NCBI GenBank assembly: GCA_030432295.1
Contig: JAUIHI010000031.1
Location: forward strand, 1 to 64,000
Source of the DNA: Anaerolineae bacterium
GTDB lineage: Bacteria; Chloroflexota; Anaerolineae; Caldilineales; Caldilineaceae
Length of the DNA: 64,000 nt
Reading direction: 5' to 3'
This document shows positions 1 through 64,000 of this stretch, piece after piece; positions within the stretch are counted from its first letter, which is position 1; every line of letters starts with the position of its first letter. The notes beneath the pieces are model-generated. The model saw only the letters and a program-made list of their open reading frames with translations, was not told where the DNA came from and did not search any database. The position numbers and the translations under genes were made by a program.

Positions 1-179
1 AGTCTCGTACTCTCTTACAACATGCTGCTTGAAGGCCACACTATATCGCTTGAGTACCGATTTTGTCATCTTTCCAGAGTCTCCTTCTTGGTTTTGACTC
101 TGTCAATATATATCAGGACGGTACAAATTATCCAATACCCCATATCTACTACTCCCCACCCCCACAGGAGAATTTCAAA

Positions 180-1061
180 ATGACCAATCGTCGCAAAGTT
201 GTTGTTACTGGCGCGTCCGGCTATATCGCCAGTCTGCTGCTGCCCGCCCTGCGTGACCGCTATGACCTGACGCTGCTGGACGTGCGCGATACAGACAGGG
301 ACGGCAACCCGGTAGAAGGCATTCAGATCGCGGACCTGACCAGCCGGGACCGGGAAAGCTACCGCCATCACTTTCAGGGCGCGGATGCGATTATCCACCT
401 GGGCTTCACCCGCCCCGCAGACCGCAACGATCTGATCGCCGAATATTACGCGGAGCAGCAGAATGTGGAGATGGCTTTCCACATCTACCAGACCAGCCTG
501 GAAGAGAATGTACGCCGGGTAGTGGTGGCATCATCCAACCACGCGGCCGACTACTACGAGCGGCTGATTCTGGCGGGCAAGTGGGATGTGGTGCTGCCCC
601 AGCAGCGCGCGCTCTCCGACAATTTCTATGGCTGGGCCAAAGAAGCCTACGAGCATCTGGGCTTTGTCTACGCCACGGGTCAGATCAGCTATGCGGGTAT
701 GCACCCGGAGAACAAAACAGTCCGCGGCCTGGAAAATGTCCAGATACGCATCGGCGGCCCCCGGGATACGGATTTGGACACGATTCCCAAAGGCGATCTG
801 CAACAGATGTACCGGGGGCTGGCCGTCTATATCAGCCAGCGGGATTTGCAGCAGTTGTTCATCAAAAGCATCGAAACCGAAGACATCCGGGACGAAAACG
901 GCGTGCCCTTTCAGGTCTTCTACGGCATCAGCGGCAACTCCCAGGCTTTCTGGAGCATTGCCAACGCCCGCAAAGTCATCGGCTATGCGCCGGAGGACAA
1001 CAGCGAATACCGCTTCATCGAGCAGATTCGGGAACATATCCTCGCCAGTCGAACGGTGTAG
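180..1061 (+). CDS. NAD-dependent epimerase/dehydratase (extended SDR), uronate-dehydrogenase-like
   Basis: Cytoplasmic SDR-fold oxidoreductase of 293 residues. The Rossmann motif GASGYIA lies at residues 11-17, VVVASSNH at about 115-121 matches the SDR strand that carries the active-site Ser, and the YxxxK pair is Y150/K154 (sequence YGWAK). Size and motifs resemble NAD-dependent uronate dehydrogenases, which oxidise uronic acids to aldaric lactones; that substrate is inference only. The ATG at 180 was chosen over one at 63 because AGGAG at 166-170 sits 9 bases upstream and the SDR fold starts at once. The sugar-acid genes further right would fit a uronate substrate. A terminator hairpin follows the stop. 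Confidence 0.85.
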   Translation: MTNRRKVVVTGASGYIASLLLPALRDRYDLTLLDVRDTDRDGNPVEGIQIADLTSRDRESYRHHFQGADAIIHLGFTRPADRNDLIAEYYAEQQNVEMAFHIYQTSLEENVRRVVVASSNHAADYYERLILAGKWDVVLPQQRALSDNFYGWAKEAYEHLGFVYATGQISYAGMHPENKTVRGLENVQIRIGGPRDTDLDTIPKGDLQQMYRGLAVYISQRDLQQLFIKSIETEDIRDENGVPFQVFYGISGNSQAFWSIANARKVIGYAPEDNSEYRFIEQIREHILASRTV

Positions 1062-1082
1062 GGGTCTGATCGGAAGAACTTT

Positions 1083-1259
1083 TGTAACACGGATTTTCAG
1101 GCTGATCCGTGTTCTTTTTAATCCGTGTTTACAAGCAATCTCAGGACAGGCATCACGACCGGTTGACACCGATAACGACAAAAACAGAAACGCCGATTAC
1201 ACAGATTGCGCAGATTTTCACAGAAGAAATCCGTGTTCCTTTTGATCCGTGTATACAAA
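1083..1259. repeat. Dispersed ACGGATT/CACAGATT-type intergenic repeat with terminator hairpin
   Basis: The 265-base gap between the SDR and MFS genes contains inverted copies of short words such as AACACGGAT, ATCCGTGTT, ACACAGATTGCGCAGATTTT and ATCCGTGTATACAAAG. Arms at 1086-1094 and 1105-1113 form a perfect 9-bp stem followed by CTTTTT, which would work as a rho-independent terminator for the SDR gene. Similar words recur at 18720-18750 and 38133-38201, so this belongs to a dispersed family. Confidence 0.6.
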
Positions 1260-1326
1260 GCTATTTTCAGTGCAGGCCACACGACATATACAACCCCATT
1301 TACACATCATCAGAAAGCCGCTTCTT

Positions 1327-2625
1327 ATGTCAGACCCTCTGGATAGACCGCTCGATCCGCCTCGTCTGCCCAATCTGCCGCCGGAGGTTACCCCCCTGCG
1401 CGCCCGCCAGTTCCGCATCCCGAAGACACTCAACGCGCTGCGCCACCGCAACTTCCGTCTCTATGTCATCGGCCAGCTTCTCTCCACAATGGGCACGTGG
1501 ATGCAGATTATCGCGCAGGGCTGGCTCGTCTATCAGCTCAGCCAGTCCGAACTGATGCTGGGGGTGGTCGGCTTTGCCTCAGCCATTCCCTCCCTGCTCA
1601 TCACCCCCTGGGGTGGCGTCGTCGTCGATAGCGTCTCCAAACGCAAGCTGATGATCATCACCCAAAGCTGTGCAATGATCCTGGCCTTTGTGCTGGCTCT
1701 GCTCACCTTTACCGGTGTAGTAGAGGTCTGGCACGTGCTGGTGCTGGCCGTCTGTTCGGGGGTTGTCAACGCCTTTGACGGACCGGCCCGCCAGGCGTTT
1801 GTGGTGGAAATGGTGGGGCGAGAGGATATGTCCAACGCCATTGCCATCAATTCCATGACCTTCAATTCGGCCCGTGTGATCGGCCCAGCCATTGCCGGTG
1901 TGATTTTGGTGGCCCTGGGCGCGGACTGGTGCTTTCTGATCAACGGCATCAGTTTTCTGGCGGTGATCGGCGGTCTGCTGGCCATGCGACTGCCCCCGGC
2001 CAGTCCCCGCAAAAGCCAGGTGAATGCCTGGGGGCAGTTGCGCAGCGGCGTCTCCTATGCGGTGCGCACAAATGAAGTGGGCGCGCTGCTGCTGATTGCC
2101 CTGACACTCAGCCTCTTTGGCATCACCTACAGCACTGTGCTGCCTGCTTTTGTGGACCGGGTGCTGCATCAGGGCGCGGGCGCGTTCGGGGCCATCAATA
2201 TGGCGTCTGGGATCGGTGCGGTCTCGGCTGCGGTGCTGGTGGCCCGCTACGGGGATCGGGGGTTTCGGGGGCGCTGGCTCAATGGGATGGCCCTGGCCTA
2301 TCCCGTCGTGCTGATTGCCTTTGCCCTGACCCCCTTCTATCCGGTCTCCCTTTTCCTGGCCGTCTTTCTGGGGCTGGGCTTTATGAGCCAGTTCACCCTC
2401 ATCAATACCCTGCTCCAGACCCAGATTGTGGACGAAATGCGGGGGCGGATTATGAGTCTCTACACCCTGACTTTCTTCGGGCTGGCTCCCTTTGGCAATC
2501 TGGCCATGGGCGCGCTCTCGGAAGTCTGGGGCATCGGCGAGACGATTGCCGTCAGCGCGCTGATCGCGCTGGTGCTGATGGGGGTGATTTTCTACAAAAT
2601 GCCGCAAGTGCGAAAACTGGCGTAG
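1327..2625 (+). CDS. MFS transporter, EntS/MFS_3-type exporter
   Basis: Inner-membrane secondary transporter of 432 residues, about 12 hydrophobic segments. After a Pro/Arg-rich cytoplasmic head the core begins with [20 protein letters not shown], the typical first-helix signature of the EntS/transmembrane-secretion-effector branch of the major facilitator superfamily. The loop [10 protein letters not shown] after helix 2 and GRIMSLYTL late in the protein also fit this branch. Members export siderophores, drugs or unknown small molecules; the substrate here cannot be deduced. The ATG at 1327 was preferred to 1249 because the earlier codons translate repeat DNA. The stop codon is followed immediately by a 28-bp perfect hairpin. 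Confidence 0.85.
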
Positions 2626-2682
2626 TACCAAAAGCAAAAGGCCGCTGTCGAGAATCTCGACAGCGGCCTTTTGCTTTTGGTA
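2626..2682. terminator. Perfect 28-bp bidirectional terminator hairpin
   Basis: Bases 2626-2653 and 2655-2682 are exact reverse complements around a single central base. The arms carry A-rich and T-rich outer flanks, so the hairpin can end transcription of the MFS gene on the plus strand and of the tRNA cluster on the minus strand. Its right edge overlaps the encoded CCA end of the tRNA-Arg gene. Confidence 0.85.
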
Positions 2683-2753
2683 CGCCCGGTAGGATTTGAA
2701 CCTACGACTTTTGGCTCCGCAAGCCAACGCTCTATCCACTGAGCTACGGGCGC
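2678..2753 (-). tRNA. tRNA-Arg (anticodon GCG)
   Basis: Read on the minus strand it folds into a standard cloverleaf: acceptor GCGCCCG with CGGGCGT (first pair G-U), D stem GCTC/GAGC, anticodon stem TTGGC/GCCAA with loop TTGCGGA giving anticodon GCG, and T arm GTAGG-TTCAAAT-CCTAC. The discriminator is A and CCA is encoded at 2678-2680. GCG is an unusual arginine anticodon in bacteria, where ACG deaminated to ICG normally reads CGC. Confidence 0.9.
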
Positions 2754-2756
2754 ATA

Positions 2757-2850
<94 letters not shown>

Positions 2851-2881
2851 AAGTTTTTTGTGCCGGATGCGGCCTGACGGA

Positions 2882-2971
<90 letters not shown>

Positions 2972-3061
2972 AAGCCGAAAGACTTTGCATCCACGGACTG
3001 GAGAAGTATAGCCGGGAAGGGGCAGGTTGTCAAATTTAGGTGGCGGGGGAGAGCAAATTGT

Positions 3062-3090
3062 TTGACAAATGAGTGCATGAGGCTTACAAT
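3062..3090 (+). promoter_or_regulatory. Sigma-70-type promoter (TTGACA-17-TACAAT)
   Basis: TTGACA at 3062-3067 and TACAAT at 3085-3090 are separated by exactly 17 bases. The predicted start near 3097 would give a 90-base AT-rich leader for the membrane-protein gene at 3187. Confidence 0.7.
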
Positions 3091-3186
3091 CGGTTTAGTC
3101 AGATGGAGCAAAATTCAGGGCTAATTTTTTTCCATCACAGGCATTCAAACTCAATCATCATTAATATACATAAAGATTGAATACTC

Positions 3187-4122
3187 ATGGAATCTTCATT
3201 GTGGGATACGTTGGGACGAATTGATATCATTTTTGGAGTCACAGGTGGCGTTGGGATGTTATGGGGAGTGGGAATTAAGCTTTATAGAAAGTACGGAAAT
3301 CCTTCCGATGATATTCAGGATGTGATAAACAACCGTATCCTAAATAGCTCAATAGCAAAGTTTTTTTCTTTAGAAGAAGTATTCGAATACGCACGTACGT
3401 CCACAAAATACATACTCATTATTACAGCGTTACTGGCTGTCATGAATTTGATCAATGGTATCGGACAGAGTTTCGCTGTAATTATTTCTACGTTTGCTGC
3501 TGTATTTATAGGCATGGCTGTTGGAACAGCCGCCGATTCAATTTCACACAGTCCTGGAAAATATATTAACGGTGCTATAGTAGGATCATTTGCGATGTCC
3601 CTACTTATCACCATCACAACTACATCAATTGATGGTTCATTCGATTTTTCACTTTGGCAGGCCCCATTGTTAATTGTGTCATTTTTTGGATCTATCATAG
3701 GCATGATAGGCAAATTTATACTAGCCGATATATTACAATCTCCATCAAGTAATTTTATGTACTCGCCAGCGAGGTTCCAATCTCGCAAACTACCTTTCAA
3801 GGAGCAGATACAACTCCAAGACATCAGATCCAAAAGCAAAATAGATTACGATGGACTCAAATTCACGGTCGAGGTAGTCATACAGAATCATGGCGATTCG
3901 ATCACTGTGTATCCTGAAATCGAATTTAAGGTTGCAAAATTAAAGGACGGGAAATTTATAACCGAAACCATGAAATCACCTTCCACCTGGACAGTCTATC
4001 TGACATCTACCAGCCAAACCACATTGCCATTTACTTGGATTCTAGACAGTACAACAAAGCCATTAATCGAATCACCCAACAAAATAGATGTGAGATTTCG
4101 CAAACAAAGCAAATCGCACTGA
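3187..4122 (+). CDS. AT-rich membrane protein of unknown function
   Basis: I do not recognise this 311-residue protein. It has an N-terminal hydrophobic stretch around residues 12-30, a charged segment, then hydrophobic segments near 75-95, 98-116, 128-146 and 155-178. A soluble C-terminal domain of about 110 residues follows, rich in beta-prone sequence such as GLKFTVEVVIQ and IEFKVAKL. Base composition is clearly more AT-rich than all neighbours. It has its own strong promoter and lies directly behind a tRNA cluster, a common site for acquired DNA. An origin by transfer is therefore likely, but no integrase or attachment duplication is visible. Confidence 0.75.
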   Translation: MESSLWDTLGRIDIIFGVTGGVGMLWGVGIKLYRKYGNPSDDIQDVINNRILNSSIAKFFSLEEVFEYARTSTKYILIITALLAVMNLINGIGQSFAVIISTFAAVFIGMAVGTAADSISHSPGKYINGAIVGSFAMSLLITITTTSIDGSFDFSLWQAPLLIVSFFGSIIGMIGKFILADILQSPSSNFMYSPARFQSRKLPFKEQIQLQDIRSKSKIDYDGLKFTVEVVIQNHGDSITVYPEIEFKVAKLKDGKFITETMKSPSTWTVYLTSTSQTTLPFTWILDSTTKPLIESPNKIDVRFRKQSKSH

Positions 4123-4537
4123 AATTGCATGTTTTGTTATTTGGCGGTAGTGCAAAAGTTGCTATCGCATTCCTGAGAACCCTGATCAGTGAGCGGTTTG
4201 GCTCATACCAACTTTTGCGGTATTGCGTTAATTGATTTTACAAGAAAAATACAACATCAACTTTTCACCCTATATCTAATCACCCCACTCGCCACAAACG
4301 GCCCGCCAGTGCCCGGCCAGCCGATGCGCCAGTTCAAACTCGACTACGCGGACAACGCCCGTCTGGTCTACTGGACCAAAACTGACCAGGACTGGACGCG
4401 CAGGAGTTCGACGTTTCGAAAAAAGTCGAACTCCTGGTGTAATCGCCAAAGTCCCCGGCACTTGTTGTCCGAGCGAGCCGGTACGTCACAATCACGCCGC
4501 TGATGTGCGTGAAGTGCCGGGGACTTTATGTTGGTTC
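4123..4537. other. Hairpin-rich intergenic stretch with a possible gene remnant
   Basis: No intact gene. Three perfect inverted repeats occur: GCAAAAGTTG at 4152-4161 with its complement at 4209-4218; a 12-bp pair at 4401-4412/4425-4436; and a 16-bp pair AAAGTCCCCGGCACTT at 4448-4463 with 4512-4527. Between about 4270 and 4395 the GC content rises and plus-strand codons read QFKLDYADNARLVYW, which looks like debris of a former coding region that I cannot identify. The last repeat probably terminates the minus-strand gene's transcript or its upstream neighbours. Confidence 0.5.
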
Positions 4538-6010
4538 CTATTTACTCCACTCATACAGTTCTTTGCGCGCCTGCACAAACTTCCCCGCAGGGCGGCTGAT
4601 GGAGGTGGCTCCGGCGGTGTCCACTTCGATGATGCGGGCGCTGACCGGCTCGTAAGCGGCTCTCGGCGCGACCGCACCTTTGGCGACGAGAATCTTCTGC
4701 TGCTGGGGTTGGATGCCCATACAGGTGATCTGGTGGATGCTCATCGGTGCCACCCGCTTGCTGTTGAGAATCAGCAGCCCCCCTTTGCCCGGTGCGCTGC
4801 GGTTGACCTCCACCACAACAGCCAGTCCCTGATCGCCGTAGCGCGCGCCGCCGTGCCGCCGCTCGGTCTCCTCGTAGGTTCCGTCGTGGATGGTGCGCAC
4901 CCGCCCGCTGATGGCAAGGGTCGGCCCGTGCTGGCTGTCCAGTTTGCCGCCAGTGCGCAGATCCACCTGCCCGCCGATGCCCGCAGCCACGCACTGCTGC
5001 ACAGATTCCGGGTCGTAGAGGCTCACCACCCAGCCGTCGGCCTTCTGACGCAGCAACTCCTCCAGAATAATCGTGGCGTCGCCAGCGCTGCCGCCCCCCA
5101 CATTGTCGCCCAATTCAAAGAGCGAAACCGGAAATGCGCTGCTCTCCATCGCCGTCGCCACTGCTTCGGCTGCGCTAGGAATGCGGGGGACCAACTGATC
5201 CCGCACGGCCCACATCATCTCGCCCAGGCGCTCCGCTTCCCGCTGGGCCAGTGCTTCGTCGCCGTCGGCAATGACGACGATCGACGGCCCCATCCAGGGC
5301 ACATCCGCGTACTGATAGCCAGCGGCAATGCTGACGGAGAGGATGCCCGGCTCTTTTTCCAGGGCAATCGCGGCATCCATCAGGGGTTTCATCGGTCCGC
5401 TGCTGGTGTTGTGGAAGGCGATGTTGAAGATGACCGGCGGCTTGACAATCGCTGAAACCGGGCGTACATTCCGGCGGGCGGTGCGGGCCACCAGTTCGGC
5501 AGCCTCAATGCCCCGTTCCCGCTGGTCGATGTGGGGGCAGGTCTTGTAGATAATCAGCCCGTCCGCGTCGGCCACCAGTTGGGGCGGCACATTGCCGTGA
5601 TAGTCGTGGGTGACGACGAGCGGGAAATCCGGCCCCACCAGTTCCCGGACCCGGCGCACAGTCTCGCCGTCGGCCTGGGCGTACTCCTCTGCCACCATCG
5701 CTCCGTGCAGGGCCAGGAGCAGCCCGTCCAGGGGCATAGCGGCGCGGATGGAGTCGAGCAGTTCGCCGACGAGAGTTTCGTAGGCCTCCACCGTTAGCGG
5801 CCCGGCAGGTGTGGCGTTGGCCGAAAAGAGGGGAGCCAACTCGAAGTCGTACTCCTCTGCGCCGGCGATGTAGCCCGCCACTTCGTGGAAGGTGTGGGTG
5901 TAGTGGTCGATGACGGCCTGGCCCCTGTAGATGCGGAAGGCATCCAGAGGGGTGGGGTCGGCGGCGAAGGTGTTGGATTCGTGGCTGAAGTTGGCAATTC
6001 CGATACGCAT
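4538..6010 (-). CDS. M81/MlrC family metallopeptidase-like protein
   Basis: A 490-residue cytoplasmic protein matching the microcystinase-C (MlrC, M81) family in length and two-domain plan: DUF1485 to roughly residue 290 and the MlrC C-terminal domain afterwards. Family landmarks are HESNTF at 10-15, LHGAM at 101-105, THDYHGN at 134-140 and TCPHID at 157-162, which supply probable metal ligands. MlrC cleaves linear microcystin, but most members are encoded next to transporters and act on unknown amide substrates. Here it sits 8 bases after the permease gene in a minus-strand operon with a CUT1-type importer, so a role in processing the imported compound is likely. Confidence 0.85.
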   Translation of the reverse strand: MRIGIANFSHESNTFAADPTPLDAFRIYRGQAVIDHYTHTFHEVAGYIAGAEEYDFELAPLFSANATPAGPLTVEAYETLVGELLDSIRAAMPLDGLLLALHGAMVAEEYAQADGETVRRVRELVGPDFPLVVTHDYHGNVPPQLVADADGLIIYKTCPHIDQRERGIEAAELVARTARRNVRPVSAIVKPPVIFNIAFHNTSSGPMKPLMDAAIALEKEPGILSVSIAAGYQYADVPWMGPSIVVIADGDEALAQREAERLGEMMWAVRDQLVPRIPSAAEAVATAMESSAFPVSLFELGDNVGGGSAGDATIILEELLRQKADGWVVSLYDPESVQQCVAAGIGGQVDLRTGGKLDSQHGPTLAISGRVRTIHDGTYEETERRHGGARYGDQGLAVVVEVNRSAPGKGGLLILNSKRVAPMSIHQITCMGIQPQQQKILVAKGAVAPRAAYEPVSARIIEVDTAGATSISRPAGKFVQARKELYEWSK

Positions 6011-6017
6011 GGGATGG

Positions 6018-6911
6018 CTATCCTTTCAAAGCACCGACAGTGATGCCCTTCTGAATCTGGCTCTGGAAGATGGAATAGACGAGGAGGGTCGGGATCATAA
6101 TCATACTGACGGCAGCAAAGAGCGCGCTCCAGTCGTTCTGGTAATACTGCTGGTGGAGCATATAGGCCAGCCCCTGGGTGAGTACGTAATGCTTGGCGTC
6201 GCTCATCAACACCAATGGCAGGAGGTATTGATTCCACATGCCCAGGAAGTTGAAGATACCAATACTGAGCAGCCCCGGCTGGGCCAGAGGCAGCATCACC
6301 CGGAAGAAGACCTGAAACTGATTGGCCCCGTCGATGATAGCTGCTTCGTGCAGTTCCGAGGGGAGCGTCTTGAAGAAGCCGGTGAGAAAAAAGACACTAA
6401 AGGGCAACGAGTAGGCGGTGTAGACGAGAATCAGCCCCGGAAAGCTGTTGAGCATCCCCAAATCTTTGACCAGAAAAAAGAGAGGAATCAGGGCCAGAAA
6501 GACCGGGAAGAGCATACCAGCCATAAAACCGTAGAAGATAATGCGGTTGCCGGGGAAGGGGAAACGGGCCAGTACATAGGCTGTCATGGCCGACAGACCC
6601 AGGATCAGGGCCAGGGAGGGCAGCACAACGATGAAACTGTTGAGAAAGTAGTCGCCGATATGCGCGTCCACCCAGCCCCGCACGTAATTGTCCCATTGCA
6701 GAGCCGCGGGCAAGGACCAGGGGCTGAAGAATATCTCTTTGTCGGTCTTGAAGGAGGTGTAGAGCAGCCAGAGCATCGGGAAGACCACCAGCGCGGCCCA
6801 GAAGGCCAAGACGATATTCAGCAGCATGCGGGGAAGGCTGAAACCTGTGGGCTTGCCAGCCGATGAGGCACTCATTTTGGGTGTGGGCAGTTCCGCAGAG
6901 TTGATTGTCAT
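6018..6911 (-). CDS. Carbohydrate ABC transporter permease, MalG-type
   Basis: Inner-membrane permease of 297 residues with six predicted helices after a 25-residue cytoplasmic head. The ATPase-contact EAA loop is present as HEAAIIDGANQFQVFFRVML near residue 195. This is the second permease of a CUT1 importer; it begins 2 bases after the stop of the first permease, so the two are translationally coupled. The matching ATPase is absent from the window, as is usual for CUT1 systems that share one MsmX-like ATPase. The imported sugar is unknown. Confidence 0.93.
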   Translation of the reverse strand: MTINSAELPTPKMSASSAGKPTGFSLPRMLLNIVLAFWAALVVFPMLWLLYTSFKTDKEIFFSPWSLPAALQWDNYVRGWVDAHIGDYFLNSFIVVLPSLALILGLSAMTAYVLARFPFPGNRIIFYGFMAGMLFPVFLALIPLFFLVKDLGMLNSFPGLILVYTAYSLPFSVFFLTGFFKTLPSELHEAAIIDGANQFQVFFRVMLPLAQPGLLSIGIFNFLGMWNQYLLPLVLMSDAKHYVLTQGLAYMLHQQYYQNDWSALFAAVSMIMIPTLLVYSIFQSQIQKGITVGALKG

Positions 6912-6913
6912 GG

Positions 6914-7789
6914 CTAGAACTCCAGGCTTTCGCGGCGCAGAAGGCGGGTAAGGATGACGGATATCAACAGTGTCAGGAAGAAGAGGGCCACGGCGATGGC
7001 TGTGCCGTAGCCGAAATTGCTGTTGATGAAGGCTTCGTGGTAGAGGTAGGTGGAGAGAACCTCCGAGCCGCGGCTAGGGCCACCTTCGGTCATTGTTTGG
7101 GTGATGGTGAACATACTGGTGGCTTCGATCATAATAAAGATCAGCGCGGTCTGCACCGTCCCCCAAATCAGCGGAATGGTGATGTTCCAGAAGATGTTCC
7201 ATTGGGTCGCGCCGTCAATCATGGCCGCTTCGTAATAGGTGGCCGGGATCGACTCCATAGCCGCGATGAAGAGAACCATAAAGAAGCCGACCGCCTGCCA
7301 GACCGCCACACCGGAAAGGGCTGACAAGACATAATCCGGGTTGCCCAGCCAGACCGGCGGATCCGACATGCCCACCAGTTTCAGAAAGGAATTGAGAAAG
7401 CCAATCGTGGGGTGATAGACGAAGCTCCACAGCACACCGATGGCTACCATTGACATCACCTGGGGAAAGAAAAAGGTGATGCGATAGAAGCGGGCAAAGC
7501 GTGCGCCCTGGGTCAGGACAAAGGCAAAAAAGAGGGCAAGACCGATGGTAAAGAGTGGCAAAGTAATAATATAGAAGGCGTTGTTGCCCAGGGCATTCCA
7601 GAAATTGCTGTCGCCCAGCATTTTGCTAAAATTTTCCAGGCCAATAAATACGGGCGGCTTGGAGAGGCCGCGCCACTGGGTCAGGCTGATGTACATAGCC
7701 CGCCCGTAGGGATAGAGAACGAATGTGACGTAGAGCAAAAGCGAGGGGATGAGAAAGGGGACAATCAGGCGGTATTTATTGCGGTACAT
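6914..7789 (-). CDS. Carbohydrate ABC transporter permease, MalF-type
   Basis: Inner-membrane permease of 291 residues and six helices beginning MYRNKYRLIVPFLIP. The EAA loop reads YEAAMIDGATQWNIFWNIT. The ATG at 7789 is chosen because CGGAGG stands 5 bases upstream; the open frame extends further to 7939 but those codons overlap an intergenic hairpin. It follows the solute-binding protein gene after 172 bases containing a 12-bp stem-loop, and precedes the MalG-type permease. Confidence 0.92.
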   Translation of the reverse strand: MYRNKYRLIVPFLIPSLLLYVTFVLYPYGRAMYISLTQWRGLSKPPVFIGLENFSKMLGDSNFWNALGNNAFYIITLPLFTIGLALFFAFVLTQGARFARFYRITFFFPQVMSMVAIGVLWSFVYHPTIGFLNSFLKLVGMSDPPVWLGNPDYVLSALSGVAVWQAVGFFMVLFIAAMESIPATYYEAAMIDGATQWNIFWNITIPLIWGTVQTALIFIMIEATSMFTITQTMTEGGPSRGSEVLSTYLYHEAFINSNFGYGTAIAVALFFLTLLISVILTRLLRRESLEF

Positions 7790-7835
7790 GGGTTCCTCCG
7801 TTGTACCTCCGTAGTTAGAAAGTGGCGTAGATAGA

Positions 7836-7872
7836 ATCTGGCCTGCGCCCGCAAGCGGAACGCAGGCCAGAT
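7836..7872. promoter_or_regulatory. Intercistronic stem-loop between binding-protein and permease genes
   Basis: Arms ATCTGGCCTGCG at 7836-7847 and CGCAGGCCAGAT at 7861-7872 form a perfect 12-bp stem with a 13-base loop. There is no T-tract. By analogy with malE-malF type operons it probably protects the upstream binding-protein mRNA or partially attenuates permease expression. Confidence 0.6.
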
Positions 7873-7961
7873 ATTCTTCGCCGCAGATACGGCCGCACGA
7901 GTAATCAAACGCCGCCAGTCCCTGCTGACACTCGGCCAACGGGGAGTGACTTTGCGCTGTC

Positions 7962-9419
7962 TTAGCCTGCGCGCTCGTACTTGGGGATATTCGAGTCGGC
8001 CTTCACTTCGTCGGCCTTCTTCTGCACAGCTTCGATCCACTCTTCCGGGGTGATGCGTCCGGTCAGCAGGTCGCCTGTGCGGTCTCGGGTCTCATCGGCC
8101 ATCGGCGTGTACCAGTCCTTCCAGGAGTAATCGAAGGTCTGATCGCCTGAAGCGTTGGCAATAGCCGAGGCAGACATAACCGCTGGGCTGAGTTCCACGC
8201 CTTCGGTGCCGCCAATCACCGGCATAATCGCGCTGACGTTCTGGGCAAACCACTTGGCATTCTCCACAGACATCAGGCAGCGCAGATATTCCATGCCACC
8301 GACGGGGTTATTGCCATTGGTCGGAACAATAAAGTCTTCGCCGGACCAGGCCAAAATCGAAGCGAAGGTGCTCTCATCCGCTCCACCGGGGACAGGCTCG
8401 ACAACCATATCGAAGTTGTCAGGGGTCATGGAACGCATCTCGTTTTCCAGCCAGGTGCCGCAAGGCAGGAAGACAGCCTTGCCGTTCAGCCACTCGGCCT
8501 GGGACTCGGTGTGGGTCAGCCCTTCAGTCCCCTGCATAATATAGCCGTTGGTATGCAACGCCTGTACCTGCTCAAGGGATTTGACCACGGCCGGGTTGCT
8601 CCACGCACCGTCCACCAGATTGTCCAGATCGATGATCAGTTGCAGGCCACCGTTTTTATAGATCAAGGGCATAAGAACGCCGAAGACCATATATTGGGGA
8701 TACTTGCCCTGATAGGTCCAGGGAGCCATATCGGTCTCTGTCTTGATCATCTCGCAGAAGGCCAGCATATCATCCCATGTCTTGGGATATTCCCAGCCCT
8801 TCTCCGCAAAGAGGCTCTGGCTGTGCCAGACACCGGAGACGGTGTAGGCCAGTTTCAGGGCATACTGAACGCCACCAAACAGGCCACTACTCTGAGAGCC
8901 GGGGAAGAGGGTTTCGGCAAAGGTCTTGCCGGGGGTGTCCAGGGACGGGGCATTGAAGAGCGGGGCCAAGTCCATCAATTCGCCGTCGGCCACCAACGCA
9001 GCCTGATCCAGATTGCCGGCACCACTATTATCGATCACGTCCGGTGGGTTGCCGCCGATGAAACGGGGGCGCAACTGATCGCCCACTCGCTGGATGCCAT
9101 CGACTGTCATCGGATTGTCGGGATGGATGCGGCGGTAGATGTCGGCGGCGTTGTCCAGATAGCCCCGACCAAAGCCACCCTCAAAGAAGATGCCTTCCAG
9201 GGGTTCGCCGGACACCAAGCCCAGAGGATTCATGGGGTCTACGGCTACGGGTGCAGCAGCTTCAGCTGCGGGTGCAGCCGTTGCAGCAGCCGCAGGAGCT
9301 TCGGCGGCGGGGGCGGCGGCAGGCGTAGCCGGGGCACACGCGGCCAGGAATGCACCAGCACTCAGAAACGCGGTGTTTCTGAGGAACGTGCGACGGGTCA
9401 AACCGTTCTTTTGCGTCAT
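7962..9419 (-). CDS. ABC transporter substrate-binding lipoprotein (family 1, CUT1)
   Basis: Secreted, lipid-anchored sugar-binding protein of 485 residues. The signal is of the Tat type: twin arginine RRTFLRN at 9-15, then the lipobox LAAC with the modified Cys at 28. An Ala/Pro/Glu linker of about 35 residues follows. The mature part has features of SBP_bac_1 proteins, for example GKAVFLPCGTWLENEM and the YPKTWDDMLAF segment. It is the first gene of the minus-strand importer operon with the permeases at 7789 and 6911. AGAAGGAGA upstream of the ATG supplies a good ribosome binding site, and a sigma-70-type promoter lies at 9588-9616. Confidence 0.93.
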   Translation of the reverse strand: MTQKNGLTRRTFLRNTAFLSAGAFLAACAPATPAAAPAAEAPAAAATAAPAAEAAAPVAVDPMNPLGLVSGEPLEGIFFEGGFGRGYLDNAADIYRRIHPDNPMTVDGIQRVGDQLRPRFIGGNPPDVIDNSGAGNLDQAALVADGELMDLAPLFNAPSLDTPGKTFAETLFPGSQSSGLFGGVQYALKLAYTVSGVWHSQSLFAEKGWEYPKTWDDMLAFCEMIKTETDMAPWTYQGKYPQYMVFGVLMPLIYKNGGLQLIIDLDNLVDGAWSNPAVVKSLEQVQALHTNGYIMQGTEGLTHTESQAEWLNGKAVFLPCGTWLENEMRSMTPDNFDMVVEPVPGGADESTFASILAWSGEDFIVPTNGNNPVGGMEYLRCLMSVENAKWFAQNVSAIMPVIGGTEGVELSPAVMSASAIANASGDQTFDYSWKDWYTPMADETRDRTGDLLTGRITPEEWIEAVQKKADEVKADSNIPKYERAG

Positions 9420-9437
9420 TGCAAGTCTCCTTCTGTT

Positions 9438-9453
9438 GTATCTATTTAGATAC
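9438..9453. promoter_or_regulatory. 16-bp palindrome in the leader of the ABC operon
   Basis: GTATCTATTTAGATAC is a perfect palindrome 18 bases upstream of the binding-protein start and about 130 bases downstream of the predicted transcription start. It could be an operator for a LacI- or GntR-type regulator, or a small mRNA hairpin. No regulator gene lies nearby. Confidence 0.35.
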
Positions 9454-9587
9454 GGTGAAGTTTGGGAACTGCGAGAACTACTATTCGAGCCTATTGGCTC
9501 AACAAAAACTGGGGAAAGTTAAAGGGCAAATGAAGTATATTTGGTGCCAGTTAGGGACAGCAATCAGCATCCCTTCCAATCGATCAA

Positions 9588-9616
9588 AGTATAGTGCGGA
9601 TTTCTGTTGGCGTCAA
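9588..9616 (-). promoter_or_regulatory. Sigma-70-type promoter for the minus-strand ABC operon
   Basis: On the minus strand, TTGACG (9616-9611) and TATACT (9593-9588) are separated by 17 bases. Transcription would start near 9581, giving a leader of about 160 bases. The rest of the 374-base gap (9420-9793) holds no gene. Confidence 0.6.
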
Positions 9617-9793
9617 TTTTTCCCTATCTGCACCCTACAGACCGCCAATTTGCACGAAAAACCGGCAGAATTGTCGTGCAGTAATCGACATTGCGCTATT
9701 TGGCAAAGGATCGTATACTTCCCAAAATTACGAATCGCACCCAACTGAACACTACCGCAGTAACTGAATCTCTCCCAAATTTAAGGAACTTCC

Positions 9794-10315
9794 ATGGCTT
9801 TCAACGTAAAGAAACGGGGCAAGATCACGTATTACTATTCTGGTGATGAGCCTGTCCTCTCGGCGCTGGTGACAGAGGAACAACCCGATGGCGATCTCAG
9901 AATCCACTTCGCCGGGCTGACCGGCGGCTATTCGGCTGCCAGCGTGCTGGGGCTGGAGACGGTTACATTTATGGACCCGGATGTGGAGATACCCCTGGTT
10001 TTCCGCTGCTGGGAAAAGTGGTTGCAGGATGCTGGCATCTGTGATAGCATTGCCCAAGTCGACTTCACAGAGATACACGCCTTTGGCTGCCAGCCCAAAA
10101 GCCCCCATCCGCTGGTAGACCCGCAAGGGTATGCGAAAGAGCAAGAACGACTCTACACGGCCTATCGACGGGCCTACGGAAAATTCTTCCGGGAGAACTG
10201 CCCGGAGAATGGCGTACCTGCCCGCTTCACCGTCCACGTGGTGGATGTGCCTGACAAAGCAGCTTCCTACGAATTCTATGGCACGGCCCTCTACCAGAAG
10301 GCGCTTCAGAAATAA
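9794..10315 (+). CDS. Conserved-looking hypothetical protein, 173 aa
   Basis: I do not recognise a family. The 173-residue protein has no signal peptide or membrane segment. It has alternating beta-type sequence in the first half (KITYYYSG, LRIHFAGLTGGYS), an aromatic-rich middle, and a helical segment EQERLYTAYRRAYGKFF before the C-terminal strand RFTVHVVDV. A ribosome binding site AAGGAA is 5 bases before the ATG. It lies 57 bases ahead of an amidohydrolase gene on the same strand and is probably co-transcribed with it, so a link to the same catabolic pathway is possible. Confidence 0.7.
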   Translation: MAFNVKKRGKITYYYSGDEPVLSALVTEEQPDGDLRIHFAGLTGGYSAASVLGLETVTFMDPDVEIPLVFRCWEKWLQDAGICDSIAQVDFTEIHAFGCQPKSPHPLVDPQGYAKEQERLYTAYRRAYGKFFRENCPENGVPARFTVHVVDVPDKAASYEFYGTALYQKALQK

Positions 10316-10372
10316 TCTCATATTCGTCTGCAAACAACGATTCCGAATACCCAACAATGAAGGATAGCAGGC

Positions 10373-11584
10373 ATGAGCGATACTTCCCGGTACGATTTAC
10401 TCCTAAAGGGTGGTCACACTATCTGTGCCAAAAACGGCATCGATGGACGTATGGATGTGGCAATCCACAAAGGGAAAATTGCTGCACTGGAAACTGATAT
10501 TGACCCCTCTCTCGCTGAAAAGACCGTCGATGTTACTGGGCTGTATGTGACACCCGGCCTGATCGACATTCACGTCCACGTCTACCACACCCGGGAGCCA
10601 GAAGGGCTGTCGGTGATGGCCGACTCCCATTCCTTCCGCTCCGGTGTAACCACTTTTGTGGACACGGGTACAGCCGGTGCACGTCACTTCCTCCACTTCA
10701 AACGCACAGTCATCGACCTGGCCAAAACCCGCATCTTTGCCTTTGTCAATATTGTGGATCAGGGAATGATCGGTGATTTTGAGCAGGACCCGGCCAACTT
10801 CGACCCGGAACTCTGCGCCGGGACTGTCCTGGCCTATCCCGATATCTGCGTCGGTGTGAAGACGGCCCACTATTGGGCACGCCAGCCCTTTGACGACATT
10901 CACACGCCCTGGGCCGCGGTGGATAAGGGCGTGGAAGCCAGCAAACTTTGCGGCAAACCCCTGATGGTGGACTTCTGGCCCCGGCCCGAACGCACCTACC
11001 CGGAGCTGATTCTGGAGAAGATGCAACCCGGCGACATCCACACCCACGTCTTTGCCCAGCAGTTCCCGATTGTGGACGAGGCGGGCAAACCCAACGACTT
11101 TCTCTTCAAAGCCCGGGAACGGGGCGTAATCTTTGACTTAGGCCACGGCGCAGGGAGCTTCTGGTTCCGCAATGCAGTCCCGGCTATGCAGAACGGTTTC
11201 AGCCCCGACTCCATCAGCACAGACCTGCACATCCGCAACGTCCACGGGGTGGTGGTGGATATGTTGACGACGATGAACAAAATCCTCAATATCGGGATGC
11301 CCCTGGCCGAAGTCATCTACCGCTCCACACTGACCCCGGCCCAGGAGATCGGCCACCCGGAGTTAGGCCACCTGAGCGTGGGCGCGGAAGCCGATGTGGC
11401 TGTGCTGCGCATGCAAACCGGCGAATTTGGCTTTGTGGACTGTGGCAAGGCAAAAATCCAGGGCGACCGCAAACTGGAATGTGCCATGACCCTGCGGGCC
11501 GGCGAGATCGTCTACGATCCAGACGGAATGAGCGTACCCCTATGGCAGGATGCGCCGCCCGCCTATTGGACCCTTCCCTTTTAG
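10373..11584 (+). CDS. Amidohydrolase/deacetylase family metallohydrolase
   Basis: Cytoplasmic amidohydrolase-superfamily enzyme of 403 residues, close in size and motif order to the EF_0837/Atu3266 group, whose known reactions are deacetylation or ester cleavage of small acylated acids. Metal-site motifs are visible in order: LIDIHVHVYH (about 63-72), the candidate carboxylated lysine in VGVKTAH, HTHVF, DLGHG and the catalytic aspartate in STDLHI. The typical beta-sandwich head (YDLLLKGGHTI) and tail flank the barrel. In other genomes this group often neighbours SelA/DgaE-like PLP enzymes; one is encoded at 16594 in the same direction, which supports a shared amino-sugar-acid pathway. Confidence 0.88.
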   Translation: MSDTSRYDLLLKGGHTICAKNGIDGRMDVAIHKGKIAALETDIDPSLAEKTVDVTGLYVTPGLIDIHVHVYHTREPEGLSVMADSHSFRSGVTTFVDTGTAGARHFLHFKRTVIDLAKTRIFAFVNIVDQGMIGDFEQDPANFDPELCAGTVLAYPDICVGVKTAHYWARQPFDDIHTPWAAVDKGVEASKLCGKPLMVDFWPRPERTYPELILEKMQPGDIHTHVFAQQFPIVDEAGKPNDFLFKARERGVIFDLGHGAGSFWFRNAVPAMQNGFSPDSISTDLHIRNVHGVVVDMLTTMNKILNIGMPLAEVIYRSTLTPAQEIGHPELGHLSVGAEADVAVLRMQTGEFGFVDCGKAKIQGDRKLECAMTLRAGEIVYDPDGMSVPLWQDAPPAYWTLPF

Positions 11585-11586
11585 CA

Positions 11587-11649
11587 AGTGCGGTATTTAG
11601 CTGCACAAGTTTCCATAATCCTCAGATGTGCGGTCTCGGACTGCACCTA
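11587..11649. repeat. Degenerate GTGCGGTT/AACCGCAC-type inverted repeat
   Basis: The stretch contains GTGCGG followed by CTGCAC twice, in opposite orientation, as in the well-preserved copy at 35935-36001. It lies just after the amidohydrolase stop and before the permease ribosome binding site and looks like an eroded copy of that repeat. Confidence 0.45.
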
Positions 11650-11672
11650 TCAATTGTCAGAAAGGAGGAACG

Positions 11673-12641
11673 ATGGCTGTTGCTCAGAATCAACAGAATG
11701 TGCCGATCAGTAGTGGACCGTCCTGGGTTTCCCGGGCGGTGGGGGCACAATCCAAAACCCAAACCAATAAGGCTCTGTGGGGTTATGTCTTTTCTTTGCC
11801 CTGGATCATCGGGCTGCTCGTGTTTTGGGGAGGACCGATTATTGCCTCCCTCTACTTTGGCTTCACCGAATATGGCATCACCAGCGCACCCAAATGGGTA
11901 GGGCTGGCGAACTATACGAAAGCCTTCACCGCCGACAATCTCTTCTGGACTTCGCTGGGGCGCACTTTTACCTTTGCCGCCCTGTATGTGCCAGTGGCGA
12001 TCGTCGGCGCGCTGCTGTTAGCGGTCATGCTCAATCAGAAGTTGGTTGGCACAAATATCTATCGCACGATCTTCTTTGTGCCCCATCTGATCCCGGCGGT
12101 GGCCCTGGCTGTTGTGTGGACCTATCTGCTCCAGCCCACTCTCGGCCCGGTCAACGCTTTCCTGCGGGATTTGGGTGTGGAGAATCCCCCGGCCTGGTTT
12201 ACGGCCAGGGACACAGCCCTCTATTCGGTGACAATGATCAATATTTGGGCAGCGGTGGGCGGCAACACAATGCTCATCTTCCTGGCCGGGCTGCAGGGCG
12301 TGCCCCAGGAACTCTACGACGCGGCGTCCATTGACGGCGGCGGTGTCTGGGCCAAGTTCCGCCACGTCACCTTGCCCCTGCTCACGCCAACGATCTTCTT
12401 CAATCTGGTGCTGGCAGTAATCGGCGCGTTGAAAGTCTTTACGACGGCCTGGGTAGCGACTGGCGGTGGTCCTTCCTACGCCACCTGGTTTTTCGCTCTG
12501 CACATCTACAATCAGGCCTTCCTCTACTTTAAGATGGGATATGGCAGCGCCCTTGCTTGGGTGCTGGCCGCCATCCTGATCGTCTTTACAGCCTTCCAGG
12601 TCGTCACATCCCGGCGCTGGGTCCACTACGAAGGCGCATAG
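11673..12641 (+). CDS. Carbohydrate ABC transporter permease, MalF-type
   Basis: Inner-membrane permease of 322 residues with six helices after a 30-residue head. The EAA loop reads YDAASIDGGGVWAKFRHVTL. AAAGGAGG at 11661-11668 decides the ATG at 11673. It opens a plus-strand CUT1 importer (MalF-type, MalG-type, then the binding protein), the reverse gene order of the importer at 6-9 kb. No ATPase gene is adjacent. The imported substrate is unknown but the genes downstream suggest an acetylated sugar or sugar acid. Confidence 0.93.
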   Translation: MAVAQNQQNVPISSGPSWVSRAVGAQSKTQTNKALWGYVFSLPWIIGLLVFWGGPIIASLYFGFTEYGITSAPKWVGLANYTKAFTADNLFWTSLGRTFTFAALYVPVAIVGALLLAVMLNQKLVGTNIYRTIFFVPHLIPAVALAVVWTYLLQPTLGPVNAFLRDLGVENPPAWFTARDTALYSVTMINIWAAVGGNTMLIFLAGLQGVPQELYDAASIDGGGVWAKFRHVTLPLLTPTIFFNLVLAVIGALKVFTTAWVATGGGPSYATWFFALHIYNQAFLYFKMGYGSALAWVLAAILIVFTAFQVVTSRRWVHYEGA

Positions 12642-12651
12642 GAGAGACCCA

Positions 12652-13530
12652 ATGGCTCAAATGACTGCACAACAACCCGTATCCTATCGCCTCACACCAG
12701 GCAGAACGGTCCTCTATCTGGTGGTTTTGGGGCTGTGTGTTCTCTTCGGTTTCCCCCTTTTCTGGACACTGATGAGTTCCTTCAAGACCCCGTCCGAAAT
12801 GGCCGCTTTCCCGCCGGTGATTATTCCCAATGTGTTCCAGTGGGCAAATTACAACAATGTGCTCTTTATCCCCCGCATTCCCGTAATGATATGGGTGATG
12901 AATTCGACGATTGTGGTCACATTGACAACCCTGGGCACGCTCATCACCGCGTCGGTAGTGGCCTACTCCTTCGCCCGTTTTGACTACCGGGGGCGGGACG
13001 CGCTCTTTATGATTACCCTGGCCACAATGATGCTGCCCGCCGAGGTGACGCTGATTCCCCAATTCATTCTCTTCTACAAATTGGGCTGGATCAATACGCT
13101 CAAGCCCCTATGGGTTCCGGCCTGGTTCGGCGGCGGGGCCTTCGCCATCTTTCTCATGCGCCAGTTCTTTCTCTCTCTGCCCAGAGATTTGGACGAAGCC
13201 GCGCTGATCGACGGCGCAGGCTACTTCCGCATCTTCTGGTCGATTTTGCTGCCCCTGTGCAAGCCCATCCTGGCTACACTGGGCATAATCACCCTCATCG
13301 GCTCGTGGAGCGACTTTATCGGCCCCCTGATCTATCTGAATTCGCCGTCAAAATTCACGGTTTCTGTGGGACTGCAATTCTTCAACAATTCACCGGAAGT
13401 GGGCGGCGAACCCCTGCAACACCTGTTGATGGCCGCCTGCATCCTCTCGATGATTCCTACCATCGCCCTCTTTTTCCTGGGCCAGCGTTATTTTGTGCAA
13501 GGCATTGTAATGTCCGGAATTAAAGGATAG
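12652..13530 (+). CDS. Carbohydrate ABC transporter permease, MalG-type
   Basis: Inner-membrane permease of 292 residues, six helices, starting 10 bases after the previous stop. The ATPase-contact loop is DEAALIDGAGYFRIFWSILL; the segment FPLFWTLMSSFKTPSEM after helix 1 is typical of MalG-type proteins. It forms the heterodimer with the product of 11673-12641. A perfect 26-bp hairpin stands directly downstream, before the binding-protein gene. Confidence 0.93.
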   Translation: MAQMTAQQPVSYRLTPGRTVLYLVVLGLCVLFGFPLFWTLMSSFKTPSEMAAFPPVIIPNVFQWANYNNVLFIPRIPVMIWVMNSTIVVTLTTLGTLITASVVAYSFARFDYRGRDALFMITLATMMLPAEVTLIPQFILFYKLGWINTLKPLWVPAWFGGGAFAIFLMRQFFLSLPRDLDEAALIDGAGYFRIFWSILLPLCKPILATLGIITLIGSWSDFIGPLIYLNSPSKFTVSVGLQFFNNSPEVGGEPLQHLLMAACILSMIPTIALFFLGQRYFVQGIVMSGIKG

Positions 13531-13534
13531 CAGA

Positions 13535-13589
13535 GATTGGAGACTGGGGAGTGGAAAGGAGTCTCCTTTCCACTCCCCAGTCTCCAATC
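13535..13589. promoter_or_regulatory. Perfect 26-bp hairpin between permease and binding-protein genes
   Basis: Bases 13535-13560 and 13564-13589 are exact reverse complements around a 3-base loop. The arm is itself made of heptamers GATTGGA-GACTGGG-GAGTGGA, the same repeat type as the tandem heptamers elsewhere in the window. No T-tract follows, so it more likely blocks exonucleases or uncouples expression of the two genes than terminates fully. Confidence 0.75.
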
Positions 13590-13686
13590 CCAGCCCCTCC
13601 CCACAGCGAAAGGAGATTCGCCTATACAAGACCGCTCACACCACCTATACCGTTATTCACATTCAGAAATCAGGGAGAAGACACAG

Positions 13687-15078
13687 ATGCAACGCAATCA
13701 AGTTACCCGCCGCTCCTTTTTGAAGGGGTTGGCAACCATTGGCGTCGGTGCTGCCGGTGCTCAAATTTTGGCCGCGTGTGCGCCAGCGGCAGCCCCGACT
13801 GGTGGAGCAGCCGAAGCCCCCAGCACAACCGACTCGTCGGCAGCCCCTGCCCCCTCGGATGTCAGCATCCGTGTCCAGGTTGCGCCCGGTTCCCAGGCAG
13901 CCATGCCCAGCATTATGGGCGAACGCTACCAGGCCGACACCGGTGTGGAAGTTGTGATGGAAGAGGTCATCTACGGTGAGATCGAGACAAAGACCCAGAC
14001 GGGTTTCATCTCCAACACCAATCCAGACCTGCTCTACGGCCATCATCGCTGGCTCTTCATCAATTTCCTCAAGGGTATCTACATGGATATTGACGATATG
14101 CTGGCCGCGGATGCGCCCGCAGACTGGGACGACATCTATCCCAGCGTCATCACCGGCAACCAGTTGGACGGCAAGAACTTCAGCATTCCCGGCGTGGTCC
14201 ACCCCGGCGGCAACATCGCTGTGATGTACAACAAAACCATGCTGGCCGAGAAAGGTTTGCCCGAACCGCAAGAGGGCTGGACGATGAACGACTGGGAGGA
14301 ATTGGCCCGGGCCGCGGCTGACCCGGACAATGGCGTCTTTGGCATGGGCTTCGACGGCATGAATTCCTTCCACTACTACAGCAACACCTCCCGCTCCTTC
14401 GGCGCTCCCGACTCCACAGAGAGCTGGGTGATGAATGAGGATGGCACCACCCTGACTTACAATACGGATATGCACCGGGAGATTGCCAACTGGTACGTCC
14501 AGCTGATGGACGACAAGATCGCCCCTCGCAAGGCCGACTACATTGAAGATTCGCCGACCAATATCTTCACTGCCGGACTGAATGCCACCCATTCCAGTAT
14601 CGTGGGCAATGTGGCGTGGTCTTTGGCTACGATCGATGGCAAGTTCGAGATGGACGCTGTGCTGCTCCCCGCTGGCCCAGAAGGGCGTCAGGGAACCTGC
14701 TACTCCGGCAATATGCACATGATCAACTCCAAGACTGCCCACCCGGAAGAAGCCTGGGACCTGATGAAGCTCTTCAGTTCCGGCGAGGCAGGTGTGTCGA
14801 TGGTGTTGGACGGCAACCTCCAGCCCAACGGCCACAAATCCGCCTGGCTCGATGCGAAGGTGAACGAAGTCAACCGGATGTTCGGCGTAACCGACACACT
14901 GTTGAGCGCCGGCATTGAACCCTTCCCCATGCCCAAGAACACCCGCTTCACCGAGGCCAACGACGTCTTCCGCAATGAGATTGATCTCATCTGGGAAGGT
15001 GACGAGACCTACGAAGCCCACGCCCCGATCATCGAAGAACGGGTCAACGCTGTTCTGGCCGAGGATCGACCGACGTAA
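13687..15078 (+). CDS. ABC transporter substrate-binding lipoprotein (family 1, CUT1)
   Basis: Lipid-anchored binding protein of 463 residues. Tat-type signal RRSFLKG at 8-14 leads to the lipobox LAAC with Cys31, followed by an Ala/Pro/Ser linker. The mature domain shows SBP_bac_1 features such as VAPGSQAAMPSIMGERYQA and MYNKTMLAEKGLPEP. The ATG at 13687 has GGGAGAAG 7 bases upstream; the open frame to 13537 only reads through the hairpin. It is the last gene of the plus-strand importer, followed by a 20-bp hairpin. Confidence 0.93.
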   Translation: MQRNQVTRRSFLKGLATIGVGAAGAQILAACAPAAAPTGGAAEAPSTTDSSAAPAPSDVSIRVQVAPGSQAAMPSIMGERYQADTGVEVVMEEVIYGEIETKTQTGFISNTNPDLLYGHHRWLFINFLKGIYMDIDDMLAADAPADWDDIYPSVITGNQLDGKNFSIPGVVHPGGNIAVMYNKTMLAEKGLPEPQEGWTMNDWEELARAAADPDNGVFGMGFDGMNSFHYYSNTSRSFGAPDSTESWVMNEDGTTLTYNTDMHREIANWYVQLMDDKIAPRKADYIEDSPTNIFTAGLNATHSSIVGNVAWSLATIDGKFEMDAVLLPAGPEGRQGTCYSGNMHMINSKTAHPEEAWDLMKLFSSGEAGVSMVLDGNLQPNGHKSAWLDAKVNEVNRMFGVTDTLLSAGIEPFPMPKNTRFTEANDVFRNEIDLIWEGDETYEAHAPIIEERVNAVLAEDRPT

Positions 15079-15114
15079 GACGACACACTGTTGACAGTGT
15101 CAGTTCTTTTGAGA

Positions 15115-15164
15115 TGAAAAGTGAAGCGTGAGATGGTTCGGATGATCTCACGCTTCACTTTTCA
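15115..15164. terminator. Perfect 20-bp hairpin after binding-protein gene
   Basis: Bases 15115-15134 and 15145-15164 are exact reverse complements with a 10-base loop. It lies 36 bases after the binding-protein stop. It lacks a T-tract, so it may act as an mRNA 3' end or a partial terminator between the importer and the following enzymes. Confidence 0.6.
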
Positions 15165-15224
15165 CGCCTTGCAGTTGAAATTTCGTCTCCGCCTCCCATC
15201 TCGTTCCCCAGGAGATTCTACCCC

Positions 15225-16514
15225 ATGCCCACTGCCCTCGCTGATTTCATCCAGGCAACGCCTCTCTGCGACACCCACGAGCATTTGCGTTCGGAAGAGG
15301 AATATGTGGAGGACGGCCCGGACCTGCTGCAAAACTTATTCGGCAATTACGTCCCTGCCGATCTGGTGGTGGCGGGCGCAGAGCAGGCCGCAGTAGACAG
15401 GCTACTGGACGGGTCTGATCCGGACATCCGCGGCCGCTTTGCCGGTGTAGAAAAGGCGTGGCAGGCCGTGCGTCACACGGGCTACGGCGAAGCCGTACGC
15501 ATCATCGCCAAAGAATTGTACGCCATTGACGAACTCAGCCCGGCCACATTGGAAGCAGCCCTGCCCCGGCACGCGGCTCTGCGCCAGCCCGGCCAGCGGC
15601 TGCACATCCTGCGTGAACGGGCCAACCTGGACCACATACAGACCGACGATTTTGTACGCACCTGTGCCGTCGATCCCTCTGGGCCAGACTTCTTCTTCTA
15701 TGACATTTCCTGGGTCAGCTTTGCCAGGGGCGAGCCGGATGTGGAGGCTATCACCGCTGAGACCGGCGTAGCCATCCAGGATTTGGCTTCCCTGCGCCAG
15801 GCGATGGAGGCAATCTTTGCCCAGAACGCGGCGGTTGCCATCGCGGTCAAAACCCAGCACGCCTACAACCGCACACTGGCCTGGCGCGAACGCAGCGACG
15901 CCGAAACCGCACCGGTGCTGGACGCCTATCTGCGCGATCCCCAAAGCCTTTCCACCGAGCAGCACCTCTGCCTGGGCGACTGGTCCCTGGCGCGAGGGGT
16001 GGAACTGGCCATCAAACACGACCTGCCCTTCAAAATCCACACGGGCTACTACGCTGGCTCCAGCCGAATGCCTGTGGACTACATCAAACCGGGCCATCTC
16101 TGCCCCCTGCTGGCGAAATATCTGGACGCCCGCTTTGTGCTGATGCACATTGGCTATCCCTACGCCGACGAAATGGTCTCCCTGGCCAAGCACTACCCGA
16201 ATGTCTACGTGGACTTTTGCTGGGCCTGGAGCATCGATCCTTTCAGCACAGCCAATTTCCTGCGCCAGTGCATCCATGCGGTCCCCAGCAACAAACTTTT
16301 CATCTTTGGCGGCGACACCGGCTGGCCCGGCGCGGCCCTGGCCTATGCCGTTCAATCCCGGCGCTGGCTCACCCGCGCCCTGCAAGCCGAAGTGACCGAC
16401 GGATTTTTGAGCGAAGCCGACGCCATTGCCCTGGCCGATCGCTATATGCGCGAGAATCAGTACGACTGTTTTCGGATCGAAGCAAAACGTCAGGCCATCG
16501 AAGCAGGAAAGTGA
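15225..16514 (+). CDS. Amidohydrolase family 2 protein
   Basis: Cytoplasmic TIM-barrel metal-dependent hydrolase or decarboxylase of 429 residues. Metal-site motifs appear in order: DTHEHL at about 16-21, FKIHTGYY, LMHIGYP and FGGDTGWPG, the pattern of the amidohydrolase-related family that also holds uronate isomerase-like proteins. The exact reaction cannot be told. CCCAGGAGA precedes the ATG. It stands between the importer and the DgaE-like enzyme and is probably part of the same catabolic set. Confidence 0.85.
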   Translation: MPTALADFIQATPLCDTHEHLRSEEEYVEDGPDLLQNLFGNYVPADLVVAGAEQAAVDRLLDGSDPDIRGRFAGVEKAWQAVRHTGYGEAVRIIAKELYAIDELSPATLEAALPRHAALRQPGQRLHILRERANLDHIQTDDFVRTCAVDPSGPDFFFYDISWVSFARGEPDVEAITAETGVAIQDLASLRQAMEAIFAQNAAVAIAVKTQHAYNRTLAWRERSDAETAPVLDAYLRDPQSLSTEQHLCLGDWSLARGVELAIKHDLPFKIHTGYYAGSSRMPVDYIKPGHLCPLLAKYLDARFVLMHIGYPYADEMVSLAKHYPNVYVDFCWAWSIDPFSTANFLRQCIHAVPSNKLFIFGGDTGWPGAALAYAVQSRRWLTRALQAEVTDGFLSEADAIALADRYMRENQYDCFRIEAKRQAIEAGK

Positions 16515-16593
16515 CAGGCGACACGGGGCCAACGCTCCCTTTTGCCTTCTCTTTTTGCCTTTTGACTTTCTCTCACCCTTCAGGAACCCCCAC

Positions 16594-17709
16594 ATGACTA
16601 TTTACGAAGAACTGGGCATCCGCCCGCTGATCAACGCCTCTGCTACCCTCACCCGTCTGGGTGGTTCGCTGATGCCGCCAGAAGTGGTGCAGGCGATGGT
16701 AGACGCCTCCAAAGTCTTTATCGACTTGGACGAGTTGCAGACGAAAGTGGGCGACAAAATCGCCGAACTGACCCACAACGACGCTTGCTATGTCAGTTCC
16801 GGCGCGGCCGCGGGCATCGCCGTCGCCATCGCGGCCTGTGTCACTGGAAAGAATTTGGCGGCCATCCACCAACTGCCCGACACCACCGGCCTGAAGGACG
16901 AGGTGATCGTCCACAAATCCCACCGCAACGGCTACGACCACGCAGTGCGTCAGGTAGGGGTAAAGCTGGTGGAGATCGGATACGCCACCAGCACCGCGCC
17001 CTGGCAGTTGGAAGCCGCCATCAACGAGCGCACCGCAGCGATTATCTGGTTCCAGGGCGGCATGACCGGCCACGGCGACATTCCTCTGGCGAAAGTCATC
17101 GAAATCGCCGACGCCCGGGGCGTGCCGGTGATTGTGGACGCGGCCGCGCAGGTTCCCCCAGTGGAAAACCTGTGGAACTATACGAAGCTGGGCGCAACTG
17201 CGGCCATCTTCAGCGGCGGCAAGGACTTGCGCGGCCCCCAGTCCTCTGGGCTGGTGCTGGGCAAGCGGGAACTGATCGAGGCTATGCGCATGAACGGTTC
17301 GCCCAACCACAGCATTGGCCGCCCGATGAAAGTGGGCAAAGAGGAACTGTGCGGCGTGTTGGCCGCCGTGCGCTGCTATCTGGCGATGGATCACGAGGGG
17401 CGGCTCTCTCAGACAGAAGAGATCGTCGGCGGCTGGTGCGGCGAACTCAATCAACTGCCCGGCGTCTCGGCCCATCGCTCCTTCCCCAACGAAGCGGGCC
17501 AGCCCATGCCCCGTGCCCAGGTCCACATCGACGCAGCCAAAGCGGGCATCAGTCGCAATGAAGTCGTAGCCGCGCTGCTGGCCGGCACACCTGCCGTCAC
17601 CGTCTCCAGCGGCCCGGACGAGAGCATCTATCTCAACCCGATGACCCTGGAAGACGGCGAGGAGACGGTTGTGCTGGAGCGGTTGGTGGCGATACTAAAA
17701 CGAAGTTGA
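16594..17709 (+). CDS. SelA/DgaE-like PLP-dependent enzyme
   Basis: Fold-type I PLP enzyme of 371 residues in the SelA-like group that includes D-glucosaminate-6-phosphate ammonia-lyase (DgaE). The start IYEELGIRPLINASATLTRL, the glycine-rich SSGAAAGIA, the cofactor-ring aspartate in VIVDAAAQVPP and the Schiff-base lysine in FSGGKDLRGPQSSG all fit. Because selC and selB are absent and the sequence lacks the long N-terminal domain of SelA, an ammonia-lyase or aldolase role on an amino-sugar acid is more likely than selenocysteine synthesis. The ATG at 16594 was preferred to an upstream one that would overlap the amidohydrolase. Confidence 0.85.
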   Translation: MTIYEELGIRPLINASATLTRLGGSLMPPEVVQAMVDASKVFIDLDELQTKVGDKIAELTHNDACYVSSGAAAGIAVAIAACVTGKNLAAIHQLPDTTGLKDEVIVHKSHRNGYDHAVRQVGVKLVEIGYATSTAPWQLEAAINERTAAIIWFQGGMTGHGDIPLAKVIEIADARGVPVIVDAAAQVPPVENLWNYTKLGATAAIFSGGKDLRGPQSSGLVLGKRELIEAMRMNGSPNHSIGRPMKVGKEELCGVLAAVRCYLAMDHEGRLSQTEEIVGGWCGELNQLPGVSAHRSFPNEAGQPMPRAQVHIDAAKAGISRNEVVAALLAGTPAVTVSSGPDESIYLNPMTLEDGEETVVLERLVAILKRS

Positions 17710-17749
17710 ACGCAGATTCCGAAGACTTTTTGAAAAAGGATACCCCATT

Positions 17750-18703
17750 ATGCCACGTCCCAACCCCGCCGACTACGGCACATCTGTTACCAAACCGGCT
17801 GATTTCGACGATTTCTGGGCGGCGATTGAAGCCCAGGCCGCGGCCATTCCACTCAACGCTACAATCACGCCGGTCCATCTGCGCTCGACACCGGATGTGG
17901 AAGTCTTCGAAGTCCACTACGACAGTCTAGACGGTCTGCGCATTGCGGGCTGGTATTGCCTGCCCCGCCAGCGCAGCGGCCCCCTGCCCACAATTGTCGT
18001 CTTCCCCGGCTATGTCAGCGAGCCGACCCTCCCCAAGAATCTGGCGGCCCAGGGCTACGCAGCCTTTGGAGCCGCGCCCCGGGGCAAACTGCGCAGCAAT
18101 GCCCAGTACAACCCCGGCTATCCGGGCCTGCTCGTCCACAACATTCTGGACCGCAACACCTACGGCTACCGGGGCTTTTATGTGGATGCCCTGCGCGTCA
18201 TCGACTTTCTCGACGCCCAACCGGAGATCGATAGCCAGCGCATCGGCGTCACCGGTGGCAGCCAGGGCGGCGCGCTCACACTCCTGGCCGCGGCTATGCG
18301 CCCGCAGATCGCCGCGGCAGCCGCGGGTGCACCCTATCTGGCCGGGATGATGGACGCGGCGGTGCTCACCCACACGACGCCCTACGAGGAGTTGGTCGAA
18401 TATCTGCGTCTCTATCCGGAACGGGAGCAACAGGTGCGCGAGACTCTGGCCTACTTCGACATCCACAACTTTGTGGAGCGCATCCGCTGCCCGATTATCG
18501 TCCACATCGGCCTGCAAGACGACGTCTGCCCGGCAGAGACCGGCTATGCGGTCTACGAACGGATTGGCACAGAGCAGAAGAAACTCTACGCCTACGACGG
18601 CTACGGCCACGACTCCAATGGCTACGGCCACGGCGCTGTGATCGACGCCTTCTTCCGGGAGCATCTGGGACAGCAGCTTGCCGGTTCGCCGACTTCCATC
18701 TGA
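17750..18703 (+). CDS. Acetyl xylan esterase / cephalosporin-C deacetylase family hydrolase
   Basis: Alpha/beta hydrolase of 317 residues in the AXE1 (CE7) family, which removes acetyl groups from xylo-oligosaccharides. The nucleophile elbow GGSQGG carries Ser171; the acid is in LQDDVCP (about 261) and the base in NGYGHGA (about 290). The family's opening PADFDDFW and the RGFYVDALRVIDFL helix are present. No signal peptide, so it acts on imported oligosaccharides in the cytoplasm. It lies 40 bases after the DgaE-like gene and is followed by a catalytically defective paralogue. Confidence 0.9.
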   Translation: MPRPNPADYGTSVTKPADFDDFWAAIEAQAAAIPLNATITPVHLRSTPDVEVFEVHYDSLDGLRIAGWYCLPRQRSGPLPTIVVFPGYVSEPTLPKNLAAQGYAAFGAAPRGKLRSNAQYNPGYPGLLVHNILDRNTYGYRGFYVDALRVIDFLDAQPEIDSQRIGVTGGSQGGALTLLAAAMRPQIAAAAAGAPYLAGMMDAAVLTHTTPYEELVEYLRLYPEREQQVRETLAYFDIHNFVERIRCPIIVHIGLQDDVCPAETGYAVYERIGTEQKKLYAYDGYGHDSNGYGHGAVIDAFFREHLGQQLAGSPTSI

Positions 18704-18777
18704 TTCCGGGCAACTCTTCTCCACAGATTGCGCAGATTTCACAGATTGAGTACTCATTCCCAGTGGGAGAAATTGTG

Positions 18778-19683
18778 ATGATTTTATCTTCAGAGCGACC
18801 GGCCGATTTTGACGCCTATTGGAGCGCAGTGGAAGATGAACTGGCCGAATTGCCGGTGGCTGCCGAATTGACACACCTACCGCTCCAATCCAACGAACAC
18901 TCGACGGTCTACGCGGCCCGTTTCACCGGCATCGGTCCTTACCGCCTCTTTGGCTGGTTCAGTGTGCCGACGAACGGCGACGGACCGTTTCCGACTGTCT
19001 ACCAACTCCCCGGCTATGGCAGTGTTGTCCACGTGCCCGCCTACGAGTTGCGCCAGCGCTATGCGGTGCTGGCCCTGCGCCACCGGGGACAGCGGCTGAG
19101 CGACAAACCCTATGCAGCGTCCTATCCCGGCCTGCTCACCGACGGCATCGACGACCCGGCCACGTACATCTACCGGGGCATTGTGGCCGACTGTCTGCGC
19201 GGGATGGACTTTCTGCTCAGCCGCCCGGAGGTGGATGCATCGCGCATCGCCCTGACCGGCAACGATCTGGCGCTGATCACCGCGGCCCTGCGCCCCCAGG
19301 CCAATGCGCTGCACTGCTCGCCAAGCCTGCTCTACAACGCGGCCAGCCTCGCGCCCAAGACCAGCGCCTATCCGCTGGAAGAATTGAACGACTACACCCG
19401 GGCCTATCCGGACCGAGCCGCGGCTCTGGCCCACACGCTGGACTACTTCAACCCGCTGCACTTTGCGGATCAGGTCCGCTGCAAGACGCTGCTGGTCACC
19501 GGCAACGACCGGGACTTCCTGTCGCCTGCGGTCCTCCAGCCCCTGACCGACAGTTTGGCTGGGCCAGTCACCCCCTATGTGAGCGCGCACTCCTCCTATC
19601 GGGACGGGGTGCAACAGGCCGAATGGTTGAGCAGTCACTTTGGATACAGCGATACGCTTCTGCCCGCCCAATGGCAAGGGTAG
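18778..19683 (+). CDS. AXE1-family paralogue lacking the catalytic serine
   Basis: A 301-residue protein aligned by eye with its neighbour: PADFDAYW near the start matches PADFDDFW, YPGLLTDGIDDPATYIYRGI matches the family loop, and the elbow region RIALTGNDLALI occupies the place of RIGVTGGSQGGAL. The nucleophile serine is therefore replaced by Asp163 and the flanking glycines are lost, so esterase activity by the usual mechanism is unlikely. The remaining acid may be in TGNDRDFLSP. The ATG at 18778 has GGGAGA 6 bases upstream. It could bind carbohydrate, partner the active paralogue, or use another chemistry. Confidence 0.8.
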   Translation: MILSSERPADFDAYWSAVEDELAELPVAAELTHLPLQSNEHSTVYAARFTGIGPYRLFGWFSVPTNGDGPFPTVYQLPGYGSVVHVPAYELRQRYAVLALRHRGQRLSDKPYAASYPGLLTDGIDDPATYIYRGIVADCLRGMDFLLSRPEVDASRIALTGNDLALITAALRPQANALHCSPSLLYNAASLAPKTSAYPLEELNDYTRAYPDRAAALAHTLDYFNPLHFADQVRCKTLLVTGNDRDFLSPAVLQPLTDSLAGPVTPYVSAHSSYRDGVQQAEWLSSHFGYSDTLLPAQWQG

Positions 19684-19693
19684 ATGTTGGCGC

Positions 19694-19816
19694 AAAAACA
19701 GCCACTGATAAACACTGATGAACGCTGATAAGAACGGGTTTCCTGTATTTCTTCTGTCAAAGCCCATTCTTATGGCAATGCCATCCGTGTTTATCAGTGT
19801 TCATCAGTGGCTAAAA
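19694..19816. repeat. Inverted CACTGATAAACACTGAT-type dispersed element
   Basis: The left part reads AGCCACTGATAAACACTGAT followed by GAACGCTGATAAGAACGGG; the right part contains the reverse complement words CCCATTCTTAT, ATCCGTGTTTATCAGTGTTC and ATCAGTGGCT. The whole 120-base gap is one imperfect inverted repeat. Related elements occur at 28147-28310, and half-elements at 24855, 32330 and 60850. Confidence 0.7.
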
Positions 19817-19863
19817 AGGTTATGATGAAGATTCATTTCTCCCCCCACGAAAGGTTTATTTGA

Positions 19864-21135
19864 ATGACAGCCAAAATCAAAAATGTCGAACGCATTCTGC
19901 TCGTCGTGCCCATTGTGGAGCGAGTGCGCCGGGAGTTGGAGCGGGCCAATATCCACACCTGGGCCGAGACCGAAGTCATCCGCGTCACTGCCGACGACGG
20001 CACTGTCGGCTACGGCGAAACCATCCAGAACTACACCTGGGGCAAAGTGCTGGATACCGACCGGGTGTTGGGCAAGAATCCCTTCGACCTGATGTGGGAC
20101 GACACGCTGGGAGCGGGGCTGCAAATGGCCCTCTTTGACCTGGCGGGCAAACTGGCCGGTGTGCCGGTGCATCGGCTTCTTGGCCAGAAGTGCCGGGACT
20201 TTACGCCCATCTCCTTCTGGAATCACGATATGTCGCCGGAAGCCTACGAGCAGGAAGCAATTGTGGCCGCGGGCCTGGGCTACACTTCCATCAAAATCAA
20301 GACCCGGCCCTGGTTTGATGTCTATGAGACTGTGCGCCGCATCAGCGAGGCAACACCGGAGTGGTTCCACATCGACTGCGACTGGAACGATTTTCTGCTC
20401 GACGCCTCCACCGCCATTCCCGTGCTGCAAGAGTTGGAGAATGACTTCCCCAAAATCACCATCTGGGAAGGACCGATTCTGGCCCACGACGTGGCGGGTA
20501 ACCGGCTGCTGCGCGAGCGGGTGCGCACGCCCATCGCCCACCACTACGGCTCTATCCCGGCCAACGCGGCCATCGGTGCGGGCTATTGTGACGGCTTTGT
20601 GATGGGCGGGGGCGTCTCCAAACTCTTCCAGGGAGGCATTACCTCTGCTTCAGCCAATATGCCCTTCTTTATCCAAATGGTGGGCACGGGGCTGACCGAG
20701 GCGATGGCGATTCAGTTGGGCGCGGTGCTGACCCACGCCCAGTGGCCTGCCATCACCTGCACCGAACTCTACGAGCACAATCTGCTCACCGAGCGCATTC
20801 CGATTCTGGGCGGCTATGCCCACGTGCCCGACGCGCCGGGCCTGGGTGTGACTGTAGACGAAGCCGCGCTGGAAAAGTACCGGGTGGAGAAGGCCGACTT
20901 CTCCCTGCCCCGCCGGTTGATCCGCTATAACCGGGCAAACGGCGTCAGTGTCCACTTCAAAGACAATTCCTTCAGCGGTGGCTCCCAGATGTGGACGTAC
21001 TTCCGCACGGCCAACCAGCCCCTCTACGAGCGGGGCGTGCAGACGACGCTGGTGGACGACGACGGTAGCCCCTTCTTTGCCGAAATGTACGAGCGGGTGG
21101 CCGATGGGCCAGTGTTGATGATGCCGGAGATGTAA
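19864..21135 (+). CDS. Enolase-superfamily enzyme (mandelate racemase/muconate lactonizing type)
   Basis: Cytoplasmic Mg-dependent enzyme of 423 residues, probably a sugar-acid dehydratase or related lyase. The N-terminal capping domain runs to about residue 125; the barrel then shows the KxK motif in YTSIKIKTRPW, a metal aspartate in IDCDWN and a metal glutamate in IWEGP. The third ligand and the general base on the later strands (around PIAHHYGS and TELYEHN) cannot be assigned with confidence. The family and the surrounding importer, esterase and PLP enzyme suggest dehydration of an aldonic or uronic acid. A bidirectional terminator follows. Confidence 0.85.
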   Translation: MTAKIKNVERILLVVPIVERVRRELERANIHTWAETEVIRVTADDGTVGYGETIQNYTWGKVLDTDRVLGKNPFDLMWDDTLGAGLQMALFDLAGKLAGVPVHRLLGQKCRDFTPISFWNHDMSPEAYEQEAIVAAGLGYTSIKIKTRPWFDVYETVRRISEATPEWFHIDCDWNDFLLDASTAIPVLQELENDFPKITIWEGPILAHDVAGNRLLRERVRTPIAHHYGSIPANAAIGAGYCDGFVMGGGVSKLFQGGITSASANMPFFIQMVGTGLTEAMAIQLGAVLTHAQWPAITCTELYEHNLLTERIPILGGYAHVPDAPGLGVTVDEAALEKYRVEKADFSLPRRLIRYNRANGVSVHFKDNSFSGGSQMWTYFRTANQPLYERGVQTTLVDDDGSPFFAEMYERVADGPVLMMPEM

Positions 21136-21147
21136 GTCCGTTTGCAT

Positions 21148-21189
21148 AAAAAAGGCCCGGCTAGGAACGATTCCTGGCCGGGCCTTTTT
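21148..21189. terminator. Bidirectional terminator between convergent genes
   Basis: AAAAAGGCCCGGCTAGGAA pairs with TTCCTGGCCGGGCCTTTTT through a 19-bp stem with one G-U pair and a 3-base loop. A- and T-tracts flank it on both sides, so it can serve the enolase-superfamily gene on the plus strand and the BNR protein gene on the minus strand. Confidence 0.85.
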
Positions 21190-21223
21190 GAGTCTGCTGT
21201 GTGTGTACGCACAGAATAAGTAT

Positions 21224-23092
21224 TTACCCGTTCGTCTGCCACACTTCCCCGCCGAGGGTCACAGCGGACAGGGCATCTTCCCGCGGGAAGATCGCCACCA
21301 CAGAGCGATCCGCCAGCCCGATGCAGGCCGCTTCGCCCCCATCGACAGGAATCTGCCAAATGCCCCGGTTTGTCGCAGCCAGCAGTGTATCGCCATTCCC
21401 CTGGCCCTGTACTGTCATCACTGTGACAATCTGTACCTCCGGGTCCAGAAAGCGTTGATCTACCACAAGCCCGCCACTCTCCGGGTCGGTGGAAAGTGTA
21501 ATCAACCGGTTCTGCGCGGCCAGGAGCAGGCGCCCCAGCAACTGGGGACGACGGCGTTCATCGGCCAGGGTGAGCAGGCTGAGGGACGGCGAGTCCAGGG
21601 CAAGACCGGCCACGTCATTCCAATTTCGCCCGGCATCGTCCGACTGCCAGACTTCCACCTGAATGTGCTGACCGTCAAATCCACCGGTCACCAGCCAGGC
21701 GCGCAGGTCCTCGGCAAAGAAAGGCGAGAGAGCCACCCCCAGCACATCGCCCTCCGCCTCCGGCGGCGTCAACTCCTCCCAGCTTTCCCCCCGATCCTCC
21801 GACAGGTAGAGATAGCCGTCGATGTCGGCCAATAGGAGCGTGCCGTCTGTGGCGTAGGCCGGGGAGATGGCCAGCCTGCCCACCCCATTGCCCGGCGCGT
21901 CCAGCCGCTGCCATTCGCCCTGCCCCACCCGGCGATAGATGGCGTCGTCGGCCCAGGCGAAAATGGTGAAGCTATCGCCACTGCCCACGCCCGCCACAAA
22001 AGTGCAGACTTCCTCTTCGGTCAAAAAATCCAGCGCTTGCCAACTGCCGCCCCCATCGGTGGAGAGGGCGGAGCCGCCGTCGCTGTCCACCACAAAAAGC
22101 GCCTGCTGGGGGGTCAGCACGGCCAGAGGCGGCGCGTGACCGGTCAACAGACCGGGGCTGCGGCCGTTGGCCGCCTGCCAGGAGCGTCCGTCATCGGTGG
22201 AGGCAAAGAGACCCGCCTGCCACCCCCCTGCCAACAACAGCCCCTCGCGGTCAGCCAGCGCAAAGGCCGCAAAGTCGCCGCCGAGGCAGGGCTGCCAGCT
22301 TGCGCCCCCGTCCTCCGAGCGGAAGAGGCCGAGACCGGTTCCGGCCAGCAGGCAGTTTGGCAGCGCAGCCAGACTGTTGACGCTGTGACCGGCCAGATCG
22401 TCGCCCGCCCGCTGCCAGCTTCCGCCCCCGTCGCTGGAGCGGAAGACCCCATCGGATTCGGTTCCAGCGTAGAGCGCGCCATCGGCAGATTGGGCTATGC
22501 ACTGGACCGCGGCGTCGGGCAAGCCTGTGCCCGATTCCCGCCAGGAACGCCCGCCGTTGCGGGAGCGGAAGAAGCCACCAAAGGCTGTTCCCACCCAAAG
22601 AGTCTCGCTGTCGGCGTAGTCGTCGGCGCAGCGAATGCAGAGGGCGTCCACATCCAGCAGGCCAAAAGTGGAGCTTTCCCAGCTTTCTCCGCCGTCCTGA
22701 GAGCGCAGAGGACCGTCGGCAGTGGCAACAAAAAGGGTGCTGTCATCCCGGTAAATCGGGGAGATAGCAATGGCGACACCCACGCCCAGCCCGACCCAGC
22801 CGGTCAACTCCGGCCAGGTAGCGCCGCCGTCTTCGGAACGGTAGAGCCGTCCGCCTTCGGTGGTGGCGAAAATATGGGGGCCGCTGGCCGCCAACGCCAC
22901 AATCGCTGGATCGGCGGGGCCGCTATCCAGCCGCTGCCAGCTCTGCCCCGCGTCTGCCGATCGAAAGAGACCAGCTTTCGTTCCAGCCAGAATATCGCCG
23001 CCGGGCAGGGCGAGCAGCGCTGTGACAGTTCCGCCGGGCCAGCCACCGGTGTGCTTGAATGTATTGGGTATTGGATATTGGGTATTGGGCAC
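21224..23092 (-). CDS. BNR/Asp-box repeat (beta-propeller) protein
   Basis: Protein of about 622 residues built from repeats of the form LFRSADAGQSWQ, LYRSEDGGATW, FRSRNGGRSW and YLSEDRGESWEEL. These Asp-box repeats form the seven- or more-bladed propellers of sialidases, Vps10 and Ycf48-like proteins. There is no sialidase FRIP motif or signal peptide, so a binding or scaffolding role is more likely than catalysis. The start is uncertain: GTG at 23092 with GAGGA upstream is preferred because the frame upstream overlaps the chaperonin gene. Four TATTGGR heptamers fall inside its first codons. It lies immediately downstream of the chaperonin gene on the same strand. Confidence 0.75.
   Translation of the reverse strand: MPNTQYPIPNTFKHTGGWPGGTVTALLALPGGDILAGTKAGLFRSADAGQSWQRLDSGPADPAIVALAASGPHIFATTEGGRLYRSEDGGATWPELTGWVGLGVGVAIAISPIYRDDSTLFVATADGPLRSQDGGESWESSTFGLLDVDALCIRCADDYADSETLWVGTAFGGFFRSRNGGRSWRESGTGLPDAAVQCIAQSADGALYAGTESDGVFRSSDGGGSWQRAGDDLAGHSVNSLAALPNCLLAGTGLGLFRSEDGGASWQPCLGGDFAAFALADREGLLLAGGWQAGLFASTDDGRSWQAANGRSPGLLTGHAPPLAVLTPQQALFVVDSDGGSALSTDGGGSWQALDFLTEEEVCTFVAGVGSGDSFTIFAWADDAIYRRVGQGEWQRLDAPGNGVGRLAISPAYATDGTLLLADIDGYLYLSEDRGESWEELTPPEAEGDVLGVALSPFFAEDLRAWLVTGGFDGQHIQVEVWQSDDAGRNWNDVAGLALDSPSLSLLTLADERRRPQLLGRLLLAAQNRLITLSTDPESGGLVVDQRFLDPEVQIVTVMTVQGQGNGDTLLAATNRGIWQIPVDGGEAACIGLADRSVVAIFPREDALSAVTLGGEVWQTNG
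23062..23089. repeat. Heptanucleotide tandem repeat (TATTGGR x4)
   Basis: Four contiguous heptamers, TATTGGG-TATTGGA-TATTGGG-TATTGGG, lie at the probable 5' end of the BNR gene. They are of the same class as the GATTGGR arrays at 48311, 49235, 53908, 27164 and 63722. Confidence 0.8.
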
Positions 23093-23138
23093 TGCTACGT
23101 CCTCGTCTTTGTCTCTTTGGGTCTTTGTGGTTGCTGGG

Positions 23139-24749
23139 TCATACCTCAAAATCCACGTCCTCGTCCCGGTTGTGGCGGGGTTTGTAGACCAGCACATCCG
23201 TCGTCAATGCCATCAGCGCACCGGAGACGCCCGTGCGTAGGGCCGTCTCCACCACTTTCGCGGGATCGACGATATGGGCCGCGGCCATCTCGACAATTTC
23301 GTGGCGCACGACATCATAGCCCCAGCCCGCACCCCGTTCACGCAGTCGGGCCAGGATCGGCTCGGCTTCCAGCCCCGCATTGGTGATAATCGCCCGGGCC
23401 GGGGCCGCCAGCGCCTTGCAGAGAATGTCGATAGCCGGGGCCTCATCCGCGGAAAGGGAAAGCTGCCGCACCGCGGGGATACAGGCCAGGAGGGCCGCGC
23501 CACCGCCGGGGACAATTCCCTCTTCCAGGGCCAGGCGCACCACCCGCACCGCTTCCTCCGTGCGTTCCTTCAGATATTCCTGCTCCACATCCGACGCGCC
23601 GCCGATCTCCAGCACAGCCACGCCGCCGGTGAGTTTGGCCTGCCGCTCCACCAGCCGGTCCCGCTCCCGCCCGTAGGTTGCTTCGGGGATACGCTTGCGC
23701 AAATCTTCGGCCCGCTGGCGGATGAGGGCAGGCCGTCCCCGACCGCCCACAATCGTAAAGCTGGAGCGGATAGCCTGCACTTCATCGGCCTGGCCCAGAT
23801 CGGCGAGTGTCGCTTTGGCTAACGGCTCGCCCAGCACATCCAGAAAGACTTTGCCGCCGCACAGCGCGGCCAGATCGGTCAGCACTTCGGTCTTCTCTGT
23901 GCCCAGCCCCGGCGCTTTGACGGCCAGCGTGGGCAGGCCGCCCCGCTGCTTATTGGTCACCAGCAGATTGAGTGCGTCGCCCACCACATCTGTGGCGATG
24001 ACGACCAGACCCCGCCCGCCCTCTTTGCGGATCTGCCCCATCAGCGGCAAGAGTTCGTCGGCGCTGCGCAGATGGCGGTCTGTGAAGAGAAGATAGGGCT
24101 TCTCGACTACCGCTTTGCCCGGCTCGGTTGTGAAATAGGAGGATATCCAGCCGTTGTTCCAGAGCACACCCCGGATGTAACGCCGGTCGTGGACCCGTGC
24201 GTAGCTTTTGCGCACCTCCACCGAGCCGGTTGGCCCAATGACATCGAAAACCTCTTCGATATATTTGCCCAGAACCTCATCGCCGGTGATGGTAGAGGCG
24301 AGGGTAATGGTCTGTTGGGCATTTTCCAGAGGGGAGGATAGGCTGCGCAGGGCGTCTAATGCCACAGCCAGCCCGCGTTCGATACCCCGGCGCAGGCTCA
24401 TTGCATTGTGCCCCGCGGCAATGTGGCGCTGGCCGTCGTTGAGGATGTGGCGGGCCAGCACAACCGCGGTGGTTGCGCCATCGCCCACAGCCTCCTCCAC
24501 CTGCCAGGCGATATGGCGGGCGAGATAGGCGCCCATCCCTTGGTGGGGATTGGGCAGGCCAGCGATGCGCCGGGCCACGGCCGCGCCGTCGGAGAGGAGT
24601 TCTGGTGGGCGACGGCGGTTGGTACGCTCCACCCCCACCAGATTGCCCTCTGGCCCGAGGGCTACTTCCATCGTCTTAGCGAGAAGGTCAAAACCGGTGC
24701 GGAGAGCGGTGTGTGCGTCGGAACCAAAGAGTAGATAGGAGGCAGGCAT
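23139..24749 (-). CDS. Divergent GroEL/Hsp60-family chaperonin
   Basis: Group I chaperonin paralogue of 536 residues. Recognisable parts are the nucleotide-binding GDGATTAVVLA (GroEL GDGTTTA), LSDGAAVARRI, the apical substrate-side segment NNGWISSYFTTEPG (GroEL YLSPYF), APGLG and VPGGGAALL. Departures from GroEL are clear. The residue equivalent to Asp398 in VEDALHATR is Glu in TEEAVRVVR, and the Gly-Gly-Met tail is replaced by an acidic ending (RDEDVDFEV). No groES gene is adjacent. It may be a specialised or slow-cycling chaperonin. A sigma-70-type promoter lies upstream at 24805-24834 and no CIRCE operator is seen. Confidence 0.9.
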   Translation of the reverse strand: MPASYLLFGSDAHTALRTGFDLLAKTMEVALGPEGNLVGVERTNRRRPPELLSDGAAVARRIAGLPNPHQGMGAYLARHIAWQVEEAVGDGATTAVVLARHILNDGQRHIAAGHNAMSLRRGIERGLAVALDALRSLSSPLENAQQTITLASTITGDEVLGKYIEEVFDVIGPTGSVEVRKSYARVHDRRYIRGVLWNNGWISSYFTTEPGKAVVEKPYLLFTDRHLRSADELLPLMGQIRKEGGRGLVVIATDVVGDALNLLVTNKQRGGLPTLAVKAPGLGTEKTEVLTDLAALCGGKVFLDVLGEPLAKATLADLGQADEVQAIRSSFTIVGGRGRPALIRQRAEDLRKRIPEATYGRERDRLVERQAKLTGGVAVLEIGGASDVEQEYLKERTEEAVRVVRLALEEGIVPGGGAALLACIPAVRQLSLSADEAPAIDILCKALAAPARAIITNAGLEAEPILARLRERGAGWGYDVVRHEIVEMAAAHIVDPAKVVETALRTGVSGALMALTTDVLVYKPRHNRDEDVDFEV

Positions 24750-24804
24750 AGAATGGAGTATCGTAGAGTTGATGATAGGGTGACTAAAAAAGTTGATGTT
24801 TTTG

Positions 24805-24834
24805 AGTATACCGTTTATGCTTGATTTCGACCAA
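24805..24834 (-). promoter_or_regulatory. Sigma-70-type promoter for the chaperonin gene
   Basis: On the minus strand TTGGTC (24834-24829) and TATACT (24810-24805) are separated by 18 bases, with a predicted transcription start about 50 bases before the chaperonin ATG. Confidence 0.5.
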
Positions 24835-24854
24835 TGAGTCCAGTGCAGAAAGCC

Positions 24855-24965
24855 TTTTCAGCCACTGATAAACGCAGATGCATTCTAACAAAGTGGCTGA
24901 CTCTCCTGAATTTCTCTGCGCCTGTGCACCTCTGCGGGGGAATTGAGCTTTTTCCCAGGTCCACC
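24855..24965 (+). repeat. Composite dispersed repeat, copy A
   Basis: It begins with GCCACTGATAAACGCAGATG, continues with CTCTCCTGAATTTCTCTGCG and CTCTGCGGGGGAATT, and ends in GCTTTTTCCCAGGTCCACC. The same order of blocks is found at 32228-32330 (reverse strand) and 60850-60958. The rest of the 349-base gap (24750-25098) holds a promoter and no gene. Confidence 0.75.
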
Positions 24966-25098
24966 AATGGACAGGCAACGGCGCAGCAGACTACGGCGCA
25001 GCAAGCAGCGGCACAGGTGTTCAGATGGACGAATTCCACACACTATGCCATAATGGGTCAGCGCTGAGTAACCATTCCTCTCTCATAGCAGGTACACC

Positions 25099-26334
25099 GT
25101 GAAACTCTCCGCTATACAGACTTACCTGACTGAACAGAAGATTGACGGCTGGCTGGTCTACAGCTTCCGCAACCAGAATCCGATTGCCCAGTCTGTCTCC
25201 GGGTTGAGGGCTTCTGGCAGCCGCCGCTGGTTCTGCTGGATTCCCGCCCAGGGCGCGCCCCGCTGGCTGGTCCACGCCATCGAAACCCATATGTTTGTAG
25301 ACCTCCCCGCGGATATGGCTGGGGAGATGACCCGCTATGTGGGCTGGGAAGAGATGGAAGCCAAGCTGCCCAAGCTGGTCGGCACAACGACGGGGCGGCC
25401 TCTGCGCATCGCAATGGAATACAGCCCGCGCAATGCCCTGCCCTACGTCAGCACAGTGGACGGCGGCGTCATCGAGCTGGTGCGGGAGACGACCGGGGCG
25501 GAGATCGTCAGCAGCGGCGATCTGGTGCAGCAGATGACGGCAGTGCTGTCCGCTGAGCAGATTGCGGGCCATCGCCGAGCCGCGGCCGGTTGTCTGGCTG
25601 TCAAAGATGCGGCCTTTGCCTTTATCGGCCAGCGTCTGCGCGACGGCCAGGATGTAAATGAGTTCGAAGTCCAATGCTTTATCAATGACGAACTGGCAAA
25701 GCGCAGGCTGCAAACCGGCGTCACCTCCCTCTGCTCGGTCAACGCCAACGCAGCCGACCCCCACTACATTTCCAGCGAGGCCCACCATAAACCGATTCAG
25801 AAAGGCGATGCGGTTCTGATCGATATGTGGAGCCGGGAGACTGTCAACCCCGACGACTCCTTCGCCGACATCACCTGGACCGCCTATTGCGGCGCAGAAG
25901 TTCCGCCCAAAATGCGCCAGGTCTTTGAAGTGGTGGCCGCGGCCAGAGACGCGACGGTCCTCCACATTCAAGAGCGGATGGACGCGGGACTGCCTGCCTA
26001 TGGCTATATGGCCGACGACGCGGCCCGCAAAGTGATCATCGACGCAGGCTATGGCGAGTTCATCCTGCACCGCACAGGCCACAGCCTGGGACCCACCGGC
26101 CACTGGATCGGGGCCAACATCGACAATCTGGAAACCCAGGACCGCCGCCAGCTGATCCCCAATCTGATGTTCACCGTTGAGCCGGGAATTTACATGCCCG
26201 ATTTCAACTTTGACGACAGCCCGCAGGCCAAAGGGCTGGGCATCCGCAGTGAAATTAATTGCCTGATGCACGCTGACCGGGTGGAAGTAACCACTCTGCC
26301 CTTGCAAACCGAAGTCATCCCCATTCTGGGGTAA
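25099..26334 (+). CDS. M24 family metallopeptidase (Xaa-Pro aminopeptidase-like)
   Basis: Cytoplasmic pita-bread-fold peptidase of 411 residues. An N-terminal creatinase-like domain (1-155) is followed by the catalytic domain with all five metal ligands in order: Asp in LIDMWS, Asp in FADITW, His in HRTGHSLG, Glu in TVEPGIY and Glu in RSEINCL. Members remove N-terminal residues before proline or cleave small amide bonds. The start is GTG at 25099, with AGG 6 bases upstream. It precedes the remains of a peptide importer operon, which suggests it hydrolysed imported peptides. Confidence 0.9.
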   Translation: MKLSAIQTYLTEQKIDGWLVYSFRNQNPIAQSVSGLRASGSRRWFCWIPAQGAPRWLVHAIETHMFVDLPADMAGEMTRYVGWEEMEAKLPKLVGTTTGRPLRIAMEYSPRNALPYVSTVDGGVIELVRETTGAEIVSSGDLVQQMTAVLSAEQIAGHRRAAAGCLAVKDAAFAFIGQRLRDGQDVNEFEVQCFINDELAKRRLQTGVTSLCSVNANAADPHYISSEAHHKPIQKGDAVLIDMWSRETVNPDDSFADITWTAYCGAEVPPKMRQVFEVVAAARDATVLHIQERMDAGLPAYGYMADDAARKVIIDAGYGEFILHRTGHSLGPTGHWIGANIDNLETQDRRQLIPNLMFTVEPGIYMPDFNFDDSPQAKGLGIRSEINCLMHADRVEVTTLPLQTEVIPILG

Positions 26335-26452
26335 TGCGCCCCAGAAAAGAATTCCCAAAACCAGAAAGGAGGCTCGGCCTAGAGTAAGCGGTCTGGGCAG
26401 ACCGGCAACCAAATATCGTTTGATGGTTATTTCACAACGAGGAGAAAATCGT

Positions 26453-26665
26453 ATGCGAAGAAGTTTCTCTATCCTATCAGTGCTGATGATTCTGGCGATG
26501 CTGCTGGCAGCCTGCCCGGCCCCTGCGCCGGAGGCTGGCAGTGAAGCAGCAGCCCCTGCGGCTGAAGCGCCTGCAGCTGAAGCACCCGCAGCTGAAGCAC
26601 CTGCGGCGGAAGAAGCCGCAGCGGAAATCGCCAGATTTTCCCACCCAGCGCCCGTCTGGATGTAG
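26453..26665 (+). pseudogene. Truncated peptide-binding lipoprotein (5' fragment of a family 5 SBP)
   Basis: Only the first 60 or so codons survive. They encode a lipoprotein signal peptide with the lipobox LAAC (Cys21) and a linker of repeated APAAE units, as in the intact binding protein at 30319-32022. After the linker the frame runs for about ten codons into sequence that, in another frame, encodes the middle of a DppB-type permease, and then stops. GAGGAGAAAATCGT supplies an intact ribosome binding site, so a short lipopeptide may still be made. Confidence 0.8.
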
Positions 26666-27159
26666 CGCTTGATGTGGATCGCCATACGGGTTTTATGCTT
26701 ATTGACACCCTAATGTCCGGTGATATGAGTCTTTTCCGAAATGCCATCTGGCATCTCCTCTTGCCCAGCTTCGTCCTCAGCACAGTCATTATGCCCATAC
26801 TCGCCCGGCTGACCCGAGCCAGTATGCTGGAAGTCTTGCAGCAGGACTACGTGCGAACGGCCCAGGCCAAAGGGCTGGCACAGCGGGTGGTCGTCATACG
26901 CCACGCGCTAAAGAACGCGCTGTTGCCGATTGTCACCGTTGTGGGCCTTCAGTTGGGCGGTCTGTTGGGCGGCGCGCTGTTGACCGAGACAATCTTCTCC
27001 TGGCCAGGTATGGGGCTATGGACTTACCGCGCCATCCAGAGCCGGGATTATCCGATTGTCCAGGGCGCGGTGCTGGTCAGTGCTACCATTTACGTCTTTG
27101 TCAACCTGCTGGTGGACATCTCCTACGCCTATCTCGACCCACGCATCCGTTATAGTTAA
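26634..27159 (+). pseudogene. 3' fragment of a DppB/OppB-type permease
   Basis: From about 26634 the frame reads QIFPPSARLDVALDVDRHTG, matching the periplasmic loop in the middle of DppB-type permeases, and continues to a normal C-terminus YLDPRIRYS. The EAA-like segment reads DYVRTAQAKGLAQRVVVIRH. About half the permease, including its first helices and any start signal, is missing. The deletion joins it to the binding-protein fragment just upstream. The following DppC-type gene is intact. Confidence 0.85.
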
Positions 27160-27163
27160 TTGG

Positions 27164-27184
27164 GACTTGGGATTGGAGACTGGA
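27164..27184. repeat. Heptanucleotide tandem repeat (three units)
   Basis: GACTTGG-GATTGGA-GACTGGA lies between the permease fragment and the DppC-type gene; complementary words such as CCAATCC follow within 25 bases. Confidence 0.55.
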
Positions 27185-27235
27185 CCACTGATGACCAATC
27201 CTGAAACCCCCAATTTCCCTTTGGGAGAATAATAA

Positions 27236-28138
27236 ATGAGCGTTGACACAGCGCTTGCATCACAATCGACAGATATACCGGCTTCCCGCCCGCCCCGCAG
27301 CCTGTTCAGCGATGCCTGGCGGCGGCTGCTCTCCAGTTGGAATGGGCGCGTGGGCCTGACCGTCACTGGCCTGATTATTCTCATCGGTCTGCTTGCGCCG
27401 GTCGTCAATCCCTACGATCCGACGATTGACTCCAATCTGGTCGATTCCCGGGCCGCGCCGTCACTGGAACACTTTTTTGGTGCGGATCGGCTGGGCCGGG
27501 ATATGTTCCGCCGCATCATTCACGGCACGCGTATCTCCCTGACTATCGGCTTTGTCGTCGTCTTCTTCTCCGGCGGGGTCGGCACAATTCTGGGGCTGGC
27601 GGCTGGCTACTTCGGCGGCTGGACAGACTCCATTATTATGCGCGTGATGGATGTGCTGCTGGCGTTTCCGGCCATTCTATTGGCGATTGCGATTGTGGCT
27701 GTGCGCGGGGCCAGCCTGACAAATACAATCATTGCCGTGGCGATTGTGGGTGTGCCTGGCTACGCGCGCGTCGTGCGTTCGATTGTCCTCTCTGTGCGCG
27801 AGCGGGATTATGTGGAGGCGGCCCGAATGGTGGGTGTACGCGACAGCCGCATAATGTTTTTGCACATTCTGCCCAACAGCCTTTCACCAATTATTGTCCA
27901 GGTGACACTGGGCGTGGGTGGAGCTATTCTCTTTGCCGCGGCCTTGGGCTTCCTGGGATTGGGCGCACAGCCCCCCGCACCCGAGTGGGGCGCGATGATC
28001 GCCGACGGCACACCCTTCCTGCGCCAGTCCCCCCATATGGTACTCTTCCCCGGTCTGGCGATTATGTTTACAGTCCTGGGCTTCAATCTCCTGGGCGACG
28101 GTCTGCGCGACGCGCTGGACCCCCAGTTGCGGGATTGA
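27236..28138 (+). CDS. Peptide/nickel-type ABC transporter permease, DppC-type
   Basis: Inner-membrane permease of 300 residues with six helices. FGADRLGRDMFRRIIHGTRIS and the ATPase-contact segment YVEAARMVGVRDSRIMFLHI are typical of DppC/OppC. The C-terminal GFNLLGDGLRDALDPQLRD is complete. TTTGGGAGAATAATAA precedes the ATG. Its partner permease and binding protein upstream are destroyed, and no ATPase gene follows, so the protein is probably an orphan. Confidence 0.92.
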   Translation: MSVDTALASQSTDIPASRPPRSLFSDAWRRLLSSWNGRVGLTVTGLIILIGLLAPVVNPYDPTIDSNLVDSRAAPSLEHFFGADRLGRDMFRRIIHGTRISLTIGFVVVFFSGGVGTILGLAAGYFGGWTDSIIMRVMDVLLAFPAILLAIAIVAVRGASLTNTIIAVAIVGVPGYARVVRSIVLSVRERDYVEAARMVGVRDSRIMFLHILPNSLSPIIVQVTLGVGGAILFAAALGFLGLGAQPPAPEWGAMIADGTPFLRQSPHMVLFPGLAIMFTVLGFNLLGDGLRDALDPQLRD

Positions 28139-28146
28139 TGGCAGAA

Positions 28147-28310
28147 GAAGTTAGCCACTGATAAACACAGATAGACGCTGATTTTTCCTCTTTTTACGTC
28201 CATCAAAAACGTCATTAGAAAGAAGGCCCAGTTCGGATGTCCGAACTGGGCCTTCTTCATCTATTCTTATCCGTGTTCATCAGCGTTCATCAGTAGCTGA
28301 TTTTTCTACT
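28147..28310. repeat. Inverted CACTGATAAACAC element enclosing a terminator
   Basis: The left end reads GTTAGCCACTGATAAACACA and the right end is its approximate reverse complement, GTGTTCATCAGCGTTCATCA then GTAGCTGATTTTT. A perfect 17-bp terminator stem (28221-28237 with 28240-28256) sits at the centre. The element separates the two convergent peptide-transporter operons and slightly overlaps the end of the minus-strand permease gene. Confidence 0.7.
28221..28256. terminator. Bidirectional terminator between convergent operons
   Basis: AGAAGGCCCAGTTCGGA and its exact complement are separated by two bases, with A/T-rich flanks on both sides. It serves the operons ending at 28138 and 28306. 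Confidence 0.8.
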
Positions 28311-29163
28311 TCCTCAGTCGCGGGTCCAGCAAATCCCGCAGGCCATCGCCAATCAGATTGAAGGCCGCCACCAACAGCAGAATCGCCGCCGCGGGCACGG
28401 CGGTCAGCCACCACTGGGTGGTGATGTAATTGCGCCCTTCGCTGATCATCACACCCCACTCCGGCGTGGGCGGCTGCGCGCCAAAGCCGATGAAGGACAA
28501 CCCGGCCACACTCAGAATCACTGCGCCCATATCGAAGCTGGCCTGGACCAGCAGGGGGGCCAATGTATTGGGCAGCAGATGGCGCAGGACGATGCGCAGG
28601 CTGGGCGCGCCGATGGCCCGGGCGGCCTGGACAAACTCCTGCTCGCGCAGGACAAGCACCTGTCCCCGAATCAGCCGGGCATAGACCGGCCAGCTCACCA
28701 CCGCTACCGCGATCAGCGCGTTGCGCAGGCTCGGCCCCAGCGCGCCGGCAATCGCCATCGCCAGAATCAGACTGGGGAAGGCGAAAAAAATGTCCGTCAC
28801 TCGCATCAACACTTCGTCGGCCCAACCCCGTGTGTAGCCAGCGAACAACCCCACCACAGAGCCAAATAGCCCCGCGCCGCCCACCACCGCCAGTCCCACA
28901 AAGAGGGAAATGCGTGCCCCGAATAGGATACGGCTGAGGATGTCCCTCCCCAGCTTGTCCGTACCCAACAGAAAGTCCTTGCCGGGTGCGGTCAGGCTGG
29001 CCTGAATGTTCTGTTGGATGGGGTCCACCGGACTGAGAATCGGCGCAAAGAGAGCCAGGAGGGTGAAAATGAGCAGCAGTGCCAACCCCACGAGCATTGT
29101 GGGGTCTTTCATCAGCCCTCGGAAGAATTTGGTACGGGCGCTGGAAGTAGTACGAATCGCCAT
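28306..29163 (-). CDS. Peptide/nickel-type ABC transporter permease, DppC-type
   Basis: Inner-membrane permease of 285 residues, six helices. LLGTDKLGRDILSRILFGAR and the contact segment FVQAARAIGAPSLRIVLRHL identify it as DppC/OppC type. The start ATG directly follows the stop of the DppB-type gene (TAGATG), so the two are coupled. Last gene of the intact minus-strand operon; the ATPase subunits must come from elsewhere. Confidence 0.93.
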   Translation of the reverse strand: MAIRTTSSARTKFFRGLMKDPTMLVGLALLLIFTLLALFAPILSPVDPIQQNIQASLTAPGKDFLLGTDKLGRDILSRILFGARISLFVGLAVVGGAGLFGSVVGLFAGYTRGWADEVLMRVTDIFFAFPSLILAMAIAGALGPSLRNALIAVAVVSWPVYARLIRGQVLVLREQEFVQAARAIGAPSLRIVLRHLLPNTLAPLLVQASFDMGAVILSVAGLSFIGFGAQPPTPEWGVMISEGRNYITTQWWLTAVPAAAILLLVAAFNLIGDGLRDLLDPRLRK

Positions 29164-30171
29164 CTATTCTACCCCCACCCGTGGATCGACCATTCGATAG
29201 CCGATGTCTACCAGTGTATTGACGGTCGGATAGACAATCGCGGCCACCAGCGTGACCCCCATCACAGCGGGGAAGTCCAGCGTCGTCACCGAAGTGGTAG
29301 CGTAGCGGCCCAGTCCCGGCCAGTTGAAGATCGTCTCGGTCAGCACCGCACCGCTGAGCAGACTGCCAAAAGTGAGGCCGACGGTTGTCAGCACCGGTGG
29401 CAACGCATTTTTGAGCACATGCCCCCAGATCACTACCTGCCGGGAGAGTCCTTTGGCTTTGGCCGTGCGCACGTAGTCCTGCTGCAGCACCTCCAGCATA
29501 GCCGAGCGGGTCATACGCAGCAGCACCGCTGTGGAAAAGTAGCCCAGTGTGGCTGCGGGCAGGACCAGATGGTACAAACTGTTCTGGAAAATCGGCCAGT
29601 TGCCCGCCAACAGCGCATCGATTGTATACATTCCGGTGATGTGCGCTGGCGCAGTGAGGATCGTGTCCAGGCGTCCGGGGCCTGGGAACCAGCGCAGTTG
29701 GCGGTAGAAGAGGCCAAGCACCAGCAGGCCCACATAAAAAATCGGCATGGAACCGCCAGCCAGCGCGAAGACCCGTGCCCCGGCATCCACCACGCCGTTA
29801 CGGCGCATGGACGCCAGCATCCCCAGGGGAATGCCCAGCAGGACGGAGACGAGCAGCGCGGCCAGGGATAATTCAATCGTCGCGGGCAGAAAGTCCCGCA
29901 GATCGTCGGCCACTGGGCGGCGAGTGCGGATCGAATTGCCCAGATCGCCCTGCAAGACCCGGCCCACATAGCGCAGATATTGCTCCACTACCGGGCGGTC
30001 CAGCCCCAGTTCAGCCCGATAGGCGGCAATCTGTTCTTCCCGCGCGTTCTGGCCCAGCGCCGCGGCAGCCGGGTCCACAGGGACTAGTTGGGCCAGGGCA
30101 AAGGTAATCACCGACACGCCTGCCATCACCAGCATAAGACCGATGAGACGGCGGAGAATGAAACGGAGCAT
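29164..30171 (-). CDS. Peptide/nickel-type ABC transporter permease, DppB-type
   Basis: Inner-membrane permease of 335 residues. It begins MLRFILRRLIGLMLVMAGVS, the standard DppB opening. It has the periplasmic domain with DLGNSIRTRRPVADDL and the contact loop DYVRTAKAKGLSRQVVIWGH, and ends YRMVDPRVGVE. It pairs with the DppC-type permease immediately downstream. It is an intact relative of the fragment at 26634-27159, which it matches closely in the C-terminal half. Confidence 0.93.
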   Translation of the reverse strand: MLRFILRRLIGLMLVMAGVSVITFALAQLVPVDPAAAALGQNAREEQIAAYRAELGLDRPVVEQYLRYVGRVLQGDLGNSIRTRRPVADDLRDFLPATIELSLAALLVSVLLGIPLGMLASMRRNGVVDAGARVFALAGGSMPIFYVGLLVLGLFYRQLRWFPGPGRLDTILTAPAHITGMYTIDALLAGNWPIFQNSLYHLVLPAATLGYFSTAVLLRMTRSAMLEVLQQDYVRTAKAKGLSRQVVIWGHVLKNALPPVLTTVGLTFGSLLSGAVLTETIFNWPGLGRYATTSVTTLDFPAVMGVTLVAAIVYPTVNTLVDIGYRMVDPRVGVE

Positions 30172-30221
30172 AGAAGCAATATCCGGAAAGCCGAAAGGGA
30201 ACGAATGGTTGACGACGGACG

Positions 30222-30271
30222 GGCAGACGGCAGACGAACCAACAATCGTATCGGTTCGTCTGCCGTCTGCC
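30222..30271. promoter_or_regulatory. Perfect 19-bp intercistronic hairpin
   Basis: GGCAGACGGCAGACGAACC at 30222-30240 pairs exactly with 30253-30271. It lies between the binding-protein stop and the permease start. The arm consists of AGACGGC-type heptamers, a second heptamer family also seen at 35862 and 63777. Confidence 0.7.
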
Positions 30272-30318
30272 GCCTTTCGTCCTATGCAATCAACTACACT
30301 ACAGATAGACGAATGAAA

Positions 30319-32022
30319 CTACTTCTTCCCAATATTGGCGAAGGTAATCCCCGGTGTGTCAGCCGGATCGAAGAGGAAGCCGGTAATGTTGCTGCGCAGA
30401 GCAAAGGTGCGGATGGGCTGGTAGAGCATTACATAGGGTCCGAAGTGCTGCACATAGTCCACCAGCTCGGCATAGAGGGCAATGCGCTCTTCGGTCGTGC
30501 CGGCTTGGGCAGCCTGTTTGGTGAGTTCGATGGCTTTCTCATCTTTCCAGTCGTTGCGCCAGGCCAGGGACTGTGCATCCCAATTGGCGAAGGGGGTGGC
30601 ATTGCCGTCCGGGTCCGAATAGTCGGGTCCCCAGTTCATCAGCGTCAGCTCGCCGCCCTGGGCGCGGTAGATATTGAGCAGTTCAGACGACTGCAACTGC
30701 TGGATGTTGACGGTCAGACCAGCCAATGCCAAGTCAGCCTGAATCTTGGCGCCCAACACACCCCACTCCAGACCGCCGGGGCCTGTGCCTGTGGGAACCA
30801 TAAAGTCGATCTCTGTGCCTTCGGCTACGCCCGCATTGGCCAGCAGTTCCTTGGCCTTGTCGATGTCCTGGCTGAAGGGGTTATTGCCTGTAAAGCCCAG
30901 GAAGCCTTCGGGGATGATCTCCTGCACGATCTTGCCGTTGCCCTTGAGCAGAGTGGCAATATCGTCGTAGTTGACCGCATAGCGGATGGCCTCACGCACA
31001 TCGGGATTGTCCAACGGCGCTTTGGTGGCGTTCATGCCCACATAGGCCAGAAGGGTGTCGGTGGCTTGGGTCAGCACAACATCGGGATTGCCTTCCAGTG
31101 ACGCTGCCTGTTCTGGCCCAAGGGGATCCACGATATCGGCGTCTCCGGTCTCGATGGCCGCCTGTAGGTTAGCCAATTCGGGAATATTCTGCATAATCAC
31201 CCGTTTCATGGCCGGTGCTGTGCCCCAGTAATTGGGGTTGGCATCCATTGTCACCGAGACACTGCGATCCCAGGCAGTCAGCATATACGCTCCACTGCCT
31301 GCGGAATTGTCGTTCATCCAGGCAGAGGCCATATCGTCACCCATATTGGGTTCCACCACAGCCTGTTCCACCACAGCCGCCAGGCTGAAGGCGGCGATGG
31401 TCAGAAAGACCGGCGGGCTGACTTCGGCGGGCAGATTCACCTCGAAGGTGCTAGCATCTACCGCGCTGAAACTATCCTTGGTCAGACCGGCGACCTCGGT
31501 GAAGAGGAAGGCGGGTGACTTGTTGATGTCGATGGCACGTGCCCAGGAGAAGACCACATCCTGCGCGGTGACCGGGTTGCCGCTGGCAAAGACGGCCTTC
31601 GGGTTCAGATGAAAAGTGATGGTCGAGCCATCGCCGTTGTCAGTAATCTCCCAGGACTCGGCCAGCAAGGGTTTGATGCCCGGTTGGCCTGGGTCAACGC
31701 CCACAAGCGTCTCGTAAATGCTGGCTACAACCTGAATGCCGCCAAACTCATAGGCGACTGCCGGGTCCAGGGAGATCAGGTCCGTGGCATCGGTGGCGTA
31801 GATGAGGGTATTGGCACGGGTAAGTTCTTCTGCCGCGGGTGCTTCCGCTGCCGGTGCTTCTGCCGCAGCGGGAGCCTCGGCTGCGGGCGCTTCTGCGGCT
31901 GGTTCAGGCGCGGCTGCTGGTGCTGCACACGCGCCCAGCAACAGGCCAAAGACCAGAATCAGCGTGAGCCAGACGAACCCCGGCGTTGCCCGCCGTGGGG
32001 TACTGCCTTTTGTTGTGTACAT
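30319..32022 (-). CDS. Peptide/nickel-type ABC transporter substrate-binding lipoprotein
   Basis: Family 5 extracellular solute-binding protein of 567 residues. A Sec-type lipoprotein signal ends in the lipobox LLGAC (Cys32), followed by a linker of repeated APAAE units. The mature part begins RANTLIYATDATDLISLDPA and contains VTAQDVVFSWARAID and the pattern PDVREAIRYAVNYDDIA, characteristic of DppA/OppA proteins. It opens the minus-strand peptide-transporter operon. AGGAGAAGA upstream of the ATG is a good ribosome binding site. The 400-base gap upstream (32023-32422) holds a dispersed repeat and no gene. Confidence 0.94.
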   Translation of the reverse strand: MYTTKGSTPRRATPGFVWLTLILVFGLLLGACAAPAAAPEPAAEAPAAEAPAAAEAPAAEAPAAEELTRANTLIYATDATDLISLDPAVAYEFGGIQVVASIYETLVGVDPGQPGIKPLLAESWEITDNGDGSTITFHLNPKAVFASGNPVTAQDVVFSWARAIDINKSPAFLFTEVAGLTKDSFSAVDASTFEVNLPAEVSPPVFLTIAAFSLAAVVEQAVVEPNMGDDMASAWMNDNSAGSGAYMLTAWDRSVSVTMDANPNYWGTAPAMKRVIMQNIPELANLQAAIETGDADIVDPLGPEQAASLEGNPDVVLTQATDTLLAYVGMNATKAPLDNPDVREAIRYAVNYDDIATLLKGNGKIVQEIIPEGFLGFTGNNPFSQDIDKAKELLANAGVAEGTEIDFMVPTGTGPGGLEWGVLGAKIQADLALAGLTVNIQQLQSSELLNIYRAQGGELTLMNWGPDYSDPDGNATPFANWDAQSLAWRNDWKDEKAIELTKQAAQAGTTEERIALYAELVDYVQHFGPYVMLYQPIRTFALRSNITGFLFDPADTPGITFANIGKK

Positions 32023-32227
32023 AGAAATCTTCTCCTTTTCGAGACAAACAAGACAAACAGAGTGTATAGCAATCAGTCAAAACGAGTTTGACCGGGCCAA
32101 CCAGATTAGAAGAATGCGGGTCGAAGAGGAAATCGATCCCGGAGATCAGGCGCAGGAAAAAATGAGGAACATCGCCCACAAGTATACATCACAGCCTCTG
32201 GGGGCTGAAATCTGTTCTATCCCCACA

Positions 32228-32330
32228 GATGGCTCCACTGCAAAAAGGTCGAATTCCCCCGCAGAGTCGCAGGGGTGCAGAGAACTTCAGGAGAAAAATC
32301 CGCTGCTATCAGCATTTATCAGTGGCCCTA
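32228..32330 (-). repeat. Composite dispersed repeat, copy B
   Basis: Read on the minus strand: GGGCCACTGATAAATGCTGA, then CTCCTGAAGTTCTCTGC, then CCCTGCGACTCTGCGGGGGA, then CGACCTTTTTGCAGTGGAGC. It shares the block order with copies at 24855-24965 and 60850-60958. Confidence 0.8.
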
Positions 32331-32422
32331 ATGGCGCAGGAGAGTCACCGGTGCTTCCCCAATCCGGGAGAGCAGACCTGGCCAGTCTTCTGAAACAGGC
32401 CAGGTCTCCAAACCCGAATGCG

Positions 32423-33583
32423 CTACTCTATATCAAACTGGGCCGTGACATAGGGCTGGATGGCCGCGTAGTCCAGTTCCACGCCCAGCCCCGGAGTTGT
32501 GGGGAGAAGCGCGTGGCCGTCCGCATAGGCCATTGGCGTAGTGACAAGGGTATGCTCGCGCACCCATTCGCTCTGCAGATCGCTGGGCAGCACACAGTTG
32601 CGGGCACAGGCTGAGGCGTGCAGGCGCATCTGTTGTAACACACCCAATTCGAGAGAACTGCCCTGCCAGCAATCTTTGCTGACAAATTCGGTTACGTGGC
32701 TCAGACGCAGAAAATCGTAGACGCTGCCCCGTCCAAGATTGTAAGTGTCCGCCATCTCCTCGCGCATGGCCAATTGCAGCACATCCTCGCTGCGGGTATG
32801 ACAGGCAATCGTCAGGGGTATAATCTGGCGGACAGCACGCCAATCCTCAATCGCGCCGTAGGGGAAGGGGTCTTCGATTTGGATATCGAAGGGAAGTTGG
32901 GCCAGCTTCTCCAACTGGCGGGCACACTCGCGCAGAGAGCGCCAGGCGCACATTGGATCGATAGTAATGTGGAAGCCCTCAGGAACGTCTGCGGCAATCG
33001 CCAACAGGGCATCCACAGTGTCGCCGCCCGCGCTCGATTTCATTTTGACACCCCGCAGTCCCAGGGATATCGCCTCGTGGATCAGTTTCGCCATTGTAGG
33101 CGCGTCGGGGCGATTCATCCAGAAATCGACCGCGACCCGATCCCGGATCGCGCCCCCCATCAACTGGTGGGCGGGCATACCCACAGATTTCCCGACTGCA
33201 TCCAGCCAGAGGGATTCGAGCAGAATATAGCTGCGCCCCCCGGCCAGTTCCCAGGACCAGTAGGGGTAGCCCCGGGGCAGTCCGGTTGCATTGGCCGGGC
33301 CTTTCCAGACCGTCGCAGGCGTGACCGATGAGAGCTCGCGCCCCAACAAATCCCGCAAAGTCGTTTCGACGCTGGCGCGGGTTGTGCCCCGGTCGCACTC
33401 GCCCACTGCGGTAAAGCCCTGGGAGGTAGTTCCTTCCACCAGATGAATCGGTATCTGGGGCCATTGCACGCTGTCCCGGTACATCACGCCGGGGTCCCCG
33501 GGCGCGGAGACAATATCCTGGCGGGCGGGCACAACCACCTGCCAGACCCGGAATTTTTCAAATTTTAGTGGCTGGTTTGCCAT
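32423..33583 (-). CDS. Enolase-superfamily enzyme (mandelate racemase/muconate lactonizing type)
   Basis: Cytoplasmic protein of 386 residues. The barrel has the KxK-type motif GLRGVKMKSSAGG, a metal aspartate in ITIDPMCAW, a metal glutamate in IQIEDPFPYG and the third-ligand region ACHTRSEDVL. The likely reaction is dehydration or epimerisation of a sugar acid. The ATG at 33583 is preferred over 33589 because GAGGG is 7 bases upstream of it; the much longer open frame upstream runs antisense through the aldo-keto reductase gene and is not real. It is divergent from the aldo-keto reductase, which has its own promoter in the gap. Confidence 0.85.
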   Translation of the reverse strand: MANQPLKFEKFRVWQVVVPARQDIVSAPGDPGVMYRDSVQWPQIPIHLVEGTTSQGFTAVGECDRGTTRASVETTLRDLLGRELSSVTPATVWKGPANATGLPRGYPYWSWELAGGRSYILLESLWLDAVGKSVGMPAHQLMGGAIRDRVAVDFWMNRPDAPTMAKLIHEAISLGLRGVKMKSSAGGDTVDALLAIAADVPEGFHITIDPMCAWRSLRECARQLEKLAQLPFDIQIEDPFPYGAIEDWRAVRQIIPLTIACHTRSEDVLQLAMREEMADTYNLGRGSVYDFLRLSHVTEFVSKDCWQGSSLELGVLQQMRLHASACARNCVLPSDLQSEWVREHTLVTTPMAYADGHALLPTTPGLGVELDYAAIQPYVTAQFDIE

Positions 33584-33709
33584 TTTCATACCCTCGCGGA
33601 TGGATAAAAGATTGGGAATGGGTAGGAAGATTCCTATGTCACGAGTATAGCGTTTCCGATCAATTTTTGCTAGGCAAGCGTGAAGAGGACGGCAATAGGC
33701 CAGACTGGT

Positions 33710-33738
33710 TTGGCTATCCCTGTCCGCCCAGCTACAAT
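33710..33738 (+). promoter_or_regulatory. Sigma-70-type promoter for the aldo-keto reductase
   Basis: TTGGCT at 33710-33715 and TACAAT at 33733-33738 are 17 bases apart; the start site near 33745 gives a 40-base leader with AGAAAGAGGA before the ATG. Confidence 0.6.
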
Positions 33739-33784
33739 AGATGTGTACGTTACTCAGGATGCCATACCACAGAAAGAGGACCCC

Positions 33785-34786
33785 ATGCCCTACACAGCCT
33801 CGGAATCTCGCTACGAAAAAATGGTCTACAACCGGGCCGGTCGCTCTGGCCTGCTGCTGCCCGCTATATCGCTGGGGCTGTGGCACAACTTCGGCGGCGT
33901 CGCCCCCCAGGAAAATGGCCGGGCAATGATTCACCGGGCCTTCGATCTGGGCGTCACCCACTTCGATCTGGCCAACAACTACGGCCCGCCTCCCGGCTCT
34001 GCCGAGGAAACCTTCGGGCGCATTTTGCGCGATGACCTCTCCGGCCACCGGGACGAACTGATCATCTCCAGCAAAGCGGGCTATCGCATGTGGGACGGCC
34101 CCTACGGCGAGTGGGGTTCCCGCAAATACCTCATCTCCAGCCTGGACCAGAGCCTGAAGCGGATCGGTGTGGACTACGTGGACATCTTCTACCACCACCG
34201 GCCCGACCCCAACACCCCCCTGGAAGAGACGATGGCCGCGCTCGACTACGCGGTGCGTTCCGGGCGGGCGCTCTATGTGGGCGTCTCCAACTACTCCGCG
34301 GAACAGACCCGCCGGGCCGCCGCGATTCTGCGGGATTTGGGCACGCCCTGCCTGATCCACCAGCCCGCCTACAGTATGCTGCGCCGGGGGCCGGAGGAAG
34401 AACTGATCCCCACCCTGGCCGCGGAGGGCATCGGCTGTATCGTCTTTTCGCCCCTGGCCCAGGGGATGCTGACCGACCGCTATCTGGGCGGCATCCCGCA
34501 GGATTCCCGGGCCGCGGGTGGGTCCAATTTTCTGCGCCGAGAGCAGCTTACCCCGGAACGGCTGGCGACGATTCAGCAGTTGAATGGGCTGGCCCAACAG
34601 CGGGGGCAGAGCCTGGCCCAGATGGCGATTGCCTGGGTCCTGCGCCATCCGGGGATGACCTCCGCGCTGATCGGGGCCAGCAAACCGTCCCAGATCGAGG
34701 ACTGCGTGACCGCCGCGCAGAATCTCGCCTTCAGCGCCGAAGAACTGGCCGCGATTGAAGGTATTCTGGCCGCGGAACAGTCCTAA
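33785..34786 (+). CDS. yghZ: Aldo-keto reductase, YghZ-type (L-glyceraldehyde 3-phosphate reductase)
   Basis: NADPH-dependent AKR14-type reductase of 333 residues. The match to E. coli YghZ is close through long stretches: LPAISLGLWHNFGG, HFDLANNYGPPPGSAEE, ELIISSKAGYRMW, GSRKYLISSLDQSLKRIGVD and LAQQRGQSLAQMA. The catalytic tetrad is visible as Asp and Tyr in FDLANNY, Lys in SSKAGY and His in YHHRPD. The C-terminal NADPH loop reads SALIGASKPSQIED. YghZ detoxifies aldehydes such as methylglyoxal and reduces L-glyceraldehyde 3-phosphate. Here the gene sits among sugar-acid enzymes, so it may reduce a pathway aldehyde. Confidence 0.9.
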   Translation: MPYTASESRYEKMVYNRAGRSGLLLPAISLGLWHNFGGVAPQENGRAMIHRAFDLGVTHFDLANNYGPPPGSAEETFGRILRDDLSGHRDELIISSKAGYRMWDGPYGEWGSRKYLISSLDQSLKRIGVDYVDIFYHHRPDPNTPLEETMAALDYAVRSGRALYVGVSNYSAEQTRRAAAILRDLGTPCLIHQPAYSMLRRGPEEELIPTLAAEGIGCIVFSPLAQGMLTDRYLGGIPQDSRAAGGSNFLRREQLTPERLATIQQLNGLAQQRGQSLAQMAIAWVLRHPGMTSALIGASKPSQIEDCVTAAQNLAFSAEELAAIEGILAAEQS

Positions 34787-34821
34787 CCGAAACGCTGAAA
34801 CCACAGTAACTATACAAGACT

Positions 34822-34968
34822 AGCGCTGGTTGAGTAGGCGGATGCTGTTTCCCGCCGTATCGAAACCGAGCGGGTAAGCACCTCGTGATGTTCTACCCGT
34901 TCGCTCGGTTTCGATATGCCTTGAAGACGCAGAATCTGAAGTATTCTGACGGCTACTCAACCAGCGCT
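34822..34968. repeat. 147-bp element with 16-bp terminal inverted repeats and inner stem
   Basis: AGCGCTGGTTGAGTAG at 34822-34837 is the exact reverse complement of 34953-34968. Inside, TATCGAAACCGAGCG at 34858-34872 pairs exactly with 34902-34916, and CAGAATCTGAAGTATTCTG near 34931 forms a small third stem. There is no open frame and no clear target duplication. It could be a miniature transposable element, a paired REP-like element or a structured RNA. Confidence 0.7.
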
Positions 34969-35025
34969 CACTGGACTTGACCTGTATTTTTACAATCCAC
35001 AAAGGCACAAAGAGAGAAAGAGCCG

Positions 35026-35856
35026 ATGGCCCACCCACTCCTCGACACATCCAAACTCTGCGTCCACACAATTACCACAAAGCCCTGGCCGATTGAGACA
35101 GCCATCGAGCGCTTCTCGGCCCACGGAGTGAAAGGGATGACCGTCTGGCGGGACGCCCTGGCCGGACGGGACATCGCGGCCGCCGGCCAGCGTATGCGGG
35201 ACGCGGGCATCGCCCCAGTCTCCCTCTGCCGGGGTGGATTCTTCCCCGCGGAGACAGTAGCGGGCCGGCAGGCCGCCATCGACGACAACCGGCGGGCCAT
35301 CGACGAGGCCGCCGCGTTGGGCGCGCCGCTGATTGTGCTGGTCTGTGGCGCTGTGCCCGGCCAGCCGCTGGAAGTCAGCCGCCAGCAGATTCAGGAGGGC
35401 ATCGAAGCGGTGCTGCCCCAGGCCGCGGCCGCGGGGGTGAAGCTGGCGGTCGAGCCGTTGCACCCGATGTACGCGGACAGCCGCTCGGCCATCAACACAA
35501 TGCAGCAGGCCAACGACATCTGCGACGCCATCGACTCGCCCTTTGTAGGCGTGGCTGTGGATGTCTACCACCTCTGGTGGGACCCTCAACTCCAGGCGGA
35601 AATTCGGCGCTGTGGAGAAGCGGAGCGCATCTTCGCCTTTCACATCTGCGACTGGCGCACGCCCACCGAAGATTTGCTCAACGACCGGGGGCTGATGGGC
35701 GAGGGCTGCATCCCCATCCGGCAGATTCGGGGCTGGGTGGAGGAGGCCGGATTCGACGGCTTCAACGAAGTGGAAATCTTCTCCACCCGTCTCTGGGCCG
35801 GAAATCAGGAAGAATTTTTGGGGCGGATTGTGGAAGCGTATTTGCAGAAATCTTGA
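35026..35856 (+). CDS. Sugar phosphate isomerase/epimerase-like TIM-barrel protein
   Basis: Cytoplasmic protein of 276 residues in the xylose-isomerase-like/AP-endonuclease-2 TIM-barrel superfamily. Probable metal-site residues are Glu in KLAVEPLHPMYAD, Asp/His in VGVAVDVYHLWWD, His in FAFHICDW and Glu in GFNEVEIFS, in the usual order for this fold. The substrate cannot be determined; relatives isomerise ketoses, inosose or hydroxypyruvate. AAAGAGAGAAAG upstream of the ATG is a purine-rich ribosome binding site. It follows the YghZ-type reductase and the 147-bp element. Confidence 0.85.
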   Translation: MAHPLLDTSKLCVHTITTKPWPIETAIERFSAHGVKGMTVWRDALAGRDIAAAGQRMRDAGIAPVSLCRGGFFPAETVAGRQAAIDDNRRAIDEAAALGAPLIVLVCGAVPGQPLEVSRQQIQEGIEAVLPQAAAAGVKLAVEPLHPMYADSRSAINTMQQANDICDAIDSPFVGVAVDVYHLWWDPQLQAEIRRCGEAERIFAFHICDWRTPTEDLLNDRGLMGEGCIPIRQIRGWVEEAGFDGFNEVEIFSTRLWAGNQEEFLGRIVEAYLQKS

Positions 35857-36001
35857 AGACAGGACGGCGGACGGGAGACGATAGACGAACGAACGGCGAA
35901 TTGGTTTGTCCTCCGCCTGTCTTCGTTCGGGCCAGTAGGTGCGGTTTCTAACCGCACATTTGGGGAATGTCCGGCAATGTGCGGTTAAAAACCGCACCTA
36001 C
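35855..36001. terminator. Two hairpins between convergent genes, including a GTGCGGTT repeat
   Basis: Just after the isomerase stop, GAAGACAGG-(A)-CGGCGGAC pairs with GTCCTCCGCCTGTCTTC near 35908-35924, an imperfect 17-bp stem made partly of AGACGNN heptamers. Then 35935-35960 and 35976-36001 form a 26-bp stem with one mismatch. Each arm is itself a small palindrome, GTGCGGTT..AACCGCAC, so a cruciform is possible. The second stem overlaps the stop codon of the histidine kinase gene. Confidence 0.7.
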
Positions 36002-37410
36002 GACTCGTTGCGGCGCGGCGGCTGCAACGGCAGCGTCAATATAAAGACCGCGCCGCCGTCGGGCCGGTTGGCCGCTTCGATCTGCCCGCCCAGGAGTTGG
36101 GTCAATTCGTAGGTCAGAGCCAGCCCCAGGCCCACACTGCCCTGCTTCTGCTGGCGGGAGGGATCGGCCCGATAGAACGGCTCGAAAATCAGGCCCAGAT
36201 GCGCCGGGTCGATCCCCGGCCCCCGGTCCCGGACTTCCACACGCATCCCCGACGGGCTTGAAGTCAGAATCACCTCAATTGTGCCCCGCTCAGTATAGGC
36301 GATGGCATTCTCCAGCAAATTCAGCACAATCTGCGTCAGACAATCGGCATCGGTGGCGAGCAGGGCCGTCGGCGGCGTTTCCACGCGCACCCGCACTGCG
36401 CTGGTTTCGGGGTCGGGAGCCACTACCTCGGCCAGGGTGTGCAGCAGCCCGGCTACATCCGTAGGAGCAAAAGTGAGTACCTGCTGTCCACCTTCGGCCC
36501 GGGCCAGGGCCAACATCCGCCCGATCAGCCGCTGCATCCGCTCGGCTTCGGCCTGGACCCGGGCCAGACTTTCCCGATAGGCTTCGGATGTGCGAGGCCG
36601 GTGCAGGGACAACTCTGCCTGGCCCAGAATGGCGGTGACGGGTGTGCGGAGCTCGTGGGAGGCGTCGGCGGTGAAGCGGCGCTGGCGGGCGAAGGCGTCG
36701 GCCAGCCGGTCCAGCGTGGCGTTGAAGGCCAGGGCCAGCCCCTGCACTTCATCCCGGGTGGAGGGCACAGGCAGGCGGCCCTCGGCCAGGGAATCGGCGC
36801 TGATGGCCGCCGCGCTTTCGGTCATATCGGCCAGAGGACGCAGCGCCCGCCGGGTGGCAAAAAGACCGGCAATGACCGCGACCAGCAGGGCCAGGGGCAT
36901 AGCAATCAGCAGACTGCTGCGGATTTGGCCCAGAATTTCCAGCACTTCTGTGGGGATGACACCGGCCTGGACGTAGCCGATTTTAAGGGAATCCCGACTA
37001 TTGGAGGTTGCGTAGATGGGCTGGGTCAGAACCCGCAGGAGTTGTCCGTCGTCACTGCGCTGGTTGAGCGCCATGCCCCGGTCCCGCTCTGTGAGGGATT
37101 TGGGCAGCACAGGGATATTCTGGAAAGTGCCGATGCCGCTGAGAACAGTCCCCTGCGCATCCAGCAGGCGGACAAAGCCACTGGATTCGGGGTCACCGGG
37201 CAGGTCGCGGTCGTCAAAGGGGGAGCGGGGAGGACGGTTCTCCGCGGTCATACGCTCGATGACGTGGCGTGTGCTCTGGGCCAACTCCCCATCGATCTGT
37301 TCGTAGAGATGAACGACAAAATTGGTGGTAATGACACCGACGAGGACAATCAGTGTGAGCAGGAAAACCAGTGCATTGACCAGTACGAGGCGATGGCGCA
37401 GGCTAAACAT
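35998..37410 (-). CDS. Sensor histidine kinase (two-component system)
   Basis: Membrane sensor kinase of 470 residues. A first membrane helix at about 10-32, an extracellular domain of roughly 130 residues and a second helix near 170-190 are followed by a HAMP segment. Next comes the H-box FTADASHELRTPVTAILGQ, the N-box LLENAIAY, the DRGPGI G1 box and GSVGLGLAL. All catalytic boxes are intact. It is encoded 3 bases after the OmpR-type regulator and forms a pair with it. The sensed signal is unknown; the adjacent redox membrane genes suggest a cell-envelope redox or metal cue. Confidence 0.94.
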   Translation of the reverse strand: MFSLRHRLVLVNALVFLLTLIVLVGVITTNFVVHLYEQIDGELAQSTRHVIERMTAENRPPRSPFDDRDLPGDPESSGFVRLLDAQGTVLSGIGTFQNIPVLPKSLTERDRGMALNQRSDDGQLLRVLTQPIYATSNSRDSLKIGYVQAGVIPTEVLEILGQIRSSLLIAMPLALLVAVIAGLFATRRALRPLADMTESAAAISADSLAEGRLPVPSTRDEVQGLALAFNATLDRLADAFARQRRFTADASHELRTPVTAILGQAELSLHRPRTSEAYRESLARVQAEAERMQRLIGRMLALARAEGGQQVLTFAPTDVAGLLHTLAEVVAPDPETSAVRVRVETPPTALLATDADCLTQIVLNLLENAIAYTERGTIEVILTSSPSGMRVEVRDRGPGIDPAHLGLIFEPFYRADPSRQQKQGSVGLGLALTYELTQLLGGQIEAANRPDGGAVFILTLPLQPPRRNES

Positions 37411-37413
37411 TGG

Positions 37414-38091
37414 CTACTCTTCCGCGGACAGTTTGTAGCCCGCGCCGCGCACGGTGCGGATGAGTTGGGCGGTGTGGCCGTCATCCAATTTGCGGCGTAG
37501 ATAGCCCACATAGACATCCACGATATTGGAGTGGTTGTAGAAGTCGTAGCCCCAGACGTGCTCACCGATTTGGGTGCGGCTGAGCACCTGTTCGGGATGC
37601 AGCAGAAAAAATTCCAGGAGGGCGAACTCTTTGCTCGTCAATTCAGCGCTCTGCTCCCCGCGCTTGACCTGGCGGGTCAGCCGGTTGAGGGAGAGATCGG
37701 CGAAGGCCAGTTCGTCCGGGTTGCCAGTCCGGTCAAAGGCCCGGGTGCGGGCGCGGATGCGGGCCAACAGTTCCTGATAGGCGAAGGGTTTGACCAGATA
37801 GTCGTCCGCGCCGCTGTCCAGGCCGTCCACCCGATCTTTCACCGCGTCCAGGGCGGTGAGCATCAGAATCGGCGTGGCGATGCCCCGCTGGCGCAGGGCA
37901 CGGGAGACCTGGCGACCGTCCATTTTGGGCAGAAGGACGTCGAGCAGAATCAGGTCGTATTCGTAGGTCTGGGCAAAATCGAGCGCGGTTTCGCCGTCGC
38001 CCACCGCATCGACGGCGAAACCTTCTTCTGTCAGTCCCTGCTGGATAAAGGCCGAGACGTTTTCTTCATCTTCCACCAGCAAAATCCGCAT
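37414..38091 (-). CDS. OmpR-family response regulator
   Basis: Cytoplasmic DNA-binding regulator of 225 residues. The receiver domain has the acidic pair in LLVEDEENV, the phospho-acceptor Asp in YDLILLDVLLPKMDG, the Thr in LMLTALD and the Lys in YLVKPFAY. The winged-helix output domain ends with NIVDVYVGYLRRKLDDG and IRTVRGAGYKL. The ATG at 38091 is where receiver homology starts; longer frames read through a palindromic leader. The kinase gene follows directly. Confidence 0.95.
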   Translation of the reverse strand: MRILLVEDEENVSAFIQQGLTEEGFAVDAVGDGETALDFAQTYEYDLILLDVLLPKMDGRQVSRALRQRGIATPILMLTALDAVKDRVDGLDSGADDYLVKPFAYQELLARIRARTRAFDRTGNPDELAFADLSLNRLTRQVKRGEQSAELTSKEFALLEFFLLHPEQVLSRTQIGEHVWGYDFYNHSNIVDVYVGYLRRKLDDGHTAQLIRTVRGAGYKLSAEE

Positions 38092-38132
38092 CTGCCGAAT
38101 CCCCATCTCCCGTTGGTCTGCTCTGAAACAGC

Positions 38133-38201
38133 TTGTATACACGGATAGAAAGGAACACAGATTTTAGAGTAATCTGTGTTCCTTTCTATCCGTGTATACA
38201 A
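38133..38201. promoter_or_regulatory. Perfect 31-bp hairpin upstream of the response regulator
   Basis: Bases 38133-38163 and 38171-38201 are exact reverse complements with the 7-base loop TTAGAGT. The arm contains GTATACACGGATAGAAAGGA, related to the ACGGAT/CACAGATT repeat at 1083-1259. It may terminate the upstream redox-gene transcript before the two-component genes, or act as a mobile repeat. Confidence 0.75.
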
Positions 38202-38268
38202 AATTTCCATCCCCTGTAGCACACGAAAGCGTATGCAGAACTGATTATAGCCGGTTCGCCCGGTATTC

Positions 38269-39090
38269 TCAACGACGGTCGGGCTGCGCGACTACGCGAG
38301 AGGCGTGAGCCACGCGTTGCGCCTGTGCTGCGCGTGCCGCTTCCACGCGCTGGGACGGTACGGGAACGCGCGGAGGCCGGTTGGGATTCATCGGCCCAAC
38401 CGATCGGTTCAACGCTCGCCTTTTGGCCCGCTGACTCTCCACTATGCGCAGGATTGTCAGCCCCAGCACCGCAACCAGACTCCCTGTGTACATCCACCAG
38501 AGGGGCACGCTGTCTGTGCCCGCTAGCAGGCTATGCGCGGTTGCCAGAACGAAAGCCACGAAACTGGTGTAGTGGAGCGTGCGGAAGTTCTCCTGTCCCA
38601 GATGGCTGCGAGCGTAGAAGCTCAGGCTCAACAGAAACATCAGATAGAGCGCAATGATTCCGAGACCGACGGGTATGGGTCGATAATCCGAAAGAAAGGG
38701 GATGAAAACCCGGGGCAGGTCGAATTCTGTGTAGCTGTCGCCGACCAGAACGATGCCGTGCAGCAGGGACAGCCCCAGCCCAAACCAACTGAGAAAGCTG
38801 TGCAGCCCCAAAGAGAGCAGGGGCGAAATGTGCGCCCGGAAGAGATTTCCGCTCTGCACCAGGCCCAGCAGCACGCTCAGAGTAATCAGCACATAGGCCA
38901 CTACACCGCTGCTGCGGGAGATGAACCAATAGGCTTTCTCGCTGGCCTGGGGCAGGAAAAGGCCGATAGTCAACAGGCCGATCACACCGACCAGACTGAG
39001 AGACAAAACCAGGACCAGTGTGCCAAAGGCCATCCACGGGCTAGGCGGGGATTCGGAATCGTTCGCCAAAGTTGCTTGTATGGGGGACAT
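38269..39090 (-). CDS. Ferric-reductase-like transmembrane haem protein
   Basis: Integral membrane protein of 273 residues with about six or seven helices. Two pairs of spaced histidines fit bis-haem binding: LGLHSFLSW with LSLLHGIVL on one helix pair, and RTLHYTSFVAF with LATAHSLLAG on another. This matches the ferric reductase-like transmembrane domain shared by YedZ/MsrQ and NADPH oxidases. The C-terminal 50 residues are Arg/Ala/Pro-rich and cytoplasmic. There is no FAD/NAD domain, so electrons must come from a partner. The ATG at 39090 has AAGGAGG 6 bases upstream and overlaps the end of the apbE gene by 50 bases. Confidence 0.85.
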   Translation of the reverse strand: MSPIQATLANDSESPPSPWMAFGTLVLVLSLSLVGVIGLLTIGLFLPQASEKAYWFISRSSGVVAYVLITLSVLLGLVQSGNLFRAHISPLLSLGLHSFLSWFGLGLSLLHGIVLVGDSYTEFDLPRVFIPFLSDYRPIPVGLGIIALYLMFLLSLSFYARSHLGQENFRTLHYTSFVAFVLATAHSLLAGTDSVPLWWMYTGSLVAVLGLTILRIVESQRAKRRALNRSVGPMNPNRPPRVPVPSQRVEAARAAQAQRVAHASRVVAQPDRR

Positions 39091-40048
39091 AGCCATCCTC
39101 CTTGAATGAACCGCTGGTGCGTTGGCTACCATCAGCCAGAACCAGCAGTGCGGAAATATCGGACAGTCGGTTCAGATAGGCCAGCCCCGCCTGCTCGCCC
39201 AGAATCAGCGCAGTTTTGGCGTGGATTTCAGCATCGGGCAGATGGGGCGCAACGACCGTCGCACTCAGAATATTCGTCTGCGCCGGCGCGCCTGTGCGCG
39301 GATCGATCAGGTGATGGGCGGACTGGCCGTCGTGTATCCAGCGCCGCCGCGCCCGGCTGGAGGTCGCCACCGCCCGGTTGGAGAGGGGCAGATAGGCGAT
39401 GTCCTGCGCTGGCGAAAGCGGATCGGCTACGCTGACCGTCCACGGCCCATCCGGCGGCGAGCCGACACAGGCCACATCGCCGCCCGCATCGACCAGCGCC
39501 GGTCCCAGCGCGCCGAGCCGGTAGGCCGCCTGCTGGATTGTCCAGCCCTTGGCGATGCCGCCCAGATCGAGGCCGACGCCTGCGGGCAGGTGAATCTGCC
39601 GTCCAGGGCCGAGACGAATTCCGTCTGCATCCGGCCCGCGGGATTGACTCTCCGCGGGAAGAGGCTGTCGGTCGGTGTGCGCCAGAATCTGCGCGTCAGC
39701 ACCAACGGCGATCTGATCGAATGAGCGGTCATAGCCAGCCCCGATCAGCGCATTCAGGATCGTCGGATCGAAGATGCCAACCGTGCGCGTGCGCCAATCC
39801 AGCGCGCTTTTCACCAATTCGTAGAGCATCGGCGAGGCGTTGAAAGGGCGACCGGCCTGCCGGTTGAGGCGGGACAGCTCCGTGCTGGGGCGAAAGCGAC
39901 TCAGCCGGGCTTCGGTCTGGTGGAAAAAGCGTTCGGCGTAGGCCAACGCTCGCTCCGCCCGTTGCTCATCTTTGTGCCAGAGCCAGAAGGCGACATCCGT
40001 TCCCATGGCCCGGAATTCTCGGAAAAACTCACGCAATTCGCTTGACAT
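39041..40048 (-). CDS. apbE: FAD:protein FMN transferase (ApbE family)
   Basis: ApbE-type flavin transferase of 335 residues, which attaches FMN to a Thr/Ser of partner redox proteins. Family marks include the opening REFRAMGTDVAFWLW, GVGLDLGGIAKGWTIQ, VDAGGDVACVGS and the metal-site segment HHLIDPRTGAPA. No lipoprotein signal is evident, unlike many ApbE proteins, so it may act inside the cell. Start ATG and the previous gene's stop overlap as TGATG, and its 3' end overlaps the ferric-reductase-like gene, so all are one operon. No obvious DGATS-type flavinylation target is encoded nearby. Confidence 0.9.
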   Translation of the reverse strand: MSSELREFFREFRAMGTDVAFWLWHKDEQRAERALAYAERFFHQTEARLSRFRPSTELSRLNRQAGRPFNASPMLYELVKSALDWRTRTVGIFDPTILNALIGAGYDRSFDQIAVGADAQILAHTDRQPLPAESQSRGPDADGIRLGPGRQIHLPAGVGLDLGGIAKGWTIQQAAYRLGALGPALVDAGGDVACVGSPPDGPWTVSVADPLSPAQDIAYLPLSNRAVATSSRARRRWIHDGQSAHHLIDPRTGAPAQTNILSATVVAPHLPDAEIHAKTALILGEQAGLAYLNRLSDISALLVLADGSQRTSGSFKEDGYVPHTSNFGERFRIPA

Positions 40049-40647
40049 CAGGACCCTCGGCTGCGCCCCCGGCGATTGACCGGCTGGGGTTCCATTGTGG
40101 GGTCCATCCCCTGCTCGATCAGCGGTATGTCCGTTCCGAGCACATACCAGAGCGTGCCGTTTTCGTCCTGCACCACCGCCATCGGTTCGCCGGTCTGGGA
40201 CTCCGTCCACTGGACAATATCCAGTGTGAAGAGCACCTCCGGCGTGGCAGTGGGAGCGGGCGTAGCGGTTGGCTCCGTCGTAGCGGTCGGTTCGGCTGCG
40301 ACGGGTGGCTCGGCTGTGACAGTTGGCACAGTGCTGGTATTGGCTGTGCTGTCAGCCGGAGCCACGGGCTGGACTGTGCTCGTAGCCAGATTCTGCACAG
40401 GCGCGCTCTGGGCAATAGAAGCAACCTCATTCGTGGGCTGGGATGCTGCGACTGCTGGGGCAGCGCTGAGAAATGCCGTCGACGGCAGCGGATCCACAGT
40501 GGCGTTGCGCGCCTCCGCGGCGGAGAGCAGCCCCCATCCGGCCAAAGTCAGGCTGACTGCACCAACCGTTGCCGTAAGTTTCAGGGATGTGAGCAGCGTT
40601 TTCGAGTGATTACGCTTGCGGGAAGAGTTCTGCTGTTCGTGTGTCAT
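40048..40647 (-). CDS. Secreted or anchored Pro/Thr/Ala-rich protein of unknown function
   Basis: A 199-residue protein with a charged N-terminus, one hydrophobic segment at about 20-43 (LKLTATVGAVSLTLAGWGLL) and a long low-complexity region rich in Thr, Pro, Ala and Val (for example PTATTEPTATPAPTATPE). The last 60 residues are more ordered: TLDIVQWTESQTGEPMAVVQ and GTLWYVLGTDIPL. I do not recognise a family. Its place between a small membrane protein and apbE in a tight operon suggests an envelope component of the redox module. Confidence 0.7.
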   Translation of the reverse strand: MTHEQQNSSRKRNHSKTLLTSLKLTATVGAVSLTLAGWGLLSAAEARNATVDPLPSTAFLSAAPAVAASQPTNEVASIAQSAPVQNLATSTVQPVAPADSTANTSTVPTVTAEPPVAAEPTATTEPTATPAPTATPEVLFTLDIVQWTESQTGEPMAVVQDENGTLWYVLGTDIPLIEQGMDPTMEPQPVNRRGRSRGS

Positions 40648-40649
40648 AT

Positions 40650-40865
40650 TTAGCCTCCCTGGCCTACGGTCACACTGACAGGCAGAGACAATACCGGCAC
40701 TTCCTGGATTTGCTCGTTGGCCTGTTGTGGACTGACGGTCTGAACGGCATAGCCGACGATCCCAATCGATGTGGATGCCAGCATCACCAGCGCGGTCAGC
40801 ACAAAGGCGAACATCGCCAGGTCTGCTTTTCGTTTTGCGATAAATGATTTCTTTGTCACTTTCAT
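40650..40865 (-). CDS. Small single-pass membrane protein
   Basis: A 71-residue protein with a basic head (MKVTKKSFIAKRKAD), one hydrophobic helix at about 17-42 and a short exported tail ending PVSVTVGQGG. AGAGGAG lies 3-4 bases before the ATG. It is the first gene of the operon with the Thr/Pro-rich protein, ApbE and the haem membrane protein, and the stop is 2 bases from the next start. No family is recognised. Confidence 0.65.
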   Translation of the reverse strand: MKVTKKSFIAKRKADLAMFAFVLTALVMLASTSIGIVGYAVQTVSPQQANEQIQEVPVLSLPVSVTVGQGG

Positions 40866-41006
40866 TCTCCTCTTTGGAATTTGATTCCGGACCTGTTCAG
40901 GCTCAGATTCAATTGCAATTGTATCCCGGCCGGATGAGGAAAAGATAAGAAGCGTCTAAGAATTTTCTCATAATTGGTTTGCACGCCGTACGGTGCTCCC
41001 AGCAGA

Positions 41007-41035
41007 TTGCCCCATCCGATTGGATATGCTATTCT
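41007..41035 (+). promoter_or_regulatory. Possible promoter of the Gfo/Idh oxidoreductase
   Basis: TTGCCC at 41007-41012 and TATTCT at 41030-41035 are 17 bases apart, about 108 bases before the ATG at 41144. The match is only moderate. The remaining divergent region 40866-41143 shows no gene. Confidence 0.35.
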
Positions 41036-41143
41036 GGTGCAAGCATTTCTAACCCGCATCTCACCCACCTTTTTGCACCCCGCGGGACCAACAATTCGGC
41101 CTCCTTCGGGTGCCTCCACTTTTTGGATAGGAGCTTTCGTCCA

Positions 41144-42295
41144 ATGGCAATCATTCCAATCCGCGTAGTGATGAACGGCGTCACCGGACGTATGGGCACA
41201 AACCAACATCTGGTGCGCTCGATTTTGGCGATTCGTGAGCAGGGCGGCGTTGTCACCGCCAACGGCGACCGCATTATGTCGGAGCCGGTGCTGGTGGGGC
41301 GCAACACAGACAAACTCCAGCGGCTGGCCGCGGCCCACGGCGTGGAGCGTTGGACCACCGATCTGGACAGCGCGTTGGCCGACGACGAGAACAAAATCTA
41401 TTTCGATGCGCTGGCGACGAACCTGCGGGTGGAGAATACGCTGAAGGCTATCGCTGCGGGCAAGGCCGTCTACTGCGAGAAGCCCACCGCGGCTTCCACC
41501 GCCGAGGCCGTGCGCCTGGCCCAGGCCGCCCGGGACGCGGGGGTCAAAAACGGCGTCGTCCAGGACAAACTCTTTCTGCCCGGTCTGCTCAAACTGAAAT
41601 ATCTCATCGATACCGGCTTCTTTGGCCGCATTCTCTCTGTGCGGGGCGAGTTTGGCTATTGGGTCTTCGACGGCATCGACCAGCCTGCCCAGCGCCCCTC
41701 CTGGAACTATCAGAAGAAAGAGAGCGGCGGCATTATTCTGGATATGTTCGCCCACTGGCGCTACGTCATCGACAATCTCTTCGGGCCGATCAGCAGCCTC
41801 ACCTGTATGGGCGCGGTCCATTTGCCCGACCGGGTGGACGAGCGGGGCGAGCGTTACGCGGCGGATGCGGACGACGCTGCCTACGCTATCTTCGAGTTGG
41901 CGAACGGCGTCGTCTGCCAGTTCAATTCCTCGTGGACGACCCGTGTGCGCCGGGACGATCTACTGACTGTGCATGTGGACGGGACACGGGGCAGCGCGGT
42001 AGCCGGTCTGCGCGAGTGTGTGGTCCAGGGCGATGCCTACACGCCCAAGCCGGTCTGGAACCCGGACATCACCCAGCCAATTAAATTCTTCGACACCTGG
42101 CAGTGGATGCCCAACAACCGGCTCTACGACAACGCCTTCAAAATCCAGTGGGAAGCCTTCCTGCGCCATGTGGTCGAGGATACCCCCTTCCGCTGGGATT
42201 TGATGGAAGGAGCGAAGGGCGTGCAGTTGGCAGAACTGGGCTATCAGGCCTGGAACGAGCGGCGCTGGGTGGACGTGCCGGAGTTGGGAGAGTAG
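41144..42295 (+). CDS. Gfo/Idh/MocA family oxidoreductase
   Basis: NAD(P)-dependent sugar dehydrogenase-like protein of 383 residues. The Rossmann start [12 protein letters not shown] resembles the family's nucleotide loop, and the catalytic-lysine motif appears as AVYCEKPTA. The C-terminal alpha/beta domain contains [21 protein letters not shown], where the family's active-site Asp and His lie. The substrate is unknown, probably a sugar or cyclitol. GGAG lies 11 bases before the ATG; longer upstream codons are not gene-like. Confidence 0.88.
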
Positions 42296-42336
42296 AAGCG
42301 TGTGGTGCGGGCCAGTAGAATCGAGGCGATAGTCTT

Positions 42337-42648
42337 ATGGAAGCAGTGCTGGATCGTCACATTGAAGTTACATCGACTGTGCGGGGTGGACGCCCCCACA
42401 TCGCAGGGACCCGCATTTCGGTTGCGGATGTGGCCCTGATGCACCTGCGCCTCAATCACAGCCTTCCCGAAATCGTCGGGCGTTTTGACCTGTCGCCTGC
42501 TGATGTCTACGCGGCTATGGCCTGGTATTACGACCACCAGGCCGAGATCGACGCCGATATTGCCGCCGACGAAGCCTTTGCCGCCGCGTTTGAAGAGCAG
42601 CATCCGTCCCTGCTAAGGGCAAAGCTGGCGTCTCTCCAAAATGGCTGA
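42337..42648 (+). CDS. DUF433 antitoxin-like protein
   Basis: A 103-residue DUF433 protein: VRGGRPHIAGTRISVADVAL is the defining winged-helix-like motif, followed by LPEIVGRFDLSPADVYAAMAWYY. DUF433 proteins commonly pair with PIN-like DUF5615 proteins as toxin-antitoxin or related defence modules. The stop overlaps the start of the next gene by 8 bases, which is typical of such pairs. Confidence 0.88.
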   Translation: MEAVLDRHIEVTSTVRGGRPHIAGTRISVADVALMHLRLNHSLPEIVGRFDLSPADVYAAMAWYYDHQAEIDADIAADEAFAAAFEEQHPSLLRAKLASLQNG

Positions 42649-42976
42649 ACGTATACGCTTTCATTTGGACGAGCATATGGATTTGGATATCGCCAGGGCT
42701 TTGCGGCGGCAAGGCATTGACGTGACGACAACAATTGAAGCCAGATTACGTACGAAAAGCGATGCGGACCAGTGGGAATATGTCCAGCAAAGCGAACGGG
42801 TGATTGTGACCCACGACGCCGATTTTCTTCGGCTCTCGGCCAAAAACCCTTCCCATCCGGGCGTTGCCTATTGCCGGATGGGAAGTCGTTCTTTGGGTGA
42901 GATGATCCGCAGTTTGATGTTGATCTACGAAATTTTGACACCGGACGAGATGCGCGGCCGCGTTGAGTATCTGTAG
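42641..42976 (+). CDS. DUF5615 PIN-like toxin candidate
   Basis: A 111-residue PIN-like (Mut7-C) protein. Conserved acidic positions are visible in IRFHLDEHMD near the start and VIVTHDADFL in the middle; the last helices read GEMIRSLMLIYEILT. As the partner of the DUF433 protein it is probably a ribonuclease toxin, though nuclease activity is not proven for most members. The two genes overlap by 8 bases and form an isolated pair between metabolic genes. Confidence 0.88.
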   Translation: MAERIRFHLDEHMDLDIARALRRQGIDVTTTIEARLRTKSDADQWEYVQQSERVIVTHDADFLRLSAKNPSHPGVAYCRMGSRSLGEMIRSLMLIYEILTPDEMRGRVEYL

Positions 42977-43012
42977 TCTGCACAGAACCCCACTGTTTGG
43001 AGAAGTCACCTT

Positions 43013-44344
43013 ATGCCCCCCGTAACCCTGCAAGCCCCATCCAAACTCACCAGCGGCGTCATCGCGCCGCCACCGGCCTTTCACATTATGCTCAAACCCC
43101 GAGGCGCCATCTGCAACCTGGACTGCCACTACTGCTACTTTCTGAGCAAAGAGGCGATGTATCCGGGCAGCAAATTCCGTATGGACGAGGCGCTGCTGGA
43201 GGAGTATACGAAGCAGTACATTGCGGGCCAGCGGGTTCCCGAAGTGACCTTTGCCTGGCAGGGTGGTGAGCCGACGCTGATGGGGCTGGAATTTTTCCAG
43301 AAATCGGTGGAGTTCCAGCAGAAGCACAAGCGGCCAGGGATGCGGGTGGAGAATGCGCTGCAAACCAATGGCACGCTCCTGGACGACGACTGGGCTGCCT
43401 TCTTCGCCAAGAACGACTTCCTCATCGGCCTGAGTATGGACGGCCCGCAACATCTCCACGACGCCTACCGGGTGGACAAAGGCGGCGCGCCCACCTGGGA
43501 AAAAGTGATGCGGGCGGCCCGGCTGCTCCACAAGCACGGGGTGCGCTTCAACATTCTGACGACGGTCCACGCAGCCAACGCGCCCCATCCGGTGGAGGTC
43601 TACCGTTTCCTGCGCGACGAAGTGAAGACCGAATTTATGCAGTTCATCCCGATTGTGGAACGGGACAACGAGACCGGCTATCAGGAGGGGGACGACGTAA
43701 AGGACCGCTCGGTGAGTGCCGAGCAGTACGGCCAGTTTCTGATCGGCATCTTTGAGGAGTGGGTGCGCCGGGATGTGGGGAAGGTCTTTGTGCAGATATT
43801 CGATGTAGCACTGGCGGCCTACAGCGGCAACCGGCCCGGTCTCTGCATCTTCGAGGAGACCTGCGGATCAGCCCTGGCGATGGAGCACAACGGCGATCTC
43901 TTCTCCTGCGACCACTACGTGGAACCCAACTATCTGCTGGGCAACATCCAGGAGATTCCGCTGATCGAAATGGTCGGCTCTGCGGGTCAGCGCAAGTTTG
44001 GCACGGACAAACGGGACACTCTGCCCCAATACTGCCTGGACTGTGAAGTGAAGTTCGTCTGCAACGGCGGCTGTCCCAAGAACCGTTTCATCCTCACACC
44101 GGATGGCGAGCCGGGGCTGAATTACCTGTGCGCGGGCTACCGGGCCTTCTTCAACCACGTGCGCCCGTATATGAACTTTATGACCAACGAACTGAACAAT
44201 CGCCGCGCCCCAGCCAATATTATGGGCTATCTGGCCCAGCAGGACAAGCGATTGGAAGAGCTATTCAACCGCACCAACCGCAACGATCCCTGCCCCTGTG
44301 GCAGCGGCAAGAAGTTCAAGCAGTGCCACGGGCGGAATCGATAG
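43013..44344 (+). CDS. Anaerobic sulfatase-maturase-like radical SAM/SPASM protein with SEC-C tail
   Basis: Radical SAM enzyme of 443 residues. The 4Fe-4S motif CxxxCxxC is C34-C38-C41 in [11 protein letters not shown], and [23 protein letters not shown] and [15 protein letters not shown] are classic sulfatase-maturase segments. A SPASM domain follows with Cys residues in [34 protein letters not shown]. Such enzymes turn a sulfatase Cys or Ser into formylglycine, but no sulfatase is encoded in this window. The last 20 residues form a SEC-C zinc motif ([16 protein letters not shown]), an unusual addition. Confidence 0.9.
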
Positions 44345-44353
44345 AAAGTCCGA

Positions 44354-45715
44354 TCAGGCCAGTTCAATCGTTTTCCAATGGCCCGAACGGAAACGAATGA
44401 GATAGACAAAAGCCAGCCCGCCCAGATAGAGCAGCGCGCCGGCCCACGCACCGGCCAGCCCCGCGTCGAAGTGGTAGATGAGCAGCCAGACCAGCGGGAT
44501 AAACATTCCCCAGGCCATAATCGAGCGGGCGGCCATTGTGAATGTCGTGTCGCCCGCGCCGTTGAGCGCACCGGCCAGGACAATCCCCAGCGCGTCGAAG
44601 ACCTGATAGAAGGCGATCAGGCGCATGACAAAGACGCCCGCCTCGATGACCGACTGTTCCTGGCTGAAAATCCCCATCAGTCGCGCGGGCGCGATGAGAT
44701 AGCTCAGCCCGATCAGACCCATCCCCAACATTGCCAGCCCCACTGCCCGATAGGTCACCTTTTCCGCGATCTCCGGCTGTTTCGCTCCCAAATTCTGGGA
44801 GACCAGACTGGAAGTTGCCATACTGACCGCAATGCCGAAAGTAAACGAGACGCTGAGAAATTGCAGAGCGATCTGATTGGCGGCCAGAATGTCCGTGCCC
44901 AGCCGGGCCAGCAGGGCGAAGAAGGCGCTGAACGAGGCGATTTCGATGAAGTCACCTGCGCCCATTGGCAGCCCCACTTTGAGCACTGCTTTCAACTCCG
45001 CCCAGGATGCCAGCCTGAACCTACCCGTGCCAAATTCCTGGCGGCTGGAACGGGACCAGAGAATCCATGCGCTCAGAGCTGCGTTGATACCGTTGGCGAT
45101 GAGGGTGGCGTAGGCCGCACCAGCCACGCCCAGGGCCGGCGCGCCCAGATTGCCCAGAACCAGCATCCAGTCCAACAGAATGTTGCTGAGTACGGTAATC
45201 CAGGCCAGAATCATCGGCGTGCGGGAATTGCCCCGCCCCACCAGAAAGCCCCAGACTACCGCGCTGAACATCACCAGCGGAATCTCGAAGGCCCGGATGC
45301 TGAGATAGGTGGTGCCCATCTCTCGCACAGCGGGGCTGTCGCTGGGGGCTGCCACCGACATCAGCCCAGCGAAGAGGGAGGGAAGGAAGACAACCAGCAG
45401 ACTCAGCCACACAACCATATTCAGGCTGCGCCAGATGGCTGTGCCGATTCGTTCGGGCTGATCTGCGCCGTAGGCTCTGCCCACAAAGACGACTGTGCTG
45501 TTGGCCGCTCCCCGGAATAACATCAGAAGCGCAAAGAACATCACACTGGAAAGTCCCACCGATGCCAGGGCTTCGGTGCTGATCCGGGAGACGAAATAGG
45601 TATCCACCACACCCAACAGGGTCTGGGAGAGATTCTGTAGAACGAGTGGACTCGCCAGCAGCGCGATCTGGCGGGTCAGCCCGGAGCGTTGGCTGGCTTC
45701 CATGCGAATTTTCAT
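44354..45715 (-). CDS. MATE family efflux transporter
   Basis: Inner-membrane antiporter of 453 residues with 12 predicted helices in two halves. The first helix LASPLVLQNLSQTLLGVVDT and the loop GRAYGADQPERIGTAIWRS are MATE/DinF signatures; the second half repeats the pattern with LVSQNLGAKQPEIAEKVTYR. Members export drugs or metabolites in exchange for Na+ or H+. The ATG at 45715 has AGGG 8 bases upstream. A terminator of the preceding minus-strand gene lies just upstream, so it probably has its own promoter. Confidence 0.93.
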   Translation of the reverse strand: MKIRMEASQRSGLTRQIALLASPLVLQNLSQTLLGVVDTYFVSRISTEALASVGLSSVMFFALLMLFRGAANSTVVFVGRAYGADQPERIGTAIWRSLNMVVWLSLLVVFLPSLFAGLMSVAAPSDSPAVREMGTTYLSIRAFEIPLVMFSAVVWGFLVGRGNSRTPMILAWITVLSNILLDWMLVLGNLGAPALGVAGAAYATLIANGINAALSAWILWSRSSRQEFGTGRFRLASWAELKAVLKVGLPMGAGDFIEIASFSAFFALLARLGTDILAANQIALQFLSVSFTFGIAVSMATSSLVSQNLGAKQPEIAEKVTYRAVGLAMLGMGLIGLSYLIAPARLMGIFSQEQSVIEAGVFVMRLIAFYQVFDALGIVLAGALNGAGDTTFTMAARSIMAWGMFIPLVWLLIYHFDAGLAGAWAGALLYLGGLAFVYLIRFRSGHWKTIELA

Positions 45716-45786
45716 GCAAAATGCCCTATTGAGAAGTTTTTTGCAGCCGGGAAAAAGCCCAGCCACCTATTGTATCCTGTCAACAC

Positions 45787-45825
45787 AAAAAGGCCACAGG
45801 AGCGTTCTGCTCCTGTGGCCTTTTT
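45787..45825. terminator. Rho-independent terminator
   Basis: AAAAAGGCCACAGGAGC at 45787-45803 pairs perfectly with 45809-45825 around a 5-base loop. A- and T-tracts flank it. It ends the minus-strand coiled-coil gene at 45842 and separates it from the MATE gene. Confidence 0.85.
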
Positions 45826-45841
45826 GCGCGACTATACGCAA

Positions 45842-46309
45842 TCATGCAACATCTTCGCCATCAGCTTTTTCCACAGGAATATCCTGAGCGGCGTCGTCTT
45901 GCTTGGGTTGGCTGGCACGCTTTTTCTCCAAATCCTGGGTGAATTCCTGTAGCTCCTGGGCCACAGTCTGCAAACCTTTGGTCACGCCTTCTTTCAATTC
46001 TGCCGTGACTTGGCTGGTGCGCACTTTCTCCACCACTTTGCCTGCCTGTTCTTTCAACTCCTGGCCCTGCTCACTCTCATTGAACTGCTTGAGAATCGAC
46101 TCCACATTGTCCACCAGAGAGCGCAACCCCCGATTCAGGTCGGTCTCCAATTGGTGGCGCTGTTCGCTGTTCCAGGCGGCCCGCACAGCCTCTCCGAAGG
46201 ACTCGGCCAGCCGGTTCAGTTCGTCGCCGATGTCGTCCTTGTGGGTCTCTGGCTGCGGCGCTGAATCGTCGCCAGCGGTGCTTTCCGGGGATTTCTCTTC
46301 TTCGTTCAT
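45842..46309 (-). CDS. Acidic coiled-coil protein of unknown function
   Basis: Soluble protein of 155 residues, highly charged, with a disordered acidic head (NEEEKSPESTAGDDS), a long helical middle of about 90 residues with coiled-coil-like heptads (QHQLETDLNRGLRSL, KQFNESEQGQELKEQAGKVV, ELKEGVTKGLQTVAQELQEF) and an acidic tail. No family is recognised. The ATG at 46309 follows GGAGAAAACACA, a usable ribosome binding site. It lies between a large glycosyltransferase gene and its own terminator and appears monocistronic. Confidence 0.7.
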   Translation of the reverse strand: MNEEEKSPESTAGDDSAPQPETHKDDIGDELNRLAESFGEAVRAAWNSEQRHQLETDLNRGLRSLVDNVESILKQFNESEQGQELKEQAGKVVEKVRTSQVTAELKEGVTKGLQTVAQELQEFTQDLEKKRASQPKQDDAAQDIPVEKADGEDVA

Positions 46310-46395
46310 TGTGTTTTCTCCATCTGATTCTGGTTGGCAATTGTTCAAAACAGCATTCAATTCGCACTACGCACACCGGCTCAGATTGTCGCGGG

Positions 46396-49266
46396 CTAGG
46401 GAGAATCCAGCGCTATCGGGTATGTGTCGCCGATGATTTCGCCATTTACAACGACAGGCAGGCGCACACCGCTGCTCGGCTCATACAGGCCAATCAGCGC
46501 GGTCAATCCCGGCGTCCCAGAAGGAGAAGGGCTGAGAATGTGGGGATCGACAATAATCTCGCCCGGCGTCCAGGTGTTGCTGGGCGCGGCCGTCTGCTTG
46601 CGCCCCGGCACGCCGTCGTCCTGGGCCAGCCGATTCCCTGCGCTGTCGTTGAGGTGGACGAAAACGTTGTGGGGGGGCAAGAGCGTCTGCTCCACCCGCC
46701 AGTAGAGCGTCAGTTCCAGCGTCCCACCCTCAGCCGCGGCAGTGTCGTAGCCGAGGAGGGTGGCGTGGGAACCAAAGAGCGCAGGTTGTTCCAACGGGTG
46801 TTGGGGCTGGGGCGCTTCAAAGGAGACCGCCCGGCGTACAATCGGCAGCGCGGACAAAGCCACGGGAACGCTCTTTGCGCCGGTCTCCGGGTCGCGCAGA
46901 CCCGCCACCAGACGGTATTCCCCTGGCGACAGAGACGCTGGCAGATAGAAGGAGACAGGCAACCGCATTTGACTTCCCAGCGGCCAGCTTGCCACGGGGA
47001 AATCGGGCAGGGGCCAGCCTTCCCACCCGGCCACCCCGTCGCCGTTGCTGTCCAGCAGACTGACGTAGAGTTCCCAGGCGGTGGAAGGGGGCTGATCCAC
47101 TTGCACGAAGAGGCTCAGATTCATCTGCGCACCAGCCAGGGTTGGCACAGCCGAGTCAAAGCCGGACGCGCCCAGAAAGTCGATGCCGTCCCGTGTCACT
47201 GGCTCAGGCAAGGCCATTTGCATGGGCAGACGCAGGCTGGGCAAAGGCGTTGCAGGCGGGTCAATTTGCAGACTGCCGATCCTCGCCACATCGGACAGGC
47301 CCTGGGCGTCAGAGACCGGATAGAGCCAGTCGTCCTCAGCGGGACCGACGCCCAACGCCAGATGATAGAATCCTGGGGGTAGACCGGGTGGAATCAGCAG
47401 GCCAACCCGATCCAATCCGGCCCGATCCAACCCAACCCGATCAGCGACGGGCGGCCAATCGCCCAAGGGCGAATAGTCCCGCTGTGCCCAGATTCGGTTT
47501 TCGTCGTCTTCCAGGCGCAGGGTCACACGCAGGGCCTGGGCCGGGAGTGCATCCCAGCCCAACGCCACAGCCAACACAGCATTGGCAGAGGGCAGAGTAT
47601 CCGCGCCCATCCCCGCTGAGCGCAACTGGACAGCCGCAAAGTCCGCCGATGAATCAGCCGCGGTCGGAATGTCCGCCCGCGCCCAAGCGCTGAGCCGTGT
47701 AGTTGGGCTGTACCAGCGGTTCTCAAAATTGACCGTTGCTTTCCCATTGGAAGAAGGGCTTGTCGAGCGCAAATAGGCTTCGATCTCCCCTTCCAGTATC
47801 CCTCCCAGAGAGAGATGGGCGGGAAACCAGAGTTTGCCCTGTTCCAGTGCCCTGTCAATAGCGGTTTGCACCGAGCCATCCCAGGCCGTGGACGGGGTGA
47901 GCAACGGCCACGGCCCGTACAATCCGCTTTCCCCCCAAACCGGCGCATAGGCCCGCCAGTAGCCCACCTGCCAGGGGAAGACGGCCAGGACAGTATCCGT
48001 ATCGCTGCCCTGCTGCACAGTCTGCCGGATGAGGGGTCGATAGTCGTCGTCGGTGTAGCGGGGCACAGTATAGAAACTCCAGACACCCACGCTGGCCCCT
48101 ATCAGCAGCCCAGCCAGAACGGCCGCGACGCCTCCCCGCGCCCAGGCCAGATGCGTCTGCATCAGATCATCCAGCCAGAGGGCCAGCAGCAGCAGAAAAT
48201 AGGGCAGCACAAAGAGCAGAACCCGCTCGCCGCCAACGGGGAAGAAGGGCAGGCGCAGGTTGAGAAGGAAACCCGCGGCGAAGGGGAGGAGAAGAAGGCT
48301 GGCGAGTAGGGATTGGGGATTGGAGATTGGAGATTGGAGATTGGGGATTGGGAAGTGACGATTAGTTGATACCCGCAAAATCAGGAGAAGCAGGAGCACA
48401 ATCAGCGCCAGCCAGTGGACATTGGCGAGCCAGGGCAGGTCGGGCGGGATGTGGCCGACGGTGAAGGCGGTCAGGTGATGCAGGGTGTAGGCGGCCAGCC
48501 CCAGTGGGCGGTCTGCATCCTCCACAATCTTCTGGCTGACGTAGGGAACGAGCTGAGGCACAGCGTAGAGCAGCCAGGGCAGATAGGCCAGGGCGACGGC
48601 GATCCAGGCGGCAGCCAAGGGCAGGAGTCGGCGTAGCTGGCGGCGGAAATGCCAGAGCGCCCACAGGCCGTGGCAGAGGGGCAGAAGGGCCGCGTAGTAT
48701 TCGGTGTAGAGGAGAGCCGTCGTCGCGGCCGCATAGCCTGCCCAATCCCATCGACTGGATCCTATGCCCGCCCCTCGCCCCTCACCCGTCGCCAACCGCC
48801 AAAAGAAGCCGGTACTCACTATCCCCAGGAGCATCTCCAACCCGTACATGCGCACTTCCTGGCTGTAGAAGATGTGGATGGGGCTGAGTGCCAGCAGAAG
48901 CAGCGCCAAAAGCGCCGCCCGCTGTCGGGCAGGGTAGAAAAGCCGAGCCAACCACCAGATCGCGGGCAGCGAGAGCAGACCGATCAGCACAGAAAAGGAA
49001 CGCAGAAACAGGGGAGAAGCCGAACCGAAGCTGTTCAGCCAGAGATGGAGCAGCGCGTAGTAGAGAGGTGGGTGGATGTCCTGGGCGGTCAGGCGGGCCA
49101 TCTGCCCCAGAGATTCGGTGGCAAAATAGACCGAATAGCCCTCATCCCACCAGAGAGGCTGCCACTCCAAACGGAGCAGACGCAGGCCGAGTCCGATGGC
49201 GCAGAGCAGAAGAGGCAGCCAACGGTTGTAGTGGTATTGGGGATTGGATATTGGGTGTTTCGTCAC
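46396..49266 (-). CDS. GT39/ArnT-like membrane glycosyltransferase with large C-terminal region
   Basis: Membrane protein of 956 residues. The first 400 or so residues hold 10-12 helices with the GT-C signature WWDEGYSVYFATESL after helix 1 and IHPPLYYALLHLW, where the Asp-Glu pair is the catalytic motif of lipid-linked-sugar glycosyltransferases. The C-terminal 450 residues are extracytoplasmic and contain two or more beta-rich segments with SPGEYRLVAGLRDPETG and PPGFYHLALGVG. A six-unit GATTGGR heptamer array lies inside the gene, in a loop between helices, translating as IPNLQSPISNPQS. It probably modifies cell-surface proteins or glycans. Confidence 0.85.
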   Translation of the reverse strand: MTKHPISNPQYHYNRWLPLLLCAIGLGLRLLRLEWQPLWWDEGYSVYFATESLGQMARLTAQDIHPPLYYALLHLWLNSFGSASPLFLRSFSVLIGLLSLPAIWWLARLFYPARQRAALLALLLLALSPIHIFYSQEVRMYGLEMLLGIVSTGFFWRLATGEGRGAGIGSSRWDWAGYAAATTALLYTEYYAALLPLCHGLWALWHFRRQLRRLLPLAAAWIAVALAYLPWLLYAVPQLVPYVSQKIVEDADRPLGLAAYTLHHLTAFTVGHIPPDLPWLANVHWLALIVLLLLLILRVSTNRHFPIPNLQSPISNPQSLLASLLLLPFAAGFLLNLRLPFFPVGGERVLLFVLPYFLLLLALWLDDLMQTHLAWARGGVAAVLAGLLIGASVGVWSFYTVPRYTDDDYRPLIRQTVQQGSDTDTVLAVFPWQVGYWRAYAPVWGESGLYGPWPLLTPSTAWDGSVQTAIDRALEQGKLWFPAHLSLGGILEGEIEAYLRSTSPSSNGKATVNFENRWYSPTTRLSAWARADIPTAADSSADFAAVQLRSAGMGADTLPSANAVLAVALGWDALPAQALRVTLRLEDDENRIWAQRDYSPLGDWPPVADRVGLDRAGLDRVGLLIPPGLPPGFYHLALGVGPAEDDWLYPVSDAQGLSDVARIGSLQIDPPATPLPSLRLPMQMALPEPVTRDGIDFLGASGFDSAVPTLAGAQMNLSLFVQVDQPPSTAWELYVSLLDSNGDGVAGWEGWPLPDFPVASWPLGSQMRLPVSFYLPASLSPGEYRLVAGLRDPETGAKSVPVALSALPIVRRAVSFEAPQPQHPLEQPALFGSHATLLGYDTAAAEGGTLELTLYWRVEQTLLPPHNVFVHLNDSAGNRLAQDDGVPGRKQTAAPSNTWTPGEIIVDPHILSPSPSGTPGLTALIGLYEPSSGVRLPVVVNGEIIGDTYPIALDSP
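48311..48352. repeat. Heptanucleotide tandem repeat (GATTGGR x6) inside a coding sequence
   Basis: Six contiguous heptamers, three ending in A and three in G, span exactly 42 bases, so the reading frame of the glycosyltransferase gene is kept. Array sizes not divisible by three units would shift the frame. Confidence 0.9.
49235..49255. repeat. Heptanucleotide tandem repeat (three units) at a gene start
   Basis: TATTGGG-GATTGGA-TATTGGG lies at codons 4-12 of the same glycosyltransferase gene, translating as PISNPQY on the minus strand. Confidence 0.75.
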
Positions 49267-49388
49267 GGGTGATCCAGAGGGGAAGCCACCAGCAAACAGC
49301 GATCAGTGCGGGTATACCGTCACAGATCACTGCCTGCTGTTGGCTGTTCACTATTTGTTTGTCTCAACCACAGTACCCAATACCGACC

Positions 49389-50339
49389 TTAGGGTACAAC
49401 CCAGCGGGGAAGGAAGATTCGGATATCGCCAGAAGCGGCGTAATCCCAGGCATCGGCAACCTGATTGCCGCCCATATCGGTCACGAACGCCCGGTAGTTA
49501 CCCACAGGGCCGCCGGGAATCTCCAATTTCGCATTGTAGATAAACTCGCTGGCCAAGCCCGGATCACCGTGACGGAAAGTCGGTATATCCTCAAAAATTG
49601 TTTCGCTGCGCCCCTGGGGACCCTCGACAACCAGCTTGTAGCCGCCGACGCCGCCGCCATCTGGACAACGCTGCTTACACAGGGTTCCGTAGAAGGTGAT
49701 CAACGGGCTGCTATTGCTCCGCGGCTCAACGTAATCCCCTTTTTGCAGGGTGAAAACAGGCGCGGGGACCGGCGTCGGCTCTGCCGGGGCCGGTGTGGCC
49801 GTGGGCGCGGGTGGTACGGTCGGCGGCGGCGCGGGGATGTCCGCGGCTATGGCTACCCCATCCACAGAGCCGCTGGTGTCCACCAGAAAATCGGCAATCC
49901 AGACGTTCTGCCCATTGAGACAACAAAGCTGCCACCAATCCCCCGCTGGATTTTTGCCCACAATCTCGAACTCAGCCCCCCGTTCCAATGTGCCAGCCAG
50001 CGCGTAATTGGTCCCCGGCCCGGTGCGCACATTGGCCTGGGCATTGGTAATCACCGCTTTGGCCTGCTGCGGCGCGGGTGTATCCGTGGCTGTGGGTTCA
50101 GCCACCGGCGCTTCGGTCGCGGGCACTTCCGCGGCCGGTGCTGCATTGGCCGGCTCCGGCGTGAAGGTGGCTGTTTCTGCAGCCGCCACAGGTTGGGGTG
50201 CAGCTTGCAGAGGGGTGGGCGTGAAGGTGGGCCGGGGGGTGCGGGTGGGCAGTGCAACTACCTCCGGCTCCTCTGGTCCACAGCCAGCCAACGCAAATAA
50301 TAGGACAAAAAGAAAAATATATATACTCGAAATCTTCAT
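49389..50339 (-). CDS. Lipoprotein with bacterial SH3 domain
   Basis: Exported lipid-anchored protein of 316 residues. Signal peptide with lipobox LAGC (Cys20), a Thr/Pro/Ala-rich linker to about residue 90, then a bacterial SH3 (SH3b) domain with NVRTGPGTNYALAGTLERGA and GDWWQLCCLNGQNVWIADFL. A second Pro-rich linker leads to a C-terminal domain with YGTLCKQRCPDGGG. SH3b domains bind cell-wall peptides. It is followed upstream by a longer paralogue; both carry a vicinal Cys-Cys in the SH3b domain. Confidence 0.85.
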   Translation of the reverse strand: MKISSIYIFLFVLLFALAGCGPEEPEVVALPTRTPRPTFTPTPLQAAPQPVAAAETATFTPEPANAAPAAEVPATEAPVAEPTATDTPAPQQAKAVITNAQANVRTGPGTNYALAGTLERGAEFEIVGKNPAGDWWQLCCLNGQNVWIADFLVDTSGSVDGVAIAADIPAPPPTVPPAPTATPAPAEPTPVPAPVFTLQKGDYVEPRSNSSPLITFYGTLCKQRCPDGGGVGGYKLVVEGPQGRSETIFEDIPTFRHGDPGLASEFIYNAKLEIPGGPVGNYRAFVTDMGGNQVADAWDYAASGDIRIFLPRWVVP

Positions 50340-50390
50340 GCTATCTCCTGTTCTCCGGTCTTCTCACAGCCCTTGCCACATCGACCCAAA

Positions 50391-51566
50391 TCAGCGTATT
50401 CGACGCCAGGCAATGTAGACCTCCCGATTGGGATTGTTTGGGTCTGTAGAGAAGAAGACCGGCTCGGAAAGTGGATTGCCCGCGCCATCTTTAACCCAGA
50501 CCTTCCACGTGCCTGTACCTATCAATTGGTGTGGCGTAAGCGTCGCCGTCGCGCTGGGATAGGAGGGGCGGGGTGGATTGTAGGGTAAATACTCGTATTT
50601 GTAGTTATAGGGTTTACGATTGCCCGCACCTCTGCTGGCAGTCCAATGAAACTTCGCTTCCGGGTCGGAAGGCGCCGGGACCTTCGAATCAAAGCTGGGC
50701 AATTCCTCATTCGTATTGGGTCGATCAAAGAATACATCCGGTGCCCGGCTGTCCGCATATTGAACTTCCAAAAAATAGCCGGGCGCAGGGTCGTTCCTGA
50801 GATCATAAGCAACAACGTTGTCCGGACCAGTATAGAGAAAAACCCAAATTGTCAGAAATGGGTTGTTGCTGGGAAAAAAGAGCGGTCCCTCGGCCCGTTG
50901 AAAAGGAAAGATGTAAGGCGTCGGCGTCGGCGTCTCGGTCGGTGTCATCGTAAAGGTGGGGGTCGGCGCGGGTTCTGCCGCCACCAGTTCCACCTGAGAA
51001 ACGTCGTTGACTGCACGCAGATGGGTAGCCGCCACCCACACATTTTGACCATTGACACAACAGATTCGATACCAATCCCCCTGGGTATTCTTGCCCGTAA
51101 TCGCCACAGGGATGTTGGGTCCCAACTGGGCAAAGAAGGGATAGTTCACACCCGGCCCCACACGCATACTCACAAAGCCAGAATCGACAATCACAAAAGG
51201 CGTAGGCGTATACGTGGGCGTGGGAATCGGCGTTCCCGTGGGCTGGGGGGTGTCGGTGGCCGTGGGCGGAATCGGTGTAAAAGTAAAAGTGCTGGTGGGC
51301 GCAGGCGGAAATATCAGATTCGGCGTCACATTCGGCGGCAGAATAATCACACCGGGCGTGCCCTCGCTGCCGGGGGTGATCACAATCAACGGCTCCAGGA
51401 AATCGGGCGTGGGCGTAAATGTGGGCACAGGCTGGCGTGTGGAAATCGGTGTAGAAACCACAAGAGCCTGTTCCGCCAGGCTGAGGGACGAGCAGCCCAG
51501 CAGCAGCAGCAACCACACAGCCCCAGGGATCAGCCATAGACGAAGGCGCGCGCCCACTGATGTCAT
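50391..51566 (-). CDS. Lipoprotein with bacterial SH3 domain, paralogue
   Basis: Exported protein of about 391 residues. A signal helix LWLIPGAVWLLLLLGC ends in a lipobox; a Thr/Pro-rich linker follows, then an SH3b domain with SMRVGPGVNYPFFAQLGPN and GDWYRICCVNGQNVWVAATH. The C-terminal domain of about 170 residues (FLTIWVFLYTGPDNVVAYD, GYFLEVQYADSR) has no family I recognise. The start is uncertain: ATG at 51566 gives a normal signal peptide, ATG at 51599 adds 11 residues. It lies 51 bases ahead of its paralogue on the same strand, so the two are probably co-transcribed. Confidence 0.8.
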   Translation of the reverse strand: MTSVGARLRLWLIPGAVWLLLLLGCSSLSLAEQALVVSTPISTRQPVPTFTPTPDFLEPLIVITPGSEGTPGVIILPPNVTPNLIFPPAPTSTFTFTPIPPTATDTPQPTGTPIPTPTYTPTPFVIVDSGFVSMRVGPGVNYPFFAQLGPNIPVAITGKNTQGDWYRICCVNGQNVWVAATHLRAVNDVSQVELVAAEPAPTPTFTMTPTETPTPTPYIFPFQRAEGPLFFPSNNPFLTIWVFLYTGPDNVVAYDLRNDPAPGYFLEVQYADSRAPDVFFDRPNTNEELPSFDSKVPAPSDPEAKFHWTASRGAGNRKPYNYKYEYLPYNPPRPSYPSATATLTPHQLIGTGTWKVWVKDGAGNPLSEPVFFSTDPNNPNREVYIAWRRIR

Positions 51567-51750
51567 TTCAGATTGTTGGCTTTGTGGTAATTCACGCATC
51601 GGCCACAAGAGAAGGATAGAAGAGTATTGGAAAGACTGTCGGATAGAGTATAGCACGAAGAGAGAAACTCATCACAACAGACCGGGCCGCGCATTCCAAA
51701 TTGGGTTCGGCAGCCCTGTGAATGTAAAGAGATTTTCTAGGGGGTTAAAT

Positions 51751-51779
51751 TTGTCTTTCCCGGCTTTCCCCGGTATACT
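51751..51779 (+). promoter_or_regulatory. Sigma-70-type promoter of the L9 gene
   Basis: TTGTCT at 51751-51756 and TATACT at 51774-51779 are 17 bases apart. The predicted start near 51786 leaves a leader of about 39 bases before the ATG. Confidence 0.65.
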
Positions 51780-51824
51780 TATTTCGTTGTGTACCAGACG
51801 TGAAATCGAAGGGATAAACGCATA

Positions 51825-52418
51825 ATGGCGCGTATGAAAGTTTTATTGATCGAAGATGTCCCCAATTTGGGGTTGGCGGGTGAAATTCAGACCGTCGCCG
51901 CGGGCTTTGCTCGCAACTATCTGATGCCCCGCAAGGAAGCAGTTCCGGCCAGCAAAGGCGCAATCAAGCAGGCCGAAGACATTCGGCAGTCTGCCATGCG
52001 CAAACGGGCCAAAGAACGCTCGAATGCCGAAGCACAGGCCGAAATGATCAGCCAGAAGAAGCTGTTGTTCGAAGTTCGGGCGGGCGACAATGGCCGGCTG
52101 TATGGCTCTATCACCAGCAGTGATGTGGCCGAACAGTTGGAAAGTATGCTCGAATTCGAGATCGATCGCCGCCGCATTCAGTTGGACGGTATCCGAGATT
52201 TGGGCATTTTCGATGTGCCAATCCGCCTGATGCCCGATGTCGAGGCTACTTTCAAAGTGGCTGTGGTGCGGGAAGGCGAAGGCTGGGCCGATGCCGAAAA
52301 GCGTCAGGCTGCCGAAGCCGCTGCTGCCCAAGCTGCCGCCGAGCAGGCTGCTGCGGACGCGATGATAGTTGAAGCCGAAGAGAATGAGGCCGAAGCCGAA
52401 GCTGAGGACGACGAATAA
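51825..52418 (+). CDS. rplI: Large-subunit ribosomal protein L9 (bL9) with acidic tail
   Basis: Ribosomal protein of 197 residues. The N-terminal domain [30 protein letters not shown] with MPRKEAVPA is the L9 signature; the long connecting helix and C-terminal RNA-binding domain ([33 protein letters not shown]) are complete by about residue 150. A tail of about 45 residues rich in Ala, Gln and Glu (ending [11 protein letters not shown]) is extra relative to the usual 148 residues. The gene stands alone, without rpsF, ssb or rpsR, between lipoprotein and glycosyltransferase genes, with its own promoter and terminator. Confidence 0.96.
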
Positions 52419-52462
52419 AGTCGGTCGAAGCGTAAGCCCATTCGGGTTTCCGAAAAGCGTAC

Positions 52463-52492
52463 AAAAGGCCGTTCCCTGTGGAACGGCCTTTT
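52463..52492. terminator. Rho-independent terminator, bidirectional
   Basis: AAAAGGCCGTTCC at 52463-52475 pairs with GGAACGGCCTTTT at 52480-52492 around a 4-base loop. It lies between the converging L9 and glycosyltransferase genes and has flanking A- and T-tracts. Confidence 0.88.
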
Positions 52493-52522
52493 TCGTTTGG
52501 CAAAATGTGGCAGCCCATAACC

Positions 52523-54427
52523 CTACGGCACTGCCAACCGCTCCTCGGCCAGATTCTCAAATCCGCCGTCGGTGGCGCGATAGAGAATCAGCCAGAGGTC
52601 ATCTACCGATCCTGCCGCTCCCAGTCCATAGGCATCCACAATCGTCTCGCCCGGTGCAAAGGAACTGAAGGGACGCAGCCCAAAGACCGGCCCCGTCGCA
52701 TCCTGCTGGGCAGCCCCGTCGCCGCTGCGCACACTGATGGACCAGTCACCGGGTGTGGCGCTCGCGTCTACAGTCCAGAACAATTCCACAGTCAGGCCGT
52801 CATCTTCGCGCACAGAGTAGCCCTGCAACATAATCCCATCGCCCAGTGCTTTGTCCAGACGCACGGCCGGTTCCCGGACCAGTGGCGCTGCCTGGGGCAA
52901 CAGTTCGACCCACGCCCCGCTCCAGCCGTGGACTTGAGGGGACGCAACCGTCAATTCACCCAGCAGCAGGCCAGCCGCATCCGCGGTCACCAGCACTTCG
53001 CCGCCCTGGGCCAACGCTTCGTTCGCCCCTCTTTTGTCCACCACCCGCAGGTCAGGGCGCATCTCCCAAATGTCAATCAGATAGGCAAGCCCTAAGGCAT
53101 CGTCCTTGGCAGCGAAGAGGACTGCACCCGGCGGCGGCGACTGCGCCAGCAATTGGGTGGGACGTTCCAGGGCGGTGTCGTCGGGCCGATCCCGGCTGTC
53201 CGCGGCGGGCAGGGAAGCCAGCCCCCGCCAGAGAATCAGCAGCACCAGCAGGGCCAGGGCTGTATTGCGGATGTCGTATTGGCGGCGGGGGCGCACTGAG
53301 AAGTCAATCTCTTCGCTGGCCCTGGCCGCCTTGCCCGTGCGAATCACCCGTCCGTCGTATCGGTGGACCAGCCCGGCCACCCCCAGCAGCAGCAGGGGAT
53401 AGGCAGGCAGGATGACCTGAAACCAATTGCCGAAACGATCCACCCAGCAGAAAACCGCATAGAGAAGCAGTGTGCCCGCAAGGACCAGCCGCAGCCGCTT
53501 TTCCAGCACCCCAATCCCCGCCAGCCCAAGCACCACCACCGGCACGCTCAGTTCCTGCCAGATCAGTTCGGGAAAGCCGTTGGCAAAGAAGGCCGCGCCG
53601 GGAGCCAGCCCCCAACTCATCTCTTCCTGGCCCTGAGATGTGCTCACGAAACTCCAAAACCACTGGCCCGCACTGGTCCACTCGCCCACGCCCCACCATT
53701 CGGGGTGGGCCGCGCCGCGCAGATAGACATAGACATAGCTGATCAGAGGCAGGGCCGCGCATAGGATGGCCCCGGCCATCAGCCCCGGACGGCGCAGAAG
53801 CTTTGGCTCTTGCCAGAGCACCGCGGCCAGTAGCGGCGGGACGATCAGAGCGACTGTGACCATATGGGCCAGGGCGAGGCCGGAGAGGAAGGAGAGAAGG
53901 AGGAGGAGACTGGGAATTGGGGATTGGTCACGCCAGCGCAGATATACCAGAAGAATGGCCAGTGTATGGGCGATGGCGCTGCTGTACTGTTCGGATGTGG
54001 TGGCGTAGTACCAGAAAAAATAGGTGACCGCGTAAAATGCGGTGAGCAGCCAGGCCAGAGGCCAGTCACCCGTCGGGCGGGCAGGGCTGCGGGTGATGTG
54101 CAGAAGGACCTGATAGAGCAGCCAAAGACTGAGTAGCGCCCAGAGTGTGCTGTAGCTGCTGAGCAGAGGAATGGGATTGGGTGAAACCCCCAGCCCATTG
54201 GCTGCTGTGCGCAGGCCGTGAAACCAGAGCCAGCCGCCCATTGTAAAGATTGGGTAGCCGGGCGCGTTGCCAGGTCGGGCCTGCACCTGGGCGTACTGAT
54301 GGGTGATCAGGTCGCCCCCTTCCAGTTCGCCGGGTCGCAAGCCGTTGTCCAATGTCAGCCAATAGAGCAGGGCCGCAGCCAGCAACAGCACAATCCCGGC
54401 CCGGCGAGGCCAGGGCGAACCGCTCAA
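52523..54427 (-). CDS. DUF2723-type (GT39-like) membrane glycosyltransferase
   Basis: Membrane protein of 634 residues with about 11 helices in the first 430 residues and an extracytoplasmic tail. LEGGDLITHQYAQVQARPGN after helix 1 and PGYPIFTMGGWLW are hallmarks of DUF2723, a GT-C group related to protein O-mannosyltransferases. TTG at 54427 is the start; it overlaps the MscS stop as TTGA, so translation is coupled to MscS. Three heptamers (GACTGGG-AATTGGG-GATTGGT, 53908-53928) fall inside the coding region. It may glycosylate secreted Thr/Pro-rich proteins, which are plentiful here. Confidence 0.82.
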   Translation of the reverse strand: MSGSPWPRRAGIVLLLAAALLYWLTLDNGLRPGELEGGDLITHQYAQVQARPGNAPGYPIFTMGGWLWFHGLRTAANGLGVSPNPIPLLSSYSTLWALLSLWLLYQVLLHITRSPARPTGDWPLAWLLTAFYAVTYFFWYYATTSEQYSSAIAHTLAILLVYLRWRDQSPIPSLLLLLSFLSGLALAHMVTVALIVPPLLAAVLWQEPKLLRRPGLMAGAILCAALPLISYVYVYLRGAAHPEWWGVGEWTSAGQWFWSFVSTSQGQEEMSWGLAPGAAFFANGFPELIWQELSVPVVVLGLAGIGVLEKRLRLVLAGTLLLYAVFCWVDRFGNWFQVILPAYPLLLLGVAGLVHRYDGRVIRTGKAARASEEIDFSVRPRRQYDIRNTALALLVLLILWRGLASLPAADSRDRPDDTALERPTQLLAQSPPPGAVLFAAKDDALGLAYLIDIWEMRPDLRVVDKRGANEALAQGGEVLVTADAAGLLLGELTVASPQVHGWSGAWVELLPQAAPLVREPAVRLDKALGDGIMLQGYSVREDDGLTVELFWTVDASATPGDWSISVRSGDGAAQQDATGPVFGLRPFSSFAPGETIVDAYGLGAAGSVDDLWLILYRATDGGFENLAEERLAVP

Positions 54428-55248
54428 CTGCCAACCTCCAGTCCGGTTGCGCCCAGGGCGTCGTGGATCATCCCCAGCAGGCGGCGGCGCACAACCGCTC
54501 CCTTGCCATATTCGGCCTTGGCAAAGAGAGTGAAACGGGTCTGGCTGCCGATCACCCCGTCCGCGCTGATAATCTCCGGGGAGGCAATCAGTTCCGGGAT
54601 AGCCGCCGCGGCATCCTCGGCCACCCGGTTCAGCACGGCGGTCACCTCTTCCAGCTTGCTGCTCTTCACATCCACTTGCACAGTGCCCAGGCTGAAAGTG
54701 CCCCGGGCAAAGTTACGCACATTGCGAATTTCGCCGTTGGGAACGACAAAAAGTTCGCCGGAGGGCGCGCGCATGTGGGTGGTGCGCAGATTAATGTCCT
54801 CGACTGTGCCTTCGATACCAAAAATCTCCACCTTTTCGCCGATGGTATAGAGGTCTTCAAAGAGGAAAATAATACCGCTGATATAATCACTGACCAGCGG
54901 GCGTGCGCCCAGCCCCAGGGCAGCGCTGAAGAGGCCGAGAAAAGTAAAGAGTCCGGTAACCTCCACGTAGAGGCTAAGGCAGAAGACCAGAGCCACAATG
55001 ACAATAAATACCCGTACCAGGTCTACCATCAGCCCGGTAATAGTAGCGATACGCCGATCACTCCAGAGCAGGCGGCGGGAGAAACGAGCACGGGAGTAGA
55101 CCATCGAACGTACAAAGAGAGGGGTAAACCGCAGAAGTATCCAGGCCAGAGATGAATAGATAAAAACCAGAATCAACCGCTGGATTGCCAGGGGCAGCAC
55201 AAACCCAGAAAAGATATCGAAGATGGGAACGCCAATTGGATTGCTCAT
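54424..55248 (-). CDS. Small-conductance mechanosensitive channel (MscS family)
   Basis: Membrane channel of 274 residues. Three N-terminal helices lead into the pore-type segment TFLGLFSAALGLGARPLVSDYISGIIFLFED and the cytoplasmic beta domain IGEKVEIFGIEGTVEDINLRTT, with VPNGEIRNVRNFARG, the conserved MscS order. It protects against osmotic downshock. The stop overlaps the start of the DUF2723 gene, so the two form an operon. GGGGGAATCC-type sequence upstream on the opposite strand leaves no clear ribosome binding site. Confidence 0.92.
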   Translation of the reverse strand: MSNPIGVPIFDIFSGFVLPLAIQRLILVFIYSSLAWILLRFTPLFVRSMVYSRARFSRRLLWSDRRIATITGLMVDLVRVFIVIVALVFCLSLYVEVTGLFTFLGLFSAALGLGARPLVSDYISGIIFLFEDLYTIGEKVEIFGIEGTVEDINLRTTHMRAPSGELFVVPNGEIRNVRNFARGTFSLGTVQVDVKSSKLEEVTAVLNRVAEDAAAAIPELIASPEIISADGVIGSQTRFTLFAKAEYGKGAVVRRRLLGMIHDALGATGLEVGS

Positions 55249-55324
55249 AGGGGGAATCCTAGCACGAAGACAAAGAGGCTGTCAAAGGATGTGGTCTATC
55301 CCAGCAGCACGCAGCCCCTTCAGT

Positions 55325-55353
55325 TTGCTACTGCAAAGCCGGTTGGCTATAAT
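55325..55353 (+). promoter_or_regulatory. Sigma-70-type promoter of the C26 amidohydrolase gene
   Basis: TTGCTA at 55325-55330 and TATAAT at 55348-55353 are 17 bases apart. Transcription would start about 55360, inside the 11-bp inverted repeat that overlaps the -10 box. Confidence 0.6.
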
Positions 55354-55383
55354 GCAGCGCAGCATAGGAATACTGCGCTGCAT
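55352..55383. promoter_or_regulatory. Operator-like inverted repeat over a promoter
   Basis: ATGCAGCGCAG at 55352-55362 and CTGCGCTGCAT at 55373-55383 are exact complements spaced by 10 bases. The first arm overlaps the last bases of TATAAT and the start site, an ideal position for a repressor. No regulator gene adjoins. Confidence 0.5.
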
Positions 55384-55482
55384 AAGATTGCAGACACTGG
55401 ACTTCCTCTGAGAAATTCCGCATCTGAAATGGCCCCAATTATATTATAATGGAGCCATCCATCCAGAGATAGGCAGAAATTA

Positions 55483-56415
55483 ATGATAGATACCCAACGG
55501 GAGCAACTGTTGCTCACCACACCAGAAGGCGAAGTGACAGCCAGGCGACCACTGATCGGTGTGCCCATGGGCCGGGAACGCTCCCAGCGTTTCTTTGGTT
55601 TGCCCATGTATATTATGAACCAGACCTACGTGCGGGAACTGGAGAAACGGGGCGCGTTGCCCGTGCTCATCCCGCTGAATATGAGCGAAGCCACCCTGCG
55701 CGGCACCTTCGAGCGGCTGGACGGTCTCTTTCTGCCCGGCGGCGAAGACATCGACCCCAGCAACTACGGCGAGGAGCGCCACGACCAGCTTGGCCCGGTG
55801 GACAAAGAGCGGGATCGCACAGAACTCAACCTGACCCGCTGGGCCATCGAGAACGGTATGCCGGTCCTGGGCGTTTGCCGGGGGGTGCAGGTGATCAATG
55901 TGGCCTGTGGCGGCGCGCTCTATCAGGACTTGCACAGCCAGGCCGCAGAACTGGACAAGCACGACTTCTATCCGCCCAAATACGAGCGCTTTCGGGTGAG
56001 CCACGACATACGGATCGAGCCGGACAGCCGTCTGGCCCAGGCGCTGGGACACGTCCACGAGATCAATTCCATGCACCACCAGGGCATCAAACGGCTGGGC
56101 TATGGGCTGCGGGTGGTTGCCACCGCACCCGACGGCCTGCCCGAAGCGTTGGAGTGTCCGGCCCTGCCCTTTGTGCTGGGTGTCCAGTGGCACCCCGAAG
56201 AGTTGGCCAAGACCGATCCCCACAGCGCGGACCTCTTCACCCGCTTTGTGTGGGCCTCTTCCGGCGAATGGCGGGGCGATATGCCCGCTGGTTGGCAGGA
56301 GCGCTTTCGGGAGGGGCTGGGCAAAACTATCAGCCAGCAAAGATCGACTACGCGCAGTCAGCCATCTGTCTCGATTCAATCCAGCAGCGAGGCAGCAACG
56401 GTGGCACAATTGTAG
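55483..56415 (+). CDS. Gamma-glutamyl-gamma-aminobutyrate hydrolase-type class I glutamine amidotransferase (C26)
   Basis: Cytoplasmic hydrolase of 310 residues in the PuuD/C26 family. The nucleophile elbow is VLGVCRGVQVINV, the entry LFLPGGEDIDPSNYGEE is diagnostic, and the His-Glu pair is VQWHPEE. PuuD releases GABA from gamma-glutamyl-GABA in putrescine breakdown. The other puu genes are absent, so the substrate may be another gamma-glutamyl compound. A Ser/Gln-rich tail of about 40 residues is extra. It has a promoter with an overlapping operator-like repeat. Confidence 0.9.
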   Translation: MIDTQREQLLLTTPEGEVTARRPLIGVPMGRERSQRFFGLPMYIMNQTYVRELEKRGALPVLIPLNMSEATLRGTFERLDGLFLPGGEDIDPSNYGEERHDQLGPVDKERDRTELNLTRWAIENGMPVLGVCRGVQVINVACGGALYQDLHSQAAELDKHDFYPPKYERFRVSHDIRIEPDSRLAQALGHVHEINSMHHQGIKRLGYGLRVVATAPDGLPEALECPALPFVLGVQWHPEELAKTDPHSADLFTRFVWASSGEWRGDMPAGWQERFREGLGKTISQQRSTTRSQPSVSIQSSSEAATVAQL

Positions 56416-56453
56416 GACGGAACGGCATTCCGTCCTGAGCAAAGGCAGGGTTT

Positions 56454-59126
56454 ATGTCCTCCAAAAGACAAAACGCTTGGGTGGTTAGGCGATCGGTAGC
56501 ACTCCTCTGCCTCGTCTTCGGACTTTCTGCAGCGCTTGTCGTCCTTTTCCCCCCTTTCCTCTACGGCCAGGACGCGCCAGTCGAGGGCTACGGCTCCCAA
56601 CTGCTGTTGGTGCGCCTCAACCCCGGCCAGACCCTACCAGCAGAGAGCGGAGCCACACGCCACGCCCGGCTTGAACGGGAGAGCGAGACCCGGCTGATCG
56701 TCAGCGGCCCGACCGACAGCGCAGCCCGGCTGGCGGAAGCGGGCGTTAGCGTAGAGATTCTGGACGCCAACAGCGCAGGGCAGGTCTACTATTTTGTCGA
56801 TAAGCAGGCGGACCCGGCCCTGGCGCTGGCCCAATCGGCAGAATTGGGCCGAATACTATACGAAGACAACTTTCTTCTGCTGCTGGGTCTGCCCTTGGAA
56901 AACGAAAATCGGCTGGTCGAAAGCCTCCCCAGCCAGGGCGTTGCCATCTCCCGGCTCAACCCGGCCCCCCTGCCCGTGGACCCGGAGCCACCCCTGACTG
57001 TACGGGCTACCAGCCCCCAAAGCACGAACTCCACAATTGCCACACTCCTGCCACAATTGACTGAAAACGATCTCTCGTCCCGCATCGCGCAATTGAGCGG
57101 CGAAGTACCGGTCACTCTGCCCGGCGGTTCGGTGACGCTGGCCACCCGCTACACTTTCTCCAGCCGCATCCGGGATGCCGAGCGTTTCCTCTTCGATTAC
57201 TACGCGAATCTTGGCCTGTCGCCAGTCTACGCCGACTGGAGCTATTACAACTATAGCGGGCGCAATGTGGTGGTGGACCTACCGGGCACAGAGCATCCAG
57301 AGCGGATTTGGGTACTGGGCGGCCACTTCGACACCAATTCGGAAATCCCCTACACATCCGCCCCCGGCGCGGACGACAATGGCACGGGCACGGCTTCTGT
57401 TATGCGCGCCGTGGAACTGCTCAAAGATTATCAGTTTGCCGACACCATCCGCTTTGTCCATTTCTCCGGCGAGGAGCAGGGCCAGTGGGGCGCGCAGGCC
57501 TATGCCCGCGATTTGCGGCTGGCTGGCGTCCAGGTGCAGGGCTTCATCAATTTGGATATGTTTGGCTGGGACAGCAACGGGGACCGGGTGGTGGAGTTGC
57601 ATCCGGGCACGGGGGTCAATTCCAACAGCATCGCCACGGCCTTTATCAGCGCCAACGAACGCTACGCCCAGGGCTTAAGCTTCGAGCGCAAGACGAGCAG
57701 CGCCAGCCGTTTCTCCGACCATTCGGCCTTTTGGGATTACAACTATCCGGCCTTTTTGGTGATTGAAAACTTCTTCACCGACGGTATCCCGCCGGATCGC
57801 AACCCCTGGTATCACAACACTGGCGACCGGTTGTCACGGGTCAATCTGAACTACGCCACCCGCATTGCCCGCACAGCCCTGGCGACAATTGCGGAGTTGG
57901 CCGGCATCCGGGATGGGTCAATGACGCCCACAGTCACGCCGACGGCAAGCGCGACACCCACAAGCATTTCGACAGCCACACCGACATCCACAGCCACGCC
58001 CACCGGGACAGCGACACCTCCACCCGCGGGTTGCACCAATCTACTGGTCAACAGCGGCTTTGAGGATACCAGCAGCACGGACTGGCGCTATGGCGGGGCC
58101 TATGCCGGACGGGTGGTGACCAGCCCGGTCTATGCGGGCAGCCGGTCTGCCCAGTTGGGATTGCCCAGTGGGGTGACAAACCGGTATGCACTCTCCTCGG
58201 CCTATCAGACGGTGAGCGTGCCAACAGGCGGCGACCAGCTATTGTTGACCTGGTGGGAACGGGCGGGTGGAAACAGCGATGGGGTGGACTATCGGGAAGT
58301 GTTGATACTGAACGAAAGCTTCACCCGGTTGGCAATTCTGGAGCAGGCCCGCACTCCTGGAAGCGAGCAGTGGCAGCAGCGCAGCTTTGACGTGAGTGCC
58401 TATGCCGGACGCACGATTGTCGTCTATTTCAATGTCTACAACAATGGCAGCGGCAGTCAATTCTGGAACTATCTGGACGAAGTTTCGCTACTGCGCTGTG
58501 TGGGTGCAACCGCGACGCCAACAGCCACAGAAACGGCTACGGAAACAGCTACACCTACCAAAACCCAAACAGCAACCGGGACGGCCACAGGCACGGCAAC
58601 AGCGACTCCCAGCACGACAGCCAGCCCCACCGGAACTCCGACTGGAATTCCAACTGTGACATCCACACGGACTCCCTCACCCACAGGGACAATCAGCGCA
58701 ACGGCGACACCGACATCACCGACACCCACCCCCAGCGCCACAGCTACGCCAACGCCGACCCAAACCGATACGGATTCGCCAACACCGACCGGAACCGTCA
58801 CGCCGACACTGACGGCAACCGCAGTCCCAGCCGGGACAGAAACCCCGACCCCAACGGGAACCGCCACAATCACAGCCACCGCAACCGCTACAGGCTCGGC
58901 GACCGCCACAGCGACCGCCACAGCGACCGCTACAACACAGACGAACTTCCTCGGCTATCTGCCGGTAATTATGCAGTTGAACCTGCCCACACCCACGCCC
59001 ACCTTCACGCCGACGCCGACCAGCACACCTACACCCACTGCAACATCCACCCCAACACCTACGCCCACACCGCCCCAGAGTCCCCTGGCTTCGCCGTCAC
59101 CGACAGCAGCCAGGGGACGATCCTAA
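56454..59126 (+). CDS. Secreted M28-family zinc peptidase with Thr/Pro-rich regions
   Basis: Large exported protein of 890 residues. A signal helix covers about 12-32. The peptidase domain runs from about 230 to 490 with metal ligands His291 (GGHFDT), Asp307 (GADDNGTG), Glu340-Glu341 (SGEEQG), Asp368 (NLDMFGW) and a His in [10 protein letters not shown] Thr/Pro linker leads to a beta-rich domain (525-680, [17 protein letters not shown]) resembling carbohydrate-binding modules. The final 200 residues are almost entirely Thr, Pro, Ala and Ser. [11 protein letters not shown] near 835 resembles a C-terminal motif I recall from Chloroflexota secreted proteins. It is probably a surface aminopeptidase. 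Confidence 0.9.
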
Positions 59127-59129
59127 AAA

Positions 59130-59725
59130 CTAAATAGCCAACTCCGCACGTACCTGCTGAATCACCAGCGCTAAATCCCGCGGATTCTCCACAAAATCCA
59201 GCGTGTCCGCGGCCACTGTCAAAACCGGACAGAGGCGAAATTCAGCGATCCAACTGTCATAGAGTCGGTGGGAATGGCCTGCTCGTAGTCCCGGCCCCGG
59301 CGCTGGATGCGCGCGGTCAGCGTCTCCACCGAGGCTTGCAGATAGATGAGGAGATCGGGCGGGGGCAGAAAGTCGGTGAGCGCGGTGTAGAGTTCCCGGT
59401 AGGCTGCGTAGTCCCGGGCCTCCATCTGGTCCATCTCGTAGAGATTGCGGGCGAAAATCTCCGCGCCTTCGTACAGGCTGCGGTCCTGGACAGCCGGACC
59501 GGTGTGGACGACCAATTCTCGGTGGTGGGCCAGGCGGCGGCCCAGAAAGAAAATCTGGGAGTGAAAGCTCCAGCGGCGCATATCCGTGTAGAAATCGGCC
59601 AGGTAGGGGTTCTCGTCGGCTGGCTCGTAGAAAGGCGTCCAGCCCAGTTCCTGGCTCAACAGACAGGTGAGGGTGGATTTGCCCACGCCGATATTGCCCG
59701 CAACAACGATGAAGTTTTTGGTCAT
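59130..59725 (-). pseudogene. Deoxynucleoside kinase, frameshifted near the 3' end
   Basis: The N-terminal 150 codons encode a normal deoxynucleoside kinase: P-loop AGNIGVGKST (9-18), EPADENPYLADFY, the nucleoside-contact DRSLYEGAEIFARN and the lid RIQRRGRDYEQAI. After IPTD the frame slips. The natural ending (LYDSWIAEFRLCPVLTVAAD then DTLDFVENPRDLALVIQQV) continues in another frame, and the original frame stops at 59219. The missing piece is roughly ten codons between short CCGACT-like repeats, so a deletion is likely. The enzyme may be inactive, unless this is an assembly error. Confidence 0.8.
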
Positions 59726-59737
59726 AGCCCCGCGCCG

Positions 59738-60109
59738 CTACGCTTCCTGTGGGATGATGTAATGGCCCGCGGATTCGATCACCAGTCCGTCGGCGTCGAA
59801 GACAAAAGACTCCGCGGCGGGGACTCCGCCTGCACCGATGTAGTGGATGACGAGTCGGTTTGCACCGAGAAAGACCCCAATCAACTCGAAGTGCAGATCG
59901 GGTATACGCGCCAGCGCGGCTGTCCAATAGGCGGCGACCGCATCCTTGCCCCACAACACCCCGGACGGCTCCCCCGCAATCTGTACAATTTTGGGCGAGG
60001 ACATCACGAAATCGTCCCGGTAGTGGGCTAGAATGCGCGCCATATCGTGGCTGTTCCAGCATTCGATCCAGTCAGTGGCAAAATGTGCGGCAAATGTGCT
60101 GTCGATCAT
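59738..60109 (-). CDS. SnoaL/NTF2-like protein
   Basis: Soluble protein of 123 residues with the NTF2-like cone fold pattern: helix FATDWIECWNSHDMARILAHY, strand DDFVMSSPKIVQ and the helix GKDAVAAYWTAALARIPDLHFEL leading into the beta sheet. Family members bind small ligands or act as cyclases, isomerases or dehydratases; no function can be assigned. The ATG at 60109 sits one base beyond the DinB stop (TGA-G-ATG), so it is coupled to the DinB gene. Confidence 0.8.
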   Translation of the reverse strand: MIDSTFAAHFATDWIECWNSHDMARILAHYRDDFVMSSPKIVQIAGEPSGVLWGKDAVAAYWTAALARIPDLHFELIGVFLGANRLVIHYIGAGGVPAAESFVFDADGLVIESAGHYIIPQEA

Positions 60110-60110
60110 C

Positions 60111-60623
60111 TCACCACTCCCCAGCATATTCGACAGAATAGGGCTGTGACTGGGCCATCGTCCAGGCGTAGTGCAGCTCCGTCAACTGGCGCAGATGGAG
60201 CAGGTCGTGGGCAATCCACCCGGCCATAAAGTCCCCTGCAGACCGCGTCGTACCCCAAGGAGTGGGATATTCCAGCGTCCAGTCGGGTTCCCCCACTTCG
60301 GCCAGCCAGAGCAAAGAAGCCTCCCGTTCGGTGAGATAGTCGGTGACAGAGGCAACCAGTTCCCGCTGGTTGTAGCCCCGGCTCGTCACCCAGCCCTGGG
60401 GATCGATGGGATGCCACGGCTCTTTGCCCCCGCCAATGGCCCAGCGAACGCGGGTACGAAAGTCCTCCCGCTCTTCGTCGGCCAAATGACAGATCACCTC
60501 AAGAATTGACCAGTCCTCCGGGAGCGGTTTCCAGCGGGCTTGCTCGTCGGATACGCCGAGGGTCATCCGGTAGATGGCGTCGGCGTGGTGGGCCATCTGG
60601 GCAAGAAATTTTGTGAATGACAT
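60111..60623 (-). CDS. DinB-family protein (DinB_2)
   Basis: Four-helix-bundle protein of 170 residues. The metal-binding histidines of the DinB/YfiT fold lie in AQMAHHADAIY, LEVICHLADEEREDF and WIAHDLLHLRQL. Family members include thiol-dependent transferases and stress-induced proteins. It heads an operon with the SnoaL-like protein and is preceded by a promoter at 60667-60695. The 355-base gap upstream to 60978 also holds copy C of the composite repeat. Confidence 0.85.
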   Translation of the reverse strand: MSFTKFLAQMAHHADAIYRMTLGVSDEQARWKPLPEDWSILEVICHLADEEREDFRTRVRWAIGGGKEPWHPIDPQGWVTSRGYNQRELVASVTDYLTEREASLLWLAEVGEPDWTLEYPTPWGTTRSAGDFMAGWIAHDLLHLRQLTELHYAWTMAQSQPYSVEYAGEW

Positions 60624-60666
60624 TTTTTCCGTTCACCTCGTAACAGTTGAAAAATGATCGAACTGT

Positions 60667-60695
60667 ATTTTAGGGCAAATGGGGCATATTCACAA
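60667..60695 (-). promoter_or_regulatory. Sigma-70-type promoter of the DinB gene
   Basis: On the minus strand TTGTGA (60695-60690) and TAAAAT (60672-60667) are 17 bases apart, upstream of the DinB start at 60623. Confidence 0.5.
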
Positions 60696-60849
60696 CCAAA
60701 AGCCAGATGGATCAGAAGCATACGTAACGATCCCGTAACACCTGAGCAGTAGACTGGGCAACATCAGCGGGTTACAGTTTGCGGGACAGATCACGGACCA
60801 AGCCCACCTTTTGGCAGAGTACCGATGGTTCTCCTGCAAAGAGCCATTT

Positions 60850-60958
60850 GAGCCACTGATAAACGCTGATGGACTCTGATAAAGGCGGGATTCTCTCCCG
60901 AAGTCCTCTGCGCCCCTGCGACTCTGCGTGAAGATTTGACCTTTTTGCAGTGGAGTCA
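60850..60958 (+). repeat. Composite dispersed repeat, copy C
   Basis: GAGCCACTGATAAACGCTGA, then CTCTCCCGAAGTCCTCTGCG, CCCCTGCGACTCTGCGTGAA and ATTTGACCTTTTTGCAGTGG, in the same block order as 24855-24965 and 32228-32330. Confidence 0.85.
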
Positions 60959-60978
60959 CCGATTACAAAGGATTTGCT

Positions 60979-61326
60979 ATGACAGTGCTACGTTCGCTTC
61001 TTTTGGCTGGGATACTTCTTATCGCCCTGTCCGGTTGCGGGGGGCAAGAGAGCCAGTCGATCACAATCCAGGCCAGGGGAATGTCTTTCACCCCTGGCAC
61101 AGTTACGGTGAGGGCCGGTCGCGCGGTCAGCCTGCGCATCATCAACCGGGACGGCTACGCCCACGCCTTCGATCTGGACGAGTTTGACATCCACGCGCCA
61201 TTGTCTGCCAAAGAGACGCAGAACTTCTCTTTCACACCGGCAACTCCGGGCCGCTTTCCCTTTTACTGTAGTTCTCCGGGCCACCAAATGGCGGGGATGG
61301 AGGGCCTGCTGATTGTGGAACCCTAA
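60979..61326 (+). CDS. Cupredoxin-domain lipoprotein
   Basis: Exported, lipid-anchored blue-copper-type protein of 115 residues. The signal ends in the lipobox LSGC (Cys20). Type 1 copper ligands are His62 (GYAHAFD), Cys97, His102 and Met104 or Met107 in YCSSPGHQMAGM. The fold opening IQARGMSFTPGTVTVRAGR is typical of plastocyanin/azurin-like proteins. Probably an electron carrier or copper-binding protein at the outer face of the membrane. It precedes a four-helix membrane protein with similar spacing to copper-handling pairs. Confidence 0.88.
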   Translation: MTVLRSLLLAGILLIALSGCGGQESQSITIQARGMSFTPGTVTVRAGRAVSLRIINRDGYAHAFDLDEFDIHAPLSAKETQNFSFTPATPGRFPFYCSSPGHQMAGMEGLLIVEP

Positions 61327-61390
61327 CAATTGTGGAACTCTAACAACTGCCGCCACTGTTCATCAATACCAAAAAGAAAGGCCGATTCCC

Positions 61391-61888
61391 ATGACCGCAC
61401 TCCTCTCGCTCCTGCTTGTCGTGCACGTACTCTCTGTCATTTTCTGGGTTGGCACTACACTGTTTATGCTTTTCTTTGTGGAACCGACTGTCGCTGCGCT
61501 GGGTCCAGATGGGGGCAAATTTATGCAGAAGTTGATTGGCGGAACACCTCTCAGTTCAGCCCTGGCCGCCACCGCAATTTTGACTGTTCTGACTGGGCTG
61601 GCGATGTATGGGCCCGTCACCGCCAACTCGCTGGATGTGATGCTGGGCGCACGTCTTCCCCTGACCATCGGTGCGATCGCCGGTATTCTCTCGGCCATCA
61701 CCGGCGGGGCCATAAACGGGCGAGCGTCGGCGCGGATGGAGGCCCTGGGCAAGGAGATTGCAGCCAAGAAGGGTCCACCCGCGCCGGAGCAGTTGGCCGA
61801 AATGCAGAAGCTCCAGGCCACTTTGCGCCAGGGCAGTCGTATCACAGCCATTTTGATGGTGATTGCGGTGGTGGGGATGACCTGGTAG
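61391..61888 (+). CDS. Four-helix integral membrane protein, CopD/DUF2269-like
   Basis: Membrane protein of 165 residues with four hydrophobic segments. The first, LLSLLLVVHVLSVIFWVGTT, carries the His-x-x-Ser and W-V-G-T pattern common to CopD/YozB/DUF2269 proteins, some of which bind haem or copper. LDVMLGARLPLTIGAIAGIL and ITAILMVIAVVGMTW are further helices; a charged loop of 40 residues separates the last two. The ATG at 61391 follows AAAGAAAGG. It is probably co-transcribed with the cupredoxin and handles copper or electrons. Confidence 0.75.
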   Translation: MTALLSLLLVVHVLSVIFWVGTTLFMLFFVEPTVAALGPDGGKFMQKLIGGTPLSSALAATAILTVLTGLAMYGPVTANSLDVMLGARLPLTIGAIAGILSAITGGAINGRASARMEALGKEIAAKKGPPAPEQLAEMQKLQATLRQGSRITAILMVIAVVGMTW

Positions 61889-62148
61889 ACGATAGGGGAT
61901 GACAGAGGCAGAAGTCTGAACTACAGAGCCGGAAATGAAACGTGAAATCGCAGCACAGAGTAGTACCTGCACCCAACAGCGGAAAATTCTGGCCCGATTG
62001 ATAGCGTTCTACAGGCAGATCAACCGACCGTTATAGATTCCGTAATATTGGCCCGGAATACTGTTTGTCGGAGTAGGTTGTTCACAATACAATTCCTTGA
62101 CGTATACAGTGCAACTGTCACAAAATCCCACACAGGAGAAGAAGAAAG
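61889..62148. other. Intergenic region without a detectable gene
   Basis: No open frame, tRNA or repeat of the families above was seen. ACAGGAGAAGAAGAAAG just before 62149 is the ribosome binding site of the following gene. Confidence 0.6.
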
Positions 62149-62553
62149 ATGGCAAAAATCGCAGCAATCGAAGGCATCGGGGATGTCATGGCCGGAAAAC
62201 TGTCCGCAGCCGGTATCACCACCACCGACGGGCTGTTGACCGCCTGCGCCACGGTAGCCGGTCGCAAAGAGCTGGCGGCCAAGACCGGTCTGGATGCGTC
62301 CAAACTGCTGGGTTGGGCCAACCGGGCGGACCTCTTCCGCCTCAAAGGCATTGGCAGCCAATACTCGGATCTGCTGGAAGCCGCGGGCGTGGACACTGTG
62401 CCCGAACTGGCCCAGCGCAACGCCGAGAATCTGCACGCCAAAATGGCCGAAGTCAATGCAGCGAAGAAACTGGTGCGCCAATTGCCCACCCTGCGTTCGG
62501 TCCAGGCGTGGGTGGCCCAGGCCAAAGAACTGCCCCGGATGATTGGATATTAG
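62149..62553 (+). CDS. Helix-hairpin-helix protein (DUF4332)
   Basis: Small protein of 134 residues with two helix-hairpin-helix segments, AAIEGIGDVMAGKLSAAGIT and FRLKGIGSQYSDLLEAAGVD, spaced as in DUF4332. HhH units usually bind DNA without sequence preference. An AGGAGAAGAAGAAAG ribosome binding site stands before the ATG. The gene is monocistronic, with a 36-bp palindrome just after its stop. A role in nucleoid or repair functions is possible but unproven. Confidence 0.85.
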   Translation: MAKIAAIEGIGDVMAGKLSAAGITTTDGLLTACATVAGRKELAAKTGLDASKLLGWANRADLFRLKGIGSQYSDLLEAAGVDTVPELAQRNAENLHAKMAEVNAAKKLVRQLPTLRSVQAWVAQAKELPRMIGY

Positions 62554-62570
62554 GCGACTCTAAAAGAGAT

Positions 62571-62606
62571 GAAGAGATGATAGGGAACGTTCCCTATCAT
62601 CTCTTC
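62571..62606. terminator. Perfect 36-bp palindromic terminator
   Basis: GAAGAGATGATAGGGAAC is followed immediately by its exact reverse complement. It lies between converging genes and overlaps the last codons of the aminotransferase gene on the minus strand. Confidence 0.75.
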
Positions 62607-63706
62607 GCTTTTCGTCTTTCCATCCCTTCACCAACCACAGCCTCCAGCACATCCATCCCCTGCGCCAACAGTTCCATACGCGCCTGATTGCCCATATGTC
62701 CTATGCGAAAAACCTTCCCGGCCAGAGGGCCGTAATTGCCGCCTACGGCCATTCCCTGTGCCCGCAGGGCGGCATCAAACTCCGGCCAGCTCCAGCCATC
62801 GGGGATGTGGGCCGCAGTGACAGTCGGGGAAGCGTTCTCCTCGCGTCGGGGATAGAGAGCCACATCCATCCCGGCCAGCCGCTGGCGACAGTAGGCGGCC
62901 ACCTGTGCGTGTCGTGCGTAGACGGCTGGCAGTCCCTCGTCCAACAGCAGTTGACATCCCGTATGCAGCGCGGCCAGCCCTTGCCAGTTGTGGGTATAGG
63001 GCAGATAGCGCTGGGCCGGGCCATCCCGCCAGGGAGCGAGCGCGTCGTAGCCCACATAAGCCACTTCGGCCACCGCTTCCCAAGCCCGCTGGCTGACCGT
63101 CACCATCGAAAGTGTGGGCAGCAGACTCAGCACCTTCTGGCTGCCCAATAGCCCCAAATCGATCTGACACTCGTCCACCTGCACAGGGACACCGCCCCCG
63201 CTGGCAACAAAATCCACGTAAAAAAGCGCGTCCACCTCTCGGCTAATCGCGCCCAATTCGGCCAAGGGCGTCAGTGTCCCGCTGGGCGTCTCGCAGTGGA
63301 CCGCAGTGATCAGTTTGGGCTGAAAGCGCCGGGCCGCGGCCCGCACCCTGTCCGGATCCGGGATGTCGTCGTAGCCGAAGCCAACGGTCTCCACCACCGC
63401 GCCCAACTGAGCGGCCATCTCGCCGATGCCGTAGCCAAAAAGACCGTTCGCCACCGCCAGTACCCGGTCGCCGGGGCGCAGCACACTCTTCAGCGCGGCC
63501 CACAGAGCCAGCATCCCTTCGCCGCTGTGGAGGGTAACGTCCTTCTCCGTTTCGAGAATTTCCTGCAATTGGCCTTCGCAGGCCGCGTAGAGTTCAAAGA
63601 AATCGGCCTCCAAATCCGGGCTGCCGTAGTCGGTCAGATAGGCTTCCCGCACAGCCTGGGGCACAGAGACCGGGCCAGGGACGAGGGGAATGGGATAGGT
63701 TTGCAT
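62597..63706 (-). CDS. Alanine-glyoxylate aminotransferase family protein (class V)
   Basis: PLP-dependent class V aminotransferase of 369 residues. LVPGPVSVPQAVREAYLTDY is the family's N-terminal loop; LHSGEGMLALWAALKSVLRPG forms the cofactor phosphate site; FYVDFVASGGG holds the ring aspartate; and LLGSQKVLSLLP carries the Schiff-base lysine. Members interconvert alanine, serine or purine catabolites with glyoxylate. AAGGAG 7 bases upstream fixes the ATG at 63706; the open frame to 63811 translates heptamer repeats and is not used. Confidence 0.92.
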   Translation of the reverse strand: MQTYPIPLVPGPVSVPQAVREAYLTDYGSPDLEADFFELYAACEGQLQEILETEKDVTLHSGEGMLALWAALKSVLRPGDRVLAVANGLFGYGIGEMAAQLGAVVETVGFGYDDIPDPDRVRAAARRFQPKLITAVHCETPSGTLTPLAELGAISREVDALFYVDFVASGGGVPVQVDECQIDLGLLGSQKVLSLLPTLSMVTVSQRAWEAVAEVAYVGYDALAPWRDGPAQRYLPYTHNWQGLAALHTGCQLLLDEGLPAVYARHAQVAAYCRQRLAGMDVALYPRREENASPTVTAAHIPDGWSWPEFDAALRAQGMAVGGNYGPLAGKVFRIGHMGNQARMELLAQGMDVLEAVVGEGMERRKAKR

Positions 63707-63721
63707 TGGCTGGCTCCTTGG

Positions 63722-63804
63722 GATTGGTGATTGGAGACTTGGGACTTGGGACTGGGAACCGGGGATCGGTACAGGCCGTCTGCCGTCTGCAGTCCGCCGT
63801 CGTC
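63722..63804. repeat. Composite heptanucleotide repeat block (two families)
   Basis: GATTGGT-GATTGGA-GACTTGG-GACTTGG-GACTGGG-AACCGGG-GATCGG is followed 6 bases later by CGTCTGC-CGTCTGC-AGTCCGC-CGTCGTC. This is the only place where the GATTGGR and AGACGGC families adjoin. It fills the gap upstream of the aminotransferase gene. Confidence 0.75.
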
Positions 63805-63836
63805 CTAGCATTGTAGCACAGAGCGCCCCTCTCTGT

Positions 63837-63863
63837 TGACGATAACCCCATCCCGGCTATAAT
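63837..63863 (+). promoter_or_regulatory. Near-consensus sigma-70 promoter, possibly giving a leaderless mRNA
   Basis: TTGACG at 63837-63842 and TATAAT at 63858-63863 are separated by 15-16 bases. Seven bases follow before the ATG at 63871, where transcription would begin. Confidence 0.7.
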
Positions 63864-63870
63864 AGGACGG

Positions 63871-64000
63871 ATGACTACGACGACACAAACCGCAACCTCA
63901 ACCGAATCCGCTCTACCCGACGCCGCGCCCCTGCCCGACGCCATCTGCGCCCGCAACAGCCTCTTCCTGTCCGGCCCCTTTGGCACGGGCAAGACCAGCG
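63871..64000 (+). CDS. P-loop ATPase/GTPase or helicase-type protein, partial (cut by window end)
   Basis: Only the first 43 codons are in the window. After a Thr/Ala/Pro-rich head (TESALPDAAPLPDAI) the sequence reads SLFLSGPFGTGKTS, a Walker A nucleotide-binding loop. The segment would suit an AAA-type ATPase or a UvrD-type helicase or nuclease; it cannot be assigned further. The gene is transcribed divergently from the aminotransferase, with a strong promoter ending just before the ATG. Confidence 0.7.
   Translation, partial: MTTTTQTATSTESALPDAAPLPDAICARNSLFLSGPFGTGKTS

What the first reader, a model, noticed from the sequence alone, without database searches (positions are those of the whole stretch)
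48311..48352. Cyanobacterial-STRR-like heptanucleotide arrays, some inside genes
Six contiguous GATTGGR heptamers lie inside a glycosyltransferase gene, and arrays of 3-7 related units occur at 23062, 27164, 49235, 53908 and 63722. The class resembles the CCCCAAT-type short tandemly repeated repetitive sequences known from heterocystous cyanobacteria. In coding DNA, three units equal seven residues, so unit loss or gain would switch frames, giving a possible phase-variation mechanism for surface glycosylation.
Basis: partly seen in the sequence, partly recalled or inferred. Interest (0 to 1): 0.7.

Follow-up and report, generated by a model that had tools for sequence, protein, structure and literature searches.

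The report
Heptamer repeats that build matched hairpins
The repeat in this bacterial gene is probably one stray arm of a DNA hairpin family scattered through the genome, whose two arms change together as species diverge; the evidence does not favour its being a switch that turns a sugar-transfer gene on and off.

Summary
The array is real: six contiguous GATTGGR heptamers at 48311-48352, in frame in a 956-aa membrane protein. ATTGG arrays occur genome-wide (111 matches of a three-unit pattern, 0 of the reversed control). The genome is a Chloroflexota congener of a MAG labelled Litorilinea (Caldilineaceae), not a cyanobacterium. GATTGGG is a rotation of CCCCAAT, so the likeness to cyanobacterial heptamers holds.

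They are arms of dispersed palindromes, some with an inner AGTGACG motif; the 48311 array carries that motif and looks like a one-armed copy. ATTGG-type palindromes lie wholly inside genes more often than others (11/32 against 13/310). At one coding site both arms have changed unit together across congeners (GATTGGA, GAGTGGA, GATCGGG, GAACGGG). I infer 7-nt slippage plus hairpin template switching.

Phase variation is not supported: all 23 arrays spanned by coding sequence are in frame, and the orthologues found have no internal stops. One unit more or less would truncate the protein near residue 366, but variation within a species could not be tested.

The parts
48311..48352 (+). Six contiguous GATTGGR heptamers, antisense to the gene; encodes about PIPNLQSPISNPQS in frame
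48353..48360 (+). AAGTGACG, the inner-flank motif of the palindrome family, directly at the inner end of the array; no right arm follows (one-armed copy)
   Evidence: AGTGACG in the 30-bp inner flank of 7 of 93 arrays against 0.12 expected; position; no partner found
46396..49266 (-). Predicted membrane protein, 956 aa, GT-C/PMT-like; the array lies in a variable loop between two hydrophobic segments
49233..49255 (+). GG + TATTGGGGATTGGATATTGGG: left heptamer arm at the 5' end of the same gene model (start codon uncertain)
49374..49384 (+). TACCCAATACC, possible displaced right-arm remnant, with an ATCAGTG-type inverted repeat between it and the left arm
   Evidence: the programmed partner test scored below threshold
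13535..13589 (.). Perfect 26-bp-arm palindrome between an ABC permease gene and a solute-binding-protein gene; congeners carry palindromes of other heptamers at the same place
15115..15164 (.). Palindrome of the GTGAAAC heptamer family; loop appears inverted between congeners G005 and G001
23062..23089 (+). Four TATTGGR units near the 5' end of a BNR/sortilin-like repeat protein gene (gene start uncertain)
27158..27184 (+). Degenerate ATTGG-type heptamers; congener G005 has no array here
53908..53928 (+). GACTGGG AATTGGG GATTGGT inside a TMEM260-like O-mannosyltransferase gene (52523-54391, minus)
63722..63757 (+). Two ATTGG heptamers followed by degenerate related units, at the 5' end of an aminotransferase class V gene model

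Best explanation
The 48311 array is a one-armed member of a lineage-specific, dispersed family of heptamer-armed DNA palindromes. (1) Shown: arms are tandem ATTGG heptamers (TATTGGR/GATTGGR), the G-rich arm 5', some with TATTTCG or AGTGACG on the inner side. (2) Shown: arms of one copy share deviations from the consensus, and at the orthologous sites examined both arms have changed together. (3) Inferred: units are gained and lost by 7-nt replication slippage, and the arms are kept alike by template switching within the transient hairpin, so each site evolves in concert. (4) Inferred: in genes the arrays persist where they fall in frame in permissive linkers; three heptamers are seven codons. 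The 48311 copy is thus a tolerated low-complexity linker in a membrane protein loop, kept in frame by selection on the protein, and not an on/off switch.
For: Orientation: G-arm first 51, opposite 0 in the own genome; about 418 against 3 pattern placements over 46 genomes of the family; 53 of 93 arrays have a partner on the expected side, 1 on the opposite side. Arm sharing: 17 of 28 left-arm deviations are shared by the own right arm, 3.3 expected from other copies. Orthologous sites: own-arm identity 0.94-0.98 against 0.59-0.84 between species at three sites; the coding site C54:58463 carries the palindrome in six congeners with unit GATTGGA, GAGTGGA, GATCGGG, GAACGGG or GATTGGG, and other genera show none. 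One clear loop inversion (15115, G005 against G001; inverted score 8.5, direct 3.0, none of 500 shuffles reaching 8.5), as template switching predicts. Coding placement: 11/32 ATTGG palindromes wholly in genes against 13/310 others, p=9e-7; 23 coding-spanned arrays all open. Template switching as maker and keeper of hairpins is described elsewhere (PMC8794818; in coding sequence PMC8604942, abstract only).
Against: The 48311 copy has no right arm here or in the congeners examined, so its membership rests on the unit, the genome-wide family and a single AAGTGACG. A shared inner motif and wide dispersal imply some copying between loci, which slippage and template switching alone do not explain. 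At some sites congeners carry quite different heptamer families (window 13535; C54:135008), which looks like replacement and not drift. Loop inversion was clear at one site only; most other loop comparisons were uninformative. Site C54:135008 shows little difference between own-arm and cross-species identity (0.87 against 0.85, two species). Other palindrome families have as many open frames per copy (3.6 against 3.1 of 6 for intergenic copies), so freedom from stops does not explain the excess in genes.
Confidence: 0.55

Rival explanations
1. Phase variation: slippage in the array switches a surface-glycosylation gene on and off.
For: A change of one unit stops translation at residue 366-369; unit number at this site differs among congeners.
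Against: 23 of 23 coding-spanned arrays are in frame; listed orthologue matches have no stops; the array is short and impure, in mid-gene, in a linker that varies in all genera; the class also sits in many unrelated genes.
Confidence: 0.06
2. A mobile palindromic element (MITE-like or moved by an unknown transposase), inserted in frame in genes as Rickettsia palindromic elements are; each new copy starts as a perfect hairpin, so arm likeness reflects youth and not homogenisation.
For: Dispersed copies with a shared inner motif; a site without array in G005 at 27164; frequent in-gene copies; nested palindromes; different families at one orthologous site.
Against: Of five tyrosine-transposase (RAYT-like) loci examined, four are flanked by other palindromes (CCTTCCGGGAAG, GTAGGTGCGG, GTTGGGT, TGTAACGC), one by none, and none by this family; such genes also occur in genomes without the arrays; I recognised no target-site duplication, though I did not search for them systematically; six congeners share one coding position with gradually differing units.
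Confidence: 0.25
3. The hairpins are kept because they work in RNA (partial terminators, stabilisers or processing sites between genes); only the pairing is selected, so sequence drifts in compensated steps.
For: Intergenic palindromes of all kinds favour convergent and avoid divergent gene pairs (202/82/20 against 673/108/141, p=2e-11); very stable folds (about -50 kcal/mol, z about -10); hairpins of different sequence at one intercistronic site in five congeners.
Against: Co-occurrence in G000 and G005 is only marginal (12 both, 14 one only, 15 none; p=0.06); arm concert is also seen inside coding sequence; 48311 itself does not fold as RNA.
Confidence: 0.1
4. G-quadruplex repeats as proposed for Xanthomonas and Nostoc.
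For: Same G-rich heptamer class (PMC4692102).
Against: Many units have only GG (GATTGGA, TATTGGA); no preference for four units (63 of 93 arrays have two); the palindromic arrangement favours a duplex hairpin.
Confidence: 0.04

Closest known systems
G-rich heptamer repeats GGGAATC (Xanthomonas) and GGGGA(C/T)T (Nostoc), Rehm et al. 2015, PMC4692102; cyanobacterial STRR
   Same: GATTGGG is a rotation of GGGGATT/CCCCAAT; dispersed, variable unit number; convergent inverted pairs reported in Xanthomonas (70-75 cases per genome).
   Different: Here in Chloroflexota; TATTGGR is the commonest unit; inverted pairs are common where the Nostoc study found few; mostly two units; an inner motif in part of the copies; arms change in concert at the sites examined.
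Rickettsia palindromic elements (Ogata et al. 2000, 2002, as reviewed in PMC10969869)
   Same: Palindromes sitting in frame inside unrelated protein genes.
   Different: Arms made of tandem heptamers; no fixed reading frame of their own established.
REP/REPIN palindromes with RAYT transposases (PMC3116915, PMC3733652)
   Same: Short dispersed palindromes, many extragenic.
   Different: No end tag recognised, tandem arms, and not found beside the RAYT-like genes examined; the same genome does carry GTAG-started palindromes beside a RAYT.
Coding palindromes of Nematomorpha mitochondria (PMC6649704)
   Same: Inverted repeats kept within coding sequence.
   Different: There both arms encode conserved protein regions; here variable linkers.
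Template-switch homogenised hairpins (PMC8794818, PMC8604942)
   Same: Proposed mechanism: hairpin arms made alike, loop inversion.
   Different: Here the arms are tandem heptamers, so slippage can act as well; the mechanism is inferred, not shown.

Membership tests
G-rich heptamer SSR / cyanobacterial STRR | Tandem heptamer of the GGGGATT (CCCCAAT) class, dispersed genome-wide | tested here: met
G-rich heptamer SSR / cyanobacterial STRR | Host is a filamentous cyanobacterium or Xanthomonas | tested here: not met
   Congener G004 shares contig number and sequence with a MAG labelled Litorilinea aerophila, Caldilineaceae, Chloroflexota
G-rich heptamer SSR (Rehm et al.) | Preference for four units with intact G-tracts | tested here: not met
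   63 of 93 arrays have two units; GG-only units common
Contingency locus (phase variation) | Out-of-frame alleles present in genomes | tested here: not met
   23/23 coding-spanned arrays in frame in this genome; listed orthologue matches have no stops
Contingency locus (phase variation) | Unit number differs between strains or within a culture | not testable with these tools
   One genome per species held; differences between species only
RAYT-moved REP | Flanks a RAYT gene | tested here: not met
   Five RAYT-like loci examined, none flanked by ATTGG palindromes
RAYT-moved REP | GTAG (or CGTC) tag at one end | tested here: inconclusive
   Outer flanks of arrays show no strongly enriched 7-mer; tag position at the palindrome ends was not tested directly
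RPE-like coding palindrome | Palindrome in frame inside unrelated genes | tested here: met
   11 of 32 wholly in predicted genes; one site confirmed in six congeners and absent in other genera
RPE-like coding palindrome | Element encodes a conserved peptide in a fixed frame | tested here: inconclusive
   Similar peptides recur (GYWILDIG...SISNTQYPIP) but frames vary

The most novel reading that the evidence does not exclude
Fixed hairpin niches: in these genomes certain sites keep a tandem-armed hairpin while its sequence is exchanged between unrelated heptamer families or rewritten in both arms at once, by a process that copies a unit across a hairpin and between loci without a classical transposase.
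Probability: 0.25. Interest if true: 0.75.

Novelty: new variant of a known kind. Interest (0 to 1): 0.5.

Why it matters
If true, it offers natural sites, some inside genes, where compensated change in hairpin arms can be read across close species without assuming RNA selection. This bears on the open question whether paired changes in stems come from selection or from template switching. It also warns that heptamer arrays in coding DNA need not be phase-variable.

Tried and rejected
Chance or base composition: rejected. RAYT as the mover: not supported. Known RNA family: only three tRNAs in the window reach Rfam thresholds. Hidden out-of-frame arrays: one candidate (L030), by inspection an intergenic palindrome. 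Positional conservation of hairpins as a general rule: only marginal in G000-G005 (p=0.06), so claimed for single sites only. Freedom from stops as the reason for the excess in genes: open-frame counts do not support it. That 1.66 Mb was chosen partly because it held arrays, so its densities are not those of the genome. Literature for the exact heptamers in Chloroflexota: none found in the held library. Structure prediction was not run.

Full report
Observation. The window holds six contiguous GATTGGR heptamers at 48311-48352. The three-unit pattern ATTGGNNATTGGNNATTGG occurs 111 times in the 6.7-Mb genome and its reversed control never. In 1.66 Mb fetched from the genome, ATTGG pairs at 7-bp spacing number 147, against 4-29 at spacings of 5, 6 and 8-13; there are 93 arrays of two or more units, with TATTGGG, TATTGGA, GATTGGG and GATTGGA the main units.

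Host. A congener (G004, contig 266) carries the same sequence as GTDB contig CAMDEX010000266.1, from a MAG labelled Litorilinea aerophila, placed in Caldilineaceae, Chloroflexota. That the two are one genome is my inference from the shared contig number and sequence. The window genome is therefore not cyanobacterial. Among the sampled relatives the arrays are almost confined to this family and vary from 0 to 277 matches. A capped scan of GTDB genomes for the palindromic form returned mostly Chloroflexota and filamentous cyanobacteria, with Saprospiraceae and others.

Anatomy. More than half of the arrays are hairpin arms. Within 150 bp, a GATTGGR-type array is followed by its complement in 20 cases and preceded by it in none. 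With a looser test 53 of 93 arrays have a partner on the expected side and 1 on the other. Whole-genome patterns give 51 against 0 in the own genome and about 418 against 3 placements in 46 genomes of the family; overlapping placements are counted separately. The inner flank is enriched in TATTTCG and in AGTGACG (7 observed, 0.12 expected). The 48311 array has AAGTGACG directly at its inner end but no right arm, so I read it as a one-armed copy. The same 1.66 Mb holds 342 palindromes with 16 or more arm matches; in a shuffled 420-kb contig there were none against 88 in the real one. Many belong to other families, and periods of 7 and 8 bp stand out in the arms.

Coding context. Of the ATTGG-type palindromes 11 of 32 lie wholly within predicted genes, against 13 of 310 others (p=9e-7). 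Genes were called with a script of my own, so gene starts are uncertain and arrays near 5' ends may be misassigned. At 48311 the array encodes about PIPNLQSPISNPQS in a loop between hydrophobic segments, which varies in length and sequence among all orthologues. Congeners G004, G006 and G001 carry heptamers there too, with about 8, degenerate, and 4 units; G005 has none. The matches listed for this gene have no internal stop.

Phase variation. Adding or removing one unit stops translation at residue 369 or 366 of 956. Of 45 distinct arrays of three or more units tested, 23 are spanned by coding sequence and open, 21 are not spanned, and one 'off' candidate is by inspection an intergenic palindrome between two genes. 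This does not favour a switch, but only one genome per species is held, so variation within a species is untested.

Concerted change. Among dispersed copies, 17 of 28 departures of the left arm from consensus are shared by the right arm of the same copy, against 3.3 expected from other copies. At the coding site C54:58463 (a GT4-type glycosyltransferase) six congeners have the palindrome with units GATTGGA, GAGTGGA, GATCGGG, GAACGGG or GATTGGG, and other genera show none. Own-arm identity is 0.94 against 0.77 between species there, 0.97 against 0.59 at window 13535, and 0.98 against 0.84 at 15115. These three sites were picked because the pattern was seen there, so they illustrate and do not sample. 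At 13535, between an ABC permease and a binding-protein gene, five congeners carry palindromes of different heptamers, one of them AGTAATC and not ATTGG. At C54:135008 two species have ATTGG arms and two have CCGTCGT heptamers instead. Loop inversion, a mark of template switching, is clear at 15115 between G005 and G001.

Mechanism. I infer slippage in 7-nt steps and hairpin template switching as the forces that keep the arms alike; the latter is described in other systems (PMC8794818, PMC8604942). This does not explain dispersal. The RAYT-like genes examined here are not flanked by this family, and I recognised no target duplication, without a systematic search. A mobile-element reading therefore remains the chief rival, and a role in RNA is possible since intergenic palindromes favour convergent and avoid divergent gene pairs (p=2e-11).

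Comparison. The nearest described class is the G-rich heptamer repeat of Xanthomonas and Nostoc, including inverted pairs in Xanthomonas (PMC4692102); STRR sequences that can form hairpins are mentioned in cyanobacteria (PMC2670836). In-frame coding palindromes are known as Rickettsia palindromic elements (PMC10969869). The combination of tandem arms, strict orientation, in-gene copies and concerted arm change in Chloroflexota was not found in the held literature, which is not the whole literature.

Noticed in passing
window 35935-36001 and C39 RAYT locus (L343): GTAGGTGCGGTTTNTAACCGCAC palindromes, REP-like with a GTAG start, flank a RAYT-like gene at C39:90912 and are dispersed in the genome.
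   Followed up: partly
L342, L345, L038: Other RAYT-like genes each sit among their own palindrome family (CCTTCCGGGAAG, GTTGGGT, TGTAACGCAAGC).
   Followed up: partly
C16:314222-314391 (L046): Nested palindromes: at least one other palindrome lies within the loop of an ATTGG palindrome.
   Followed up: no
window 38133-38201 and many places in C16, C54: Palindromes TTGTATACACGGAT...ATCCGTGTATACAA, and 8-bp unit families CACAAAGG/CACGAAGA and CGCAGAGA, are abundant.
   Followed up: no
G004 and G002 orthologues of C54:133796-136669 (L370, L377): A CCGTCGT heptamer array stands at the protein loop where G000 and G006 have an ATTGG palindrome.
   Followed up: partly
window 2681-2971: Three tRNA genes in a row on the minus strand.
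   Followed up: no
window about 60820-60970: A stretch of about 130 bases matches dozens of places in congener G005, an apparent dispersed repeat.
   Followed up: no
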